DNA of 64,000 nt from Terriglobus albidus (lineage in GTDB: Bacteria; Acidobacteriota; Terriglobia; Terriglobales; Acidobacteriaceae). The stretch's first letter is position 1. Each line of letters starts with the position of its first letter. The stretch lies in the NCBI RefSeq assembly GCF_025685425.1, contig NZ_JAGTAS010000019.1, positions 1 to 64,000 on the forward strand, written 5' to 3'. A model generated the notes under the pieces. That model was not told the origin of the DNA. It saw nothing but the letters and a program-made list of their open reading frames with translations, and made no database searches. Below, in pieces: positions 1-64,000 of the stretch. The translations under genes and the position numbers were made by a program.

Positions 1-324
1 CGCCTTCTTCTCCATAACAGACGCAGCGGTTCCTCACAGAGCTACTTCTGATTCAACCCTAGCTCCCTCTCCTCAACTCACTTTTTCTCCTCTCACGTAC
101 AAAGTAAGTGACATTAGGCTCAAGCCCTGGGTCTTTTTGTGCTGACAACCACAAAGGCCCAGGGCTAAAGCCCATTCATACTTAGACCGAAATCCGAGGG
201 CTGAAGCCCTCGGATTTCACCCGATTCGAGCTGCGCTCGAATGTTCTAATCACCGCTATCAGCAACAGCTGGTAGAGAAGCAGATCCCTGCGGGATGACA
301 ACCCAAGGCAAGCCCATATCCGCC
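1..324. repeat. intergenic repeat region, family C copy 1
   Basis: No gene is seen. From about 121 the stretch is made of nested palindromes: CAAGCCCTGGG/GCCCAGGGCT (122-167), a perfect hairpin around GGGCTGAAGCCC (189-217) and TTCGAGCTGCGCTCGAA (224-241). It is followed by the phrase 'GAGAAGCAGATC..GCGGGATGACAA', which recurs elsewhere in the window. The same palindromes in the same order occur at 6663-6900. The first 110 bases show nothing recognisable. Confidence 0.6.
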
Positions 325-780
325 TTACAGAGGCAGCATCATCTCTGTCGTTCCGCTGAAGCCCATCTTTTCGTAGATGGGCTTTCCCATCCGTGAGGCG
401 TGGAGTGAGAGCACGCGGCAGCCGCGGTTCCGGGCGGCTTCGATGGCGAGCTCGACCAGCTTCCGCGCCAGGCCGTGGCCCCGATGCGCCGGGTCCACGA
501 AAACATTGAGCAGGTAAGGCCGCAGCGGTACCGGGTCGAGGAAGTGCGGTGGCCACGGCATCCACCAGATTCCCGCGCCCGCGATGGGCTGTCCATGGAG
601 CTCAACAATCCATCCGGTGTATTCGCCAGACTCGAGCCTCGGCCTTACCCACGGCTCGAAGTTCACGCGCACGGTGGCGCGGACGGCTTCGTCTCCCTGG
701 CCGGAGTCGGCGAACATGCGCTGGCGATGTTCGGCGATGAGGGCGGCGTCGGCTGGCGTGGCGGGTCGTGTATGGAACAT
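325..780 (-). CDS. GNAT-family N-acetyltransferase
   Basis: Predicted GCN5-related acetyltransferase of 151 residues that would transfer an acetyl group from acetyl-CoA to an unknown amine. The protein opens TRPATPADAALIAEHR, typical of the family's first strand and helix. Its central motif A reads LLNVFVDPAHRGHGLARKL, containing the R-x-x-G-x-A/G acetyl-CoA pyrophosphate loop (RGHGLA). The C-terminal YEKMGF motif is also typical. I start it at the ATG at 780 because the 12 extra upstream codons do not look like the family. It diverges from tilS with only 20 bases between start codons, so each promoter must overlap the other's coding region. The substrate cannot be read from sequence. Confidence 0.85.
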   Translation of the reverse strand: MFHTRPATPADAALIAEHRQRMFADSGQGDEAVRATVRVNFEPWVRPRLESGEYTGWIVELHGQPIAGAGIWWMPWPPHFLDPVPLRPYLLNVFVDPAHRGHGLARKLVELAIEAARNRGCRVLSLHASRMGKPIYEKMGFSGTTEMMLPL

Positions 781-800
781 AAGGTATTGATAATGGAACG

Positions 801-1838
801 ATGGCTGAAGCTTCACTGAATTTGAACGTCAGTCTTTTGCGAGTGGGCGACCGCGTCGCCGTCGGTGTCTCCGGCGGGGCAGACTCAGTGGCGCTGCTGC
901 TTGCCCTTGCTGATCGGAGGGCTGAATTGGGAATCGGCCTCAGCGCGGTGCACGTGGAGCATGGCATCCGCGGCCCGGAGGGAGACGCCGACGCCGCCTT
1001 TGTGCAGCAACTCTGCGGACGCCTCGATATTCCGTTGACGGTGGAGCGGGTCGACGTACCGGCACGGGTGGAGCGGGAAAAGGAGTCGGTCGAAGAGGCT
1101 GCCCGGACTCTGCGGTACCAGGTCTTCGCACGTGTGGACGCCGATGCCGTCGCTACGGCCCACACCCAGGACGATCAGGCGGAGACGGTGCTGATGAAGC
1201 TGCTGCGCGGCGCCTGGACGGAGGGCCTGGGCGCCATTTCGCCGGTACTCGCCGGCAGGCCAAGGATTGTCCGCCCCATGCTTGCCGTCTCGCGGGCCGA
1301 GGTGGAGGCGTTTTTGCGGACGCGCGGTCAGGACTGGAGGGATGATTCGACTAACCGGTCCCTCGATCTGACCCGGAACCGTGTCCGGCACGAGCTGATG
1401 CCACTGCTGCGGCAGTTCAACCCGCAGGTCACGCCGGCTCTGTCCCAGGTGGCCGATCTCGCTCGTGCCGAGGAAGAGTTCTGGGCTGCGGAGTTGGCCA
1501 GGCTGCTGCCGGGGCTGGTGCTGCCCGGGACGCCGGTCCGGGGCGGAGGGCGCAGCTCGGAGACGGCCCCCGGGACGAGGGCAATCGCCATGGAGATTGA
1601 GCGGCTGCGGCCGCTCTCGCTGGCGGCGCGGCGGCGGCTGTTGCGGGGCGCGGCTGCCGGTCTGGGATGCCGGCTCAGCTTCACGGAGACGGCAAAGCTG
1701 TTGGCGATGTGCGGTTTGGCGGGGGAGGGCTGGACCCCGGACCCCACCGTCTCGGCGAAGCCCGGGGCACAGCTTCACCTACAGGGTGGTTTACGGGCCC
1801 GGAGGACCGCCCGGGAGCTGCAACTGTCCCGGATCTGA
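801..1838 (+). CDS. tilS: tRNA(Ile)-lysidine synthase
   Basis: TilS attaches lysine to C34 of the CAU-anticodon tRNA-Ile in an ATP-dependent reaction, changing its decoding from AUG to AUA and making it a substrate for isoleucyl-tRNA synthetase. The N-type ATP pyrophosphatase P-loop SGGADS is at residues 24-29. The HVEHGIRG and THAHTQDDQAETVLMKLLRG-type motifs follow (ATAHTQDDQAETVLM here), as does RDDSTN, all characteristic of the family. The C-terminal third is weakly conserved, as usual. Length is 345 residues, on the short side for TilS. It is followed after 215 bases by ftsH; tilS-ftsH adjacency is common in bacteria. Confidence 0.93.
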   Translation: MAEASLNLNVSLLRVGDRVAVGVSGGADSVALLLALADRRAELGIGLSAVHVEHGIRGPEGDADAAFVQQLCGRLDIPLTVERVDVPARVEREKESVEEAARTLRYQVFARVDADAVATAHTQDDQAETVLMKLLRGAWTEGLGAISPVLAGRPRIVRPMLAVSRAEVEAFLRTRGQDWRDDSTNRSLDLTRNRVRHELMPLLRQFNPQVTPALSQVADLARAEEEFWAAELARLLPGLVLPGTPVRGGGRSSETAPGTRAIAMEIERLRPLSLAARRRLLRGAAAGLGCRLSFTETAKLLAMCGLAGEGWTPDPTVSAKPGAQLHLQGGLRARRTARELQLSRI

Positions 1839-2053
1839 ACACCGTTACCTCCGACCGAAGTTGCAGAAACTTCCCCTGAAAGGGGCGGCCGAATCGTTAA
1901 TGCTGGGAGTAGAATCAAAAACACCAGCGCGAACGCTTTTCCCGGGGCACCTTCCGCTCCTGGGTGGCGTCTAAACCATTGCAGGAGCGTTTCTGCGAAA
2001 CGTGTCCGGCTGGTTTAGCTTCCAGGCGAAGCAGCCGGAAAGAGGAACCGGAT

Positions 2054-3970
2054 TTGAATTCAACTGTTAAAACCGTCCTGATCTGGGTATTCATGATCAC
2101 CTGCCTCGTGATTCTTTGGCAGTTCGTGGTCAAGGGAACAGGCATCGGGCATGACACAACCATCTCCCTGAGTCAGTTGTTGAACGATGCCGAACAAGGC
2201 AAGATCTCGGACGTAGTCGTCAACGGCACGGAAGTGACCGGACATTACCGAGACAACAAGGACCAGTTCCATACCACCATTCCGGCCAACTATCCGGACA
2301 TGTACAAGTCGCTGCGTGATCACGGTGTCGCCATCACGGTGAAGGATCAGCAGTCGAATGCATGGCTTGGCTTGTTGATCCAGATCGCTCCCTTCGCGCT
2401 GATTCTGAGCTTGTGGTTCTTCCTTCTGCGCCAGATGCAGTCCGGCGGCAACAAAGCTCTCAGCTTCGGCAAGAGCCGCGCCCGTCTGCTGAGCATGCAG
2501 CAGAAGAAGGTGACCTTCAAGGATGTCGCCGGTGTGGATGAGGCCAAGGAAGAGCTGAAGGAGATCATCGAATTCCTGCGCGAGGCGCAGAAGTTCCAGC
2601 GCCTCGGCGGCCGTATCCCCAAGGGCGTGCTCCTCGTCGGACCTCCGGGAACCGGTAAGACCCTGCTGGCGCGCGCAGTCGCCGGTGAGGCGAATGTTCC
2701 GTTCTTCTCGATCTCCGGTTCTGACTTTGTCGAGATGTTCGTCGGTGTGGGCGCCAGCCGCGTTCGTGACCTCTTCGAACAGGGTAAGAAGAATGCTCCC
2801 TGCATCATCTTCATCGACGAAATCGATGCTGTCGGCCGTCACCGTGGCGCAGGCCTGGGCGGCGGACACGATGAGCGTGAGCAGACGCTGAACCAGCTTC
2901 TCGTCGAGATGGACGGCTTTGAGTCCAACGACGGCGTGATCCTGGTGGCTGCCACCAACCGTCCCGATGTCCTTGACCCGGCGCTGCTGCGTCCCGGCCG
3001 TTTCGACCGCCGCGTGATCGTGGGCCGTCCGGATGTCCGTGGCCGCGAGGAAGTGCTTCGCGTTCACTCCAAGAAGGTTCCTCTCGCTGAGGACGTTGAT
3101 CTCAACGTGCTGGCTCGTGGAACACCGGGCTTCTCCGGCGCCGACCTGGCCAACATGGTCAATGAGGCTGCTCTGATCGCTGCCCGCAACAACCGCAAGG
3201 CCGTACACATGTACGACTTTGAAGTTGCCAAGGATAAGGTCCTGATGGGCGCCGAGCGCAAGTCGATGCTGCTGACCGACGAAGAGAAGAAGGTCACGGC
3301 CTATCACGAAGCCGGCCACGCTCTGGTCGCCGCCATGCGCGAGCATGCTGACCCGCTGCACAAGGTCACCATCATCCCGCGCGGTATGGCTCTGGGTGTG
3401 ACCATGCAGATCCCTGAGGAAGACAAGCACACCGTCACCAAGGATTACCTGGAGACGCAGCTTGCCATCCTGATGGGCGGCCGCTGCGCCGAGGAGATCT
3501 TCCTCAAGAAGATGACCACCGGCGCCGGTAACGACATCGAGCGCTCCTCTGATCTGGCTCGCCGCATGGTCTGCGAGTACGGTATGTCGAATCTCGGTCC
3601 GCTGACCTTCGGCAAAAAGGAAGAGCAGATCTTCCTCGGCCGCGAGATCGCGCAGCACCGCGATTTCTCTGACGATACCGCCAAGCAGATCGACGCTGAG
3701 GTTCGGGCGTTTGTGGATGCGGGTTACAAGTCGGCGTACTCGATCCTGGAGAACAACCAGGACATCATGCACCGCATGGCGCAGGCCCTGCTAGAGCGTG
3801 AGACGATCGATGCGCAGGAGATCCGCCTCATCATCGAAGGCAAGGATCTGCCTCCGTCGAAGTCGGCCCTGGCCCACGCGGATTCGAACACGGCGGATAC
3901 GCAGAAGGTTCTGAAGCCCGAGAGCGGCCGCGCTCCCGGCTTCGGCGATAGCCGTCCGAGCCCCGCATAA
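2054..3970 (+). CDS. ftsH: ATP-dependent zinc metalloprotease FtsH (TTG start)
   Basis: Membrane-anchored hexameric AAA+ protease that degrades misfolded membrane proteins and regulatory targets. Two membrane segments flank a small periplasmic domain (about residues 5-24 and 106-124). Then come Walker A GPPGTGKT (196-203), Walker [11 protein letters not shown], the second region of homology [10 protein letters not shown] and the zinc site HEAGH (418-422), with the downstream Asp in [11 protein letters not shown] start at the TTG at 2054, just before [10 protein letters not shown]. It is preceded by GAGG six to seven bases upstream, whereas the 30 codons from the ATG at 1964 look nothing like FtsH. 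That gives 638 residues, normal for the family. A strong terminator follows at 3992-4020. Confidence 0.97.
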
Positions 3971-3991
3971 ATTCCTCGTAACCGAAGATCG

Positions 3992-4022
3992 AAAGGCCAC
4001 CCTCCCGGGTGGCCTTTTCGTT
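3992..4022 (+). terminator. Rho-independent terminator after ftsH
   Basis: Perfect GC-rich hairpin AAGGCCACCC/GGGTGGCCTT with a short loop, followed by TTCGTTT. It lies 20 bases after the ftsH stop codon. Confidence 0.85.
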
Positions 4023-4034
4023 TAGGTTGGAGGC

Positions 4035-4391
4035 ATGCTGACGCGTCCACGAGTTCTGTTGCATCTTGAAGGTGCGGCCGTTTTGGCGGTTGCCTTGTTC
4101 TGTTATCAACAGGTTCATGCAAGCTGGCTGCTTTTTGGTCTGCTCTTCCTGGTGCCGGATCTCTCGATGATCGGTTTTGCAGCGGGTCCGCGTGCTGGTG
4201 CGGCGGCGTACAACCTGGCGCATACAGAGGTGCTGCCTGTGTTGCTTGGTATCGCGGCGGCCTGGGCACATCATTCGCGTGCCCTGTCGATTGCGCTGAT
4301 CTGGGTCAGCCACATTGGCTTTGACCGGCTGCTGGGCTATGGGTTGAAGTATCCGACGCACTTCAAAGACACGCATCTGCAGCGGCTGTAG
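4035..4391 (+). CDS. DUF4260 family membrane protein
   Basis: Small integral membrane protein of 118 residues with three to four hydrophobic segments (about 10-28, 30-50, 66-84, 86-100). The C-terminal signature GYGLKYPTHFKDTHLQRL matches what I know of DUF4260, a family of unknown function. The ATG at 4035 follows GGTTGGAGG, a good ribosome binding site. It sits between the ftsH terminator and lptE, in the same direction. No biochemical role can be assigned. Confidence 0.8.
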   Translation: MLTRPRVLLHLEGAAVLAVALFCYQQVHASWLLFGLLFLVPDLSMIGFAAGPRAGAAAYNLAHTEVLPVLLGIAAAWAHHSRALSIALIWVSHIGFDRLLGYGLKYPTHFKDTHLQRL

Positions 4392-4461
4392 ACGGATAAG
4401 CGCTCCGAAGTGGCAAGTAAAAACGTGGGTCATCTTTGATTCTGCGTACACTGAACATGCG

Positions 4462-4977
4462 ATGAAGCGGTTCGTTCTTCTCTCTGTACTTCTGGCGGCA
4501 ACTGGTTGTGGCTATCACCGTGCGGGGCAGGCTACGCATATCCCAGCGGGTGTTCGTACCCTTGCGGTTCCGGTCTTCAAGAACAATACGCAGAGCTATC
4601 ACACCGAGGTGGCCTTTACGCAGGCCGTGGTGCACGCGCTCAACAACCGCACCCGCTATGTGGTCACCTCCGATGAGAGGCCGGAGAACAGCGACGCTCT
4701 GCTGACCGGCACCATTGTTTCGCAGACCGTTGCACCGTTGACGTATGACTCCACCACCGGGCAGACCTCCAGCTACCTGATCACGATTGTGGCCAAGGTG
4801 GTGCTGACGGCGCCGGATGGACGGGTTCTGTATAAGAACAACGGTTTCAGCTTCCGCGAACAGTATCAGTCAACGCAGGATCTGAGCGCCTTCATCCAGG
4901 AAGACAGCCCCGCGGTGCAACGGTTGGCACGGAACTTTGCCCAGGCGCTGGTCAGCGACATGGTGGAGAGTTTCTAA
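4462..4977 (+). CDS. lptE: LPS-assembly lipoprotein LptE
   Basis: LptE is the outer-membrane lipoprotein that plugs the LptD barrel and helps insert lipopolysaccharide at the cell surface. The 171-residue protein has a lipoprotein signal (MKRFVLLSVLLAATGC) with the lipidated Cys at 16. The family's opening GYHRAGQATHIPAGVRTLAVPVFKN follows, then an AFTQAVVHAL helix and the TSSYLITIVAKVVL strand. Two genes downstream in the same direction lies holA, a pairing often seen in bacteria. Its presence supports a diderm envelope. Repeats and T/G-rich short tandem repeats begin three bases after the stop. Confidence 0.88.
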   Translation: MKRFVLLSVLLAATGCGYHRAGQATHIPAGVRTLAVPVFKNNTQSYHTEVAFTQAVVHALNNRTRYVVTSDERPENSDALLTGTIVSQTVAPLTYDSTTGQTSSYLITIVAKVVLTAPDGRVLYKNNGFSFREQYQSTQDLSAFIQEDSPAVQRLARNFAQALVSDMVESF

Positions 4978-5460
4978 AAGAAGTTGAATGTTTGAATTGT
5001 TGAATAGTTGAATGGTGTGAGGCATTGAGAGTTGTGGGTTCGCCGTTCAGTGGTGGAGGATTGAACTTCGAATAGAAACGAAGAATTTCACTGGATTGCT
5101 CAGGCAGTCGTTGCGCGTGGCGCAACCGCTTCGCACCGTAGGTGCGAATGCCTTGCTCCGGGGCCCCCGGCCAGCTCTGCTGGCTGGGGTGGTTAAGGGG
5201 ACGGCTTTCAGCCGTCCCATACAGAAGCCCACAGGGACGGCGGCTTAAGCCGCTGAGGGCAAAATCTACTCAGTCGGAATTTTCAAGGTTGCCTTCAGCG
5301 GCTGGGCCACCCTTGAGCTGCCGGGTTATCCGAAGGGCCTGTGGATTGCACAGACTTTGGTGCAGGGTGCGTCAGTCAAGGCTCAAAGTATGTTCTTCTT
5401 TGGATTCGTCCCTTGTTTTCCACTCCCGTTAACACACCGCAGCCGTTGAAAATCAAGGCA
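4978..5460. repeat. lptE-holA intergenic region with family B repeats, locus 1
   Basis: No gene is supported. Right after the lptE stop there is a degenerate tandem repeat of GTTGAAT/GTTTGAAT (4982-5012). From 5111 to about 5310 a chain of palindromes appears: TTGCGCGTGGCGCAA (5111-5125), TTCGCACCGTAGGTGCGAA (5130-5148), GGGACGGCTTTCAGCCGTCCC-type hairpin (5198-5218) and GCGGCTTAAGCCGC (5240-5253). The same modules recur at 11180, 28045, 37486 and 40730. Confidence 0.75.
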
Positions 5461-6603
5461 ATGGCAGCTTTGCGCAGCTTTGCATCTGTGGACCGGTTTC
5501 AGGCGGAGATCGCTTCCCCGAACCCGAAGCCCGGATATGTTCTCGTCGGCGACGAACTGTTCCTGCTGGAGCGGGCCCGCAAGGCCGTGCTGGCGCAGTT
5601 TGTGCCCGGCGACCTGCGCGACTTCTGCCTGCACGATCTGGACCTGGCGGAGACCTCGATCTTCGATGCTCTGGATATTGCGCGTACGCCTTCGCTGATG
5701 GCGCCCTTTCAGGTCATCTTCATCCGTAACCTGAAGAACCTCTATACCCGCGGCGCAAAGAAGGACGAGTTTGCCGCGATTGATGCCTACTTCCGCGCTC
5801 CCAATCCGCAGGCGCTGATCCTCTTTGTTGCGGACCACCTTCGTATTCCGGCCGATCTGCGGCGTATGGACTATCAGGAGAAGGAGCGGTTCGATCGCAT
5901 CCGCGAGACGCTGGGTGACTGGTGCGGTGTGGTGGAGATGGGCCGCGTTGAGGAAGGGGACGCCGTGCGCTGGGTGATCGAGTATGCTGCCCAGCAGCAG
6001 ACAAGCTTTGAGCAGGATGCCGCCCGCGAGCTGGTGGATGCGCTTGGGGCTGACATGATGCTGATCGCCTCCGAGGTAGAAAAGCTGTTGCTCTACACCC
6101 TGGGCAAGGGCCGCATCACGCTGGGCGATGTAGAAACCCAGGTGCTTGCCGCAAAGCAGAGGTCACTGTACGAGCTGACCGATGCGATCTCGCGCCATGA
6201 CCGCGCCGGAGCGCTGGCGTTGTTGCATGGCCTGCTGAATGCGTCTGATGGTGGAGAAGACTCGGCCATCGGGCACCTCTACATGCTGGCGCGCACCTTC
6301 CGTCAGATGCTCATCATCCTGGAGAAGAATGTGCGCGACTCGCGCGCCATCTGGCAGGCGTTGTGGCAGGGCTTCCGTATGCCTCCGTTTGCGGCGGATG
6401 ATCTTATCCGGCAGGCACGCCGCTATAAGACTCGCCGCGAGCTGACACGTGCGCTGCGCCTTATCGCCAAAGCCGATCTGGAGCTTCGTTCGAGTCCTCC
6501 GGATAAGCGGTTGGTGCTCGAACGGCTGATCCTCGACCTGGCGGCGGAGCCAAAGCCAATGCCTCCGGGCTTTGTCTCCGGACAGTATGCGATGGAGATC
6601 TAG
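5461..6603 (+). CDS. holA: DNA polymerase III delta subunit
   Basis: HolA (delta) is the wrench of the clamp loader that opens the beta sliding clamp ring. From the ATG at 5461 the protein has 380 residues. It begins SFASVDRFQAEI, then PGYVLVGDELFLLERARKAV, the usual family start where delta receives the clamp. The C-terminal helical collar region includes RSLYELTDAISRHDRAGALALLHGLL and IGHLYMLARTFRQML, both characteristic of delta. I reject the 40 upstream codons from 5341 because they read through the repeat region. Confidence 0.9.
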   Translation: MAALRSFASVDRFQAEIASPNPKPGYVLVGDELFLLERARKAVLAQFVPGDLRDFCLHDLDLAETSIFDALDIARTPSLMAPFQVIFIRNLKNLYTRGAKKDEFAAIDAYFRAPNPQALILFVADHLRIPADLRRMDYQEKERFDRIRETLGDWCGVVEMGRVEEGDAVRWVIEYAAQQQTSFEQDAARELVDALGADMMLIASEVEKLLLYTLGKGRITLGDVETQVLAAKQRSLYELTDAISRHDRAGALALLHGLLNASDGGEDSAIGHLYMLARTFRQMLIILEKNVRDSRAIWQALWQGFRMPPFAADDLIRQARRYKTRRELTRALRLIAKADLELRSSPPDKRLVLERLILDLAAEPKPMPPGFVSGQYAMEI

Positions 6604-6926
6604 GGCGCGCCCGAATAGATTCGATCGGTCTGAGAGAGCCTAGAGCATAGCTCGCATAGATGGGAGCAGCGGGCTTCAGCCCGCTGATAAACGCATAAAA
6701 GTAGATGGGCTTTTAGCCCTGGGTCTTCTTCATTCGTTAGGAGAAAGCCCAGGGCTATAAAGCCCATGTCGATATTGAGCCGATAGACCGTGGGCTGAAA
6801 GCCCATGGCTCCCACCCGGTTCGAGCTTCGCTCGAATGTTCCCCAACCAGCAGAGCTGGTCGGGGTTCCGGCCGCTGCGAAATGACAAACAAACAAATCC
6901 GACACGCTCTAGCCTCTTCGCGGTAG
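6604..6926. repeat. family C repeats, copy 2, between holA and the GGDEF gene
   Basis: No gene is seen. The 6663-6850 stretch repeats the modules of 118-250: GCGGGCTTCAGCCCGC (6669-6684), ATGGGCTTTTAGCCCTGGG paired with CCCAGGGCTATAAAGCCCAT, a GGGCTGAAAGCCCAT hairpin, and TTCGAGCTTCGCTCGAA (6821-6837). It is followed by GCTGCGAAATGACAAACA, a phrase that also recurs at 8405, 16443 and 28258. Confidence 0.65.
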
Positions 6927-8279
6927 ATGCCAGGTCACACCAAAGGTAATGAAAACCCCACTAACGGGTCATGGGCTTGCCGCCGATATAGCTCTACGGT
7001 GGAAAGTACCGTGGTACGGAATACCGCCAACGCGCAGGAGTTGCTGCTTGACCGGCAGATCGCCCGCCTCAAGGCCGGACGTTTTGTGCCCCTGTGCTTT
7101 TCGGCGGAACTGGAGGAGCGGTTCGAGCGTGCCGTAGGAGCTCTGCGTGCGCTTCGGATGAGCCGGGACGGCCTGCTCATCATCCTGATCTACAACCTTT
7201 TCCTGATCAGCGACTATCAGGCGATGCCGCAGCGCATCTGGCTGGCTGTTTTCCTGCGCACCTGTGTCTTTACCCCGATCGCCTTTGCGATTCATGCGGT
7301 GCTCCGCCGGGAGCCTTCCGCTCGCGTTCGGGAAGGCTCTATCGTGGTGCTTGCCGGCGTGGCCGCTACCTGTGCCGTGATCCTTTATTGGCACGTCAGC
7401 AGTCAGATTTCGACGCATGCATCCGTCAGCCTGATGCTGATCCTGTTGGTGACCAATATCGTGATGCGTCCGCGTTTCAACTACGCCATGGCATCCATGC
7501 TCTTTTGCAATCTCACGTCGGTCGCTTTCCTGGTGAAAGATCCCTTTCTGCAGCCGATCGAAAAGATGCACATGGGCGGCCTGGTCTTCTGGGGCGGTGT
7601 GTTCATCCTGATTGCGAACTACAGCCTGGAGCGTGAAGAACGCCTCTCCTATTTGCTGCTGCGGAGCAATGAGTTGAAGCGCGTGGAGCTCAGCGAAGCC
7701 AATCGTGAGCTCGAATTGATTTCTACACACGATCCCATGACGCAGCTTGCGAACCGTTCCGCCTTCGAGAAGGAGTTTGAGGTGCTGTGGAGCCATGCGG
7801 CACAGACACACCAGCCTATCTCTGCGGTCATGATCGATATCGATCACTTCAAGATCGTGAACGATACGCAAGGACATCTGTATGGCGATGAAGTGATCAA
7901 GCGTGTTGCTTTATTGATTCAGCAGGCGCTACGCGGCAAACATGACTTTGCAGCCCGCTACGGAGGCGAGGAGTTTGTTCTTTTGCTTCCAGGGGTGAGC
8001 CTTGAGTCTGCGATGAAAGTGGCCGAACGCATACGGCAGCTGATCAAGATGGCCGGTTCTCCGGCGCCGTCTCAACCTGTGCCACAACCCGAGATCGGGT
8101 TATGGACGACCGTAAGCTGCGGGGTGGCTTCTGCTGAGGCGGTAGAGGGGATTGACCGCCGGAGATTATTACTTGCCGCGGACACGGCACTCTATACGGC
8201 TAAGGCGGAGGGTCGGAACCGCGTATGCGCCGCGCCGCTGTTGGAACCGGTCAACTGGCAGCACAAGGGTTATGAGTAA
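6927..8279 (+). CDS. membrane-anchored diguanylate cyclase (GGDEF)
   Basis: Predicted to make cyclic di-GMP from two GTP. The N-terminal half carries about six membrane segments (roughly residues 86-101, 108-130, 140-160, 170-186, 192-211, 216-233) without a recognised sensor name. A short linker follows, then a GGDEF domain from about 260. The metal-binding segment MIDIDHFKIVND and the active-site signature GGEEF (346-350) are intact, so catalysis is expected. The allosteric inhibitory site should be RxxD five residues before the signature. Here it is GKHD, with the Arg displaced by one position, so product inhibition may be lost. The start is uncertain; a GTG at 7002 is an alternative. Confidence 0.9.
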   Translation: MPGHTKGNENPTNGSWACRRYSSTVESTVVRNTANAQELLLDRQIARLKAGRFVPLCFSAELEERFERAVGALRALRMSRDGLLIILIYNLFLISDYQAMPQRIWLAVFLRTCVFTPIAFAIHAVLRREPSARVREGSIVVLAGVAATCAVILYWHVSSQISTHASVSLMLILLVTNIVMRPRFNYAMASMLFCNLTSVAFLVKDPFLQPIEKMHMGGLVFWGGVFILIANYSLEREERLSYLLLRSNELKRVELSEANRELELISTHDPMTQLANRSAFEKEFEVLWSHAAQTHQPISAVMIDIDHFKIVNDTQGHLYGDEVIKRVALLIQQALRGKHDFAARYGGEEFVLLLPGVSLESAMKVAERIRQLIKMAGSPAPSQPVPQPEIGLWTTVSCGVASAEAVEGIDRRRLLLAADTALYTAKAEGRNRVCAAPLLEPVNWQHKGYE

Positions 8280-8499
8280 GGACAGTTCAGAAGCAGTAAA
8301 CACTTGTTGCCCCATCCTTTGCGCAGCAAAGGGTGGGGTATCGCGCTCTGCGCGACCGTTTTTATGAGGAAGTATGGGTAGAGAAGCAGATTTCTCCGCT
8401 CCCTTCGGTCGCTACGAAATGACAAACAAAAAAGGCGGTTCGCGCGTAGCGCGAATACCCAGGTCCCTTTGGGGACCTGGGGCACCCGGTGTATGGGTT
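8280..8499. repeat. short palindromes between two converging genes
   Basis: No gene. The stretch holds three palindromes: CCCCATCC..GGGTGGGG around TTTGCGCAGCAAA (8311-8338), TTCGCGCGTAGCGCGAA (8437-8453) and CCCAGGTCCC/GGGACCTGGG (8459-8483). It also holds the recurrent AGAAGCAGATTTCTCCGCTCC-type phrase (8381-8405). The last hairpin lies 17 bases past the M24 peptidase stop and could act as a terminator on the minus strand. Confidence 0.5.
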
Positions 8500-9798
8500 C
8501 TAAACCGCGAAAGGTTCTTCAATTGATTTGCTGGTCGGGGTGAACATCTCGCCGCCATTTTCGGTCATTACCCAGTCATCTTCCAGACGTACGCCGAACT
8601 CACCGCGGATGTAGACTCCCGGCTCATCGGAGAAGGTATTTCCGACGGCCAGTGGCTGTTTATTGCCGCGTACAAGGTACGGCCACTCGTGGCCGTCCAT
8701 GCCGATTCCATGACCCAGGCGGTGGGTGAAGAACTTATAGTCGGGGCCGTAACCGGCATCCGTGATGACCTTGCGTGCGGCGATGTCGACGGCTTCACAG
8801 GGCACGCCGGGCTTTGCTGCCGCGAGCGCGGCAGCCTGGGATTTACGTACGATCTCGAAGACCTGCTTCTGCTTGTCGGTTGCCTTGCCGCCGAGCACGA
8901 AGGTGCGGGTGATATCCGATTGATAGCCTTCCACCGTGCAACCATCATCGATCATCACGATGGAGCCTTCCTTCAGCGTCTGCGGCTTGATAGAGCCGTG
9001 CGGCAGAGCGGAGAACTCATCCACCTCCACCGAGGCATATCCGGAGACACCGCATTTCATATAAGCGGCGGAGATCAGTGCTGACGCGTCGCGTGTGGTC
9101 ATACCAGGGGTGAGTGATTTCCATGCGGCTTCGTAGACATGCCAGGTAATGTCATTGGCCAGCTTCATCAGTTCAAGCTCATGAGCTGACTTCACGCCGC
9201 GGCATCCTGCCGTCACCGGCGTTGCGGAGACGATCTTTGCCGCAGGCAGTGCGTGAGCAAAACCGTCTGAGAAGGCGAACTTCGTCTGCTCTTCCACGCC
9301 GATGCTTCCAGTCGCCAGGCCCGCGTCTTTCAAGCCTTTACCAAGCAGTGCATAGGGATTTTCGTGTTCGTCCCAGGTATAAAAACGGATCTTGTCGCCT
9401 CCGGCCATGTTGCCGGTCAGCTCACGCATGCGCTCTTCTTCGAAGACCGGGCAGATGATAAAGGCAGGACCTTTGACGGGAAGTACCCAGGCAAAGAGGC
9501 GCTCCGAATTGCCGCCGCGCATGCCTGTGAAGTAGAGCATGGACGTACCCGTCGTGATGACGATGGCGTCAATCTTGTTCTTCGCCATCAACGTTTGCGC
9601 ACGGTTACAGCGTTCTTCGCGCTCTGTAAGAGTGATAGGCTTCACGTCTGATACACGATTGGTCAGCGCAGCAATCGCAGGCGGCAGCGGGCGGCTGGGC
9701 ATGGGCGCACTACCATGTCCCTGTGCGAATAACGGCGCTTCAACAAGACCAGTGGCCGCAACTCCAGCCGTGGAGAGAAGGAAGTGTCTGCGATTCAT
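8500..9798 (-). CDS. Tat-exported M24 metallopeptidase (Xaa-Pro aminopeptidase type)
   Basis: Predicted creatinase-fold dinuclear metallopeptidase that removes N-terminal residues before proline. The start at 9798 gives MNRRHFLLSTAGVAATG, a twin-arginine signal with a likely cleavage after LFA, so the enzyme would be exported folded. The catalytic M24 domain supplies the metal ligands: Asp in VMIDDG and in YQSDITRTF (around residues 282-295), His in GHGIGMDGHEWP (about 361), Glu in SDEPGVYI and Glu in VRLEDDW near the C-terminus. The N-terminal creatinase domain includes the SMLYFTGMRGGNSERLFAW motif. Total 432 residues. It diverges from fbp with 56 bases between. Confidence 0.9.
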   Translation of the reverse strand: MNRRHFLLSTAGVAATGLVEAPLFAQGHGSAPMPSRPLPPAIAALTNRVSDVKPITLTEREERCNRAQTLMAKNKIDAIVITTGTSMLYFTGMRGGNSERLFAWVLPVKGPAFIICPVFEEERMRELTGNMAGGDKIRFYTWDEHENPYALLGKGLKDAGLATGSIGVEEQTKFAFSDGFAHALPAAKIVSATPVTAGCRGVKSAHELELMKLANDITWHVYEAAWKSLTPGMTTRDASALISAAYMKCGVSGYASVEVDEFSALPHGSIKPQTLKEGSIVMIDDGCTVEGYQSDITRTFVLGGKATDKQKQVFEIVRKSQAAALAAAKPGVPCEAVDIAARKVITDAGYGPDYKFFTHRLGHGIGMDGHEWPYLVRGNKQPLAVGNTFSDEPGVYIRGEFGVRLEDDWVMTENGGEMFTPTSKSIEEPFAV

Positions 9799-9854
9799 GA
9801 TGACTGAGATTGTAGCCCCAGGCTTTAGCATGGGAGAAAGGGATAAACACAAAC

Positions 9855-10850
9855 ATGGCTCAGCAGCAGTCGATGATCACCACAGTCCAGCAGCACATTC
9901 TGCAGCAGCAGAAGAACTTTCCTGACGCGACGGGCACCTTCTCCTGGCTGCTCTCCGGCGTCACGCTTGCGGCGAAGATGATCGAAGCCAAGATCCGCTC
10001 CGCCGGGTTGAGCGACATCCTCGGGGCGTACGGGCAGATGAACGTGCAGGGCGAGCAGCAGCAGAAGCTCGATGTCTACGCCAACCGCGCTATGGAGCAT
10101 TGCCTCGGCCTGCGTGACAGCGTGGCTGCACTGGTCAGCGAAGAAGACGATGAGCCCGTGGTCTTCAATCGCGACAACGAGACAGGAAAGTACATCATCG
10201 TCTTCGATCCGCTCGATGGCTCGTCGAACATCGACGTCAATGTAAACGTCGGTACTATCTTCTCGGTCTTCCGCCGCCCGCAGTGGGGCGATGTAAATAC
10301 CTCGGTGCTGCAGCAGGGCATCAAGCAGGTAGCGGCCGGCTATGTGTTGTATGGTCCATCGACGATCCTGGTCTACACCACGGGACATGGCGTACACGGT
10401 TTCACGCTCGACCAGACCATCGGTGCATTCCTCCTGAGCTGGGAGAACATGCGGATGCCGGATTCCGGACCGTATTACTCGGTCAACGAAGCGAATCTCG
10501 AAGAATCGGCGCCTGAGTACACCCAGTTCGTGCATGACATGCGTGCCGGCAAAATTGGCGAGAAGCATGGCTCGCGCTACATCGGCTCGTTGGTGGCAGA
10601 CTTCCATCGCACGCTGCTTAAGGGTGGTATCTTCTTCTACCCTCCGACAACCAAAACTCCTCACGGCAAACTGCGGCTGATGTATGAAGCGAATCCGCTG
10701 GCCTTCATCGCAGAGCAGGCAGGCGGCATGGCGACCAATGGCGTCGATCGCATCCTGGATATTAAGCCCGAGGCGATCCATCAACGCACGCCACTGGCGA
10801 TTGGCAGCAAGGTGGAAGTGGAGGCGCTCCGTAGCGCGTTGACGAAGTAA
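9855..10850 (+). CDS. fbp: class I fructose-1,6-bisphosphatase
   Basis: Gluconeogenic phosphatase converting fructose 1,6-bisphosphate to fructose 6-phosphate in the cytoplasm. The metal-binding motif DPLDGSSNIDVN is at residues 118-129 and is preceded by VSEEDDEP, which supplies the acidic ligands. The C-terminal GKLRLMYEANPLAFIAEQAGG contains the substrate-binding motif. Length (331) is normal for class I enzymes. The stop codon overlaps the start codon of the next gene (TAATG), so the two are probably translated together. Confidence 0.96.
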   Translation: MAQQQSMITTVQQHILQQQKNFPDATGTFSWLLSGVTLAAKMIEAKIRSAGLSDILGAYGQMNVQGEQQQKLDVYANRAMEHCLGLRDSVAALVSEEDDEPVVFNRDNETGKYIIVFDPLDGSSNIDVNVNVGTIFSVFRRPQWGDVNTSVLQQGIKQVAAGYVLYGPSTILVYTTGHGVHGFTLDQTIGAFLLSWENMRMPDSGPYYSVNEANLEESAPEYTQFVHDMRAGKIGEKHGSRYIGSLVADFHRTLLKGGIFFYPPTTKTPHGKLRLMYEANPLAFIAEQAGGMATNGVDRILDIKPEAIHQRTPLAIGSKVEVEALRSALTK

Positions 10851-11110
10851 TGTTCGAAGCTGAAGTGACAGATATCCGCGAGGCCTCGCGACAGCAAGGC
10901 CGTTCGGTGTGGCAGATCTCGCTTAGCCAGACGGAGTTCACGCCGGGAGCCACAGGAGTATTGGAAGCTACGGCGCGCAGCGGAACGAAGCTGGAAGTTC
11001 CGGTGCTGGAAGTTGTGCGGGACGAGGATGGCGTGATGTGGCACGTGACCATGAAGCCGTTGCTTGAAGGAACGGTGGTTGTGGGGCGGGTAAAAACAGT
11101 TGCCAGTTAA
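10850..11110 (+). CDS. hypothetical protein overlapping fbp
   Basis: Small 86-residue acidic to neutral protein with no membrane segment or signal peptide. The pattern of alternating hydrophobic residues (VWQISLSQTEF, LEVPVLEVV, WHVTMKP, GTVVVGRV) suggests an all-beta fold. I do not recognise a family. It begins within the fbp stop codon (TAATG), which implies translational coupling. Its last residues TVAS and its stop codon lie inside a short tandem repeat of CAGTT(G/A)(C)CAGTT, so the C-terminus may have been altered by that repeat. Confidence 0.7.
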   Translation: MFEAEVTDIREASRQQGRSVWQISLSQTEFTPGATGVLEATARSGTKLEVPVLEVVRDEDGVMWHVTMKPLLEGTVVVGRVKTVAS

Positions 11111-11395
11111 CAGTGGCCAGTTGATGTTTACAGAGGGATGGCATGGTTGCCATCCCTTTTGTCTTAGGGGAGATGGTCCGCGCGGAGCGCGAATGTCTTG
11201 CTTAAGGGGACGGCTTTCAGCCGTCCCGTATCCCGCACGGGAGATATGCGGCTTCAGCGCTGAGGTACCGAAAACCAGCTGCGGAGACTTATATTCGAGC
11301 TACGACTCACCCCAGCGAACAAGTTCGCCGGGGACCCCGACGCTCGAACGTCCCATGTCCCTAAGGGACATGGGGAACCCCATGTATGGGCTCTC
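11111..11395. repeat. convergent gap with family B repeats, locus 2
   Basis: No gene. A CAGTTGCCAGTTAACAGT tandem repeat straddles the preceding stop (11098-11125). Next come GGGATGGCATGG..CCATCCC (a likely terminator hairpin at about 11134-11158), a CGCGCGGAGCGCG palindrome, the GACGGCTTTCAGCCGTC hairpin (11209-11225) and GCGGCTTCAGCGCTGAGG (11249-11266). The CCATGTCCCTAAGGGACATGG palindrome ends the region just before the rpiA stop. Confidence 0.7.
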
Positions 11396-12091
11396 TTAAA
11401 ACTTCGTTTCCGGTGTGTATTCGGTGACGGTGTCTTCGCCGGCGACCAGGACCAGGTCTGCCATGTCGAGAAATAGTCCGTGTTCGACGACGCCTACCAT
11501 CGTGTCCAACTGGGCTGCCAGGGCTGCGGGATCGTCAATCTGGGTTGGGTCGCAGTCGAGGATGAGGTTGCCTTCGTCGGTGATGTAGTTGCCGCTGCCG
11601 TCCTTGGCCTGACGGATGCTGCTGGGATAGCCGAGCCCCTTCAGACGCTCAGAGACCAGAGGCTCGGCCATGGGGATCACCTCGATGGGCAGTTTGAACT
11701 TGCCCAGCTTCTTCACGACCTTCGACGAGTCGGCCACGATGATGAACTTCTTTGAAGCCGAGGCGACGATCTTCTCACGCAGCAGCTTGCCGCCCCCGCC
11801 TTTGATCAACGCCAGGCCGGGAGCAACCTCGTCGGCGCCGTCTACGGTGACGTCGGTCTCGGTTGCTTCGGTGAAGTCAATCACGGGAATACCAAGAGAT
11901 GCTCCGAGTTTCGCGGAGTCTTCTGAGGATGCGATGCCGCGGATCTTCAGTCCTTGCTGCACCTTTTCGCCCAGCAGCTTGATGAACAGGGTAGCGGTCG
12001 AGCCGGAGCCCAGGCCAACGACCATGCCGGGTTGAATGAAGTCGAGTGCGCGTTTTGCAGCGAGAAGCTTGAGCTCGTCCTGAGTAGGCAT
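11396..12091 (-). CDS. rpiA: ribose-5-phosphate isomerase A
   Basis: Interconverts ribose 5-phosphate and ribulose 5-phosphate in the pentose phosphate pathway. The family signature GLGSGSTA is near residue 25, followed by DGADEVAPGLALIKGGGGKLLREKIV, which holds the catalytic residues. I start at the ATG at 12091 (MPTQDELKLLAAKRAL), because the 58 upstream codons run through a repeat. That gives 231 residues, normal for RpiA. It converges with the fbp pair across a repeat-filled gap. Confidence 0.95.
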   Translation of the reverse strand: MPTQDELKLLAAKRALDFIQPGMVVGLGSGSTATLFIKLLGEKVQQGLKIRGIASSEDSAKLGASLGIPVIDFTEATETDVTVDGADEVAPGLALIKGGGGKLLREKIVASASKKFIIVADSSKVVKKLGKFKLPIEVIPMAEPLVSERLKGLGYPSSIRQAKDGSGNYITDEGNLILDCDPTQIDDPAALAAQLDTMVGVVEHGLFLDMADLVLVAGEDTVTEYTPETKF

Positions 12092-12283
12092 GGAACTAGG
12101 GTATATCGGCGGGCGGGCGCTTATGCCACCCGGGTGCCCCATCCTCGCAACGCTAGGATGGGGTAAGGAAGCCGCGCGCTTCCCGGACGTATCCCCGAAC
12201 TCGTGTCTGTGTTTTGTTTGGGATTTGGGTGTTCCCGAACCCACTCCGTGAGGGTGGGCACCCATGTGGAGGGACGAAGTCCT
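12092..12283. repeat. family D palindromes between xseB and rpiA
   Basis: No gene. Two related palindromic units are present: ATCCTCGCAACGCTAGGAT flanked by CCCC/GGGG (12138-12162), and a CACCC..GGGTG hairpin around CACTCCGTGAGGGTG (12239-12262). The text 'GGTGCCCCATCC' and 'GGGTAAGGAA' recurs at 16500-16572 and 18216-18355. Confidence 0.6.
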
Positions 12284-12502
12284 CTACTCCAGGTTCAGGT
12301 CTTTGGCTTCCATCTTGCCGTTTTGCTGTTTCATCAGGACCTGCAGCTTGCCTTCGGCAGCCTCCAGGTCCTGTTTGCATGCGGCAGAGAGGGCCATGCC
12401 CTGCTCAAAGAGCTTGACGGAGTCTTCCAGCGGCAGGTCGCCCCGTTCCAACTGCTCTACGACCGTTTCCAGCGCTTTCAGATTCTCTTCAAAGGTCGGC
12501 AT
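12284..12502 (-). CDS. xseB: exodeoxyribonuclease VII small subunit
   Basis: The small subunit of the single-strand-specific exonuclease VII. The 72-residue protein matches the family over its whole length: TFEENLKALETVVEQLERGDLPLEDSVKLFEQGMALSAAC is the canonical helical hairpin (read in segments here). The catalytic partner xseA is not in the window. It lies 15 bases after the methyltransferase/MTHFR gene in the same direction, so co-transcription is likely. Confidence 0.92.
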   Translation of the reverse strand: MPTFEENLKALETVVEQLERGDLPLEDSVKLFEQGMALSAACKQDLEAAEGKLQVLMKQQNGKMEAKDLNLE

Positions 12503-12517
12503 CGTCTCTTCCTTGTT

Positions 12518-14389
12518 CTAGCTCAGCAGCTCCAGCACCTGTGCGGCAGCGGTGTATTTGCCAAAGGGAGCGGAGACCTGTACGCCCTCGACCTGGGGCC
12601 GGGTGTGGGCCAGCATCTCCTGCGCGATTTTGATGCCTTCGGCGCGTGCATGGTCAGCGGAGGCCTCGCCTGCCTTGTGCATGCGGAACATGATCTCGTC
12701 CGGAACGGCGACGCGCAGATCGTTCTTCATGAACTCGGCGTTGCGCAATGAAGTCAGCGGCCAGATACCGGCGATGACCGGGATGCGGAACTCCTCGATG
12801 CGGCGCAGGAAGGTTTCCAGCAGACGCATGTCGAAGACCGGCTGCGTTATGGCGTATTCCGCGCCTGCTTCCACCTTGAGGGCAAAGCGACGGACTTCGT
12901 TGTCGACGTCCGGAACGCCCGGGTTGGCCGCGACGCCGATCGCAAAGGCCGCGGACTCGCCGATACGGTTTTTGCCGAGATCCAGGCCGTGGTTCAGATC
13001 GCGGATGATGTTCACCAGGCCGATGGCATCCACGTCGAAGACGGCGGTTGCATCCGGATAGTTCCCCAGCTTGGGCGGGTCGCCGGTCAGGCAGAGCACG
13101 TTCTTCAGTCCAATGGAGGAGGCGCCGAGCATGTCTGACTGGAGCGCCAGCAGGTTGCGGTCACGGCAGGTGACGTGGATCAGGGTCTCGATGCCGATCT
13201 TGTGCTGGATCTGCACGCAGAGCGACTGAGCGGACATGCGCGCGGATGCGCGGGGAGAGTCGGGCACATTGATGACGTGCACACCCAGGTCGGCGAGCTT
13301 CTTTGCGCCGTCCAGCTCCTTCTGGCAGTTGACGCCGAGCGGCGGCACGATCTCTACCATGGAGACGAACTGACGATTGGCAAGCAGGCCGGCGAGCCTG
13401 GAGCGTTCGCGGAAGGCCGGCGGTTGAACGGCCGCCTTTGTCTCGTCGGTGACTTCGGCTTTGGCGGTCACCTGGGCATCGATCGCGCGCAGGGCGGAGC
13501 GCATCGCCTTGATGTGACTTGGCGTGGTGCCGCAGCATCCGCCGATGAAGTTCGCGCCCGCCTTGGCGAACTTGCGGGCGAAGCTGGCCATGTATTCGGG
13601 CGAGGTCAGGTAGATGTTGCGGCCGTCGACGGCGCGCGGCAGGCCGGCATTGGGCATCGCCGCCAGCGGAAGGTGGGTGACGGCGCGCATGCGCTCAATG
13701 ACGTCCAGAACGGCATGCGGTCCGGAGCTGCAGTTGCAGCCCACGGCGTTGGCGCCGGCAATGGTCAGACGGGTCGCCGTCTCTTCGGCGGTGGTGCCAT
13801 CGAGGGTGTTGCCGTTGTCGTCGACCGTCACCATCACGAAGATCGGCAGGTGGGGAGCGATGTCGCGGGCGGCGCGCACGACAATCTCCGCCTCGGCGAC
13901 GGAGGGGAAGGTTTCGGCGATCAGAAGATCGGCGCCGGCCGCAGCCAGGGCTGCGATCTGCTCGGCAAAGGTATCGTGCGCCTGCTGTGCCGTGATGGTG
14001 CCTGCGGGCGCCAGGCGGGCTCCCAGGGGGCCGATGGCGCCCGCAACGTAGGCATGGGCGGCCGTCTTCTCCTCGGAGTGCTGAGCCGCTTTGCGGGCCA
14101 GTGTGACGCCGGCATGGTTGATGGCGGAGACCTTGTCGGCCAGACCATACCGCGCCAGACGGATAGCGTTCGCGCCAAAGGTATTGGTTTCGATCATCTC
14201 CGCGCCGGCGTGGAGGTACTCCTCATGAATGGAGCGGATCATGTCGGGCTGGGAGAGGTTCAACTCGTCGTAGCAGCGGTTGATAAAGACTCCGCGAGCG
14301 TACAACATGGTGCCCATCGCACCGTCACACAATACAGTGCGTCCGGGGGCGAGCAGGGTCTCAAGTACGGATTCTGAGGTCTCGACCAT
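12518..14389 (-). CDS. homocysteine S-methyltransferase / methylenetetrahydrofolate reductase fusion
   Basis: Bifunctional protein of 623 residues. The N-terminal half (about 1-295) is a homocysteine methyltransferase barrel, beginning VLCDGAMGTMLYARG. It carries a zinc-binding Cys in GANAVGCNCSSGP and the Cys pair in GGCCGTTP near residue 281. The C-terminal half (about 320-600) is a MetF-type flavin barrel with MVEIVPPLG, HVTCRDRN and VLCLTGDPPKLG, and a late AEYAITQPVFD. The layout resembles Bacillus YitJ. It probably links one-carbon folate chemistry to methionine synthesis; the methyl donor for the first domain cannot be told from sequence. No riboswitch is visible in the 137-base divergent gap upstream. 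Confidence 0.9.
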   Translation of the reverse strand: MVETSESVLETLLAPGRTVLCDGAMGTMLYARGVFINRCYDELNLSQPDMIRSIHEEYLHAGAEMIETNTFGANAIRLARYGLADKVSAINHAGVTLARKAAQHSEEKTAAHAYVAGAIGPLGARLAPAGTITAQQAHDTFAEQIAALAAAGADLLIAETFPSVAEAEIVVRAARDIAPHLPIFVMVTVDDNGNTLDGTTAEETATRLTIAGANAVGCNCSSGPHAVLDVIERMRAVTHLPLAAMPNAGLPRAVDGRNIYLTSPEYMASFARKFAKAGANFIGGCCGTTPSHIKAMRSALRAIDAQVTAKAEVTDETKAAVQPPAFRERSRLAGLLANRQFVSMVEIVPPLGVNCQKELDGAKKLADLGVHVINVPDSPRASARMSAQSLCVQIQHKIGIETLIHVTCRDRNLLALQSDMLGASSIGLKNVLCLTGDPPKLGNYPDATAVFDVDAIGLVNIIRDLNHGLDLGKNRIGESAAFAIGVAANPGVPDVDNEVRRFALKVEAGAEYAITQPVFDMRLLETFLRRIEEFRIPVIAGIWPLTSLRNAEFMKNDLRVAVPDEIMFRMHKAGEASADHARAEGIKIAQEMLAHTRPQVEGVQVSAPFGKYTAAAQVLELLS

Positions 14390-14526
14390 GGCGGATATGC
14401 TATTCCCAGTGTAGCGGGAATAGGGCAGCCGGGTGGGCGCGTGCTTTATACTTGAGGCAAAAGTTCAGGCGGTTTTTACACCGCAGTTTGCTACCGCCGG
14501 GCGGTGGGCTGGAGTCCGTTACTTTG

Positions 14527-15975
14527 ATGAAGCGTAAGTTGTATGTTTTTGCAGCCCTGACCGCTGTGGCTCTGGTGCTGAGCGCCTGCGGTGTCCGCTA
14601 CTACAAGTTTCCGCAATACACCTACGCCGGACGCCCGATTCCTCCCAGCAAGTTCGCATATCGCGTGCTCGCCTCCTACACCAGTACGCTGAGTGGCGGT
14701 CTCCAGATTCTGGACGCGCAACGTGACCTGCGCAACAACGTCTTTGACGCAAACTCGTCCTACAGCATCTCGGGCTACTCGGGGAATTCGCCAAGCCCGA
14801 TCCTGAACTTCCCGGAGCAGGTCGCCGGTTATGCCTACGCACAGGGCGACGGCTCGCTGGCGGCTATTGACTACGGTGGCGAGAAGAGCAGCGGAGCGGC
14901 TGCGACACTCGCAGCCAAGTCTGCCGTTCCGGATGGAATCAAGGTCTCTACCGACCAGACCATGGTCTATTCGGCTCAGGAGACCGCCGGCCAGCTCCAG
15001 GTGGTGATCCGCGGCGGAACCCAGGCCAGCTATGCGCTCAACCTGCCGAACGTGAACCGGGTCTTCGTGAACCAGGGCAACACGGTCGTTCTGGCCATGC
15101 AGCGAAATGGCAACAACATCTACCGCCTGGTGAAGCTGAACAGCAACCAGGCGACTCCTCCGGGCGCGGTGGATTGCCAGCCCTATCAGTTGCCGGTGTA
15201 CTGCCTGGTGAAGGTGACAGGCTCCTTCGATCGTCCGGTCGGCGCCTATTTCTCAAACGACGGCAGCCAGGCCTATATCCTCAACTGCGGCCCGGAGTGC
15301 GGCGGCACGACGGCGAGTGTCGGCTTCCTGAACCTCAGCAATCTGACCATCTACAACATCCCGACGGTCTCGCCCGAGCCCAATTATGTGGCGCAGACCG
15401 TACCTGTGCCGGGTGGTGTGACGGCGGCGCTCACGGATGGCTCGACGCTCTATCTCAGCGGGCAGCAATTCCTGCCTGACGGTTACTGGTCAGGAAATCT
15501 CTCTACGCTGAATCTCGCCACGAAGACGGTGACCGGCAAGTACTCGATCTCTGATGGCTATCACACCAAGATGCTCTTCGGTGATGACAACACGCTCTGG
15601 ATCGGATCGCAGAGTTGCGCGAACGGCGAGCGTGCACACCAGGCGGATCTGGGCGTCACCTCCCAGGCGGCGAACTACAACTGCCTGACCCGCTTTGACC
15701 GCTCCGCCAGCTCGGTGCAGATTGTGCCCTCGGTGAACCGCAATGCGAACACCACGGTGAAATATCCCAACCAGGATTACAACCTCTACTACTATGGCGA
15801 CCTGACGGGCCTGTGCTGGGTGCAGAGCCTGCACAAGATGTACACGGCGTACGGCGGCCAGATCCACGCCTTCAATACCGCGGATGGGTCGGAGATCAAC
15901 AACAGCCAGATCACCATTCAGGGAACGGTTCTGGATGTTGCGTTCATGGATGCGTTGACGAACTTCGATAACTAA
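14527..15975 (+). CDS. putative outer-surface lipoprotein, propeller-like
   Basis: A 482-residue exported lipoprotein: signal MKRKLYVFAALTAVALVLSAC with lipidated Cys 21. The mature part is rich in Asn, Gln, Ser, Gly and Tyr. It shows recurring units such as ADQTMVYSAQ/DGSQAYIL/DDNTLWIG separated by 35-60 residues, which suggests a beta-propeller. No catalytic motif is seen and I do not recognise a named family. I start at 14527 rather than 14452 because only this start gives a signal peptide. Related-looking lipoproteins lie at 57794-60405. It ends at a strong terminator. Confidence 0.75.
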   Translation: MKRKLYVFAALTAVALVLSACGVRYYKFPQYTYAGRPIPPSKFAYRVLASYTSTLSGGLQILDAQRDLRNNVFDANSSYSISGYSGNSPSPILNFPEQVAGYAYAQGDGSLAAIDYGGEKSSGAAATLAAKSAVPDGIKVSTDQTMVYSAQETAGQLQVVIRGGTQASYALNLPNVNRVFVNQGNTVVLAMQRNGNNIYRLVKLNSNQATPPGAVDCQPYQLPVYCLVKVTGSFDRPVGAYFSNDGSQAYILNCGPECGGTTASVGFLNLSNLTIYNIPTVSPEPNYVAQTVPVPGGVTAALTDGSTLYLSGQQFLPDGYWSGNLSTLNLATKTVTGKYSISDGYHTKMLFGDDNTLWIGSQSCANGERAHQADLGVTSQAANYNCLTRFDRSASSVQIVPSVNRNANTTVKYPNQDYNLYYYGDLTGLCWVQSLHKMYTAYGGQIHAFNTADGSEINNSQITIQGTVLDVAFMDALTNFDN

Positions 15976-15987
15976 GTGAGTCTTTGA

Positions 15988-16020
15988 TAAAAGCGCTGCC
16001 TGCGGGCAGCGCTTTTGTTT
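15988..16020 (+). terminator. Rho-independent terminator after the lipoprotein gene
   Basis: AAAAGCGCTGCC TGC GGGCAGCGCTTTT hairpin followed by GTTTTT, 13 bases after the stop codon. Confidence 0.9.
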
Positions 16021-16545
16021 TTGGGATAGAGAATTGGGTGCCCCATTCACGCACAGAGTGGGAGGGAGGCTTGAACGTGGCGAGCAAACGAGGAAAAGCG
16101 CTGAAGGCGCGCTCTATATCAGCCTGGGGCAACGCCCCAGGTCCTCGAGCACATTGAATGTCAAAGGGCTGAAGGCCCGCTCTATAGTTCCCAATCTAAA
16201 GTGAGTTTCGTCGACACAACGCAGGAGTCATATTCGTGTCAACTTTCAGGATTCTGTATGGAGAGAGGCAGGATTGGGCGCATTGAAAAGGAAGGTCTTT
16301 CACGATGTTCTGGATTCCCCTTACTGCAGAACTATAGGGCGGGCCTTCAGCCCTTTAAGATCTTGTCGATACCTAAACCTGGGGCGTTGCCCCAGGCTGA
16401 TATAGAGCGCGCCTTCAGCGCTTAGAGCTATGGGCTCTTTGTTTGTCATTTCGCAGCGACCAAGGGAGCTTAGAATCTGCTTTTTTATCTAACCCGGGTG
16501 ACCCACCTCGGGGTCCCCGACGAACTTGTTCGTTGGGGTGAACCC
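16021..16545. repeat. family A inverted-repeat pair, locus 1, plus a family D unit
   Basis: No gene. The left arm (16097-16190) reads AGCGCTGAAGGCGCG, then CCTGGGGCAACGCCCCAGG, then GGGCTGAAGGCCCGCTCTATA. The right arm (16334-16423) is the inverted order TATAGGGCGGGCCTTCAGCCC, CCTGGGGCGTTGCCCCAGG, GCGCGCCTTCAGCGCTT. About 145 bases of unrelated sequence lie between. From 16443 GTTTGTCATTTCGCAGCGA appears, and from 16495 a family D unit ends at the next gene. The gap separates two converging genes. Confidence 0.8.
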
Positions 16546-17166
16546 TCACAACGTTAGGGTAGGTAGGGAATGCCCCAGCTTCTCCGCCAACCAGGTCTGC
16601 AACTCAGGCGAGAAGGACTCTCCTGCTGTGAATGCAAACTGCGGTTTTCCCGCCAGAAGCTTTAGCGAAATGCCCTGCCACGCGGGAGCATCTGCTTTCG
16701 CCGTGAGCAGGTAAGCGTCGGCGCGGTCCAGGACATACTGCGCTGAGGGTTTGAAGTCGGCTGTCTCCGGCGACAGCACGGCCAGGTAGAGATCGGGCCG
16801 CAGGAAGCGCATCACCGAGTTCGATTCCAGGATGTTGTTCGTAGACCTGGCCAGCTCGGCGCGCAGGCGGGGCATTGCCTCAGCCAGTTGTCCCTGGCGG
16901 GTGCGCAGCCACAGGGAGCGGGCAGCACCGGCCGCGAGATACCGGCTGGTGTCCGTGCCCGAGGTCGGATCGCGTTCCTCGCTCAAGGCGATAGTGTGGT
17001 CGGCTGTCTGGCAATCGCATGGCTCGCCGTTGGCAGAGCAGACGTTGTGGCCGTACTGCGTGATCTTGACGGCAGTCCAATGTAGAGCAGGGAAGGCGCG
17101 TATCAGCTCGCAGACGGCAGAGGTCTTGCCGATGTTGCGTGTGTGTCCGCCGATGACGACTACCAT
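16546..17166 (-). CDS. MobB-like P-loop NTPase next to lpxD
   Basis: Uncharacterised P-loop protein of 206 residues. The N-terminal strand and Walker A-like loop read MVVVIGGHTRNIGKTS (GKT at 13-15), resembling the SIMIBI class (MobB or dethiobiotin synthetase type). After the first helix comes ITQYGHNVCSANGEPCDC with Cys at 43, 50 and 52, a possible metal site. DPTSGTDTSRYLAAGA then resembles a nucleotide- or substrate-contact segment. The start codon lies three bases after the lpxD stop, so the two are translationally linked. A role in nucleotide-dependent activation is inferred only from the fold; no substrate can be named. Confidence 0.75.
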   Translation of the reverse strand: MVVVIGGHTRNIGKTSAVCELIRAFPALHWTAVKITQYGHNVCSANGEPCDCQTADHTIALSEERDPTSGTDTSRYLAAGAARSLWLRTRQGQLAEAMPRLRAELARSTNNILESNSVMRFLRPDLYLAVLSPETADFKPSAQYVLDRADAYLLTAKADAPAWQGISLKLLAGKPQFAFTAGESFSPELQTWLAEKLGHSLPTLTL

Positions 17167-17169
17167 CTC

Positions 17170-18105
17170 CTAGTCCTTCCGCAGTCTGGCCAGGTCTCGC
17201 AGATACTGCTTCAGCGGCTGGGCTGGACGGCCCCAGAAGACCTGGTTGGCTCCGTAGAGCTTCTTATTCGAGAGTACGCCGGCGCCGCCACCCAGAATGA
17301 CTCCTGGACCAACGGTGGCTTTTTCGCCGATGCCGACCTGGCCTCCGAGGATCGCTCCGTCTTCCACGACGGAGCTTCCGGAGATACCTGTCTGCGCCGC
17401 GATGACCACATGTTTTCCGATGCGGCAGTTGTGCCCGATGTGCACCAGGTTATCGATCTTTGTGCCCTGACCGATGCGCGTCTCTTCCAGCGCGCCGCGG
17501 TCGATGGTGGAGTTTGCGCCGACCTCGACATCGTCTTCCAGGATCAGCGTTCCCTGCTGCGGAAACAGGGTGTAGGCGCCTGAAGCCGAGCGCGCATAGC
17601 CGAAGCCAAACGAGCCGAGAACGGCACCGCTTTGAATGACGCAGCGTTCACCAAGAATCGTGTCTGCAAGAATGGTTACGCGGGGTCCGATCACACAACC
17701 ATCGCCGATGCTGACTCGTGCCTCGATCACGGCGTAGGGGCCAATGCTTACGTCTTTCCCGATGACGGCGGTTTCATCCACGGCGGCAGAGGAATGGATC
17801 TCCGTCCGTGCCGGAGCCAGAAGATGCTGCGCCGCCAGGGAAAAGGCAAGCCGCGGGTCTTTGGTGAGCACGATGCGAGGGTCGGAGATATCGGCAGCGA
17901 GTGCAGGTTTGGTCAGAATTGCGCCGGCAGCCGAGAGCAGAGCCGCCTCCAGTGTCTTCTCATCACTGGCGAAGACAACAGCATCCGGAGTCGCTTTGCT
18001 GATGGCAGAGACACGCGCAATCTCGCCCGGCCCCTCGTCGGCGGAGGCAAAGGTGGGACAGCCGGAGGCCGTAATCTTTGCTGCTAGCTGCGAAAGGTCA
18101 AACAT
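17170..18105 (-). CDS. lpxD: UDP-3-O-acylglucosamine N-acyltransferase
   Basis: Third enzyme of lipid A synthesis, adding the amide-linked acyl chain from acyl-ACP. The N-terminal domain ([15 protein letters not shown]...) is the uridine-binding part. The rest is a left-handed beta-helix of hexapeptide repeats, for example [20 protein letters not shown]. The catalytic His lies in [12 protein letters not shown], near residues 222-226, and the family motif [10 protein letters not shown] precedes it. I start at the ATG at 18105; the 63 codons before it run through family D repeats. Length 311 is near normal (about 340). The usual lpxA/fabZ neighbours are absent, but an LpxL-like gene lies just upstream. 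Confidence 0.93.
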
Positions 18106-18405
18106 GAGGTGTGCCTCCGTACTTTGCTTCCTGCTGGGGCCTTGTGGAGTCCTTCGATGGAATCTTGTCGAATCCAGCTTTCGTCCAGCGCGTGCTTTGT
18201 TGAGAATTTTGAGGTAATCCTTACCCACCCTAGCGTTGCGAGCGTTCACCCCAACGAACAGGACCCCGGGGTGGGGCACCCGGGCAGGAAACATTGAACG
18301 TGCGTTCTATGCCCGCCGGGGTGCCCCACCCTCACGGAGTTAGGGTGGGTAAGGAATCCCCCGAACCCTAACTAAGCCACAAAATCAATTTCAACACGCC
18401 TAATC
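18106..18405. repeat. family D palindromes upstream of lpxD
   Basis: No gene. Two inverted family D units are present: TTACCCACCCTAGCGTTGCGAG (18219-18240) with GTTCACCCCAACGAAC, and CACCCTCACGGAGTTAGGGTG (18327-18347) followed by GGTAAGGAATCCC. Between them lie CCCCGGGGTGGGGCACCCGGG and CGCCGGGGTGCCCCAC. The lpxD promoter, if separate, should lie in the 18106-18215 part, where no clear -35/-10 pair is obvious. Confidence 0.6.
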
Positions 18406-19335
18406 CTAATAGAGCTTCGCTTCTCCCTCCGGCCGGGTCTTCCAGCGGCGGTGCACCCATAGCCACTGGTCAGGATACTCGCGCACATAGCGTTCGATCT
18501 CTGCGGTGAAACGAGCCGTATTGGTGACCGCGTCCATCTCGTGGTCGCCGGTGCGGGTCAGCTCGATCTCCGGACCGAAGTGAAGAACATAGCGTTTCTC
18601 TGCTTCATTCCACAACAGAAAGCCTGCGAGGACGGCGGCATTGGTCTTGAGGGCGACGCGTGCCAGGCCCGCGCCCGTGCATGCCTGGGTTCCGAAGTAG
18701 GGAACAAAGACACCCTGGGGCGGCGTCATATTGGTGTCCATCAGGATGCCTACGGTCTCTCCGTGATGCATGGCGCGCAGCAGACCGCGGGCGGAGTCAT
18801 CTTTATGCAGGACACGATTGCCGTGCATGCAGCGGATTCCGTTGACGAACCGGTCGACCAGAGGATTATCCAACCGCCGGATCACCATTGCCATCGGGTA
18901 GCCGCGCAGGGAATGGAAGAAGCTGGAGAGCTCCCACGCTCCCAGGTGGCCGGTGATGATCAGAACACCGCGGCCTTTGTCCCGAGCCTTCAGGTAGTTG
19001 TCCAGACCCTCGTAGCGAATGAACTGACTGGCACGTTCGGCGGTGTAACCCGCCATCAGGCAGAACTCCGCAAGCTGCCATCCGAGGTGCCGGTAGAGCG
19101 AGCGCAGAATGCCTTCGCGCTCTTCGGCGGCCATCGCCGGGAAGGCGATCTCCAGATTCCGAATGCCTGTTTTTCGAAGCCGGGAGAGCAGATGAAATGC
19201 CGCTCTGCCGATCGCGGCGCCGACAGTCCGCGCCAGGGAGCGGGGCAGGATGCGCAGAGCGCCAACAAGAAGCCACAGCGGAATGAATTCAAGCCAGTGG
19301 CGAAGGGTCGCGGATTTGTTCGTGCTTGTTGCCAA
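18406..19335 (-). CDS. LpxL/HtrB-family lipid A late acyltransferase (TTG start)
   Basis: Predicted inner-membrane-associated acyltransferase that would add a secondary acyl chain to the lipid A precursor. The N-terminal hydrophobic helix LEFIPLWLLVGALRIL anchors it. The catalytic H-x4-E is HLGAWE at residues 130-135, followed by VIRRLDNPLVDRFVN and the GILMDTNMTPPQGVFVPYFG block typical of the family, and DQWLWVHRRWKTRP at the end. In frame, the only start after an upstream TAG at 19345-19347 is a TTG at 19333-19335, so initiation may be weak. It follows the histidine kinase across a 37-bp palindrome and precedes lpxD. Confidence 0.88.
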   Translation of the reverse strand: MATSTNKSATLRHWLEFIPLWLLVGALRILPRSLARTVGAAIGRAAFHLLSRLRKTGIRNLEIAFPAMAAEEREGILRSLYRHLGWQLAEFCLMAGYTAERASQFIRYEGLDNYLKARDKGRGVLIITGHLGAWELSSFFHSLRGYPMAMVIRRLDNPLVDRFVNGIRCMHGNRVLHKDDSARGLLRAMHHGETVGILMDTNMTPPQGVFVPYFGTQACTGAGLARVALKTNAAVLAGFLLWNEAEKRYVLHFGPEIELTRTGDHEMDAVTNTARFTAEIERYVREYPDQWLWVHRRWKTRPEGEAKLY

Positions 19336-19344
19336 AACAACAGT

Positions 19345-19381
19345 CTAGAGCGTTTTTCCTGTTGCAGGGAAAATGCTCTAG
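19345..19381 (-). repeat. family E palindrome joining histidine kinase and lpxL-like genes
   Basis: A 37-base near-palindrome, CTAGAGCRTTTT..CAGGGAAAATGCTCTAG. On the minus strand it begins with the TAG stop of the histidine kinase (19378-19380) and ends 9 bases before the TTG start of the lpxL-like gene. It is the arm-only, shortest version of the elements at 23890, 29587 and 31321. Confidence 0.85.
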
Positions 19382-20991
19382 TCGCTTTGTAGCTCGTGAG
19401 ATGTGTGAACGGGCAGAAAGATCTCCAGGGTCGTTCCGTGATTCTCTGGGGCGGTACTGCTCTCCACGCGAATAGAGCCTCCATGGCCTTCCACAAACTG
19501 TTTCGCGACAAACAGGCCAATCCCGGTGCCGATGGTGCGGCGGGTGGTGAAAAATGCCTCGAAGATACGGTCCAGATTCTCCTTCGAAATGCCCACGCCC
19601 GTGTCCTGAACGCGCAGCAGAAGACCCTCCGAGGGGGAAGAGACGTCCTCGACTGAAACCGTGAGTGTACCGCCCTGCGGCATGGCATAGAGGGAGTTGG
19701 TGATGAGGTTCGAGATCACCTGCAGCATTTCGCCCTGGCGCAACACAATCTTCCGGTCCGACTCCACATGCCGCTCCAGGGCAATACGGTAAGCCCTGCA
19801 GCGTGGCTCATAGACCTTCAGAGCCTGCTCTACGAGTCCGGAGATGGAGGTAGGCTTTGCCGAAGAGTGTTCGCGGTAGTAGCCCAGGGTCTGTTTGGCG
19901 ATGTGAGAGACCCGCGTCAGTTCGTTCTCCGCCGTTTCCAGGTAGGTCATGCCCTGTGGATCAATCACCATGGGCCGCATCAGATAGAGCAGATTCACCA
20001 CGGCTTCCAGGGGATTATTGATCTCATGCGCGATGGTGGCGGCCATTCGTCCCGTGGCCGCGATCTTCTCGGCCTGCAGCAGTGACTCTTCCATCCGTTT
20101 GCGATTGGAGATATCGTGCAAAATCTTCGAGGCGCCTACGATTCTGCCGGTTTCATCCTTGACTGGCGAGACCGTCAGCGCGACTGGAATCCGCTCTCCA
20201 CTCTTGGTGAGGCGGGTGGTCTCAAAGTGATCGATCCGTTCTCCAGCGCGGATCTTGCTCAGAATCAGCTCTTCGTCAGCGTGCAGCTCCGGCGGAATCA
20301 GTTTGAGGATGGACTGCCCGATCATCTCTTCACGCGTGTACCCCAGTACACGAGTGGCCGCATCGTTCCAACTCGTAATGATGCCGTTCAGGTCCTTACT
20401 CAGGATGGGGTCGTCGGAGGACGTGACGATGGCTGCCAATTCACTCTGGCGCCTGGCATGCTCCTTTTGTTTGTCGGCGTGCAGGGAAAGCTGTTTTCGT
20501 AAACGGATGGTTTCGAGGGAGGCTGCAGTCTGCGACGCCAGCACGCTAACCGAGAGCTCGTCCTCCCTTGAAAAAGCAGCGGTTCGACCGCTGATGTACA
20601 GGAAGGCTCCCGCTCCCGCGCCGGCGGAGATTGGCAGAGGAACCGCCAGCAGGCTGCGAAGCGCTCTGCGGGAGATCTGCTCCGGCAGAGCGGGCGTACC
20701 GAATCGAGTACTGATGTTATCGATGCGAATGACCGTATCGGGTATGGGAAAGGTGGCGGCAAGCGGGGTCACAGATGCGCCCGGCTCCGCAGACCACACC
20801 GATCCGGTGTCAGACGGGCGATACAGCAGAACCCCCGTCTCCGCGCCACACAGCGCACGTCCGGTATCGGCGGCAAAGCGCAATGCCTGCGTGCTCTCGG
20901 TTGCACGAAACAGCCCGAGGCCTGCTTCCACGAGCAGGCGCGAGGCATCGATCTGTTCCCTCAAGATCGTCATGTGTGCGGCGGCAGACAT
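19378..20991 (-). CDS. GAF-PAS sensor histidine kinase
   Basis: Soluble-looking 537-residue hybrid sensor without membrane segments. A GAF domain spans about 17-160. A PAS domain (about 185-298) opens AAIVTSSDDPILSKDLNGIITSWN and ends with a PAC segment, VSPVKDETGRIVGASKILHDIS. The dimerisation helix carries the phosphoacceptor His 322 in TIAHEINNPLEAVVNL. The ATPase domain has QVISNLITNSLYAM (N box), DTGVGI (G1) and GTGIGLFVAKQFVEGHGG (G2). No response regulator is adjacent; the nearest is the atypical LuxR gene at 22072. Its stop codon lies in a palindromic element. Confidence 0.92.
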   Translation of the reverse strand: MSAAAHMTILREQIDASRLLVEAGLGLFRATESTQALRFAADTGRALCGAETGVLLYRPSDTGSVWSAEPGASVTPLAATFPIPDTVIRIDNISTRFGTPALPEQISRRALRSLLAVPLPISAGAGAGAFLYISGRTAAFSREDELSVSVLASQTAASLETIRLRKQLSLHADKQKEHARRQSELAAIVTSSDDPILSKDLNGIITSWNDAATRVLGYTREEMIGQSILKLIPPELHADEELILSKIRAGERIDHFETTRLTKSGERIPVALTVSPVKDETGRIVGASKILHDISNRKRMEESLLQAEKIAATGRMAATIAHEINNPLEAVVNLLYLMRPMVIDPQGMTYLETAENELTRVSHIAKQTLGYYREHSSAKPTSISGLVEQALKVYEPRCRAYRIALERHVESDRKIVLRQGEMLQVISNLITNSLYAMPQGGTLTVSVEDVSSPSEGLLLRVQDTGVGISKENLDRIFEAFFTTRRTIGTGIGLFVAKQFVEGHGGSIRVESSTAPENHGTTLEIFLPVHTSHELQSD

Positions 20992-21009
20992 TATAGTCAG
21001 AAGAGACGT

Positions 21010-21036
21010 GAGGCCGCCGAAGAGGCGGCCTCAGTT
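21010..21036 (-). terminator. hairpin terminator after the SYLF gene
   Basis: TGAGGCCGCC GAAG AGGCGGCCTCA hairpin between the SYLF stop (21055) and the histidine kinase start (20991). On the minus strand it is followed by CGTCTCTTCT, only moderately U-rich. Confidence 0.65.
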
Positions 21037-21054
21037 GTTGAGATGCGGGAGAGG

Positions 21055-21747
21055 TTACCGAGATGCCTTGGCGGTAACGAAGTATTTCGCCACCGTGCTG
21101 ACAAATGGGTGAGCCGACGGAGGAGTGGGGGTATTTCCCTTCAGAATGGTCTCAAACGGAATCGCCGATCCATAGAAGTCACGGGTATCGTCTGCATTCT
21201 GCTCGAACCATGCACCCTCCAGATCGATGCCGGCAAACAGTCCCTTGGAACGGGAGTAGGTCAGCAGTTCGGCGTTGAGCTTCCAGTCCGTTCCGGCCTG
21301 GGCGTTGCGGCCAACCGGGCCGGCCGACGCCGCGGCATCGCCACCGATCTTGAACTTGTTCTTCAGCATGTCCTGCATGCCTTTCTGGTTCATCGCAATG
21401 ATCACCAGATCGGTCGCCTGACCGCCGATCTGAAAACCTACGCTGCCGCCGGTCAGCTTCACGAAGACAGGCGCAGACCACCCGTGGCCGGTGCGGCAGG
21501 TCGTAACACCCTGGCCGTACTGACCACCCACGACAAAGGCAGCCTTCTTATACGAAGGAATCACCGTGACACAGTAGGCGCCGGAAAGAATGCTCTGTGG
21601 AATCGCCTTATCCGGAGTTGCCATGATCTCGTTGATTACACCTTCGGCTGCCTGCAGGCGCTCCTGCTCTTTGGAGCTATCGGCTGCGTGAACCAGTGGA
21701 GCCAGGGTCAACAGCGTGCCACACAGTGCTGCTGCAAACTTTTTCAT
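21055..21747 (-). CDS. exported SYLF-domain (YSC84/DUF500) protein
   Basis: A 230-residue protein with a signal peptide (MKKFAAALCGTLLTLAPLVHA-AD). The SYLF domain follows: EGVINEIMATPDKAIPQSIL, AYCVTVIPSYKKAAFVVGGQYGQG, GGSVGFQIGGQATDLVIIAM and KNKFKIGGDAAASAGPVGRNA are all family landmarks. SYLF domains bind acidic lipids in eukaryotes; the periplasmic bacterial role is unknown. The C-terminal part (DLEGAWFEQNADDTRDFYG) is also standard. Expressed alone between a terminator and a 324-base upstream gap. Confidence 0.88.
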   Translation of the reverse strand: MKKFAAALCGTLLTLAPLVHAADSSKEQERLQAAEGVINEIMATPDKAIPQSILSGAYCVTVIPSYKKAAFVVGGQYGQGVTTCRTGHGWSAPVFVKLTGGSVGFQIGGQATDLVIIAMNQKGMQDMLKNKFKIGGDAAASAGPVGRNAQAGTDWKLNAELLTYSRSKGLFAGIDLEGAWFEQNADDTRDFYGSAIPFETILKGNTPTPPSAHPFVSTVAKYFVTAKASR

Positions 21748-22071
21748 GTTGTTCTTCCTTTCGGGCGCAAGCGCCTCGTCCTATTGGAATGGATGGACAG
21801 GCAATTCGAGAAGTTGTCCCGAAGGAACAAGTGAAGAAGACGGAGATATGACGTTATGAAGTAGTTATGTGTGATCTGGAAGAGTAAGGAGAAGTAGAGG
21901 GGTAAAAAAATGGGGGCTGCGTTCCCGGTGGGTCCCGTATCCGTCAGCCCCGCTTCTCCCAGGTCTGTGTTGCTGTGATTACTCTGAGTGGTTACGAGAG
22001 AGTACGCAACGGTACGGAGGTCTATCGACGTAAGTGCTAAAGAAGTTTACTACTTTGCAAATAGAGAAAAG
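21748..22071. other. gap upstream of the SYLF gene
   Basis: No gene. AAGGAAGAAC just before the SYLF start is its ribosome binding site. At 21911-21955 GGGGCTG..CAGCCCC could form a hairpin that might terminate the LuxR gene on the minus strand. The rest is A+G-rich without clear repeats. A promoter for the SYLF gene should be here, but I cannot pick -35/-10 boxes with confidence. Confidence 0.4.
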
Positions 22072-22728
22072 TTACCGGTTTTTCCTTCCGGAGATCGGGA
22101 ACAGGTGCTGCATCGCGAACATTGTCAATGAGATACGGTTCGCTACCCCAACCTTCCGCATGAGCCGGCCGACGTGTGCTTTGACGGTAGATTCGTCAAT
22201 GTCGAGGGACAGACCAATCTCGCGATTTGAGCGGCCTGCGGTGAGTAACTCCAAAACCTGAAGCTCGCGGGGCGTGAATTCCGGAGGTTCGGGGGCGGTT
22301 CGGCTGTTGGCTGGGGCCTGACTGATGAGTTTGGCCAGTACCTTTCGCGGCGCCCAGATAGAACCTTCGCGCATGGCGTCGATAGCCATCTGGAAATCTC
22401 TCTCGGAAGCTGAGTAGGTCAGATAACCGCGCGCTCCCGCGGCGATGACTTTTTCGATGTATTCCTGATCCGTGCGATCACCCAGCACCATGGTGAGCAG
22501 CGAGGGATGCGTCCGTGCGAGGGACGCCAGCAGGACGAACGGGTGCTCCGTCGCCTGAGAGTCAATGATGAGGACGGAGATCTCGTCCTCTCGAAAACCG
22601 CCTGGAATAGCGATCTGGACGACTTCAATGCTCGAGGATTCAAAGATTGCCTCGAGGCCGGCAAGGCGCACGAGGTCCGTCGTCATCAGACCCAAACGGA
22701 AAGGGTGATTCTTGGACGCTAGTGTCAT
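22072..22728 (-). CDS. LuxR-type response regulator with a degenerate receiver
   Basis: A 218-residue NarL/FixJ-like protein. The C-terminal helix-turn-helix is complete: FTPRELQVLELLTAGRSNREIGLSLDIDESTVKAHVGRLMRKVG. The N-terminal receiver fold is recognisable, with a likely phosphoacceptor Asp in VLIIDSQ. The acidic pair expected in the first strand is missing (RLGLMTTDLV), and the conserved Lys of GYL-x-K is replaced (GYLTYSAS). Phosphorylation-dependent switching is therefore doubtful; it may be a constitutive or ligand-controlled regulator. The start at 22728 is chosen because the 15 earlier codons are not family-like. Confidence 0.85.
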   Translation of the reverse strand: MTLASKNHPFRLGLMTTDLVRLAGLEAIFESSSIEVVQIAIPGGFREDEISVLIIDSQATEHPFVLLASLARTHPSLLTMVLGDRTDQEYIEKVIAAGARGYLTYSASERDFQMAIDAMREGSIWAPRKVLAKLISQAPANSRTAPEPPEFTPRELQVLELLTAGRSNREIGLSLDIDESTVKAHVGRLMRKVGVANRISLTMFAMQHLFPISGRKNR

Positions 22729-22830
22729 ATTTCCGCAGTGATTTCTGCTCAACAAGGGCTGCGGGCTCAACACGAGGAACTCGTGCTTTGCCTGGGAACG
22801 ACAACAGAGACCAGTGGATGAAGAGGAACT

Positions 22831-23385
22831 TTAGAGTTTCGGTAGAACGATCCCCTGTTGGTTCTGGTATTTTCCGCCGCGATCGGCATAACTGACCTCG
22901 CAGCGTTCATCCGACTGGAAGAAGAGAATCTGGCAAAGGCCCTCATTGGCGTAGACACGCGCCGGCAGAGGGGTTGTATTTGAGATCTCAAGGGTCACAA
23001 AACCCTCCCATTCAGGCTCGAACGGCGTCACGTTGACGATGATGCCGCATCGAGCGTACGTAGACTTTCCAACGCAGATAGTCAGTACGTCACGGGGGAT
23101 TTTGAAGTACTCAATCGATCGTGCCAGAGCAAAGGAATTCGGCGGAACAATCACGGATTCCGCCTGTACCGTCACAAACGAACGCTCATCGAACTGCTTT
23201 GGATCGATGATGGCCGAGTTGACGTTGGTAAAGATCTTGAACTCATCGGAGACCCTGAGATCGTAGCCGTACGACGACAGTCCGTAGGAAATGACGCCTT
23301 CCCGTACCTGCTTCTCGCTGAACGGGCGAATCATTCCGTGTTCGATGGCCTGCTGCCGAATCCAGCGGTCGCTCTTGATGGACAT
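22831..23385 (-). CDS. dcd: dCTP deaminase
   Basis: Converts dCTP to dUTP (or, in bifunctional forms, to dUMP), feeding thymidylate synthesis. The 184-residue trimeric-type protein has [16 protein letters not shown], the catalytic region [37 protein letters not shown] (catalytic Glu in FEPEWEG) and a C-terminal GKYQNQQGI that closes over the substrate. I start at 23385 ([13 protein letters not shown]); the 22 earlier codons cover the leader. It lies 102 bases upstream of the LuxR gene, in the same direction. Confidence 0.95.
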
Positions 23386-23567
23386 GTCTGGGGTGAATCT
23401 CCTTGGATAACAAATTCCGGCCCCTTTTAAAAAGGGAGCCGGAAAAGGCAATCTTACGGGACGGGCTGCGCGTTGACAATCTTTTCAACGCTTTCTACCA
23501 TCAGCACATGCATCTGGCGTCTGTCTGACGGCTGTGCAGAATTTCATGGCGGCGAGGGCAATCCTTC

Positions 23568-23837
23568 TTGATCAAGCAAGATCTCATTCAGCGGATTGTG
23601 GATCGTACCGGCCTTCCACGGACAAAAGCCGAGGCGGCCGTCGATACCATCTTCGATGCCATGAAGCAGACGCTGGCAGCCGGAGACAGGATTGAACTGC
23701 GCGGCTTCGGTGTTTTCAACGTGCGCCCGCGCAAGACCGGCATCGGCCGCAATCCCAGGACCGGCGCCGAAGTCAGCATTACTCCAGGAAAAGCTGTACG
23801 CTTCAAGCCCGGCAAGGACCTTCAGGTCATTGGCTGA
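23568..23837 (+). CDS. HU/IHF-family nucleoid DNA-binding protein (TTG start)
   Basis: An 89-residue histone-like protein. IKQDLIQRIVDRTGLPRTKAEAAVDTIFDAM forms the dimerising helices, and GDRIELRGFGVFNVRPRKTGIGRNPRTGAEVSITPG is the beta-arm region with the intercalating Pro in RNPRTG (read in segments). The spacing fits IHF-like members about as well as HU, so I do not choose. The only plausible start is TTG at 23568, with GAGGGC about ten bases upstream. It is followed 53 bases later by a family E hairpin leading to the M50 gene. Confidence 0.93.
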   Translation: MIKQDLIQRIVDRTGLPRTKAEAAVDTIFDAMKQTLAAGDRIELRGFGVFNVRPRKTGIGRNPRTGAEVSITPGKAVRFKPGKDLQVIG

Positions 23838-23889
23838 GCTTGCGGGTTCCAGGCGCTACTACCGACTGAGCTGCAGGAAGCTGGTTGCT

Positions 23890-24005
23890 CTAGAGCATTT
23901 TCCCTGTTGCCGGGTATTCCGGAAGAAGAGTGCAGCGGCGTTTTCATTGCGGAAAACGCCCATAAATGCGGAAGCCCTGCTTTACACCTACAGGGAACAT
24001 GCTCC
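23890..24005 (+). repeat. family E composite hairpin forming the M50 gene leader
   Basis: A full-length copy. The left arm TAGAGCATTTTCCCTGTTG (23891-23909) pairs with the right arm CTACAGGGAACATGCTCC (23988-24005). An internal perfect palindrome, GCGTTTTCATTGCGGAAAACGC, lies at 23938-23959. The right arm ends at the base before the ATG of the M50 protease (24006), so its AGGGAA is the presumed ribosome binding site and is paired inside the hairpin. Confidence 0.85.
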
Positions 24006-25043
24006 ATGAGCGCCGGGCTGCTGGATCAGGCCGGTGCAGATCACGTGCATGCAGATCACGTCGATACACCTGTCCTTAAAGCTCCGTCAGCAAATGTTGC
24101 GCGACGTCCGGCATCCTCACCCATCTGGGTGCATCTACTGTTGTTTCTCTTGACTCTGTTCACGACCACAGCGCTCGGTATGCGTTACATGGTCAACTTC
24201 AACCAGGGTAAGCCGCCGCTAACGAGCAACGAAGATATCGTTCCGCACCTGTGGATCGCAGGACATCTGAATCTTCTGCCGCTGGGTTTGCCGTTCTCCC
24301 TGACGCTTCTGGCTATCCTTCTGGCGCACGAGTTCGCGCACTATGCGGCCTGCCGTTATGTGGGTGTGCGTGCCTCGCTGCCGTATCTACTGCCCGCGCC
24401 GACGCTGAGCGGCACGGTGGGCGCCGTGATCCGGTTGCGCTCGCGCATGCGCTCCCGCAAGGCGCTGCTGTTGATTGGAGCTTCGGGTCCGATAGCCGGC
24501 TTTCTGGTTGCGATCGTCACGACCTGGATTGGCCTGGCAAACTCCAGGCCGGAGCCGGCGGTACCGACTCCTTCGATCGTCCAGTTCAATCCACCCTTGC
24601 TGCTGCAGATCTTTCATGTGCTGGTGCAGGGGACGAATCACTCGCTGCCGGATATCTATAACATCGTTCCGCACCCGATGGTGGTGGCGAGCTGGGTTGG
24701 CGTACTGATCACGGCCGTCAATCTCATTCCTGCCGGACAGCTCGATGGCGGCCATATTCTTTATGCCATCTCTCCCAAAGCGCACCAGATCGGCACGCAG
24801 ATCACCATTGGTGTGCTTGCGCTGCTGGGAACCGTTTATTGGATCGGTTGGCTGTTGTGGGCGATGCTGCTGATGCTGCCCGCGATGAAGCATCCCAATG
24901 TTCCGCTGGATGACGAGATGAAGCCCTGGCAGGTTGGCGTGATTGCCGTCTGCGGCATGATCTTCCTGCTCTGTTTCTCGCTGCAGCCCTTTGCCAACGC
25001 AAGCCTGGTGGCGGAGTTCTCGCGTATTACGTGGGGACGATAG
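24006..25043 (+). CDS. site-2-type M50 membrane metalloprotease
   Basis: Predicted intramembrane zinc protease of 345 residues. The catalytic HEFAHY lies in a membrane segment at residues 108-113, and the second zinc ligand is Asp in NLIPAGQLDGGH (239-250). Five to seven hydrophobic segments are visible, including one before the catalytic helix (about 40-62) and three in the C-terminal third. It has no PDZ domain, so it belongs to the short FtsH-independent type rather than RseP. The start at 24006 is directly behind a family E hairpin; the longer frame from 23907 runs through that hairpin and is rejected. The substrate is unknown. Confidence 0.88.
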   Translation: MSAGLLDQAGADHVHADHVDTPVLKAPSANVARRPASSPIWVHLLLFLLTLFTTTALGMRYMVNFNQGKPPLTSNEDIVPHLWIAGHLNLLPLGLPFSLTLLAILLAHEFAHYAACRYVGVRASLPYLLPAPTLSGTVGAVIRLRSRMRSRKALLLIGASGPIAGFLVAIVTTWIGLANSRPEPAVPTPSIVQFNPPLLLQIFHVLVQGTNHSLPDIYNIVPHPMVVASWVGVLITAVNLIPAGQLDGGHILYAISPKAHQIGTQITIGVLALLGTVYWIGWLLWAMLLMLPAMKHPNVPLDDEMKPWQVGVIAVCGMIFLLCFSLQPFANASLVAEFSRITWGR

Positions 25044-25502
25044 GGCGTCAACTACTCGCTCCACCCGGACGTCGCGAGGGTGGAGCACCCCACAAAAGTT
25101 GCCAGATCTGAGCGCTGAAGGCGCGTTCCATACCAGCCTAGGGCAACGCCCTAGGTCTTAAGTCAAAAGAGGAACAAAAGGGCTGAAGGCCCGCTCCATA
25201 CTTCTCAAGCGAATTTGTTGAAGAATTTGCGAAAGATTATCCCTCCGCACTCAGGCGGTGATAATTGCCGACGATCCCGCGCGTGAATAGGGAGAACGCG
25301 CTCTCTACCGTGTACGGATGTAATAGCCACGGCGGCAATGACAAATCATATCTAGAACTATAGAGCGGGCCTTCAGCCCTTTAACATCTTGTGGACACCG
25401 AAACCTGGGGCGATGCCCCAGGCTGGTATAGAACGCGCCTTCAGCGCTCTATTGCCTGCTCGAACAAAGTATGGGCTACGTCGAACTCGCCGCTAGTGCC
25501 GA
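25044..25502. repeat. family A pair, locus 2, in a convergent gap
   Basis: No gene. A family D-like unit lies at 25057-25092. The family A left arm runs 25111-25202 (AGCGCTGAAGGCGCG, CCTAGGGCAACGCCCTAGG, GGGCTGAAGGCCCGCTCCATA) and the inverted right arm 25358-25448. The left-arm central hairpin has CCTAGGGC/GCCCTAGG where other copies have CCTGGGGC/GCCCCAGG, a paired change that keeps the stem. Confidence 0.8.
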
Positions 25503-27995
25503 TCACATCAGATGAACCGCATCCACATCGGCGATCAATGCCGCGCGCGGGATCTGTTGTTCGGCTGCGTGCGCCAGCATGGCGCGCAGGGCCTCGGACA
25601 ACGCTGCACGGCTCTCTGACTTCAGCACGAAGTGGAAACGATAGATCCGCTTGATGCGCGAGAGCGGAGCTGTCGCCGGACCGATGATGCGGACCTTCGG
25701 CAGAGAGATCTTTTCCAGGAAGCGTCCGAGCGTGGCTGCCCATCCCGCTGCCTGCTCCAGATGGTCGGATTGAATGACCAGGTTTGCGAGCGCCGTAAAT
25801 GGGGGATAGTGCATCCATCGCCGGTACTGCAGCTCTTTCTGAACGAAGGCGTGAAAGTCGTGCTGCTGTGCGAACTTCATGGCGTAGTGCTCAGGATGGT
25901 AGCTCTGCACCACGACGCGTCCTGGTTTGTCACCGCGTCCGGCGCGGCCGCTGACCTGGGTAAGCAGTTGAAAGACGCGTTCCGCGGCGCGGAAGTCCGG
26001 CAGCCCGAGAGCAAAGTCCGCACCGACAACCCCGACCAGCGTCACACCGTGGATGTCATGGCCCTTGGCGATCATCTGCGTGCCTACCAGGAGGTTGATC
26101 TCGCCCGAGTGAAGCCGCGTAAGCAGGCGTTCCATGTCCGCGCGGCCGCGCACGGTGTCGCGGTCCATGCGGCCGATGCGTGCGTTGTGAAAGATTTCTG
26201 CCAGCCTCTCCTCTCCCTGCTGCGAGCCTGCGCCCAGGTAGTAGAGGTGTTCTGACTGGCAGTGAGGGCAGACCTGCGGTACGGTGCGACGGAAGCCGCA
26301 GTAGTGGCATTCCAGCCGTTGCCCGGCGCGTGCGTGGTCGTCCATCTCATCCACGCGGCCATGCTTGTGATACGTCATGGCGATAGCGCAGTTCTGGCAC
26401 TCGATCTTTTCACCGCACGAACGGCACATCACCACGAAGCTGTAGCCGCGGCGATTGAGCAGGATGATGGCCTGCTCGCCGCGCTCCAATGTGGCGCGGG
26501 TCTCTTCAATCAGCGTACGCGAGAAGATCTGGTCGGCGCCGGTCTGCTGGAACTCCGCTCGCATGTCGATGAGTTCGACCTCAGGCAGTGGGCGGTTAGA
26601 GACACGGTCCGGCATCTCGACGCGCGCATACTTGCCACGCTGGGCGTTGTGCCAGCTCTCAAGGGATGGAGTTGCGGAGCCAAGGGCGATGGCAGCGCCG
26701 TTCAGTTTGGCGCGAATGATCGCCGTATCGCGTGCGTGGTAACGCGGTGTCTCCTCCTGCTTGTAGCTGCCGTCGTGTTCTTCATCCACGAGGATGAGCC
26801 CAAGGTTCTGCGCCGGAGCGAAGATGGCGGAGCGTGTGCCGACGACGATAGGAGCTTCGCCGCGGCGAATGCGATGCCATTGCTCGGCGCGTTCATCGGG
26901 TGAGAGCTGCGAGTGCAGCAGAGCCACCTGCGATCCGAAGGCCGCGTACAGTTGAGCGGCCATCGCTGGCGTGAGGCCGATTTCAGGAACGAGAAGAATA
27001 GCTGCCTTGCCGCGATCGAGCGCGGCCTGCATGGCGGCGAAGTAGACTGCTGTCTTGCCGCTGCCGGTTACGCCATAGAGCAGGATGGGCTGGAACTGTT
27101 CCGCAGGGGAGTCGAGCGCGGCAACGATGGCGTCGGCGGCGGCCTGCTGCTGCGGGTTCAGCGTGTGCTCATGGGCGTGTTTCTTGCCGGGTGCGTGCAC
27201 TGCTCCCAGATGGAAGTTCTCCGGAACCTCTTCGATGGTGACCATGCCACGCCGGACCAGCGTGCCGAGCGTTGTCTGCGGCACCGGAAGCCCGCGCAGG
27301 TCAGCGAGCCTCATCCTTCCGTTGACGGCGGCTAACTCCGACAGCAGACGCATCTGGTTGGCGTTCAGCTTGGGCAAGCGTGCGTCGGGAACCAACACGG
27401 CCACGCGCTCCATACGGCGGGCATCGCGCTGTTCGGCGACGGTCTCGCGGACCAGCCACTTTTTGCGCACCATGCCTTCCAGCAGAGCCTTGTTGGCTCC
27501 AGTGCTGGAGCGGATGCGGCCCGGCCGCAGGGCATCGCCCGCTTCCAGCAGATTCAGCACGGCGTATTCGCGGTTCTGATCCTCGGGCGAGAGCTTGCTC
27601 CGGCGGGAGGAGCCGAGCTCGGCTCCCTGGTAGAGGATGGTACGTCCGGTCTCGCTGATGCGATAGGTGATGTCGCGGCGGACTTCCGCCATCAGCGGCA
27701 GCATGCCGCGCAGCACCTCGCCCAAAGGAGCCAGATAGTAGGTTGCGATCCAGCCGGCAAGCTCCATCAGCTCTGGGGAGATCACGGCTTCGATGTCGAG
27801 CACCTGCTGAATCGGCCTGGTCTCGATTTCGGGAGGAGGCGGCGTGTCATGGACTTTGACGACAATGCCCATCAGCTTCTGCCCAGAGAAGGGAACCAGA
27901 ACGCGGGCTCCGACAGCCGGCACGACGCCATTCACCGCGTAGGTAAACGGTCGGTCCAGGGGGACGGGCAGAGCGATGTCGGCAAAGCGGGACAC
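25503..27995 (-). CDS. priA: primosomal replication restart helicase PriA
   Basis: Superfamily 2 helicase that reloads the replisome at stalled forks. The N-terminal DNA-binding domain starts FADIALPVPLDRPFTYAVN. Walker A GVTGSGKT is near residue 308 and the DEEH box (VDEEHDGSYKQEE) near 404. The zinc-binding insert has paired cysteines in CRSCGEKIECQNC, CHYCG and CPHC. The C-terminal helicase motifs GTQMIAKGHD and QVSGRAGRGDKPG follow. The 830-residue length is slightly above typical. It stands alone, converging on the M50 gene across family A repeats. Confidence 0.97.
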   Translation of the reverse strand: MSRFADIALPVPLDRPFTYAVNGVVPAVGARVLVPFSGQKLMGIVVKVHDTPPPPEIETRPIQQVLDIEAVISPELMELAGWIATYYLAPLGEVLRGMLPLMAEVRRDITYRISETGRTILYQGAELGSSRRSKLSPEDQNREYAVLNLLEAGDALRPGRIRSSTGANKALLEGMVRKKWLVRETVAEQRDARRMERVAVLVPDARLPKLNANQMRLLSELAAVNGRMRLADLRGLPVPQTTLGTLVRRGMVTIEEVPENFHLGAVHAPGKKHAHEHTLNPQQQAAADAIVAALDSPAEQFQPILLYGVTGSGKTAVYFAAMQAALDRGKAAILLVPEIGLTPAMAAQLYAAFGSQVALLHSQLSPDERAEQWHRIRRGEAPIVVGTRSAIFAPAQNLGLILVDEEHDGSYKQEETPRYHARDTAIIRAKLNGAAIALGSATPSLESWHNAQRGKYARVEMPDRVSNRPLPEVELIDMRAEFQQTGADQIFSRTLIEETRATLERGEQAIILLNRRGYSFVVMCRSCGEKIECQNCAIAMTYHKHGRVDEMDDHARAGQRLECHYCGFRRTVPQVCPHCQSEHLYYLGAGSQQGEERLAEIFHNARIGRMDRDTVRGRADMERLLTRLHSGEINLLVGTQMIAKGHDIHGVTLVGVVGADFALGLPDFRAAERVFQLLTQVSGRAGRGDKPGRVVVQSYHPEHYAMKFAQQHDFHAFVQKELQYRRWMHYPPFTALANLVIQSDHLEQAAGWAATLGRFLEKISLPKVRIIGPATAPLSRIKRIYRFHFVLKSESRAALSEALRAMLAHAAEQQIPRAALIADVDAVHLM

Positions 27996-28291
27996 TGGTT
28001 CTAGGGTACGAGGATTGAGTGCGGATATGTGGTCTGGATTTGCCCTCAGCGGATAAAGCCGCCGTCTGTGGAACGTTTGTACGGGACGGCTGAAGCCGTC
28101 CCCTTAAGCAAGACATTCGCACCGTAGGTGCGAACTAGTTGCGCGGTGCGCAACGGTTTTGCTTAAGGGCATGGCTTCAGCCATGCCGGAGTTGAGCTGC
28201 GAAGGAAGCGGCTTTAGCCGCTGAGGGAAATGTGTTGGAGAGCGGATTTCTCCGCCACGCTACGAAATGACAAAACAAAAAAGCGGTTTAC
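27996..28291. repeat. family B repeats, locus 3
   Basis: No gene. From 28045 to 28285: CTCAGCGGATAAAGCCGC, GGGACGGCTGAAGCCGTCCC (28083-28102), TTCGCACCGTAGGTGCGAA (28117-28135), GTTGCGCGGTGCGCAAC, GGCATGGCTTCAGCCATGCC (28168-28187), AGCGGCTTTAGCCGCTGAGG (28207-28226), then GCGGATTTCTCCGCCACGCTACGAAATGACA-like text. It lies between co-directional genes. Confidence 0.75.
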
Positions 28292-29281
28292 TTACCGGTC
28301 GCGGTCGACGACGTAGCCGGGCACCCAAAGCAGGGCGCGCTTGGCGTCGGTGTCGGGGAGGTCGGCGATCGAGAGCCGTGCTGCCTCGGCGTAGGCGCAG
28401 GCGGTGTCGTGCGCGTACTCGAGCGAGCCGTGCCGTTCCAGGATCTCCAGAATCTGCGAATGAGCGACGCGCTGGAAGCTGCGGTCGGCGAGTACCGTGC
28501 GGATGGCCTCGCGGTCGGCGCCGGTGCCGCGCTCCAGGGCGTGGATCACGGCCAGGGTCGCCTTGCCTTCGCGAAGATCGCTGGCGACCGGCTTGCCCAG
28601 GGTGGACTCGGTCGCGGTGAGGTCCAGTACATCGTCGATGATCTGGAAGGCCAGGCCGAGGTTGCGGCCGTATTCGCCGAGCTGTGCCTCAATCGCCTCC
28701 GGGGCGCCGGCGACGGTTGCGCCGAGCTGCATTGAGACTTTGAAGAGGCAGGCGGTCTTGCGGAAGATCAGGTCGAAGTACTCTTCCTCGTTGATCAGGT
28801 GGCCAAGCTTCTGCATCTGCAGCAGCTCGCCTTCGACCATCTGCTGGGTTAGTGAGATCAGCAGGTCGAGAATGTGGAAGTTCTGCTCCTGCAGCGCCGC
28901 GTTGAAGGCCTGCATATAGAGCCAGTCGCCGGCCAGGACGCATTTGGAGTTGCCCCAGGTGGTGTTGGAGCTGGGACGGCCGCGGCGGGTGTCCGCCTCG
29001 TCGATGATGTCGTCGTGTACCAGGGTGGCGGTGTGCAGCATCTCGACGACTGATCCCAGCCGGATGCGCGATTCGCCCTCGAATCCCAGAGCCTTGGCGC
29101 TGAGCAGCAACAACAGCGGGCGAATGCGCTTGCCGCCGCCGGCGATGAGATAGCTGCCGATCTCGGTGATGACTTCCACCTGGGAGTGCGACTGTGAGAC
29201 GAACTCCCGCTCGATGGCGGCAAGATCGTCGCGCAGCAGGTCGAAGACCTCTTTCGCCGTCGCTATCTGCAAATCACTCAC
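28292..29281 (-). CDS. trans-polyprenyl diphosphate synthase
   Basis: Chain-elongating prenyltransferase condensing isopentenyl diphosphate units, probably the octaprenyl or similar enzyme supplying the quinone side chain. The first aspartate-rich motif is LVHDDIIDEADTRRG and the second is FQIIDDVLDLT; GGGKRIRPLLLLLS precedes them. I start at the GTG at 29281 (VSDLQIATAKEVFDLL), giving 329 residues. The longer frame to 29476 overlaps a credible upstream gene, and its first 65 residues are unlike the family. Chain length is not predictable with confidence from the motif region. Confidence 0.9.
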   Translation of the reverse strand: MSDLQIATAKEVFDLLRDDLAAIEREFVSQSHSQVEVITEIGSYLIAGGGKRIRPLLLLLSAKALGFEGESRIRLGSVVEMLHTATLVHDDIIDEADTRRGRPSSNTTWGNSKCVLAGDWLYMQAFNAALQEQNFHILDLLISLTQQMVEGELLQMQKLGHLINEEEYFDLIFRKTACLFKVSMQLGATVAGAPEAIEAQLGEYGRNLGLAFQIIDDVLDLTATESTLGKPVASDLREGKATLAVIHALERGTGADREAIRTVLADRSFQRVAHSQILEILERHGSLEYAHDTACAYAEAARLSIADLPDTDAKRALLWVPGYVVDRDR

Positions 29282-29298
29282 TCTTTTGAATGTACCAG

Positions 29299-29586
29299 TT
29301 ACTTGAGCGAAGGTGCGGGTTGAGAGACGCTGCGTTGCCGGAGCCGGACGATTACCGCGCTGAGACCGAACAGCAGCAGCAGGTCCAGCGTGAGTCCTGT
29401 CCAGATCCACCCTCCAGGCCCCGCAAAGCCGGGGTCGATGTAGTAGTGGAAGGGCCATCCATGGGGAGTAACGCAAGTTGGGCAGGGCGGGCGAAGGTGC
29501 CGCGTAGCTCCGTCGATGAACTCAGCGAGAACACCAAGAACCACGGCAGTCTGGATATATTGGACGACTACCGCGGTTCTGGTCAT
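29299..29586 (-). CDS. small two-helix membrane protein
   Basis: Unrecognised 95-residue protein. Two hydrophobic segments (about residues 4-24 and 59-80) flank a loop containing CPTCVTPHGWPFHYYIDPGFAG. The CPTC pair could bind metal or form a disulfide. Support for its reality: the ATG at 29586 lies directly after the right arm of a family E element, and the frame ends 17 bases before the prenyl synthase start, giving tidy gene spacing. Function unknown. Confidence 0.6.
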   Translation of the reverse strand: MTRTAVVVQYIQTAVVLGVLAEFIDGATRHLRPPCPTCVTPHGWPFHYYIDPGFAGPGGWIWTGLTLDLLLLFGLSAVIVRLRQRSVSQPAPSLK

Positions 29587-29712
29587 AGGCTCGGGCGTTT
29601 CCCTGTCGGTGTAGTGTAGAGCTTCCGTATCCTATCGACCGGGTGTTTTCCGCAATGAAAAACGCGTTGCCCGAACCCTTTTGGGAAACCCAGCAACAGG
29701 GAAACGCTCTAG
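29587..29712 (-). repeat. family E composite hairpin between yajQ and the 95-residue gene
   Basis: On the minus strand the element starts with the yajQ stop TAG (29709-29711) and ends at the base before the ATG of the next gene (29586). The arms GCGTTTCCCTGT (plus strand 29595-29606) and ACAGGGAAACGC (29696-29707) are perfectly complementary over 12 bases. An inner palindrome GTTTTCCGCAATGAAAAAC lies at about 29644-29662. It matches the architecture of the copies at 23890 and 31321. Confidence 0.85.
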
Positions 29713-30209
29713 TTCGAGCGATAGTTGGTGAACTGCAGGTCGATGCCCAGGTCTTTGCCGCGCAGCAGAGCGATGATGTCCTGTAACACGTCGCGGTCCT
29801 TGGAGGCGATGCGGACGGTATCGCCCTGGATGGAGGCCTGAGCCTTCTTCTTGGAGTCCTTGATCAGGGCAACAATCTGTTTGGCTTTCTCGGAGGGGAT
29901 GCCCTGCTGCAGCTTGATCTTCTGCCGGGCCGATCCGTGCGAGCCTTGCTCGATCTTTTCAAAGTTCAGGTTCTTGAGGGAGATGCCGCGCTTCACCAGC
30001 TTCTGCTGCAGGATCTCGCTGACCGCCTTCAGCTTGTACTCGTCCGCGGCGGCGGTCTGGACCACGTCCTGACCTTCAAGGGCGATCTCACCCTTCGCGT
30101 CCTTCAGATCGAAGCGGGCCTTTACTTCTTTCAACGCCTGTTCAATGGCGTTCCGTACTTCCTGGATATCTACTTTGCTGACAACATCAAACGAGTTCTC
30201 GCCTGCCAT
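29709..30209 (-). CDS. yajQ: YajQ-family nucleotide-binding protein
   Basis: Small two-domain ferredoxin-like protein of 166 residues. Family hallmarks: NSFDVVSKVDIQEVRNAIEQALKE at the start, ARFDLKDAKGEI, KLVKRGISLKNLNF, KIKLQQGIPSEKAKQIVALIKDSKKKAQASIQGD and RIASKDRDVLQDIIALLRGKDLGIDLQFTNYR at the end (read in segments). Some YajQ homologues bind cyclic di-GMP and act as effectors, which would fit the diguanylate cyclase at 6927; that link is inference. The ribosome site ACGGAG lies between the MITE and the ATG. Confidence 0.94.
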   Translation of the reverse strand: MAGENSFDVVSKVDIQEVRNAIEQALKEVKARFDLKDAKGEIALEGQDVVQTAAADEYKLKAVSEILQQKLVKRGISLKNLNFEKIEQGSHGSARQKIKLQQGIPSEKAKQIVALIKDSKKKAQASIQGDTVRIASKDRDVLQDIIALLRGKDLGIDLQFTNYRSN

Positions 30210-30224
30210 GTTTTTCTCCGTGGT

Positions 30225-30495
30225 CTAGGGTGTGTCATCAAACTCCTGCCGCCAGCGCCGGGAGCAGATTTTTCTGAGCTCTAGGAGTGAGGAGAGAACT
30301 GTAGCTGGCCTACTGGAACGACGAGTGACGAAGAGATCGGGAAAATCTGCCCCGGCCCTGCGGGTTGCGGCGCAAATTCTCCCATACTTCGTTGTCGTCC
30401 TCGACTGTGGACCCGCCACAGCCTTCGGCCTCCGCCTCGTCTGGATCAATTTGCGCTCGCAACGCTGGCGACAGGAGTTTGATGACACACCCTAG
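30225..30495. mobile_element. MITE-like element with 33-nt terminal inverted repeats
   Basis: A 271-bp element without a transposase. The ends 30225-30257 and 30463-30495 are inverted copies of each other with one mismatch in 33 bases; each begins CTAGGGTGTGTCATCAAAC. Two inner stems are present, GCAGATTTT/AAAATCTGC (30264-30349) and GCGCAAATT/AATTTGCGC (30370-30456), so one strand can fold into a three-way junction. CTAG at both outer ends may be the target duplication or part of the repeat. It separates tatD and yajQ, and its right end contains the tatD stop. No second copy was noticed in the window. Confidence 0.85.
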
Positions 30496-31319
30496 CTTAC
30501 GCCAAAGATGCGCCGGAAGTTGGCGGTCGTCGCCTGGGCAAAATCCTCCGGCGTCAGCCCGCGAGCGGCGGCGATGGCGGCGGCGGTGTACGCCGTGTAG
30601 GCGGGTTCGTTGCGCTGGCCGCGGTGGGGAATCGGAGCCAGATAAGGGGCATCGGTCTCCACCAGAATGCGGTCCAACGGAGTCGAGATAGCCACAGCCA
30701 TCAGGTCCTTGGATTTCGGGAAGGTCGTGTGTCCTGCGAAAGAGAGGACGAAGTTGTTTTTAAGGCTTCGGTCGGCGTGCTGCTGTGTTCCGCTGAAGCA
30801 GTGCATGACGCCGGTGATGTCGTGCGGTGTCCAGTGCTCTTCGATCAGGGCGAAGAGATCATTCCACACATCCAGACCAGGGAAGTTCGGGGTGCCGTCG
30901 TTGGGGCGGCAGTGGATCAGGATAGGCTTGCGCGCCGCCACGGCAATCTGCATCTGCCGTACGAAGCATGCCGCCTGAATCTCCGGTGCGGGTGACTCGG
31001 CGTGGTAGTAGTCCAGGCCAATCTCGCCGACGGCGATGCAGTTCGGATCCTGGACAAGCTGCTCCAGACGCGCATAGTCGGCCTGGGTGGCCTCATGTGC
31101 ATTGCCGGGGTAGATGCCGGCGCTGGCGTAGACAGCGGGCGTCGACGCGGTGGCAGGGCGAGCCAGCGCCAGGCCGTTGCCCATATACGCCGGGCCTTCG
31201 CCGATCCCGATGGTCAGGATGGTCCGGACGCCGGCGGCATGGGAGCGCGCCAGCACGGCGTCCAGATCCTCGGCAAAGCGAGGATTGTCCAGATGACAGT
31301 GCGAATCGACCAGATGCAT
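30492..31319 (-). CDS. tatD: TatD-family metal-dependent DNase
   Basis: Amidohydrolase-type nuclease of 275 residues. Metal ligands appear as HCH in VDSHCHLDNP at the start, Glu in VGEIGLDYYH, His in PILIHCRPN, His in GVMHCFSG and Asp in LVETDAPYLAP, in the family order. It starts at 31319 directly behind the family E hairpin, whose right arm supplies the AGGAG ribosome site ten bases upstream. The stop codon TAG falls within the CTAG terminus of the MITE. It follows metG in the same direction, an arrangement common in many bacteria. Confidence 0.94.
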   Translation of the reverse strand: MHLVDSHCHLDNPRFAEDLDAVLARSHAAGVRTILTIGIGEGPAYMGNGLALARPATASTPAVYASAGIYPGNAHEATQADYARLEQLVQDPNCIAVGEIGLDYYHAESPAPEIQAACFVRQMQIAVAARKPILIHCRPNDGTPNFPGLDVWNDLFALIEEHWTPHDITGVMHCFSGTQQHADRSLKNNFVLSFAGHTTFPKSKDLMAVAISTPLDRILVETDAPYLAPIPHRGQRNEPAYTAYTAAAIAAARGLTPEDFAQATTANFRRIFGVS

Positions 31320-31434
31320 GAGAGTAATTCTCCTAAAAGTGTAGAGCGGAGTTTTGGCTGTTTGCGCCGTTTTCCGCGAAGAAAACGGCATTCGCGGATT
31401 TATCCAACTCCACAGTATTAGGAGAATTGCTCTA
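31320..31434 (-). repeat. family E composite hairpin between metG and tatD
   Basis: On the minus strand it begins at the metG stop TAG (31432-31434) and ends at the tatD ATG. The outer arms are plus-strand AGAGTAATTCTCCTAA (31321-31336) and TTAGGAGAATTGCTCT (31418-31433), complementary at 15 of 16 positions. A perfect inner palindrome, GCCGTTTTCCGCG..AAAACGGC, lies at 31366-31389. Compared with other copies the outer stem sequence differs on both sides, so pairing is kept. The SD of tatD (AGGAG) lies in the paired right arm. Confidence 0.9.
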
Positions 31435-33561
31435 CTTCAGGCGTGCTCCCAGCGGCAGACTTTCGAGGAAGGTGGCCAGGTAGGGATGCCCGTGGTCGCC
31501 GATGCTGGCGGCCACAATCATGCCGTTCGACTCCAGACCACGCATCTTGCGGGGAGCGAGGTTCGCAACAATGACAACCGTCCGGCCGATGAGCTGTTCG
31601 GGCTCATAGAACTCGGCAATGCCGGAGAGGATCTGCCGTTGCTCGAAGCCCAGGTCTACCTGCAGCTTCAGCAGCTTGTCCGCCTTGGGAATGCGCTCCG
31701 CCGCGAGCACCTTGGCGACGCGCAGGTCGACCTTGGCGAAGTCGTCGATGGTGATGGTCTCGGCGATAGCGGGAATGCCGTTGGCATTCTCTGCGGGAGC
31801 AGCGGCCTGTGCAGGTGCAGAGACTTCGGCGACTGCTGTGGCGGCTTCGGTGGCAACGGGCTTCTGTTCGGTGTCAGTCATCTTCTGAATCAGTTCCTTG
31901 GGTGCGCGCGGGAAGATAGGAGCAAGCGTGCCCAGCTTCGTGCCCGGCTGTAGTCCGCCCCATTCGAGGTTTTTGAGTTCACCACTGTTGGCAGCCTCAG
32001 TCATTTGGCCGAGTCCGAGTTGCGCCCAGACCTTGCAGGTGGTGTAAGGGAGATAGGGATAGAGCGCCGCAGTCAGATGACGGATCGCTTCCGTCGCGCT
32101 GTACAGCACCTCGGCAAGCTGTTCCTTCTTGGTCTCGTCAGCCGCGAGCTTCCACGGTGCATTGGCCGTGATGTAGCCGTCGGTGACGGCGATCAGATTC
32201 CAGATCCGCTGCAGATGCGCGCCGAAGTCGTAATCGGTCGGGACATCGCCCAAGAGGGCTTCGCGGGGATGAGAACCCATCGTCTCAGTGTTCGAGATGT
32301 TCGGGACAATGCCCCCGAAGTACTTCTCAATCATTGCCAGGGTGCGGCTGACCAGGTTGCCGTAACCGTTGGCGAGGTCGGAGTTATAGCGCTGCACCAG
32401 CGCATCGAAGCTGAAGCTGCCATCCTGGCCGAAGGGAATCTCGCGCATCAGGAAGTAACGCAACACGTCGGTTCCGAAGAGGTCTTGCTCTTCCGGCGTA
32501 GCTTCGGGCTTCAGGCTGCCGAAGGCGTCCAGAATGGTCTCGGCGCGCACGATATTGCCGCGCGACTTGCTCATCTTGCTCTCTTCGAAGAGCAGCCACC
32601 CATGCGCCTGCACCATCTTCGGCAGCGGCAGACCGGCCGCCAGAAGGAAGGCCGGCCAGTAGATGCAGTGGAAGCGGATGATCTCTTTGCCGACGAGGTG
32701 GAGATCGGCGGGCCAGAACTTGTCGTAGTTCTCGCAACCTTCCTGCGCAAAGCCGAGAGCAGTCATGTAGTTTGCCAGGGCATCCAGCCAGACGTAGATG
32801 ACGTGCTTCTGCTTGCTCTCGGAGGCGGCGGGCTCAGGGACGGGAATGCCCCAGTCGAAACTGGAGCGGGAGATGGAAAGGTCCTTCAGCGCTCCGGGAA
32901 TATAGGCTGTGCCGGCGGCGGAGAGCTCTAGCGACTCGGCGGGTGCGGCGGCGACATTGCCGCGCAGGAAGCTCAGCACCTCGTTGCGGCGAGCTTCCGG
33001 CTCGACAGCGAAGCGGCCCGACTCAATGAGATCGATCAGCTGAAGCTGAAAGCCCGAGAGGCGGAAGTAGAAGTTCTCTTCGGTGACGGTCTCCAGCGGA
33101 CGTCCGCAGTCAGGGCAGGGCGTTCCCGGGGGGAGATCGACAAAGGCCTCGTCGGAGACGCAGTAGCTGCCGGTATAGCTGTCCAGATAGATGTGTCCGC
33201 CCTCGTAGAGACGGTTGAACAGCGCCTGCACGCCCTTAGCGTGGCGTTTCTCGGTGGTGCGGATGTAGTCGTTGTAGGTGATACCCATCCGGTCCCACAG
33301 GGCACGGAAGTTGGCCGAGACCTCGTCGGTAAACTGCTGCGGCGTAATGCCGGCGGCTGCGGCGGAGCGCTGGACCTTCTGGCCGTGCTCATCGGTGCCG
33401 GTAAGGAGGTAGACGTTGTCGTTGCCGCGCAACAGGCGCTGGCGGCGCGCAATCGTATCGGCCGCGAGCGTGGTGTAGGCATGGCCGATGTGCGGACGCG
33501 CATTGACGTAGTAGATCGGCGTGGTCAGGTAGAAGGTGCCGGGCTTGTGCTGGTCAGACAT
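31432..33561 (-). CDS. metG: methionyl-tRNA synthetase
   Basis: Class I aminoacyl-tRNA synthetase of 709 residues charging initiator and elongator tRNA-Met. The HIGH-type motif appears as PHIGHAYT near residue 23, and ESKMSKSRGNIV carries the KMSKS loop near 329-333. A CPDCGRPLE zinc knuckle lies in the connective domain. The C-terminal 120 residues are a separate tRNA-binding (EMAP/Trbp111) domain: IDDFAKVDLRVAKVLAAERIPKADKLLKL and LAPRKMRGLESNGMIVAA (read in segments). An Ala- and Glu-rich linker (about 570-600) joins it. Its stop codon is the first three bases of a family E element. Confidence 0.97.
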   Translation of the reverse strand: MSDQHKPGTFYLTTPIYYVNARPHIGHAYTTLAADTIARRQRLLRGNDNVYLLTGTDEHGQKVQRSAAAAGITPQQFTDEVSANFRALWDRMGITYNDYIRTTEKRHAKGVQALFNRLYEGGHIYLDSYTGSYCVSDEAFVDLPPGTPCPDCGRPLETVTEENFYFRLSGFQLQLIDLIESGRFAVEPEARRNEVLSFLRGNVAAAPAESLELSAAGTAYIPGALKDLSISRSSFDWGIPVPEPAASESKQKHVIYVWLDALANYMTALGFAQEGCENYDKFWPADLHLVGKEIIRFHCIYWPAFLLAAGLPLPKMVQAHGWLLFEESKMSKSRGNIVRAETILDAFGSLKPEATPEEQDLFGTDVLRYFLMREIPFGQDGSFSFDALVQRYNSDLANGYGNLVSRTLAMIEKYFGGIVPNISNTETMGSHPREALLGDVPTDYDFGAHLQRIWNLIAVTDGYITANAPWKLAADETKKEQLAEVLYSATEAIRHLTAALYPYLPYTTCKVWAQLGLGQMTEAANSGELKNLEWGGLQPGTKLGTLAPIFPRAPKELIQKMTDTEQKPVATEAATAVAEVSAPAQAAAPAENANGIPAIAETITIDDFAKVDLRVAKVLAAERIPKADKLLKLQVDLGFEQRQILSGIAEFYEPEQLIGRTVVIVANLAPRKMRGLESNGMIVAASIGDHGHPYLATFLESLPLGARLK

Positions 33562-33889
33562 GGTCAGTTGTTAAGGATAACCGGGTGGGAGGCAGAGACC
33601 GGGTCAGACAAACGTGTTTATCGGGGTGGAAGCGCTGAAGGCGCGTTCTATACCAGCCTGGGGCAACGCCCCAGGTACTTGGTTCACAGAAACACGAAGG
33701 GCTGAAAGCCCGCTCTATATTTCTGGAGACATGGATCCGATACATCCTTAAGAATGGATTGACTGGCTGTACTGACAAACTATAGATCGGGCCTTCAGCC
33801 CTCGCCCCTCATTGGAACGAAAACCTGGGGCGTTGCCCCAGGCTGGTATGGAGCGCGCCTTCAGCGCTTGGAATCATCAGGTACCCGCC
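33562..33889. repeat. family A pair, locus 3
   Basis: No gene. The left arm 33631-33720 and inverted right arm 33780-33869 are separated by only about 60 bases, the shortest spacer of the six family A loci. Each arm carries AGCGCTGAAGGCGCG, the CCTGGGGCAACGCCCCAGG hairpin and GGGCTGAA(A)GCCCGCTCTATA. The metG promoter, if any, should lie at 33562-33630. Confidence 0.8.
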
Positions 33890-34642
33890 CTAGTTCGATC
33901 CCTGCTTAGCGGCAGCCTCATTATTCGTGGGCACTTCCATATCCTGCGAGGCGCGGGCCCGATAGAGGTGTTCCCGCATGGCATCGCGCGCTCCCTCGGG
34001 ATTGCGCGCCCGGATCGCCCGATAGATCGCACGGTGCATCTCCGCCGACTCCTTGCGGTCGGTCGACTGCGCCACTGTCTTGGAACGGACGTCATACAGG
34101 GCCGCCGTGATGGTTTCCATCAGTGTCGCCAGGATGGGATTCCCCGCAGCTACAGCGATGGTGCGGTGAAACCGGACGTCGTGGATCAGGTACTCCTGCG
34201 GTTGCTCCAGCGAGGCGTACATCTCGGCAACCTCTTCGGCGAGGGCAGCGATATGTTCGTCGGTGGCGCGTTCGGCGGCAAGTGCGGCGAGATCCGCTTC
34301 CAGCACAAGGCGCGCCTCAAACATCTGCCATGGCAGGAAGCCGTGCAGTGCTCCCAGAACATTCAGTGAGTTGCGGTCCAGTGCCGGCGGGCCGTCGGAG
34401 ACGAAGGTGCCCGCGCCGTGCCGCGACTTCAGCACGCCCATGGCCGAGAGAAATCCGATGCCGGCACGAAGCGAAGAGCGGGAGATGTCGAGCTTCTTCG
34501 CGAGTTCGCGCTCAGGCGGCAGACGATCGCCGGGGCGCAGCTCGCCGCGGGCGATCAGAGAACGGACGTGCTCCACCACCTGCATGGTGAGCTGAGAGTG
34601 TGGTTTCCCGGTGGTGCGATTGTTGGCTGTCTTCGTCGGCAT
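33890..34642 (-). CDS. GntR-family (FadR/FCD) transcriptional regulator
   Basis: A 250-residue repressor type. The winged helix has TMQVVEHVRSLIARGELRPGDRLPPERELAKKLDISRSSLRAGIGFLSAMGVLKSRHGAGTFV (read in segments), with the ELA-x(3)-S-R-SS-R GntR signature. The all-helical FCD ligand domain (about 105-235) shows EARLVLEADLAALAAERA, a metal-binding Asp/His set in HDVRFHRTIA and a late MREHLYRA. It is followed upstream by an MFS transporter and an aldose epimerase, suggesting control by a sugar acid. A palindrome fitting the known FadR-subfamily operator pattern lies before the transporter start (36083-36093). Confidence 0.9.
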   Translation of the reverse strand: MPTKTANNRTTGKPHSQLTMQVVEHVRSLIARGELRPGDRLPPERELAKKLDISRSSLRAGIGFLSAMGVLKSRHGAGTFVSDGPPALDRNSLNVLGALHGFLPWQMFEARLVLEADLAALAAERATDEHIAALAEEVAEMYASLEQPQEYLIHDVRFHRTIAVAAGNPILATLMETITAALYDVRSKTVAQSTDRKESAEMHRAIYRAIRARNPEGARDAMREHLYRARASQDMEVPTNNEAAAKQGSN

Positions 34643-34715
34643 GGCTCGTAATCAAATCCTTGCGGTCGCTGGAAGCATACCACTTTGGTCCGGAGAATGG
34701 CCGAACTGGTTCAAC

Positions 34716-36059
34716 CTATTCGACGGCTTCGCGCGGACGTCCCATGCGTGGCACCAGCAGATGCATGATCAACAGCGCCAGCAGGTACACCGAACCGGCG
34801 AGCGTAAAGATCAACGCGGGATGCAGCGAGAGGTTCTTCTTCACTACTGCGGTAAAGACCGCGCCGCCCAGCGCTCCCATCGCTCCCCCGAAACCAACGA
34901 CCGTGGAGACCGCGCTCGACGGGAACATGTCACCGGTAGTGGAGAAGAGGTTGGCAGACCAGCCCTGATGCGCGGCAGCGGCCAGGGCGAAGAGGGCAGT
35001 CGCCGGCCACGGATTGTTGGCGAACAGCGAGCCGACATGCGGCACAAAGATGATGGGGATCACACAGATGGCCATGGAGAGCATGGCGATCTTGCGGCCT
35101 GCGTTGATGGAGAGTCCGCGCTTCATCAGGATGCCTGAGAGTGCCCCGCCAAAGATGGAGCCAACCGACGAGAAGAGGTACACCGTGACCAGGAACCAGT
35201 ACTGCGCGCGCAACTCAAGACCGTAGTTCCGGTTGAGGAATTGGGGCAGATAGAAGAGATAGAACCACCACACGCCATCGGTGAGCCCCTTACCAAGCGC
35301 AAAGGCCCAGGCGCGGCGCGTCAGCAGGATCGAGAGGAAGCTCTGCTTCTCGGCAGGCAGGGCAACATACTGTTGCGTCAGGGTGTCCTGCGAGGGACGC
35401 AGTCGAGCATAAGGGAAGAGCAACCACAGCACCAGCCAACCCACGCCCATGGAGCCCGTGGCGACGAAGGCATAACGCCAGCCGAAGTGGATGGTGACGG
35501 CGGAGACCAATAGTGGCGCGATCAGGGCGGAGAAGTTCGCGCCGGAGTTGAACAGACCAGTTGCCAGGCCACGCTCTTCCGAAGGGAACCACTCAGACGT
35601 AGCCTTGATGGCCGCGGGGAAGTTACCGGCTTCGCCCAGACCGAGGCAGACCCGTGCAATGTAGAAACCTACGACGGACGTTACGAGGGAGTGGCTCATG
35701 GAGGCCAGACCCCACACTGCGATCGCAAGCGCGTATCCTGCCTTCGTTCCAAGACGGTCGACGACGCGGCCGGAGATCAGCAGGCCAACGCCATACGCGA
35801 TCTGAAAGAAGATAACGACATTGCCGAAGTTGTTATCGAAGGTCGGCTGGTGGAACTTGTCGGCTGCGGGGTTCCAACCCATGAAGGAGACACCGTGCAG
35901 GACGGGCTCAATCAACGAGAAGACCGAACGGTCCATGTAGTTGATTGTGGTCGCAAGGAAGAGAAGGAAGCAGACAACCCAACGAAGGTTCGATGAGTTC
36001 GCTGGGTCAGCGACTGCACGAAGGTTGGGCGAGTTCGATGGGCGAGTTACTGCAGCCAT
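34716..36059 (-). CDS. MFS transporter, anion:cation symporter type (sugar-acid uptake)
   Basis: A 447-residue 12-helix major facilitator. The first helix reads WVVCFLLFLATTINYMDRSVFS, with the N-Y-x-D-R motif shared by hexuronate and galactonate permeases (ExuT/DgoT). GRVVDRLGTKAGYALAIAVWGLASM follows, and CLGLGEAGNFPAAIKATSEWFPSEERGLATGLFNSG is the family's signature region. Substrate is probably a uronate or aldonate, inferred from family and from the neighbouring FCD regulator and aldose epimerase. The start at 36059 has GGAGA seven bases upstream; earlier codons are not family-like. Confidence 0.9.
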   Translation of the reverse strand: MAAVTRPSNSPNLRAVADPANSSNLRWVVCFLLFLATTINYMDRSVFSLIEPVLHGVSFMGWNPAADKFHQPTFDNNFGNVVIFFQIAYGVGLLISGRVVDRLGTKAGYALAIAVWGLASMSHSLVTSVVGFYIARVCLGLGEAGNFPAAIKATSEWFPSEERGLATGLFNSGANFSALIAPLLVSAVTIHFGWRYAFVATGSMGVGWLVLWLLFPYARLRPSQDTLTQQYVALPAEKQSFLSILLTRRAWAFALGKGLTDGVWWFYLFYLPQFLNRNYGLELRAQYWFLVTVYLFSSVGSIFGGALSGILMKRGLSINAGRKIAMLSMAICVIPIIFVPHVGSLFANNPWPATALFALAAAAHQGWSANLFSTTGDMFPSSAVSTVVGFGGAMGALGGAVFTAVVKKNLSLHPALIFTLAGSVYLLALLIMHLLVPRMGRPREAVE

Positions 36060-36082
36060 GCGATGGTCTCCAAGGGGATTTT

Positions 36083-36093
36083 TGGTCAGACCA
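36083..36093. promoter_or_regulatory. candidate FadR/GntR operator upstream of the transporter
   Basis: TGGTCAGACCA is a perfect palindrome with three central bases, matching the TNGTNNNACNA consensus known for FadR-subfamily GntR regulators. It lies 24 bases before the MFS start, in the gap between the transporter and the divergent aldose epimerase. A near match, TGGTTCAACCT, lies at 34707-34717 upstream of the regulator itself. Confidence 0.55.
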
Positions 36094-36313
36094 GTATGGC
36101 CCTCCGGACAGAGCATAGTTGACGGGGATAAGGGGTGGCAAGGAATTTGGAGGCATTCGATGGAAATCGTTCGTAGTTGCAACCAAAGCATCAGTGGAAG
36201 TCGCTGGAAACAGACCGGATTTCCTGAAGTTCGGCGGCGGGAGGTAGAGTCAAGGATGTTCGCGTAAATCGAATCGCAGAGGGATGAGGTTAAGGATGGG
36301 TGGAGAGGTTGTG

Positions 36314-37351
36314 GTGAGCAAGGCCGTCTTCGGCGCGTTGCCGGACGGGTCAGAGGTAGAGATCTTCACACTGAAGAGCGAGCAGGTAGAGGCTCGCGTC
36401 ATGAACTGGGGCGGCCGCCTGGTCAGCGTGAAGACGAAAGACCGTAACGGCGAGATGGCTCATATCTCATTGGGCTACGACACTCTGGAAGAGTGGCTGC
36501 GCGATACCGCGTTCTTCGGCGCCACGGTTGGACGCGTCGCGAACCGCATCGCCGGCGGCAAGTTTGAGCTGGACGGACAGACCTTCCAGATTCCGCAGAA
36601 CAACGGGCAGAACGCACTGCATGGTGGACCGCAGGGCTTCGACAAGAAGCTCTGGACTGCGAGGGAAGTGCCAAATGGCGTGTCGCTGTCGCTGGTCTCG
36701 CCGGATGGTGACATGGGCTTTCCCGGGACAATGACGGTCACGGTGACCTATACGCTGAAAGGCGGCGATCTGCATATTCACTATCGCGCGACCAGTGATA
36801 AGACGACGGTGGTCAATCTCACCAATCACGCCTACTGGAATCTGCGCGGCGACGACCGGGGCGACATTACCAATACGCGCATCGTCATCAACGCGGATGC
36901 CTTCGTGCCCACCGATGCAACCTCTATCCCGACGGGCGAGCTGGCTGCTGTCGAGGGAACGCCGATGGACTTCCGCACAGAGCATGCCATTGCGGATCGC
37001 GCCGATGCAGACTTCGAACAGTTGACGTTCGCCAAAGGCTACGACCATACCTGGGTGCTGAACGGTGCTGCGGGAACGATGCGTGTCGCGGCACAGGCGT
37101 ATGAGCCGGAGAGCGGACGCACTCTGACGGTGACGACAGACCAGCCTGGGATGCAGTTTTACTCCGGCAACAATCTAAAGGGTGTACTGGTCGGCCGCTT
37201 CGGCAAGGTCTATACAGCCCGCACCGGTTTCTGCTTCGAGACACAGCACTTTCCCGATTCTCCAAACCACGCCAACTTCCCCCCGATTGTGCTTCGCCCG
37301 GGAGAGGTCTTCGAGTCAGAGACGGTGTATGGCTTTGGCTTGAAGAGTTAA
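36314..37351 (+). CDS. aldose 1-epimerase (galactose mutarotase)
   Basis: Interconverts alpha and beta anomers of hexoses. The protein contains GGRLVSVKTKDRNG, GATVGRVANRIAGG, NALHGGPQGFDKKLW (with the substrate His), VVNLTNHAYWNL with the catalytic His, and the late FCFETQHFPDSPNHANFPPIVLRPGE containing the catalytic Glu (read in segments). Three starts are possible: ATG 36284, ATG 36296 (GAGG six bases upstream) and GTG 36314 (GGAGAGG five bases upstream). I choose the last because VSKAVFGALPDG then lines up with family N-termini. It diverges from the transporter and probably serves the same sugar pathway. Confidence 0.88.
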   Translation: MSKAVFGALPDGSEVEIFTLKSEQVEARVMNWGGRLVSVKTKDRNGEMAHISLGYDTLEEWLRDTAFFGATVGRVANRIAGGKFELDGQTFQIPQNNGQNALHGGPQGFDKKLWTAREVPNGVSLSLVSPDGDMGFPGTMTVTVTYTLKGGDLHIHYRATSDKTTVVNLTNHAYWNLRGDDRGDITNTRIVINADAFVPTDATSIPTGELAAVEGTPMDFRTEHAIADRADADFEQLTFAKGYDHTWVLNGAAGTMRVAAQAYEPESGRTLTVTTDQPGMQFYSGNNLKGVLVGRFGKVYTARTGFCFETQHFPDSPNHANFPPIVLRPGEVFESETVYGFGLKS

Positions 37352-37808
37352 AAGTTGAAAGTTAAAAGTTAAAGCGTTAAGACTGTGCCTGGTCGAGAAC
37401 GCGTAGCTCTCTTCGTTGTCATACTTAACGAAGTGAAGGATCCGCTTTATTGTTTCTTCTTCGCAGCGAAAGCCGCGAAGAAGAAGTATCGCGCTACGCG
37501 ATTGTCTTGCTTAAGCGCACGGCTTCAGCCGTGCGAATTTGATGCTGCGAAAGTAAGCGGCTTTAGCCGCTGAGGGCTAATCTAGTCGCATCGCAATACT
37601 CCATCTGACCGCATTTTTGTTTGTCATCTCACAGCGAAGCGGAGAGATCTGCTTCTCCAAAACATTGACCTCAGCGGCTAAAGCCGCATCAGTATGAAGA
37701 CTTTCTACGGGACGGCTGAAGCCGTCCCCTTAAGCAAGACATTCGCACCGGCAGTGCGAAATGACAGCGCTTCGCGCAATAGATAAACAATGCAGCAAAG
37801 CTGCCGCA
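37352..37808. repeat. convergent gap with family B repeats, locus 4
   Basis: No gene. An AAAGTT(G/A)AAAGTTAAAAGTT tandem repeat overlaps the galM stop (37345-37375). At 37416-37445 lies TTGTCATACTTAACGAAGTGAAGGAT-type text, then GCACGGCTTCAGCCGTGC (37517-37534), GCGGCTTTAGCCGCTGAGG (37557-37575), TTTGTCATCTCACAGCG, CTCAGCGGCTAAAGCCGC and GGGACGGCTGAAGCCGTCCC (37709-37728) followed by ATTCGCACCGGCAGTGCGAA. Confidence 0.75.
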
Positions 37809-40571
37809 CTAAATCGGCAACTGCTGTTTGATCTTCCCCATCTCTTTCCACGGATCACGCTTAAGCCGCGGCTTCCATGTCTCAAAGTCGACAACCGTAA
37901 AGACAGGCCGCTCAGGAAGTTTGAGATCAGTCCATGGAAGCGGGAGTGAAACATGCGCCCCTTCGCGAGCACGTGGGCTGAAGGGAGCCACTGCCGTAGC
38001 TCCACGTTCATTGCGAAGATAGTCGAGAAAGATGTGGTTTGCGCGTGCGGCCTTGCTCATCTTGGTGAGATACAGCCGCGGATTGTCCCGCTCCATCTGC
38101 AGGACCAGCTCATGCGCCCACTCTTTCACCGCTGGATACTCATGCTTCGGCGTGATGGGAATGACGACGTGCAGTCCCTTGCCTCCGGTGGTCTTCAAGA
38201 AAGAAGTAAGCCCGAGCTTCTTCAGGCGAGCACGTACGTCCGCAGCCGCCTCGCAGAGTGTGTTCCAGGGGATAGCTGTATCGGGATCGAGATCGATGAC
38301 AACGCGATCGGGCCTTTCGAGATCGTCGTTCTTCGATCCCCAGGGATGAACCTCGAGTACTCCCATCTGCGCCAGGCCCGCCAGGGCCTCCGGTGTGGAG
38401 AGAGTGATGTACTGTTCGATCTCCCGGGTCTTTTTGTCGGGCACCGGGGTTCCCGTGATGCCTGGTGGCAGCATGTGATTTACATGTTTCTGGAAGAAGC
38501 ATTGCTTGCCGGCGCCATCAGGGCATCGCACCAGTGACAGCGGACGATTGGCAATATGCGGCAACATATACGGCGCAACCGCCCAGTAATACTCCGCGAG
38601 CTGCCGCTTGGTGAGCTGACTGGCGGTATCGAGAATCTTGTCGGGGTGCGTCAGGCGGACAGGCGCGGCCTTCTCTGTCGCCTTCTTTTTCGTCGCGACG
38701 CTTGCTGCAGAGGATTTTTGCTCCGTCACCTTCAGAGACGCTTGCGGCATCGGCATCCGTCCTCTCTCGTGCTTGGCGGAAGGAGCGACTGTTGGCTCTT
38801 CGCGGCGAACTTCTTCCGCAGGCTTGTCTTCGCGAAGCCCCTGGAAGGCGGCTTGCCGTACAAGGTTGTCAGCCGTCCACGTTGTAAAGGTGACCTGCGC
38901 AACGAGCTCAGGTTTCACCCAGATGGCTCCAGTGCGCCCATCTGGCGGCACCGCGTAAAACGCGGGTTTGCTCTGTCGCAGGGTCTCGAGCTTGTCGCGG
39001 AGCATCTTATGAATCTTGGCATTGAAGCCGGTGCCGGTTCGCCCGGCATAGATGAGCTGCTTCTGTTCGTTGTAGTAGCCAAGCAACAGCGCGCCGACGC
39101 CGCGGATGGCATTAGAGGGAAGGGTAAAGCCTCCGACGACGAACTCCTGCTCGCGAATGCACTTAAGCTTCAGCCACTCTGGCGAACGTGTTGCGCGATA
39201 GGGAGCGTCACCGCGCTTGCAAATGATGCCCTCCGCATGCAGGCTGCAGGCGTTCTGAAAGATCGCCTTGGCGTCGCCCTGCAGATGCTGCGAGAACTGG
39301 ATTTGTGGATGGTCAAGCTGTGTGAGCAGCGGCTCCACCATGGCTTTGCGTTTCAACAGCGGCAGATCGCGCGGGTTATGCCCATCAAGATGCAGCAGAT
39401 CGAAGACGAAGTAGGTAAGGGGCCGCCGCTCGCCGTGCTCGAAGGATGCCTGCAGGTCGGCAAAGCTGGTGGTGCCATCGGGACGTACAGCGCAGAGCTC
39501 TCCATCAAGGATGGCTGTCGTCGCGGGAAACTTCGCCAGAGCCGCAGCGACTGGGCGCATGCGATGCGTCCAGTCCAGGCCGCGCCGGGTGAACAGCTTT
39601 ACCTTCTCGTGGTCGATGTGGGCCTGGATGCGATAGCCGTCGAGTTTGAGCTCATGAATCCAGTTGGAGCCGGTTGGCGGGTTAATGGCTTCCACGGCAA
39701 GCTGCGGTTTCAGAAATTCGGGAAGCTTCTCTTTAGGAAGCTTCCCGAGTGATGCTGATTTTTTTGCTGCTTTGCCGGGTGGTTTCGGGCTGCGAGGAGC
39801 CTCTTCAGCCGTCTTCGACGGTTGCTTGTACCAGGGCTGGCCGCTGCTGCTGGTCTCCTTGCTGTTCCAGACGTGATCTTCGGCGGCTGCAATCTGTTCT
39901 ATGGAACGGCCGGTGACGACGGAATCGGGTTCCGCCTCAGTTACCGGCGGCTCGTCCGGGCCGCGCTCGAAGTCATCATGCTCCTTGATCAGCAGCCAGT
40001 TGGGTTTGGCTCCAGGTTTTGTGTCGCCGGCGAAGCGCCCACCCTTCATGCGGATCAAGGCCCATTTGCCTTTCAGTTTTTCGCCATGGAGGATGAACTT
40101 CAGCGATCCGCTCTTCAGGCCTTCATCGACGTCGTGCCCGGGCTGCGGCTCCCATGTGCCGTGATCCCAAACCATGACGGTGCCGCCGCCGTACTGCCCC
40201 TTGGGGATGATGCCTTCGAAGCCGCCATACTCCATGGGGTGATCTTCTACTTCAACCGCAAGGCGCTTGTCGGCGACGACATAGCTCGGCCCCTTGGCGA
40301 CGGCCCAACTCTTCAGCACACCATTCCAGCCGAGCCGGAAATCATAGTGCAGCCGTGTGGCGGCGTGCTTCTGGATGACAAACGGCAGCTCACTGAGTTT
40401 GGCTGTCTTATGTCCACCTGCAGGCTCGTCGGTGATACCGAAGTCGCGCATGGAACGATATTTCGCAAGCTGCTGGTCGACCGCCGAAGAGGCCGTCGGT
40501 GTGCGCTTCGCCGTGGCCTTGGTAGGGGCTTTGCGTGTTCCGGATTTCTTCGCTGCTTTTTTCGTGGCCAT
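37809..40571 (-). CDS. ligD: multifunctional DNA ligase D (NHEJ)
   Basis: End-joining ligase of 920 residues with the order phosphoesterase-ligase-polymerase. A Lys/Ala-rich tail (1-30) precedes the 3'-phosphoesterase domain (about 50-200; FVIQKHAATRLHYDFRLGWNGVLKSWAVAKGPS). After a Lys-rich linker the ATP-dependent ligase domain carries the adenylated Lys in ELKLDGYR and later EGIICKRGDAPY. The C-terminal primase-like polymerase (from about 625) has the metal motif DLDPD and the LKTTGGKGLHVVIP block (read in segments). It pairs with ku at 41516. The start at 40571 follows the usual Lys-rich N-terminus; the 51 earlier codons are leader. Confidence 0.95.
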   Translation of the reverse strand: MATKKAAKKSGTRKAPTKATAKRTPTASSAVDQQLAKYRSMRDFGITDEPAGGHKTAKLSELPFVIQKHAATRLHYDFRLGWNGVLKSWAVAKGPSYVVADKRLAVEVEDHPMEYGGFEGIIPKGQYGGGTVMVWDHGTWEPQPGHDVDEGLKSGSLKFILHGEKLKGKWALIRMKGGRFAGDTKPGAKPNWLLIKEHDDFERGPDEPPVTEAEPDSVVTGRSIEQIAAAEDHVWNSKETSSSGQPWYKQPSKTAEEAPRSPKPPGKAAKKSASLGKLPKEKLPEFLKPQLAVEAINPPTGSNWIHELKLDGYRIQAHIDHEKVKLFTRRGLDWTHRMRPVAAALAKFPATTAILDGELCAVRPDGTTSFADLQASFEHGERRPLTYFVFDLLHLDGHNPRDLPLLKRKAMVEPLLTQLDHPQIQFSQHLQGDAKAIFQNACSLHAEGIICKRGDAPYRATRSPEWLKLKCIREQEFVVGGFTLPSNAIRGVGALLLGYYNEQKQLIYAGRTGTGFNAKIHKMLRDKLETLRQSKPAFYAVPPDGRTGAIWVKPELVAQVTFTTWTADNLVRQAAFQGLREDKPAEEVRREEPTVAPSAKHERGRMPMPQASLKVTEQKSSAASVATKKKATEKAAPVRLTHPDKILDTASQLTKRQLAEYYWAVAPYMLPHIANRPLSLVRCPDGAGKQCFFQKHVNHMLPPGITGTPVPDKKTREIEQYITLSTPEALAGLAQMGVLEVHPWGSKNDDLERPDRVVIDLDPDTAIPWNTLCEAAADVRARLKKLGLTSFLKTTGGKGLHVVIPITPKHEYPAVKEWAHELVLQMERDNPRLYLTKMSKAARANHIFLDYLRNERGATAVAPFSPRAREGAHVSLPLPWTDLKLPERPVFTVVDFETWKPRLKRDPWKEMGKIKQQLPI

Positions 40572-41050
40572 GTTCGATTCAGATGCTGCGGTGGGGATGA
40601 GGGTATTACAAAGATCTGTATTTCGTGGCCCTGCTTTTAAGAAAAGAGTTGGGGCTGCAATCCAAAGGGCAACCGAGTGGATGTGGAGAAGAAGTAAACA
40701 CGGTCTTTCCACGCCTCTGGGCATGGAGGATTCGCGCGATGAGCGCGAATTGCCTCGCTTAAGCGCACGGCTTCAGCCGTGCGATAACAAGCTGCAAATG
40801 AGTGCGGCTTTAGCCGCTGAGGGCAATGTGTTGGGTACCTCAGCGGCTAAAGCCGCGTTTCTTTCGGGCCTGATATGGGACGGCTGAAGCCCGTCCCCTT
40901 AAGCAAGGCATTCGCACCTGCGGTGCGAAATGGTTGTGCTATGCGCAAGGTGTTGCCTGATGCAGCAAAACGCACCGTCTCGCCCAGATCGTATGGTTTA
41001 TCGAATGGTCTTGTTAAACGCAAAGAAGCAGCTCGCTCGGGTCACGTTCT
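40572..41050. repeat. family B repeats, locus 5, upstream of ligD
   Basis: No gene. From about 40730 to 40950: TTCGCGCGATGAGCGCGAA, GCACGGCTTCAGCCGTGC (40765-40782), GCGGCTTTAGCCGC (40804-40817), CTCAGCGGCTAAAGCCGC and GGGACGGCTGAAGCCCGTCCC (40878-40898, one inserted C) then ATTCGCACCTGCGGTGCGAA. The ligD promoter should lie in 40572-40729, where no clear boxes are seen. Confidence 0.7.
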
Positions 41051-41422
41051 CTACGGCACAACACACTTCGATTGCGCAGTGCAGACCACCGGCAACTGAC
41101 ATAGCTTGCCGGTGAAGTGCTCCAGCCGGTTGAGCTTCATCGCTGCCTGAAGAAAGCCGGTGTTGTTGCAGGCGGCTCCCGCAGCCACATCACGGCACGC
41201 GCGGGTCGTGTACTTGTCGACCAGCGCCATGTCCTGTGCCGGGAGTTGAGTTTCGTAGTCTTCGATCGAGTTCAACAGCTCCGCAGGCGCCATCAACTCA
41301 AGATGTTTCGCAGGACACTGCTGCTGCAACAGCTCGTGAAAGCTCTTCCACGCCTGCCTCGGCGTCGCATCGGGCGCAGCAAGGGCAGACACGGTGAGCA
41401 GAAGTGGAAGTAGCTTTTTCAT
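41051..41422 (-). CDS. small secreted Cys-rich protein between ku and ligD
   Basis: A 123-residue protein with a signal peptide (MKKLLPLLLTVSALA). The mature part has seven cysteines, including QQQCPAK, TRACRDVAAGAACNNTG and GKLCQLPVVCTAQSKC, which suggests disulfides in the periplasm. I recognise no family. It lies between the two NHEJ genes in the same direction, but an exported protein is not expected to take part in end joining, so the placement may be incidental. Confidence 0.6.
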   Translation of the reverse strand: MKKLLPLLLTVSALAAPDATPRQAWKSFHELLQQQCPAKHLELMAPAELLNSIEDYETQLPAQDMALVDKYTTRACRDVAAGAACNNTGFLQAAMKLNRLEHFTGKLCQLPVVCTAQSKCVVP

Positions 41423-41515
41423 TACCAGGGAAAGTTGATTTGCTCGAATGCGGTGCTGAGCTCAATGCTCGCGGAGTCAACTAGCAACCAGGAACTAGCA
41501 ACCAGCAACTGGGGC

Positions 41516-42463
41516 TCACGCTGACTTCTTCTTCGCACCCTTCTTCGCCGCGGCTTTCGTCTCTTTCACGATCTCCATGCCGTGCTTCGCATCGGATGCG
41601 GTAGCCTTCGCTGCGGGCTTCTTCCGGCCTGTGGCTGCAGCGGCTTCTTCCTGCTTGTTGCCGTGTACCGAGGCGCGTAGCGCGTCCATCAGGTTGATGA
41701 CCTTGGCCATCGGTCGGTGTTCCTCTTCGACCGGCAGCGGTTGATGGTCAACCTTCGCCTGCACCAGCGCGCGAACGGCGGCTTCATATTCGTCGTGCCA
41801 TTTGGAGGGATCGAACTTCTGCGCCTTGCGTTTGATCAGCTCCTGGGCGAGATCGAGCTGGTCTTTCTCGACAGTGACGTCCTTGATCTCGCTGAAGTAC
41901 TCCTTCGCATCCCGCAGCTCTTCCTGGTAGCGCATGGTGTAGGCCATCAAGCCCTTGAGCTCTTTATCGGCGGGCGCCGCGATGGCGACAAGGTGCTCGC
42001 GGCCTCCGAAGGCGATCTTGCCGATGCCTGCCTTCTTCATGCCACGCAAGGCTTCGCGGATGGTGACGAAGGCTTCCGTCTGCGCTGCGTTCTCCGGCGT
42101 GACGAAGTAGGGCTTTTCAAAGAAGGCGGGGTCCAGCTCTTCGAGCGCAATGAACTGTTCCAGGGCGATCGTGTTGCGAGAAGGAATGCGGAGATTGGCG
42201 ATCTCTTCCGGCTCGATCTGGATGTACTCACCTTTGCGGAACTCGTAGCCCTTAACGATGTCAGACTTCTCGATGGTGGAGGCAGGCGTCGATTCGTTCG
42301 CTTCTGAGGCGCTGACCTTCTGGTACTTCACCCGTTCGCCGGTGGAGCGGCTGATCTGATGAAAACGGATCTCGGACTTGGATTCCGTAGCGACAAAGAG
42401 TTTGACCGCGAACGAGACCAGGGAGATTTGAATGTGACCGGACCAGTAAGGACGAGCAGCCAT
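41516..42463 (-). CDS. ku: Ku protein (NHEJ)
   Basis: Homodimeric DNA-end-binding ring of bacterial non-homologous end joining; recruits LigD. From 42463 the protein is 315 residues and begins ARPYWSGHIQISLVSFAVKLF, the classic start. KYQKVSASEA, IVKGYEFRKGEYIQIEPEEI and LEELDPAFFEKPYFVTPE follow, with GIGKIAFGGREHLVAI in the ring core (read in segments). The C-terminal tail (about 265-315) is Lys/Ala-rich, as in many bacterial Ku proteins that contact DNA or LigD. A short tandem repeat GTTGCTAGTTCCTGGTTGCTAG follows the stop codon. Confidence 0.95.
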   Translation of the reverse strand: MAARPYWSGHIQISLVSFAVKLFVATESKSEIRFHQISRSTGERVKYQKVSASEANESTPASTIEKSDIVKGYEFRKGEYIQIEPEEIANLRIPSRNTIALEQFIALEELDPAFFEKPYFVTPENAAQTEAFVTIREALRGMKKAGIGKIAFGGREHLVAIAAPADKELKGLMAYTMRYQEELRDAKEYFSEIKDVTVEKDQLDLAQELIKRKAQKFDPSKWHDEYEAAVRALVQAKVDHQPLPVEEEHRPMAKVINLMDALRASVHGNKQEEAAAATGRKKPAAKATASDAKHGMEIVKETKAAAKKGAKKKSA

Positions 42464-42779
42464 GACGAGCCTTCCTCCAACAACGGCGTGAGAAGCCATT
42501 GTAGGCAGGAATGGATGCTTTTTTGCGGTTTTTCTCGGGTTTTCGGCGAAATTCAGCGAAGTTTCGCCAAGCCTTCGCCGCAAAGATTACTACTTGGTTC
42601 ATAGTGTTGGGGAGTAGTTAACCCTTCTAAAAACGAGTCCCTCGACATATGAGTTCCTCCGCAGATGGGTCCCTCCAAACAGATGGGTTTGCAGGGTGTT
42701 GGTGATGACTCTAAACCCACATCTGGCGATAAAGCCGCCAGATATGGGGCACCCAGTCCTACGCACCCAATCCTATGAG
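42464..42779. other. gap upstream of ku
   Basis: No gene. A hairpin CATCTGGCGG/CCGCCAGAT-type palindrome (about 42719-42744, CCATATCTGG-like ends) is followed by GGGGCACCCAGTCCTACGCACCCAATCCTATG. Repeated phrases GAGTTCCTCCGCAGATGGG and GGGTCCCTCCAAACAGATGGG (42651-42685) are imperfect direct repeats. The ku promoter should be near 42464-42620; the stretch 42598-42640 is AT-richer than its surroundings. Confidence 0.45.
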
Positions 42780-42790
42780 ACTAAGCAAAC

Positions 42791-42824
42791 AGAAGAGGCG
42801 GCCATCAGGCCGCCTCTTTTTTGC
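42791..42824. terminator. bidirectional terminator hairpin after ilvE
   Basis: AGAGGCGGCC ATCA GGCCGCCTCT stem flanked by a T-run on the plus strand and by an A-run then TCTGTTTGCTT on the minus strand, 17 bases past the ilvE stop. Confidence 0.75.
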
Positions 42825-42840
42825 TTGCATCAGAAGGGTT

Positions 42841-43782
42841 CTAGACCGAAGTTTCTTCGTTGGCCTTGACGTTCACCGGCGTAAGCCAGTTATAGCGATC
42901 GGGCTGCAGACCGTTGACCAGGGCGAAGAATTCATCGTGGATGGCGGTGGTGATGGGGCCCATCTTGCCGTCAGCGATCATGATCTGGTCGACCGAGCGC
43001 AGGTGGGTAACTTCGGCGGCGGTGCCGGTGAAGAAGGCTTCGTCCGCGATATAGATCAGTTCGCGGGGCAGCGACTGTTCCACCACTGGAATGCCGAGGT
43101 GCTTGGCAATCGTAATGATGGAGTCGCGTGTGATGCCCGACAGTACCGAGTTTGCCAGCGGCGACGTGTAGATGACGCCGTTGCGGATGAGGAAGAGATT
43201 CTCGCCCGAGCCCTCGGACAGATAGCCGTTGCGGTCCAGCGCAATGCCTTCCACGTAGCCGTTGGCCTTGGCCTCCATGTTGATGAGCTGCGAGTTCATG
43301 TAGTTGGCGCCCGCCTTGGCCAGCGACGGCATGGTGTTCGGCGCCAGGCGCGACCAGGAGGAGATACAGACATCGGCGCCTTCACTGGCGGTGATGTACT
43401 TACCCCAGGGGAAGTTGGCGATGTAGACCTCAACAGGAGACTTGGTGGGGTTGACGCCAATCTCACCGTAGCCACGGAAGGCGATGGGCCGGATATAGCA
43501 CGGAGCAACACCGTTCGCTTCAACGACATCTACCACTGCGGCGCATAGCTGATCGACGGTGTACGGCAGCGGCATGCGATAGATCTTGGCCGAGTCGATC
43601 AGGCGTTGCATGTGCTCCGGCAGGCGGAAGACGCCGGCGGAGCTGCCCTGGGTGTAGGCACGGATCCCCTCGAACACGGAAGAGCCATAGTGCACCACGT
43701 GGGACATGACGTGGATGGTGGCTTTCTCCCAGGGGATGAGCTGTCCGTTGTGCCAGATGTTCTGGGTGGGCGTGATTGGCAT
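42841..43782 (-). CDS. ilvE: branched-chain amino acid aminotransferase
   Basis: PLP enzyme for the last step of Leu, Ile and Val synthesis. The fold-type IV protein of 313 residues has HVMSHVVHYGSSVFEGIRAY at the start, the catalytic Lys in SLAKAGANYMNSQLINMEAK, and LSEGSGENLFLIRNG plus VLSGITRDSIITIAK, which bind cofactor phosphate (read in segments). ADEAFFTGTAAEVTHLRSVD closes the site. I start at the ATG at 43782. Expressed alone, with its own terminator. Confidence 0.95.
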   Translation of the reverse strand: MPITPTQNIWHNGQLIPWEKATIHVMSHVVHYGSSVFEGIRAYTQGSSAGVFRLPEHMQRLIDSAKIYRMPLPYTVDQLCAAVVDVVEANGVAPCYIRPIAFRGYGEIGVNPTKSPVEVYIANFPWGKYITASEGADVCISSWSRLAPNTMPSLAKAGANYMNSQLINMEAKANGYVEGIALDRNGYLSEGSGENLFLIRNGVIYTSPLANSVLSGITRDSIITIAKHLGIPVVEQSLPRELIYIADEAFFTGTAAEVTHLRSVDQIMIADGKMGPITTAIHDEFFALVNGLQPDRYNWLTPVNVKANEETSV

Positions 43783-43921
43783 GGTACGTCGCTCCAAGCC
43801 TCGCGGTAGCGAGGTAAGGGTTAGATTATAGCCCGCAAAAGGGCCATTTTCCGCGTGTTTTCCCGTTTCCTGTGGGATTCACTACAATCGCGGCACGGCC
43901 CGGCAGGGAGTGGAGACGGTG

Positions 43922-44821
43922 ATGAAGAAGCAACTGACACGATGGCTGGTAGTGGTAGTGATGGCGGCGGCAGTCCGGTGCGAGGCGACGCAGATCCAAC
44001 TTCCGGTATGCAAGAACGCCTTCACGGAGCCGGATGAGCAGAAGCAGGGCGAGCAGGTGGCGGCGAAGGTCTACGACGCGATGCCGGTTCTGAAGGATTC
44101 CGACCCGGTCGCCGTCTACGTGCGCCAGTTGGGAGAGAAGCTGGTGAACTACGCTCCCGGATATGCATGGAGGTACAACTTCCACGTCGTCGCCAGCGAT
44201 GAGATCAACGCGTTCGCCCTGCCGGGAGGATCGGTGTTTGTGAATCTGGCGACGATCCAGGCAGCCGAGAGCGAGGCGCAACTGGCTGGCGTGATGGGCC
44301 ATGAGCTCTCCCACGTGGTGATGCGTCACGCGACCTGCAACATCACCAAGCAGCAGACTCGGAGCATCTGGTACGGCCTGGGGCAAATTGCGGCGCAGGC
44401 AACCATTGGCGGCAGGCTCGGAGATATTGCTGCCCAGGGTATCGGGACGGCCGCGGGGTTGGACTTCCTGCGGATGGGGCGCGATGCCGAAAAACAGGCA
44501 GACCTGATGGGCACCCACATCCTGTACGACGCCGGATATGACCCGCGCGGCATGCCGCAGTTCTTTGAGATTATCCAGGCGAAGTATGGCGCGGGCGGGG
44601 CACAGTTTTTGAGCGATCACCCCAATCCCGGCAACCGGACCCAGTATGTGAGCGCGGAGATTGCGACCCTCCCTCCCCGGGATAAACAGGTGCGCACGAC
44701 GGATGCCTTCCGCAGGGTGCACGACATCGCTATGAAGGAGAAGGCCTTGACGGCAGAAGAGGTGAAGGCCGGCGCCTGGAAAAAATCAGGGGAATACCAG
44801 AAGGCGCCCAAACTGGACTAG
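43922..44821 (+). CDS. exported M48-family metalloprotease
   Basis: Periplasmic zinc protease of 299 residues related to BepA/YfgC and LoiP, which act in outer-membrane protein quality control. A signal peptide (MKKQLTRWLVVVVMAAAVRCEA) is followed by the M48 domain: EINAFALPGGSVFVNLATI, zinc site HELSHVVMRH and the third ligand in RDAEKQADLMGTHILYDAGYDP (read in segments). No tetratricopeptide repeats follow, unlike BepA. The ATG at 43922 has GGAG six bases upstream; two in-frame GTG codons lie just before it. Confidence 0.9.
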   Translation: MKKQLTRWLVVVVMAAAVRCEATQIQLPVCKNAFTEPDEQKQGEQVAAKVYDAMPVLKDSDPVAVYVRQLGEKLVNYAPGYAWRYNFHVVASDEINAFALPGGSVFVNLATIQAAESEAQLAGVMGHELSHVVMRHATCNITKQQTRSIWYGLGQIAAQATIGGRLGDIAAQGIGTAAGLDFLRMGRDAEKQADLMGTHILYDAGYDPRGMPQFFEIIQAKYGAGGAQFLSDHPNPGNRTQYVSAEIATLPPRDKQVRTTDAFRRVHDIAMKEKALTAEEVKAGAWKKSGEYQKAPKLD

Positions 44822-45637
44822 GGAGCGAATTGATAGGGGCGCGAATTTCGTTGTTCGTGTTTCCAGCAAACCAAGGTTGCACCGTCTGCGGTGCAACCTT
44901 AACTTTTATAAGTTATTGAATGCAAATAGGTAATGGTTGGTTTTCAACATTGAGATGCAATTTTCAACAGTGTTAAGCTTGCTTTCCGTTCATCAACGGG
45001 TTACATTCAAAAACGTTGCAGCGAACAGCAAGCAACGCTGAGGTTGAAGCGCGAGCCTGAAGGCGAGGCCGCCCTGGTGAAAACTGGGAGAATCTAGAAA
45101 GATCAGGTTCTTCAACCCGCAGTCCAAGCGTTTGTATTTGGGACAGAGCGATAGGGTAAATGCCCCGCCCCCAATCAAACCCAAGCCACTGCAAAGTTGA
45201 AATCGAAAAGGGCCCTAGAGGCCGCAGTCGCGCGTCGGCTGAAGTGATGTTTGAGTTTCTGTGCTGTGATGACGCCACTCAAGGTGGATACGTCAAACTC
45301 TAAGTAGGACGAGCTGCTTCTTTAGCTTGCAGGATCTGCGCCCGCGGGGCTTGATCGGCCATAAGGACCGACGGCAGATAAGGCAAGAAAAGAAAACAGC
45401 GAAAGAGGTTGACAAGCGAACGAAAGTTCGATACCTTAGAAAAGTTGGCGCAAGTCGAAAGCGACGACGAAGCGAACCGGCGGTTGAGATTGTAGATCGA
45501 AGCCAAGCGGGTAAGCGGAAGTCGTACCACCCAGACAAAACAGCGCATCAAGTTCGAGGACACATGGCAGCGTTACGCGCCTGAGTCCTTGATCCAAACG
45601 GCCCGCCAAGGCGGTTGTCCGTTACGGATCTTTGACA
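44822..45637. other. long upstream region of the rRNA operon
   Basis: No convincing gene. A short hairpin AAGGTTGCACC..GGTGCAACCTT (44870-44902) lies 48 bases after the M48 stop and probably terminates it. The rest lacks the palindromic repeats common elsewhere in the window. The stretch 45300-45560 is purine-rich and carries a candidate rrn promoter. Weak open frames here have no family resemblance. Confidence 0.5.
45409..45437 (+). promoter_or_regulatory. candidate rrn promoter
   Basis: TTGACA (45409-45414), 17-base spacer, TACCTT (45432-45437). The -35 box is perfect and the -10 box weak. It lies about 340 bases before the 16S gene, a normal distance for an rrn leader, and follows an A-rich stretch (45384-45404) that could act as an UP element. 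Confidence 0.45.
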
Positions 45638-45653
45638 ACATAGTTGAACGTGC
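45638..45653 (+). other. 16S rRNA processing stem, 5' half
   Basis: ACATAGTTGAACGTGC is complementary to 47465-47480 (GCACGTTCAACTGTGT) over all 16 positions with one G-U pair, forming the long stem that brackets 16S rRNA and is cut by RNase III. The preceding TTTGACAAC recurs before 23S. A second leader hairpin lies at 45731-45769. Confidence 0.75.
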
Positions 45654-45778
45654 CAGTCGTGAGATGATGCAAGCTTTGGCTTGGTCAAATCTCACAAGGT
45701 AATGACCCGCCAGGTTTTCGAGCCTTGGCGGGCAGGCAGGACCCACGGACCTCCGTCCTGTGGGCTGCCAACAGGTTT

Positions 45779-47277
<1,499 letters not shown>

Positions 47278-47523
47278 CTAAAAGAGAAACGTCATGGCAC
47301 ATAAACGCGCTCCGCGGAATGCGGACAGTCTTCGGACTGAGCGGTTATGGTGACCATGTCAACCATCGCCTGACTTACCTGCAGGAGTGATGGAATTCTG
47401 AATCAAGCCTTCTTTTGGCTTGCTTGTCATCGATATCGATGGTCAGGATTGGCTTAGCTGGTCCGCACGTTCAACTGTGTCCTCGAAAAACTTTTCGAGA
47501 GAGCTTCTGGAAGCTCTACCAAA
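47278..47523 (+). other. 16S-tRNA spacer with 16S processing stem, 3' half
   Basis: Holds the 3' half of the 16S processing stem (47465-47480) and a hairpin CAAGCCTTCTTTTGGCTTG (47405-47423). No protein gene is present; apparent frames here are incidental. Confidence 0.7.
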
Positions 47524-47600
47524 GGGCCTGTAGCTCAGTTGGCTAGAGCGCACCCCTGATAAGGGTGAGGTCGGTAGTTCGAATCTACCCAGGCCCACCA
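47524..47600 (+). tRNA. tRNA-Ile (GAT)
   Basis: 77-base cloverleaf. Acceptor GGGCCTG/CAGGCCC, D loop TAGCTCAGTTGGCTAGAGC, anticodon loop CTGATAA with GAT at 47558-47560, T arm GGTAGTTCGAATCTACC, and genomically encoded CCA at 47598-47600. Standard position in the rrn spacer. Confidence 0.98.
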
Positions 47601-47646
47601 TTTCGCAGGTAGAAGGCAGCCAGGCTCGGCAATATGGTTTGTCCAT

Positions 47647-47722
47647 GGGGCTGTAGCTCAGCTGGGAGAGCACCTGCTTTGCAAGCAGGGGGTCAGCGGT
47701 TCGATCCCGCTCAGCTCCACCA
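47647..47722 (+). tRNA. tRNA-Ala (TGC)
   Basis: 76-base cloverleaf. Acceptor GGGGCTG/CAGCTCC with one G-U type pair, D loop TAGCTCAGCTGGGAGAGC, anticodon loop TTTGCAA with TGC at 47680-47682, T arm AGCGGTTCGATCCCGCT, encoded CCA at 47720-47722. Confidence 0.98.
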
Positions 47723-48115
47723 ATCCTCTCGATGTGGTTTGACGATCCCGCTAAGTGCGGTATACTGAAAAACGTTGCCTCTAACTGAGGTTGAGGTCCT
47801 GACTGATAAGTCAGAGCTTGAACCTTGAGTAGCAGTCAACACTCAAGCCGGCCAAGGCCGGTGAGCAGCGATAAGGTTGCTCGAGTGATGTTTGACAACT
47901 GAATAGATTGGGTAAATTAAATAACTACAAGGCTGAGCTGTCAGCGGTAAGGGTTGTTTCCTTATGCGGCTGGCAATAATCAGTGTTGAGTGTCTTTAGA
48001 ATAATTCGGCTAGACGATAGCGACCGGGTAGTTACTGGTTGTGAGTCGTGCTAGCGAAGGCGGACAACAACATAGAGTTGGACGCTCATACATTCTGTGT
48101 GTGAGTAAATTCTAT
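47723..48115 (+). other. tRNA-23S spacer with 23S processing stem, 5' half
   Basis: ACAACTGAATAGATTG (47895-47910) is exactly complementary to CAATCTATTCAGTTGT (51127-51142) after 23S, forming its processing stem. TTTGACAACT here matches the TTTGACAACA before the 16S stem, possibly an antitermination or processing signal. TAAATTCTATGG (48106-48117) also pairs with CCATAGAATTTA after 23S. Confidence 0.75.
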
Positions 48116-51049
<2,934 letters not shown>

Positions 51050-51171
51050 TAGAATTTACTCTGCACAGAGTTATTGTTGTCAGAGACATTCAACACAAGC
51101 CCTGTAGTTATCAAAAGCAGCAAACTCAATCTATTCAGTTGTGAAGTATCGCGCGAGCGACTTCGACAATT

Positions 51172-51290
<119 letters not shown>

Positions 51291-51297
51291 ATTCTTG

Positions 51298-51333
51298 AAA
51301 ATGCCCACTCTTCGGAGTGGGCATTTTGCTTTT
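51298..51333 (+). terminator. rrn operon terminator
   Basis: AAAATGCCCACTC TTCG GAGTGGGCATTTT, a perfect UUCG tetraloop hairpin followed by GCTTTT, eight bases after 5S. Confidence 0.95.
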
Positions 51334-51465
51334 AACCTCAATTCCATCCTTTAACACGACGGTGATTACTTTCGTGTCGGCCCCCATGCCGGTTTCCGCT
51401 ATGATTGGGTTAGCGCGCGTACATCCGCAGCAAAGATTGCTAACCTTTCCAACCAAGGGGACAGA

Positions 51466-52464
51466 ATGTCACAGAAGAGAGTGCTTGTCGGCGGCGCCGG
51501 CGGGTTTATCGGCGGCCACCTGGTTCGCAGACTGAAGTCGGAAGGCTTTTGGGTTCGGGGCGTGGATATTAAGAAGCACGAGTTCACCGAGTCCGCAGCA
51601 GATGAGTTCATCCAGGCCGACCTGCGCGATCCGCAGGTGGTCAAGGCTGTGGTCGACGGTATCGATGATGTGTATCAGCTTGCGGCCGACATGGGCGGCG
51701 CCGGCTACATCTTTACCGGCGAGCACGATGCCAATGTGATGCATAACTCAGCGACCATCAACCTGAACGTGGTTGAGTACGGCCGCGAGGCCGGCGTTAA
51801 GCGTTTCTTCTACTCCTCCTCCGCTTGTATCTACCCTGCCTACAATCAGGAAGATCCAGACAATCCGAAGTGCTCGGAAGACTCCGCCTACCCCGCGGCT
51901 CCTGACTCGGAGTATGGATGGGAGAAGCTCTTCTCGGAGCGTCTGTACCTCTCCTACATGCGGAACTACGGCCTGCACGTCCGTGTCGCCCGCTTCCACA
52001 ACATCTTTGGCCCGGAAGGCACCTGGCGCGGTGGCCGCGAGAAGTCGCCTGCCGCAATGTGCCGTAAAGTGGCTACGACCCCCGAGGGCGGCTCGATCGA
52101 AGTATGGGGCGATGGCAAACAGACCCGCTCGTTCCTCTATGTCGATGAGTGCGTTGAGGCAATTCGCCGCATGATGGATGGTCCCTTCGAGGGACCGCTG
52201 AACATCGGCTCGGAAGAGATGGTCAGCATCAACCAGCTCGCGAAGCTGGTGATGGATATCGCGGGTAAACCGCTGACGATCAAGAACGTCCCTGGCCCCC
52301 TCGGGGTCCGCGGACGTAACTCCGACAATCGCCTGATTCGCGAGAAGCTGCAGTGGGAACCGAGCCAGCCACTGCGCAAGGGGCTGGAGAAGACCTATGC
52401 CTGGATCGCAGATCAGGTCAAGAAAGTAGAAGCCGAAGAGGGCGAGCTCGCCGCTAAGGCGTAA
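51466..52464 (+). CDS. GDP-mannose 3,5-epimerase-like NAD-dependent epimerase
   Basis: Extended short-chain dehydrogenase of 332 residues. The Rossmann motif GGAGGFIGGHL is at the N-terminus. The catalytic set is SSSACIYP plus YGWEK (Tyr-x3-Lys). MGGAGYIFTGEHDANVMHNSATINLNV and FGPEGTWRGGREKSPAAMCRK (read in segments) closely resemble plant and bacterial GDP-mannose 3,5-epimerase, which makes GDP-L-galactose and GDP-L-gulose. A role in making a rare GDP-sugar for surface glycans is inferred. It follows the rrn terminator by 133 bases, has GGGGACAGA as ribosome site, and ends at its own terminator. Confidence 0.88.
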   Translation: MSQKRVLVGGAGGFIGGHLVRRLKSEGFWVRGVDIKKHEFTESAADEFIQADLRDPQVVKAVVDGIDDVYQLAADMGGAGYIFTGEHDANVMHNSATINLNVVEYGREAGVKRFFYSSSACIYPAYNQEDPDNPKCSEDSAYPAAPDSEYGWEKLFSERLYLSYMRNYGLHVRVARFHNIFGPEGTWRGGREKSPAAMCRKVATTPEGGSIEVWGDGKQTRSFLYVDECVEAIRRMMDGPFEGPLNIGSEEMVSINQLAKLVMDIAGKPLTIKNVPGPLGVRGRNSDNRLIREKLQWEPSQPLRKGLEKTYAWIADQVKKVEAEEGELAAKA

Positions 52465-52483
52465 GCTGAATTTCAATCCAAAG

Positions 52484-52514
52484 AAAACGCCACGGATTTT
52501 CCGTGGCGTTTCTT
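52484..52514 (+). terminator. terminator after the epimerase gene
   Basis: AAAACGCCACGGA TTT TCCGTGGCGTTTC hairpin followed by TTATTG, 20 bases after the stop. Confidence 0.9.
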
Positions 52515-53112
52515 ATTGATAGAACAAGCTGAACAGGTCCACACCTTTTAGAGTAGTTCTTTGAGGAACAGCTTTAGTTCGCTCCTGTGGCGCAAATGTA
52601 GAAGCGATCTCGCAGTGATCTATCGCGAAATGCGCGACCGTCTTGCTTAGCCTAAAGGAACGGCCTCAGCCCATTCTTTATTGCCAGAAAGATGTGTTGA
52701 GCGCTGAAGGCGCGACCTATACCAGCCTGGGCAACGCCCCAGGTACGGAGCCAGGAAACGGTAAGAGGGCTGAAGGCCCGATCTATAATCCCCAATCGTC
52801 AATCCACAATCGTCACAAAACGAAAGCGGTTCGTGAAATCGTTGTATGCCTAGAGCATTTTCCCTTGTCGCTGGATATGGGGGACCCTATTCTACGCCGA
52901 CAGGGAAATGCTCTATCGAAATGATACGGTCGGATAGAAGGCCCTCATATAGGGCGGGCCTTCAGCCCTTTAACATCTTGTGGGCGCCAAAACCTGGGGC
53001 GTTGCCCCAGGCTGGTATAGAACGCGCCTTCAGCGCTTCACTTCTCCGTACTAACTTCCCCGGATCCCTTATAGGGCATTCTGACGCGATCGTTTTCAGG
53101 GAAAATGCTCTC
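52515..53112. repeat. family A pair, locus 4, with family E copies
   Basis: No protein gene of recognisable family. The family A left arm is 52700-52786 and the inverted right arm 52947-53038. Between them sits a family E hairpin (52850-52916; TAGAGCATTTTCCCT/CAGGGAAATGCTCTA). After the family A right arm a lone family E right arm, CAGGGAAAATGCTCTC (53097-53112), abuts an ATG at 53113. The order suggests several insertions into one gap. Confidence 0.8.
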
Positions 53113-53166
53113 ATGGCGTGTCGCAAAGCTCACAATCGAACGGGTGCAGCCTCCGCTGATCGTTAA
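53113..53166 (+). CDS. possible 17-codon leader peptide before recQ
   Basis: ATG directly behind a family E right arm (AGGGAAAATGCTCTC-ATG) opens MACRKAHNRTGAASADR and stops at 53166, 17 bases before the recQ ATG. Other family E right arms in the window abut the start of a full gene, so this short frame may be a translated leader, or the remains of a gene now lost. No homology claim is made. Confidence 0.3.
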   Translation: MACRKAHNRTGAASADR

Positions 53167-53183
53167 GGCATCTGAACCGGACG

Positions 53184-54947
53184 ATGTCGAAGAAGCAGAC
53201 CGCTACCGTCCCGACGCAACCAACTCACCAACCGCATCGTCATGCGCAGGAGCGAGCCATTCCATGGGCTGGGCTGCATCTTGAGGCGAAGCAGCGTTTC
53301 GGTATCACCCGCTTTCGATCCGGCCAAAGAGAGACTCTGGAAGCGATCTTTCAGGGAAAGAATGTTCTGGCGGTCATGCCGACCGGGGCTGGGAAGTCCC
53401 TGTGTTATCAGTTACCGGCTCTCTTTCTTGGCAGGGCGGTGATTGTCGTCTCCCCGCTGATTGCACTTATGCAGGATCAGCAGGAGAAAGCAGAGCAGGC
53501 GGAGATTGCCGTCGAGAAGGTCGATTCCACACTGAGTTGTACGGAGCAGCGGACCGTGACTCAGCTTATCGCCGAGGGAATTCCGCAGCTTATCTACGTC
53601 ACGCCCGAGCGGTTGGAGCAGCGCGAATTTCTGGCCTCACTCAAAGAGAGCGGCGTCGGCCTTTTCGTCGTGGATGAGGCCCACTGTCTCTCGCAATGGG
53701 GCCATGATTTCCGTCCGGCCTACCTGGGCTTGCGGTATGCACGGGCGGCGTTAGGATATCCGCCGGTGCTGGCGCTGACGGCGACTGCGACCGAACAGGT
53801 AGCCCGCGAGATTCTGGAGCAACTGGAAGCTCCGGATGCTGTCGTCGTTCAGGCCGGTGTGGAGCGGCCGAACTTATCTTTCAGTGTCGTCCCCGCAGTC
53901 AACAATGATGCGAAGCTGCATCGCCTAACCCAGATGCTTCTCGCCGAGCAGGGCTCCGGCATTGTCTATACGGCGAGTGTGCGCTCTGCGAATGAGCTGT
54001 ACGAACGCCTGCAGGCGGAAGGGATTGCAACCGGGCGCTACCACGGGCGGATGTCTGCCCGCGAGCGGGAACGGGTGCAGCAGGAGTTTATGGCAGATCG
54101 TTATCGAGTGATGATCGCCACCAAGGCCTTTGGCCTGGGAATCGACAAGCCGGACATCCGCTTTGTCTATCACTACGAGTTTCCAGATTCTCTCGAGAGC
54201 TACTACCAGGAAGCAGGACGCGCCGGCAGAGATGGTTTACCTGCCCGGGCAGTCCTCCTCTATCGGCTGGAAGACCGGCGGATCCAGAATTTCTTTCTTC
54301 GAGGCCGTTATCCAAAGCTGGAGGAGCTACGGTCCGTCGTGGACGCGCTCACGAACGAACCTCAAAGTGCTTTACAGATTGCTGAACGGGCCGGGACTCA
54401 GCGCCGCCGCACGCAGGTGATGCTCTATCTGTTGCGGGAAGCTGGTTTTCTACGCCGGATAAGAGCCGGATACATTCGTCACGGAGCCAAGGAAGCCACA
54501 GATGAGTACCTGCAGCAGATGCTCGCTATCTATGTCGAACGCGCACAGCAGGACAAGGCTCGTCTGGATGAGATGATGCACTACGCTGAAAGCCTGGATT
54601 GCAGAAAGCAGATCCTGCGCCAGTACTTTGGAGAAGAAGCGGGAGAACCCTGTGGAAGCTGCGATAACTGTCTCCGGCCGTCGGAGCAGCTCAGGCCTGC
54701 CGCTGGTAAGACCGAGGTGGTACGTGTCGATACCGGCATCGGCCCGGTATACACAACAGCGCCGGAGACGCTGCCTCAGCCGGAGCTTGAAGCCGGCTTC
54801 AACGTCGGCGATCACATCCGGCACAGGAGCTTCGGGAGTGGCAGGGTGTTGGATTACCACGGCGATACGGTCCTGGTCCGATTCGATAAAGGAGGTAGCA
54901 AGCGGGTGAAGGCGGGCTTCCTCCAGAAGATAGGCCGGGCGGCCTGA
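53184..54947 (+). CDS. recQ: RecQ helicase with a PcrA-like C-terminal domain
   Basis: 3'-5' superfamily 2 helicase of 587 residues acting in recombination repair. Walker A is PTGAGKS (66-72), followed by the DEAH box in [24 protein letters not shown]-type motif III ([11 protein letters not shown]) and motif [15 protein letters not shown]. The RecQ-specific zinc site is C-x16-C-x2-C-x2-C ending CGSCDNC. There is no HRDC domain. Residues 542-587 ([20 protein letters not shown]...) look instead like the small C-terminal Tudor-like domain of UvrD/PcrA helicases. It runs ahead of pyrH in the same direction. Confidence 0.93.
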
Positions 54948-54987
54948 CTCTGCTCTAAGGCCTTCGATATGCGATACTCGGGAGAGC

Positions 54988-55692
54988 ATGTTCAAGCGCG
55001 TTCTCCTCAAGTTGAGTGGAGAAGCCCTGGCCGCAGGCCGCGGCTTCGGAATTGACGCCATTTTCATCCACAAAGTAGCCGAAGAGATCGCCCAGGTGGC
55101 GCGGACCGGCGCACAAGTGGCGATTGTGGTGGGCGGCGGTAATTTCTTTCGCGGCGTGGCCGAGCAGGCCATCGATATGGATCGCGTTGCCGCAGACCAC
55201 ATGGGAATGCTGTCGACGGTAATCAACGCCATTGCGCTGCAGGATGCGATTGAAAAGCAGGGAATTGCGACCCGCGTGATGTCTGCGATCGCGATGCACG
55301 AGGTTGCCGAGCCATACATCCGCCGCCGCGCCATCCGTCACCTGGAGAAGGGACGCGTCGTGATCTTTGGCGCCGGTACCGGCAATCCATACTTCTCTAC
55401 GGACACGGCAGCGGCGCTGCGCGCCATGGAGATCAAGGCGGATGTCCTGCTGAAGGCAACCTCCGTGGACGGCATCTATACCGCCGACCCCAAGAAGGTT
55501 CCCGATGCGGTGAAGTTCCAGACCATTACCTACATGGAGATCCTGAAGCTGGGTTTGAAGGTGATGGATACGACCGCCGTGTCGCTGTGCAAAGACAACA
55601 GTATGCCGATGATCATCTTCTCCATGCGTGAGGAAGGCAACATCATGCGCGTGGTGAAGGGTGAGACCATCGGATCGATGGTGACAGCTTAG
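54988..55692 (+). CDS. pyrH: UMP kinase
   Basis: Hexameric amino-acid-kinase-fold enzyme phosphorylating UMP to UDP. The 234-residue protein opens [23 protein letters not shown], the nucleotide-binding start, then [33 protein letters not shown] and [25 protein letters not shown], then [13 protein letters not shown] near the end (read in segments), all family landmarks. The usual tsf and frr neighbours are absent. It is followed 4 bases later by a small membrane protein gene. Confidence 0.97.
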
Positions 55693-55696
55693 AGTT

Positions 55697-56080
55697 ATGC
55701 CTCCAGCGCTACGTAGCGTGATGAGCGTGATGGTCGGCTTTCTGGCGCTCAACATCGCACTGTCCCTGGAAAGCAGTCTGGTGCGGCTCGTATTTGCCGG
55801 AAAGGCAGAGACTTCCAGCTATCTGATCACAAGTATCGCCGTCCGATTGATCGCGGCGATGGTGGGTGGGTTTATCGCAGGCATCATCGCTCCGTATAAA
55901 CCGGTTCTCCATGCTGGTGTGATCGCCGCGATTCTGTTTGGATTCAGCGTCAATGCCTTTTTCAAGCTGCAGGGCGGGCCGCAACCGGTCTGGTATCTGC
56001 TGACGCTTACCCTCGCCACGCCGGCGGCCGTAATTGTCGGCGCTGCCCTTGATTTCCCGGAACTCAGGCGGCAGAAGTAA
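55697..56080 (+). CDS. small integral membrane protein
   Basis: Unrecognised 127-residue protein with four hydrophobic segments (about 8-24, 43-63, 70-88, 98-118), many small residues in the helices, and a charged C-terminus (ELRRQK). It starts four bases after pyrH and ends 14 bases before the acyltransferase, so the three are probably one transcript. No motif suggests an activity. Confidence 0.7.
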   Translation: MPPALRSVMSVMVGFLALNIALSLESSLVRLVFAGKAETSSYLITSIAVRLIAAMVGGFIAGIIAPYKPVLHAGVIAAILFGFSVNAFFKLQGGPQPVWYLLTLTLATPAAVIVGAALDFPELRRQK

Positions 56081-56094
56081 CGTCTTAACGAACA

Positions 56095-57252
56095 TTGGCT
56101 GTGACTGAAACCATCTCTACCCCCGCCGCCGAGGCAACTCCGGCTGCTCCGCGTACCACCCGCAAACCTGCGCTTCCCGCGTTGACGGGAGTACGTACGT
56201 TCCTGGCGGCGAATATCATGCTCTTCCACTTCACTCCGCCGCACATTGAGTGGATTACCCCGGTTGTGGGGCATGGCTTTGTCTTCGTCGGATTCTTCCT
56301 GCTGATCTCCGGATTCATTCTGAGCTACAACTACGGCGACCGCATCCGCACTCTCAAGCTGAAGGACTTTTATCTTGCCCGCGTGGCGCGGCTGTACCCG
56401 GTCTATCTGGTCTCTCTGCTGATCTCGATTCCAGTCCTGATGGAAGAGTTCCACGTCCGCACCCGCGGGGAGTTTGTTCGGGGCGCCATCATGACCCCGC
56501 TCCTGCTGCAGGGGTGGAGTCCATGGCTGGCCACATTCTGGAACACTGTGGCCTGGACGCTCTCTACCGAGGCATTTCTCTACGTCATCTTTCCGTTTGT
56601 CATGCGGTGGCGCTGGCCAGAGAGGGGAAGAAACCTGGCCGCTCTTGGTCTTGCCATCTGGATTCTCGGTCTTATACCGCACGGTATTTACATGCTGACG
56701 AATCCGGATGGTCTGCCCCATCTGGACCGCTACTCCTACGGCTACTACCTGCGCGGGCTGAAGTTTACGCCACTGCCGTATGTGTGTACCTTTCTCGTTG
56801 GGATCGTCCTGGGCCGGCTGCACGGCGTGCGCGAGATGAGCGAGAGGGTGCGTGCTGTGCTGGCATTTGCAGCCGTAGCCGGTATTGTTGGCTTTCTGTA
56901 TCTTGCCGCCGATCACACCTCCTACATCCTGATGCACGGTGGTCTGCTGACACCGCTGTTCGCGATGCTGATCCTGGGTGTGACCGGAAGAAATCCAATT
57001 GCTTTGTTCTTTGGGTGGAAGCCGTTTGTGATGGTTGGTGAGGCAACGCTCTGCATCTACCTGCTGCACTTCAACGGCCTGCAGATGATGCGTGACTACC
57101 ACCTGGCGGAGAAGCTGCATTACACCGCGTTCGACCCTTGGGCGTCGTATGTGCTGCTGTGGGGCTTCGCGTATCTGTTGTATGTCTTCTATGAGAATCC
57201 GGCGCGTAAGTGGGTGTTGGCGACGTTTGGGACGAAGAAGGCCGCGGCGTAA
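56095..57252 (+). CDS. acyltransferase 3 family membrane protein
   Basis: Multi-pass acyltransferase of 385 residues (OafA/NodX type) that modifies envelope sugars or lipids with acetyl or similar groups. The signature LTGVRTFLAANIMLFHFTPP holds the catalytic-type His; HGFVFVGFFLLISGFILSY, DFYLARVARLYPVYL (R-x(10)-Y motif) and AWTLSTEAFLYVIFPF follow. About ten membrane helices are visible. The N-terminal 25 residues are Ala/Thr/Pro-rich. Start codons TTG 56095 and GTG 56101 are both possible; neither has a strong ribosome site, and coupling to the previous gene is likely. Confidence 0.88.
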   Translation: MAVTETISTPAAEATPAAPRTTRKPALPALTGVRTFLAANIMLFHFTPPHIEWITPVVGHGFVFVGFFLLISGFILSYNYGDRIRTLKLKDFYLARVARLYPVYLVSLLISIPVLMEEFHVRTRGEFVRGAIMTPLLLQGWSPWLATFWNTVAWTLSTEAFLYVIFPFVMRWRWPERGRNLAALGLAIWILGLIPHGIYMLTNPDGLPHLDRYSYGYYLRGLKFTPLPYVCTFLVGIVLGRLHGVREMSERVRAVLAFAAVAGIVGFLYLAADHTSYILMHGGLLTPLFAMLILGVTGRNPIALFFGWKPFVMVGEATLCIYLLHFNGLQMMRDYHLAEKLHYTAFDPWASYVLLWGFAYLLYVFYENPARKWVLATFGTKKAAA

Positions 57253-57735
57253 GCAGGATTGGGCGATGCGTGTGCGCGTTATCATCACCCGGAGTCCATA
57301 AATAAAGCGCTGAAGGCGCGTTCTATACCAGCCAGGGGCAACGCCCCAGGGTAGGAACGCACAAGATGTTAAGGGCTGAAGGCCCGCTCTATATAAAAGC
57401 CTTCAATCCCATGTGTATCGTCCATTGAATGCAATGCCATGTCTGGTGAGAAGGGCGCGGAATTCATTCTGAAGCGATATTTTTCGATTGGCATACAACG
57501 GTTTAACGAACCGTTTCGTTTGTGACGATTGGGGATTATAGGTCGGGCCTTCAGCCCTCTAACCGTTTAACTATCCTCAAACCTGGGGCGTTGCCCCAGG
57601 CTGGTATAGAGCGCGCCTTCAGCGCTCTTTCATCGACGGCTTGTATCTATACCGCCTGCGGCAATAGCTATTGGTTGGTGCAACCTCTAACACTTGGGTG
57701 ATGCCTGCTGCTATATATCTCCCTCAATCTCCTTA
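57253..57735. repeat. family A pair, locus 5, in a convergent gap
   Basis: No gene. Left arm 57306-57394 (AGCGCTGAAGGCGCG, GGGGCAACGCCCC, GGGCTGAAGGCCCGCTCTATA), inverted right arm 57536-57626. The spacer contains TTTGTGACGATTGGGGATTATA, which also stands before the right arm at 62907-62929, so part of the spacer is shared between loci 5 and 6. Confidence 0.8.
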
Positions 57736-57742
57736 CCCACCA

Positions 57743-57776
57743 AAAGCAAACGCCCCGCACTTGGCGGGGCGTTTGT
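57743..57776 (-). terminator. terminator of the lipoprotein pair
   Basis: AAACGCCCCGC CAAG TGCGGGGCGTTT on the minus strand followed by GCTTTTGG, 18 bases past the stop of the gene that begins at 59023. Confidence 0.85.
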
Positions 57777-57793
57777 GCATGACGTATTCGTTC

Positions 57794-59023
57794 TTACGGG
57801 TTCACTGTCTGCGTGGCATGTGCGCCGTTGGCGACAGCAACCGCTGCGCTCGGGCGGCTGGAGGTTGCAAACGGAGTGTTCTGAATGCTCTTCAGGCTTC
57901 CGTTATGCGAGTCCAGTTGCAGACCGCTGGTGGTGTTGTCGAGGAAGTTCGCCGTGAACATGTACTTGCCCAGAGCTGGCTCGATGGTGATGCTCTGGGG
58001 GCCGGTGCCAACCGAGGTGGAACTGGAGGCTGCCGATCCGGTCAGGGCGCCGGTCGCCTGGTCAATGACAAAGGCCGAGACGTTATTGGCGCTATAGTTG
58101 GCGACGTACAGATAGTAGCCACGAGGATCGACCGTCGCCGCCAGAGGACGAAGACCGGTGGACCAGGGGCTGGAGGAGATCAGAGCCGGCACGCCGGTGG
58201 AGCCCAGCGTATAGCCGATCACCTGGCTGGAGTCGCGATCCGTTACGTACAGGAAGCGGGAACGCGGATCTTCTACGATGGCGCTTGCAGTCACACCGGA
58301 GTAGTAGCCGGAGGTAAAGGTCGTCGAGTTGTTACCCAGTGTCGTACCGGGGAGTGTTGTAAGTGCTCCGTTTGCGTCGTGCGAGAAGCCAAGCAGGTTC
58401 TTGCTGTTCGCATTGCCGTCCTGCTCTACGACGTAGACGAAGTTGTTATACGTGCTGGTCACGACACCGACCGGGTTGTTGCCGATCTTGACAGTCAGCG
58501 AAGGCTGCGCCGTGAGCGAGCCGTCCGTATCGGAAGTGATCTTGAAGACCGAGATGCTGCCCGGGCCAACGCTGGCCGGCGAGTAGCCGCTCTGATAGGT
58601 ATTCAGAACATAGACGAACTTGTTGTCGGGCGTAACGCTCAACGCAACCGGGTAGGTTCCGCCGATGGCATCGTAGGAGTTCTGACCGTAGAGCTTGCCG
58701 TCCGTGCCAACCGCGTACTCCACGATCTTGGAGTCGTCACGATGCACAACGTAGACAAACTTGCCGTTTGAAGTGGCGGCAATGGCGACCGGGTTGCGGA
58801 AGCCGGTGTCGACCGGCGAGGTCGGCATCTGCACCAGAGCGCCGACCTGATAGTCGACCTCATAGGCGTTGATCAGTCCAGTGCTCGATCCGGAAGAGGC
58901 GACGTAGAGAAACGCGACGACGTAGTCGCGGCTGCAGGCGGTGATGCCCAGGCCCATGCCAAGAGATACGACAGTGGCCAGCGCGTTGCGGCCGAACTTA
59001 CTCCACTTCATGCGTTTTCCCAT
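57794..59023 (-). CDS. lactonase-like beta-propeller lipoprotein
   Basis: Exported lipoprotein with signal MGKRMKWSKFGRNALATVV..LGITAC. The mature part has seven or so repeats of the pattern NGKFVYVVHRDDSKIVEYAV, DNKFVYVLNTYQSG..ISVFKI, RSRFLYVTDRDSSQVIGYTL and RGYYLYVANYSANNVSAFVI, spaced about 50 residues. This is the layout of the 6-phosphogluconolactonase-like (PF10282-type) propeller, here lipid-anchored; lactonase activity is not implied. Start 59023 or 59011 (both ATG) is possible. It is a paralogue of the next gene upstream and shares its transcript direction, 84 bases after it. Confidence 0.85.
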   Translation of the reverse strand: MGKRMKWSKFGRNALATVVSLGMGLGITACSRDYVVAFLYVASSGSSTGLINAYEVDYQVGALVQMPTSPVDTGFRNPVAIAATSNGKFVYVVHRDDSKIVEYAVGTDGKLYGQNSYDAIGGTYPVALSVTPDNKFVYVLNTYQSGYSPASVGPGSISVFKITSDTDGSLTAQPSLTVKIGNNPVGVVTSTYNNFVYVVEQDGNANSKNLLGFSHDANGALTTLPGTTLGNNSTTFTSGYYSGVTASAIVEDPRSRFLYVTDRDSSQVIGYTLGSTGVPALISSSPWSTGLRPLAATVDPRGYYLYVANYSANNVSAFVIDQATGALTGSAASSSTSVGTGPQSITIEPALGKYMFTANFLDNTTSGLQLDSHNGSLKSIQNTPFATSSRPSAAVAVANGAHATQTVNP

Positions 59024-59106
59024 CTTCCGGGAGCCGTTGGAGCTCCCGTCCTGCCCTTCCTGAAATTGCGTGCTGTAAGAAGAAATATTCTGCATGGCCA
59101 GATCGA

Positions 59107-60405
59107 TTACCTCACGTTGCCGCTAGCGACGAGGCAGGTCGGATTACCAACGGTCGGGAACGTCGAACCACGGGTAAGACCTGACAACTGGCCTGTGTTC
59201 TGGTTGATGATAAAGCCCGAAACCGTGGAGTCGTTACGGTTCGAGGTGTACACATACTGGTTCGACGGATCCTGCAGCATGCAGACCGGGCCGGAGCCGA
59301 CCGGATACGGATTGCTGGTATCAGCCAGGCGGGCCAGACGGCCCTGCGTATCGATCGTGAAAGCCGAGATGGTGCTGGAGACGTTCTGCACGTTCGAGGT
59401 GCCCTGGTTCAGGACGTAGAGGAACTTGCCCTTGCTATCAACCAGCGTCCAGACCGGCGTGGTTGCCGGCGACAGGTTGGCGAAAGGGCTGCCGGTGACC
59501 GGCTGCAATGCTCCGCTGCTGACCGTATAGGCATAGATCTGATTGTTGGTGACGTCGGTCAGGTAGACGTAGGTGCCGTTGCTGGTAATGGAGGAGATAT
59601 TGGTACCTGGAGCGGCAAGCTGCGTCGTGCTGTTTGCAACCAGGGTGAGCTGACCGTTGGTGCTGTTCTGCTGGTAGGTCGTGATGCTGGGACCAATGGA
59701 CGTCGAGTCGCCGCCGTTCAGCGTGAAGAGATAACCCGAGGAGAAGAACTTCATCATCGTCGGATTCTTGCCGACCGGGAAATAGGTAAGCTGCTGGCCG
59801 TTGCAGGCGTTTGTCGTGCACTTCGTCTGCTGGTTCTGCACCAGGGTAAGACGGCCGGTGTCGGCGGCGATGCTAAACACAGTAATGGCGCCTACCGGGT
59901 TCGGATTCGCCGCGGTGACCACATACTGGCTGCTGTCATTCTGGTTCGAGAGAGCATCGAGAACGTAAAGGTAGTTTCCGGACGAATCCATCTGTGCCCA
60001 GATGGGATTCGTTCCCTGGCTCGACTGGCTGAGCTGATAGCTCAGTACGCCGTCTCCACCAACGGAGTAGATCGAAATCGTACCGGCTGTCCCGGTGTTG
60101 GCAACCGGCGCGCCATTCTTGTCGTAGGTCGGGGCAATGCCCTTATTCACGACGTAGACCCAGCGGCCACCGGGACGAACCACGATCGAAACCGGGTTGG
60201 TACCGCCGGAGCTGAACGGTGCGTGCACGACCTTCGTCAGGTTTCCGGTGAAGTTGTCGATCTTGAAACCGTCAACCTGGTTATACTGCGTGCCCAGAAC
60301 CCACATAAAACCTACGGTGCCACCGCCGCAGGCGGTCATACCGCTGATCAGTGCCAGTGACACTACACAAGCCAGCATCAGCCGGCCAGACAGACTCAAC
60401 TTCAT
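59107..60405 (-). CDS. lactonase-like beta-propeller lipoprotein, paralogue
   Basis: A 432-residue lipoprotein: signal MKLSLSGRLMLACVVSLALISGMTAC with the lipidated Cys at 26. Propeller repeats include GGRWVYVVNKG, SGNYLYVLDALSNQ, NGTYVYLTDVTNNQIYAYTV, KGKFLYVLNQGTSN and SNQYVYTSNRNDSTVSGFII. Same family as the neighbour at 57794. Two such genes in tandem suggest duplication; function is unknown, and a cell-surface binding role is only a guess. GGAAGCGC before the ATG is the ribosome site. Confidence 0.85.
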   Translation of the reverse strand: MKLSLSGRLMLACVVSLALISGMTACGGGTVGFMWVLGTQYNQVDGFKIDNFTGNLTKVVHAPFSSGGTNPVSIVVRPGGRWVYVVNKGIAPTYDKNGAPVANTGTAGTISIYSVGGDGVLSYQLSQSSQGTNPIWAQMDSSGNYLYVLDALSNQNDSSQYVVTAANPNPVGAITVFSIAADTGRLTLVQNQQTKCTTNACNGQQLTYFPVGKNPTMMKFFSSGYLFTLNGGDSTSIGPSITTYQQNSTNGQLTLVANSTTQLAAPGTNISSITSNGTYVYLTDVTNNQIYAYTVSSGALQPVTGSPFANLSPATTPVWTLVDSKGKFLYVLNQGTSNVQNVSSTISAFTIDTQGRLARLADTSNPYPVGSGPVCMLQDPSNQYVYTSNRNDSTVSGFIINQNTGQLSGLTRGSTFPTVGNPTCLVASGNVR

Positions 60406-60543
60406 GCGCTTCCTTTTACCTCAAGAGCCCGTCCGGCGAAGCTTGCTGCCGTTCAGGCCGTCCAATCTGTGGGTTCTTTTCCTCGCTCCATTGTAAAAGG
60501 GCGGGGTACTTTGTGCCACCGGGAGTGGCTCGTTTGACGGAAA

Positions 60544-60573
60544 GAAAAAGCCCGGCGTTAGCCGGGCTTTTGG
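60544..60573 (-). terminator. terminator after the M13 peptidase gene
   Basis: AAAAGCCCGGC GTTA GCCGGGCTTTT hairpin, flanked by A and T runs on both strands, 17 bases past the stop codon. Confidence 0.9.
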
Positions 60574-60589
60574 TGATTTCAGCAGCGAA

Positions 60590-62635
60590 CTACCAGACGC
60601 GGCAGGCATTGACCGGCATCATGGGCTGACCCTTCCTGCACCCGAATGCCTTCCCGAACTCCTCGAAGTTCTGCACACTGCCGTTGACGCGCCACTGGCC
60701 GCTGGAATGCGGATCAGTCTTCGCCCGCAGGCGGGCGGTCGCTTCGCGGGTGTTTTCGCACCATACCTGAGCAAAACCGATGAAGTAGCGCTGCTGGGGC
60801 GTGTAGCCGTCCACCTGCTTTGACGCCGCATCGCCGCCCTGCTGCGCCAGAACGCTCATCAGCGCCGCATATGCAATCCGCAGGCCGCCGTTGTCTGCCG
60901 TGTTCTCACCCAGCGTCAGCTTGCCGTTCAGGTTCTGTCCGGGAGCGACCTCGAAGCCGTCATACTCCTTTACCTCGCAGTCGGTGCGGGCCTCGAATTT
61001 CTTGCGATCTTCATCGGTCCACCAGGAGCGCACATCGCCCTGTGCATCGAACTGGCTGCCTTCGTCGTCGAAGCCGTGCGTCATCTCGTGCCCGATCACA
61101 ACGCCGATGCCGCCGAAGTTCACGGCAGGATCGATCTTCGCGTCGAAGAACGGCGGCTGCAGGATGCCGGCAGGGAAGTTGATGTCATTCTGTGCCGGGT
61201 TGTAGTAGGCGTTGACGGTGGGCGGCGTCATCAGCCACTCACGCTCATCGACAGGCTTGCCAATCTTGTCCAGATCGCGGCGATCGGTAAACGCCGCCGA
61301 ACGGGCGAGGTTGCCGACCAGATCGTTCCGCTTCGTCTCCAGCTTCGAGTAGTCGCGCCAGTTCTCCGGATAGCCGATCTTGCGGCGGAAGGCATCGAGC
61401 TTCTTCTGCGCCTCTGCCTTGGTGGCCTCGCTCATCCAGTCCAGACCCTTGATGTCTTCTCCGAGAGACTTCTCCAGGGCGTCGACCAGCTTCTCCATGC
61501 TGTCCTTGGAGGAGGGCGGGAAGTACTGCTTCACCCAATCCTGTCCGACGGCCTCTCCAAGCGCGCGGTCTGTCATCGAGGTACAACGCTTCCAGCGCGG
61601 TGTCTGCTCTTTCTGGCCGGTAAGGGTTGCGCCGAAGAAGTTGAAGTTCTCCGCGGCGATGGGCTCGTTGAGATTGGCTGCATAACGGTGCAGCACATGC
61701 CAACGCATATAGCTCTTCAGCGCGGCGAGATTCTCGGCGGAGAGCTGCTGGTTCATGGACTTGAAGAAGTCCGGCGTCGCCACATTCAGGGTCGGAAGAT
61801 CGCCCTCTTTCTTCGCCGCCAGGTAGACCTTCCAGTCGAAGCCCGGTGTCAGATCCTGGAGCTGCGCGATAGTCATGATGTGGTAGACATTGTTGGGATT
61901 GCGGCGGTCTACACGTGACATGGAGCCCTGCGCCAGCGCGGTCTCCACCGCGAGCACGGCTTTTGCTTCGGTAGCGGCCTGCTCGGGTGTATCGCCAACG
62001 AGTGCGAACATCTTCTTCACATGCTCCAGGTACTGCTCCCGGATCTTGGTCATGCGCTCATCGTTCTGCAGATAGTAGTCGCGGTCCGGCAGCGCGAGAC
62101 CGGCCTGATCAACCTCGCCGATGACCTTTGAGGCGTCTTTCTGATCCTGATCGGAGCCGAAACCGAAGAAGAAGCCCTGCGCGTACTTGTCTTCCATCAT
62201 GCCCATAAAGGAGGCGAACTTTTTCGGATCGTTGAAGGCGGCAATGGCCTTGAACTGGGCGTCGAGAGGGGTATAGCCGAGCTTATCGGCCAGCGGCTTG
62301 TCCATACAGGCCGCGAAGAAGTCGCCATATTTCTTTGCGAGTGGCGTCTTGGGCGAGTCGGCGGCAGCCTTCAGCTGCTGATAGAGCAGATAGTTATTGC
62401 GCTCTGCCAGCTCGTTGAAACGGCCCCAACGGCTCTGGTCGGCTGGGATCGGATTGTTCTTCTTCCAGTTGCCGCAAGCGTACTGATAGAAGTCCGTGCA
62501 AGGATCGGCGGTCTTGTCGATTCCCGAAAGATCGAAGCTGACAGGTTGTTTGGGCTCAGCAGTGGGGGCAGAAACCTGCGCAATAGCCGGAAGGCTGCCA
62601 AGCAGCAGCGCCGGCGCCAGAAAGGAAAGACGCAT
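60590..62635 (-). CDS. M13-family (neprilysin/PepO) zinc endopeptidase
   Basis: Exported 681-residue metallo-endopeptidase. A signal peptide (MRLSFLAPALLLGSLPAIAQ) precedes DKTADPCTDFYQYACGNWKKNNPIPADQSRWGRFNEL, the usual start of M13 enzymes (read in segments). The active site is VIGHEMTHGFDDEGSQFD (HExxH) with the third ligand in ENTADNGG; NAYYNPAQNDINFPAGILQPPFFD precedes it. The C-terminal CRVW is the family's conserved end. It acts on small peptides in the periplasm or outside the cell. Confidence 0.95.
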   Translation of the reverse strand: MRLSFLAPALLLGSLPAIAQVSAPTAEPKQPVSFDLSGIDKTADPCTDFYQYACGNWKKNNPIPADQSRWGRFNELAERNNYLLYQQLKAAADSPKTPLAKKYGDFFAACMDKPLADKLGYTPLDAQFKAIAAFNDPKKFASFMGMMEDKYAQGFFFGFGSDQDQKDASKVIGEVDQAGLALPDRDYYLQNDERMTKIREQYLEHVKKMFALVGDTPEQAATEAKAVLAVETALAQGSMSRVDRRNPNNVYHIMTIAQLQDLTPGFDWKVYLAAKKEGDLPTLNVATPDFFKSMNQQLSAENLAALKSYMRWHVLHRYAANLNEPIAAENFNFFGATLTGQKEQTPRWKRCTSMTDRALGEAVGQDWVKQYFPPSSKDSMEKLVDALEKSLGEDIKGLDWMSEATKAEAQKKLDAFRRKIGYPENWRDYSKLETKRNDLVGNLARSAAFTDRRDLDKIGKPVDEREWLMTPPTVNAYYNPAQNDINFPAGILQPPFFDAKIDPAVNFGGIGVVIGHEMTHGFDDEGSQFDAQGDVRSWWTDEDRKKFEARTDCEVKEYDGFEVAPGQNLNGKLTLGENTADNGGLRIAYAALMSVLAQQGGDAASKQVDGYTPQQRYFIGFAQVWCENTREATARLRAKTDPHSSGQWRVNGSVQNFEEFGKAFGCRKGQPMMPVNACRVW

Positions 62636-63028
62636 GGGGACTCCTCTAGGAAAACTGATTCCTAGAGAATACGCCTCAGTTGCGGTGCGGGTTCCCGAAA
62701 AGCGGGTCCTTCGTTTTGCTCAGCGATGACAGTGTGAGCAAGAAAGATGTATTGAGCGCTGAAGGCGCGTTCCATACCAGCCTGGGGCAACGCCCCAGGT
62801 TTTGGCGCCCACAAGAAGTTAAAGGGCTGAAGGCCCGCCCTATATTAACGGTCTTCAATCCGACCGTATTGTTCGATAGGCTACGTCGCATTCACGAACC
62901 ATTTCGCTTGTGACGATTGGGGATTATAGATCGGGCCTTTCAGCCCTCTGACCGTTTTCCTATCTCCCTACCTGGGGCGTTGCCCCAGGCTGGTATGGAA
63001 CGCGCCTTCAGCGCTTGATTCTTCGCAT
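62636..63028. repeat. family A pair, locus 6
   Basis: No gene. Left arm 62755-62845, right arm 62926-63016. It lies between co-directional genes, directly downstream of the MlaD-like gene (stop at 63029). The family A right arm ends about 12 bases from that stop. The 62636-62750 part should hold the M13 promoter; nothing clear is seen. Confidence 0.8.
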
Positions 63029-64000
63029 CTAGAAGACCCGCAAGTGGATCGTCAGGTACTTCTTCGGGTCGCTGCGGATGGTGTTGATCAAGCTGTTGGA
63101 GCTGGTCAACAGCGTATTCAGGTTGTTATAAGCGGCATCATCTTTCACGAGCTTGCCTGCCGTTCCCTTACCCTCATCGATGCCGGTGATCAGGTCATCC
63201 AGGCGAGTGACGGTATTGTTCAGCTTCTGCGCAAAGGCGGGATCTTTCAGCAGGAGGCCCAGGCCGCCCTTACCCGCATCCGCGTCTCCGAGAATGGAGT
63301 TCGCGTGCGCCAGGGTGGAGTTCAGGTTGTTATAGAGCGCATCGTCTTTCAGCAGCTTGCCTGCGCTGCCCTTGCCCGCGTCGAGCTCTGATGTGATGTG
63401 GTCGAGCTTGGCGACAGTGGTGTTGAGGTGGTTGTATATTTCATCGTCCTTCAACAGCTTGCCCATGGAGCCCTTTCCATTGTTCAGGTTCTCCGACAGA
63501 CGCTGCAGCTCCGCAACGGTATTGTTCGCCCGGACATAGAGTGAGTCGTCATAGATCAGCTGGCCGATAGCGCCCTTGCCGCTGGCGATGGTGTCGACGA
63601 TGCGGTCAAGCTTGGCAAGGATTACGTTCAGGCTCTCGATCGTTCCCTGGCTGGATTTGACGACATCCTGCAGGTTGGGCGTATCGAGGGTTTTCAAGAC
63701 ATCTCCGTCCTGCAACTGCGGTCCGGTCGCAACCTGGCTGTTGAGATCGATGACCGTGTCGCCAAGAACACCGACAGTGGAGAGTGCAGCCGTGGTGTCC
63801 TTATGCAACAGGGACTGATACTTGGCATCGAGCCTCAGGCTGGCTTCCACAGGCATGAGCTTGCGCGTGGGATCGTCCACGACCCGCACACCGGTCACAT
63901 TTCCGATGGTGACGCCCTGCAGGGTGACCGGCGCTCCCACCTTCAGGCCGGCGGAGTTATCGAAGTAGACGCGTGCTGTGAGCTTTTTGGAGAAGATGCT
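63029..64000 (-). CDS. MlaD/MCE-domain lipid-transport protein (5' end outside window)
   Basis: Substrate-binding component of an Mla-type phospholipid ABC transport system; the frame is open to the window edge. The MCE domain is seen in VYFDNSAGLKVGAPVTLQGVTIGNVTGV followed by LGDTVIDL (read in segments). After it come four copies of a 37-39-residue repeat with the core GKG-x2-G-K-L(L/V)-KDD, such as GKGSMGKLLKDDEIYNHLN, GKGSAGKLLKDDALYNNLN, GKGGLGLLLKDPAFAQKLN and GKGTAGKLVKDDAAYNNLN. These predict a long alpha-helical rod crossing part of the periplasm. The GTG at 63940 is internal, not the start. Confidence 0.88.
   Translation of the reverse strand, partial: SIFSKKLTARVYFDNSAGLKVGAPVTLQGVTIGNVTGVRVVDDPTRKLMPVEASLRLDAKYQSLLHKDTTAALSTVGVLGDTVIDLNSQVATGPQLQDGDVLKTLDTPNLQDVVKSSQGTIESLNVILAKLDRIVDTIASGKGAIGQLIYDDSLYVRANNTVAELQRLSENLNNGKGSMGKLLKDDEIYNHLNTTVAKLDHITSELDAGKGSAGKLLKDDALYNNLNSTLAHANSILGDADAGKGGLGLLLKDPAFAQKLNNTVTRLDDLITGIDEGKGTAGKLVKDDAAYNNLNTLLTSSNSLINTIRSDPKKYLTIHLRVF

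Follow-up and report, generated by a model that had tools for sequence, protein, structure and literature searches.

A hairpin between metG and tatD is very probably a TA-target MITE copy inserted into a stop/start overlap

How does a hairpin come to run exactly from the stop codon of one gene to the start codon of the next, and does it couple the translation of the two? The question is raised by the junction of two minus-strand genes, metG (methionyl-tRNA synthetase) and tatD, assigned by Pfam, in what we call the window, the whole 64-kb stretch of DNA analysed (Table 1). The initial annotation had described a stop-to-start hairpin at this junction, with the tatD Shine–Dalgarno (SD) sequence hidden in its right arm, and both coordinates and folding bear this out. 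The hairpin opens with the three bases of the metG stop TAG, its final base abuts the tatD ATG, and the sequence folds with an MFE of −47.5 kcal/mol, compared with a shuffle mean of −22.5 (z = −7.5), a stability that none of 200 shuffles equalled. The 26-nt arms are 85% complementary, and the AGGAG of the right arm is masked in the fold by CTCCT in the left arm. The inner palindrome lies close to the position first given for it, 31366–31389. At the gathering threshold, no Rfam match was found at the metG–tatD locus. The kinship noted with other copies also holds: two copies with the stem TTTTCCCTG/CAGGGAAA are present in the window, one of which is decayed at one end and supplies the stop codon of a PF04461 gene that we take to encode YajQ.

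Table 1. Coordinates of the metG–tatD junction, of the related copies and of the Acido-Lenti-1 matches in the window
Feature	Position	Strand	Basis
Hairpin, stop codon to last base before the start codon	31320..31434	-	fold
Hairpin arms, 26 nt each	31321..31346 / 31408..31433	-	fold
Hairpin's final base	31320	-	
Inserted family-A element, 111 bp, GAGCAATTCTCC...GGAGAATTACTC, terminal inverted repeats	31322..31432	-	filled vs empty site in G002, G015, G017, G012
Target TA, 5′ copy (TA of the metG stop)	31433..31434	-	single TA at empty site
Target duplication, 3′ copy, now TC, not TA	31320..31321	-	filled vs empty site
metG stop TAG; G from the element (relatives TAA)	31432..31434	-	comparison with relatives
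CTCCT, left arm, pairs with presumed SD	31420..31424	-	fold
AGGAG, right arm, presumed tatD SD, 10 nt before ATG	31330..31334	-	anti-SD duplex −7.3 kcal/mol
Element's inner palindrome	about 31365..31390	-	fold
metG coding sequence	31432..33561	-	PF09334, PF01588
tatD coding sequence	30492..31319	-	start common to relatives; PF01026
tatD ATG	31317..31319	-	
Family-B copy	23891..24006	+	sequence match
Family-B copy, decayed at one end	about 29594..29711	-	
TAG of this copy, stop of the PF04461 gene	29709..29711	-	Pfam
PF04461 gene	29709..30209	-	Pfam
Acido-Lenti-1 inverted pair	16097..16422		Rfam
Acido-Lenti-1 inverted pair	25111..25448		Rfam
Acido-Lenti-1 inverted pair	33631..33868		Rfam
Acido-Lenti-1 match	52993..53037		Rfam
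Acido-Lenti-1 match	57582..57626		Rfam

The further suggestion that the hairpin is a device belonging to the metG–tatD pair did not survive comparison with relatives. In G015, G002 and G017, whose TatD proteins are 97%, 95% and 82% identical to that of the window, the junction reads ...AAGTAATGCA..., with the metG TAA overlapping the tatD ATG. G012 likewise has TAATG without a hairpin, giving four relatives with the empty site ...AAGTAATG.... Since the hairpin is absent from the TAATG junction of all four, it arrived by insertion. In the window, 111 bp (GAGCAATTC...ACTC) sit at the TA of the empty site, and the second TA reads TC; the element would thus have entered the TA of the 1-nt stop/start overlap and duplicated it. 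The first base of the element is G, which turned the metG stop from TAA into TAG where it stood and left the protein the same, as well as the tatD ATG. At the opposite end of the element AGGAG lies ten bases from the target, so that tatD received a new, well-spaced SD-like sequence. The insertion, the stop codon change and the new AGGAG are read directly from the filled and empty sites.

The inserted sequence belongs to a dispersed repeat. When its own genome (G000; 6.1 Mb, 58 contigs) was searched by BLAST with the hairpin stretch, scoring 40 of 59 candidates gave at least 79 matches, a figure that includes split pieces and hits on either strand, and a covariance model built from 22 copies gave at least 135 matches at E ≤ 0.1, again on both strands. 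Because 150 of 2352 candidates were scored in one copy search and 150 of 2256 in the other, the copy counts are minima. Examination of the surroundings of 90 G000 copies placed 34 in a family A, with ends TAGAGCAATTCTCCTAA...TTAGGAGAATTGCTCTA, and 56 in a family B, with ends TAGAGCATTTTCCCTG...CAGGGAAAATGCTCTA (30 + 59 loci; the counts leave out L110, L157, L158 and L296–L298, and take tandem arrays once, as for L076, or as two units, as for L098). In G002, 80 copies were examined (24 A, 56 B), and the window holds one family-A and two family-B copies. Among 61 genomes, scanned under stricter filters with no more than 60 candidates scored in each, eight had a match at E ≤ 0.001. Four of these, all of one genus, carry dozens (at least 53 in G000, 55 in G002, 54 in G012 and 58 in G015), and the four others one to three. 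Occupied sites differ among the species with dozens of copies. A scan of genome contigs, from which the window's own genome may be missing, gave two carriers of an exact 23-mer, the MAGs Bin6.3 (JABFXN01) and SH_60_12 (JAEKKE01) (loci L166–L176).

Insertion at TA could be followed well beyond metG–tatD. Joined flanks were used as empty-site queries for 48 of 49 prepared sites, namely 32 of the 34 family-A copies (all except L013 and L118) and 16 family-B stop copies. This gave 36 filled/empty comparisons over 26 sites in G002 and G015, with a single TA at the junction in 29 and none, or an ambiguous one, in seven. Among copies with TA at the end concerned, C precedes the TA in 31 of 65 and G follows it in 34 of 74, a CTAG-like preference. 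The empty sites of L004 and L014 have CA, TC or AA at the junction, which could reflect non-TA targets or later mutation.

We conclude with high confidence that the metG–tatD hairpin is a copy of a TA-target MITE inserted into the stop/start overlap. This class is indicated by the TA target, duplicated relative to the empty sites, by terminal inverted repeats, by species-specific occupancy and probably by IS630-type transposons of relatives with matching ends (TA-GAGCATTTTC). The element is also short, encodes no protein, and is multicopy and dispersed. Its 17-nt end arms are paired in 91.1% of alignment cells in family A (22 copies aligned) and 95.4% in family B (49 copies aligned). The IS630-type transposase domain PF13358 is present in 19 of the 61 genomes, and three of 30 inspected loci had TA-flanked inverted ends starting GAGC: L177, from the same genus, with GAGCATTTTC at both ends; L178, from the same family, with GAGCATTTTCGATTTAAG at both ends; and L161, from G015, with ends GAGCA. 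The start of family B, GAGCATTTTCCCTG, equals the L177/L178 ends GAGCATTTTC over 10 nt, and the match of family A to IS630 ends is limited to GAGCA. Ends of the GAGCATTTTC type were found in G014 and G030, and the transposases of L177, L178 and L161 are 37–50% identical to one another. An IS630-type transposase with GAGCATTTTC-like ends may therefore mobilise the repeats in trans. No autonomous partner with matching ends was seen in the own genome among its two PF13358 matches, which we rejected as drivers on both their ends (TTGATTCCTG) and their sequence; the second is cut by a contig end and matches the TTGATTCCTG type at 92% over 251 bases.

Several described repeats resemble the element in kind. 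According to the excerpted text of PMC2229807, RUP of Streptococcus pneumoniae (107 bp, IS630-Spn1) is similar in length, TA target and IS630-like terminal repeats, but belongs to a different phylum, and these excerpts mention no stop or SD role. ERIC/IRU of enterobacteria (RU-1, 127 bp) shares TA ends with duplication and a stable stem–loop, and is co-transcribed with its neighbours in Yersinia (excerpts of PMC2759123 and PMC2229807); its reported effect is on mRNA stability and depends on orientation, whereas our element has no clear orientation preference. Both likenesses are of description. BOX of S. pneumoniae encodes gene stop codons too, at 36 CDS ends (PMC3049150, in part), but is built of boxA/boxC modules, while here the empty sites show the stop position unchanged at base level. 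REP was rejected on size, with a unit of 20–40 bp (PMC3733652, in part) against the 111 bp inserted. The portions consulted of a MITE review (PMC10969869) name neither stop codons nor Shine–Dalgarno sequences, and at title and abstract level the literature on palindromic repeats, MITEs and Acidobacteria yielded no description of these families. The element is ordinary in kind, and new as a family as far as the literature was searched.

The initial annotation also expected a preference for stop-to-start positions. Stop codons are indeed favoured: the element's terminal TAG is the stop codon of a gene in 30 of 90 G000 copies (13/34 in A, 17/56 in B) and in 28 of 80 G002 copies (7/24 and 21/56), at least three of the 28 at sites common to G000. 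As a null, the one 64-kb window has 36 stop TAs to 425 intergenic TAs (7.8%, rising to 8.9% with weighting for the flanking bases), against which the excess is significant in G000 (binomial p = 4e-12 and 9e-11) and in G002 (p = 1e-10 vs 8.9%). Genes were called with a codon-score caller trained on 27 window ORFs, which leaves starts uncertain and missed at least two tight G002 junctions. Relative to TAs 1–30 nt downstream of stops, however, the preference is only about 2-fold (58:30 observed, 36:39 in the window; pooled odds ratio 2.09, p = 0.026; single genomes p = 0.09 and 0.056). Most of the excess can be tolerance, because in tightly packed DNA no harmless TA is as common as that of a stop codon. 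Empty sites were read for 18 stop copies: ten have TAA as the stop codon (L001, L007, L023, L030, L063, L072, L081, L082, L109 and L116), seven have TAG and one, L091, has TGA; at the L030 and L109 empty sites, one of two relatives has TAG. Copies at stops ran with the gene in 14 cases and against it in 16 in G000, and in 9 and 19 in G002 (pooled 23 and 35, p = 0.15), showing none of the fixed orientation that would mark a cis-regulatory RNA.

We then modelled what the insertion means for tatD. The new SD region binds the anti-SD with the energy given in Table 1 and has a 9-nt spacer, compared with −6.5 (G015, G002) or −5.8 kcal/mol (G017) and a 12-nt spacer at the empty sites. In the folded element, AGGAG has a mean unpaired probability of 0.0003 and an opening cost of 15.5–16 kcal/mol; with the first 15 nt from the stop blocked, the cost is 3.5–3.7 kcal/mol and the unpaired probability only 0.26. 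The SD of the empty site is also structured, with opening costs of 8.3 (G015) and 6.2 kcal/mol (G002). These predicted energies, 16 to 3.5 kcal/mol, would allow a ribosome-dependent unmasking of the SD, which makes coupling possible: the transcribed palindrome would mask AGGAG, a ribosome ending metG would unmask it, and the old overlap coupling may be replaced by a hairpin-dependent one. As far as such folding models can tell, real coupling of metG and tatD by the hairpin is conceivable, though we rather doubt it. Freeing of a masked ribosome-binding site by an upstream ribosome has precedents in rpmI–rplT (at +52 nt) and MS2 coat–lysis, but at metG–tatD the unfolding is a prediction and the arrangement arose by insertion into TAATG; the excerpts of PMC12548453 that describe these cases also report that structure just after the stop correlated with less coupling.

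The modelled drop is not peculiar to this junction. Calling a copy tight when one of its ends provides a stop and the opposite end lies no more than 3 nt from a start, we found the same behaviour in the five other tight G000 copies (L006, L022, L023, L027 and L081; 10–15 falling to 1–4 kcal/mol with blocking) and in five longer-gap copies (L007, L009, L011, L021 and L030; 10–16 falling to 0–4 kcal/mol). Because the non-tight copies show it too, the drop is a property of the repeat and not of the metG–tatD junction; a coupling device here is possibly a by-product of insertion and not the element's origin. The six tight G000 pairs are metG–tatD, MlaE–ABC ATPase, unnamed–DHH, ABC ATPase–PhoU, MFS–MFS and FAD-oxidase_C–FAD_binding_4, and all six copies have an AGGAG outgoing end, which 16 of the 30 stop copies have. 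In a comparison chosen after the data were seen, AGGAG ends were nearer the next start in G000 (Mann–Whitney p = 0.028; 15 vs 10 copies with a same-strand downstream gene); the same test in G002 gave p = 0.20 (9 vs 11). The gene caller marked none of the 28 G002 stop copies as tight, but two that it missed are tight and occupy sites common to G000, L264 (gap 3, AGGAG) and L226 (gap 0, AGGAA, at the L022 site), the latter state being found in G015 as well. Since L226 has an AGGAA end, entry into a tight junction does not require AGGAG. Selection of AGGAG ends, suggested in G000, was thus not repeated in G002 and is contradicted by L226/L286.

Paired changes in the stem had been taken as covariation. 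Both sides do change together between families A and B, but covariation is not supported within family A, and within B the signal comes mainly from one pair. For family A, the RNAalifold covariation term was +0.35, and the 17-pair end stem had 3 two-sided cells among 372, reached by 28 of 500 shuffles and so weakly above them; we rejected covariation as evidence for an RNA device in this family. Family B had a term of −0.48 and 21 of 820 two-sided cells, exceeding 500 of 500 shuffles. Fifteen of the 21 came from one column pair (CG 32, UA 15) and three from its neighbour, and the CG to UA switch amounts to 5–6 changes at best on a core-column tree, whose well-supported branches force only one. 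Covariation beyond relatedness, as expected of a cis-regulatory RNA, was not found in family A, and in family B the main pair may go back to a single origin. Nor does the family-B signal speak for an RNA device, because matching transposon ends at the DNA level would look alike.

At four sites the same TA holds different families in different genomes: L020, L022, L026 and L027 are family A in G000 and family B in a relative (L282, L226/L286, L283/L284 and L285/L295, respectively). The flanks are 92–96% identical and the elements 64–72%, compared with 86–97% for orthologous copies of the same family, and by consensus alignment the two elements have one common orientation at each of the four sites. 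A swap within family B was seen for L107 (vs L287/L288; elements 79–80% identical). The family-B copy at the L020 site is decayed at one end, and for L021 the right junction alone is common, the left junction in G015 lying at another TA. By a rough hand estimate from the window's TA density, fewer than 0.5 chance coincidences are expected (Poisson p about 1e-3 for four). The swapped sites would be explained either by repeated insertion at preferred TAs or by replacement of the resident element. An extra small hairpin (CCCAGCGAAC..GTTCGCTGGG type) occurs at a similar position in the arm in nine of the 34 family-A copies (L021, L022, L024, L026, L027, L028, L116, L117 and L118); three of the four swapped A copies are among eight tested with this inner hairpin and one among 24 without (Fisher p = 0.039).

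How do other readings of the locus fare against these data? A dedicated cis-regulatory RNA that couples metG and tatD, its structure kept by selection, would account for the masked SD, the stop at the stem base and the large drop in opening cost once the left arm is covered, and the six tight copies sit in gene pairs of which several look operon-like. Yet the hairpin is absent from four relatives, the object is a dispersed repeat, its direction shows no clear preference and family A no covariation, which leaves this reading very unlikely. An intrinsic transcription terminator, or a repeat that carries a promoter, is hardly credible: the strong hairpin after a gene end would suit a terminator, but a consensus scan of 31200–31560 gave no terminator-like and no promoter-like site, and the inner stem is followed by GCAAAC with no T run.

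Closer to the MITE itself is the idea of a portable intercistronic cassette, the ends of which (inward TAG, outward AGGAG) spare both genes and the copies of which are kept for coupling. The AGGAG outgoing ends of all six tight G000 copies, the shorter distance of such ends to the next start in that genome and the in-place TAA to TAG conversions agree with it, while the G002 distance test and the tight copy with AGGAA do not; we consider it improbable. In its fullest form, such a mobile cassette would enter TAA/TAG stops (also TAATG/TAGTG overlaps) in either direction, leave the upstream protein as it was, and keep an outgoing SD hidden in its stem until a ribosome terminating at the stop released it for the following gene; occupied junctions would be kept while the resident element gave way to one of another family at that TA. 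This, too, we think unlikely.

On the MITE reading, the sites give base-exact before and after states in which a mobile repeat enters a 1-nt stop/start overlap, among the tightest of gene junctions, leaves the upstream protein unchanged and supplies an SD-like sequence. Reinitiation is reported to fail almost completely once stop and start are even some 20 nt apart (PMC10666635), so that these sites are natural experiments in which a single gene pair either carries or lacks a 111-nt hairpin. If SD unmasking works, coupling is installable by transposition; if it fails, operons tolerate the loss of coupling. Either outcome is testable on the metG–tatD, ABC ATPase–PhoU and FAD oxidase pairs.

Copies also meet one another. 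Family-B head-to-tail tandems with a common TA-containing junction occur at L076, L098, L105, L108, L110, L114 and L120, that of L076 consisting of three units of about 114 bp. At L013 (1499–1614) a family-A copy is nested within a family-B copy, and at L003 and L012 family A adjoins family B. The window further contains eight Rfam Acido-Lenti-1 matches, six of which form three inverted pairs spanning 238–338 bp (Table 1); the paired matches look more like the termini of a further dispersed element than like separate RNAs.
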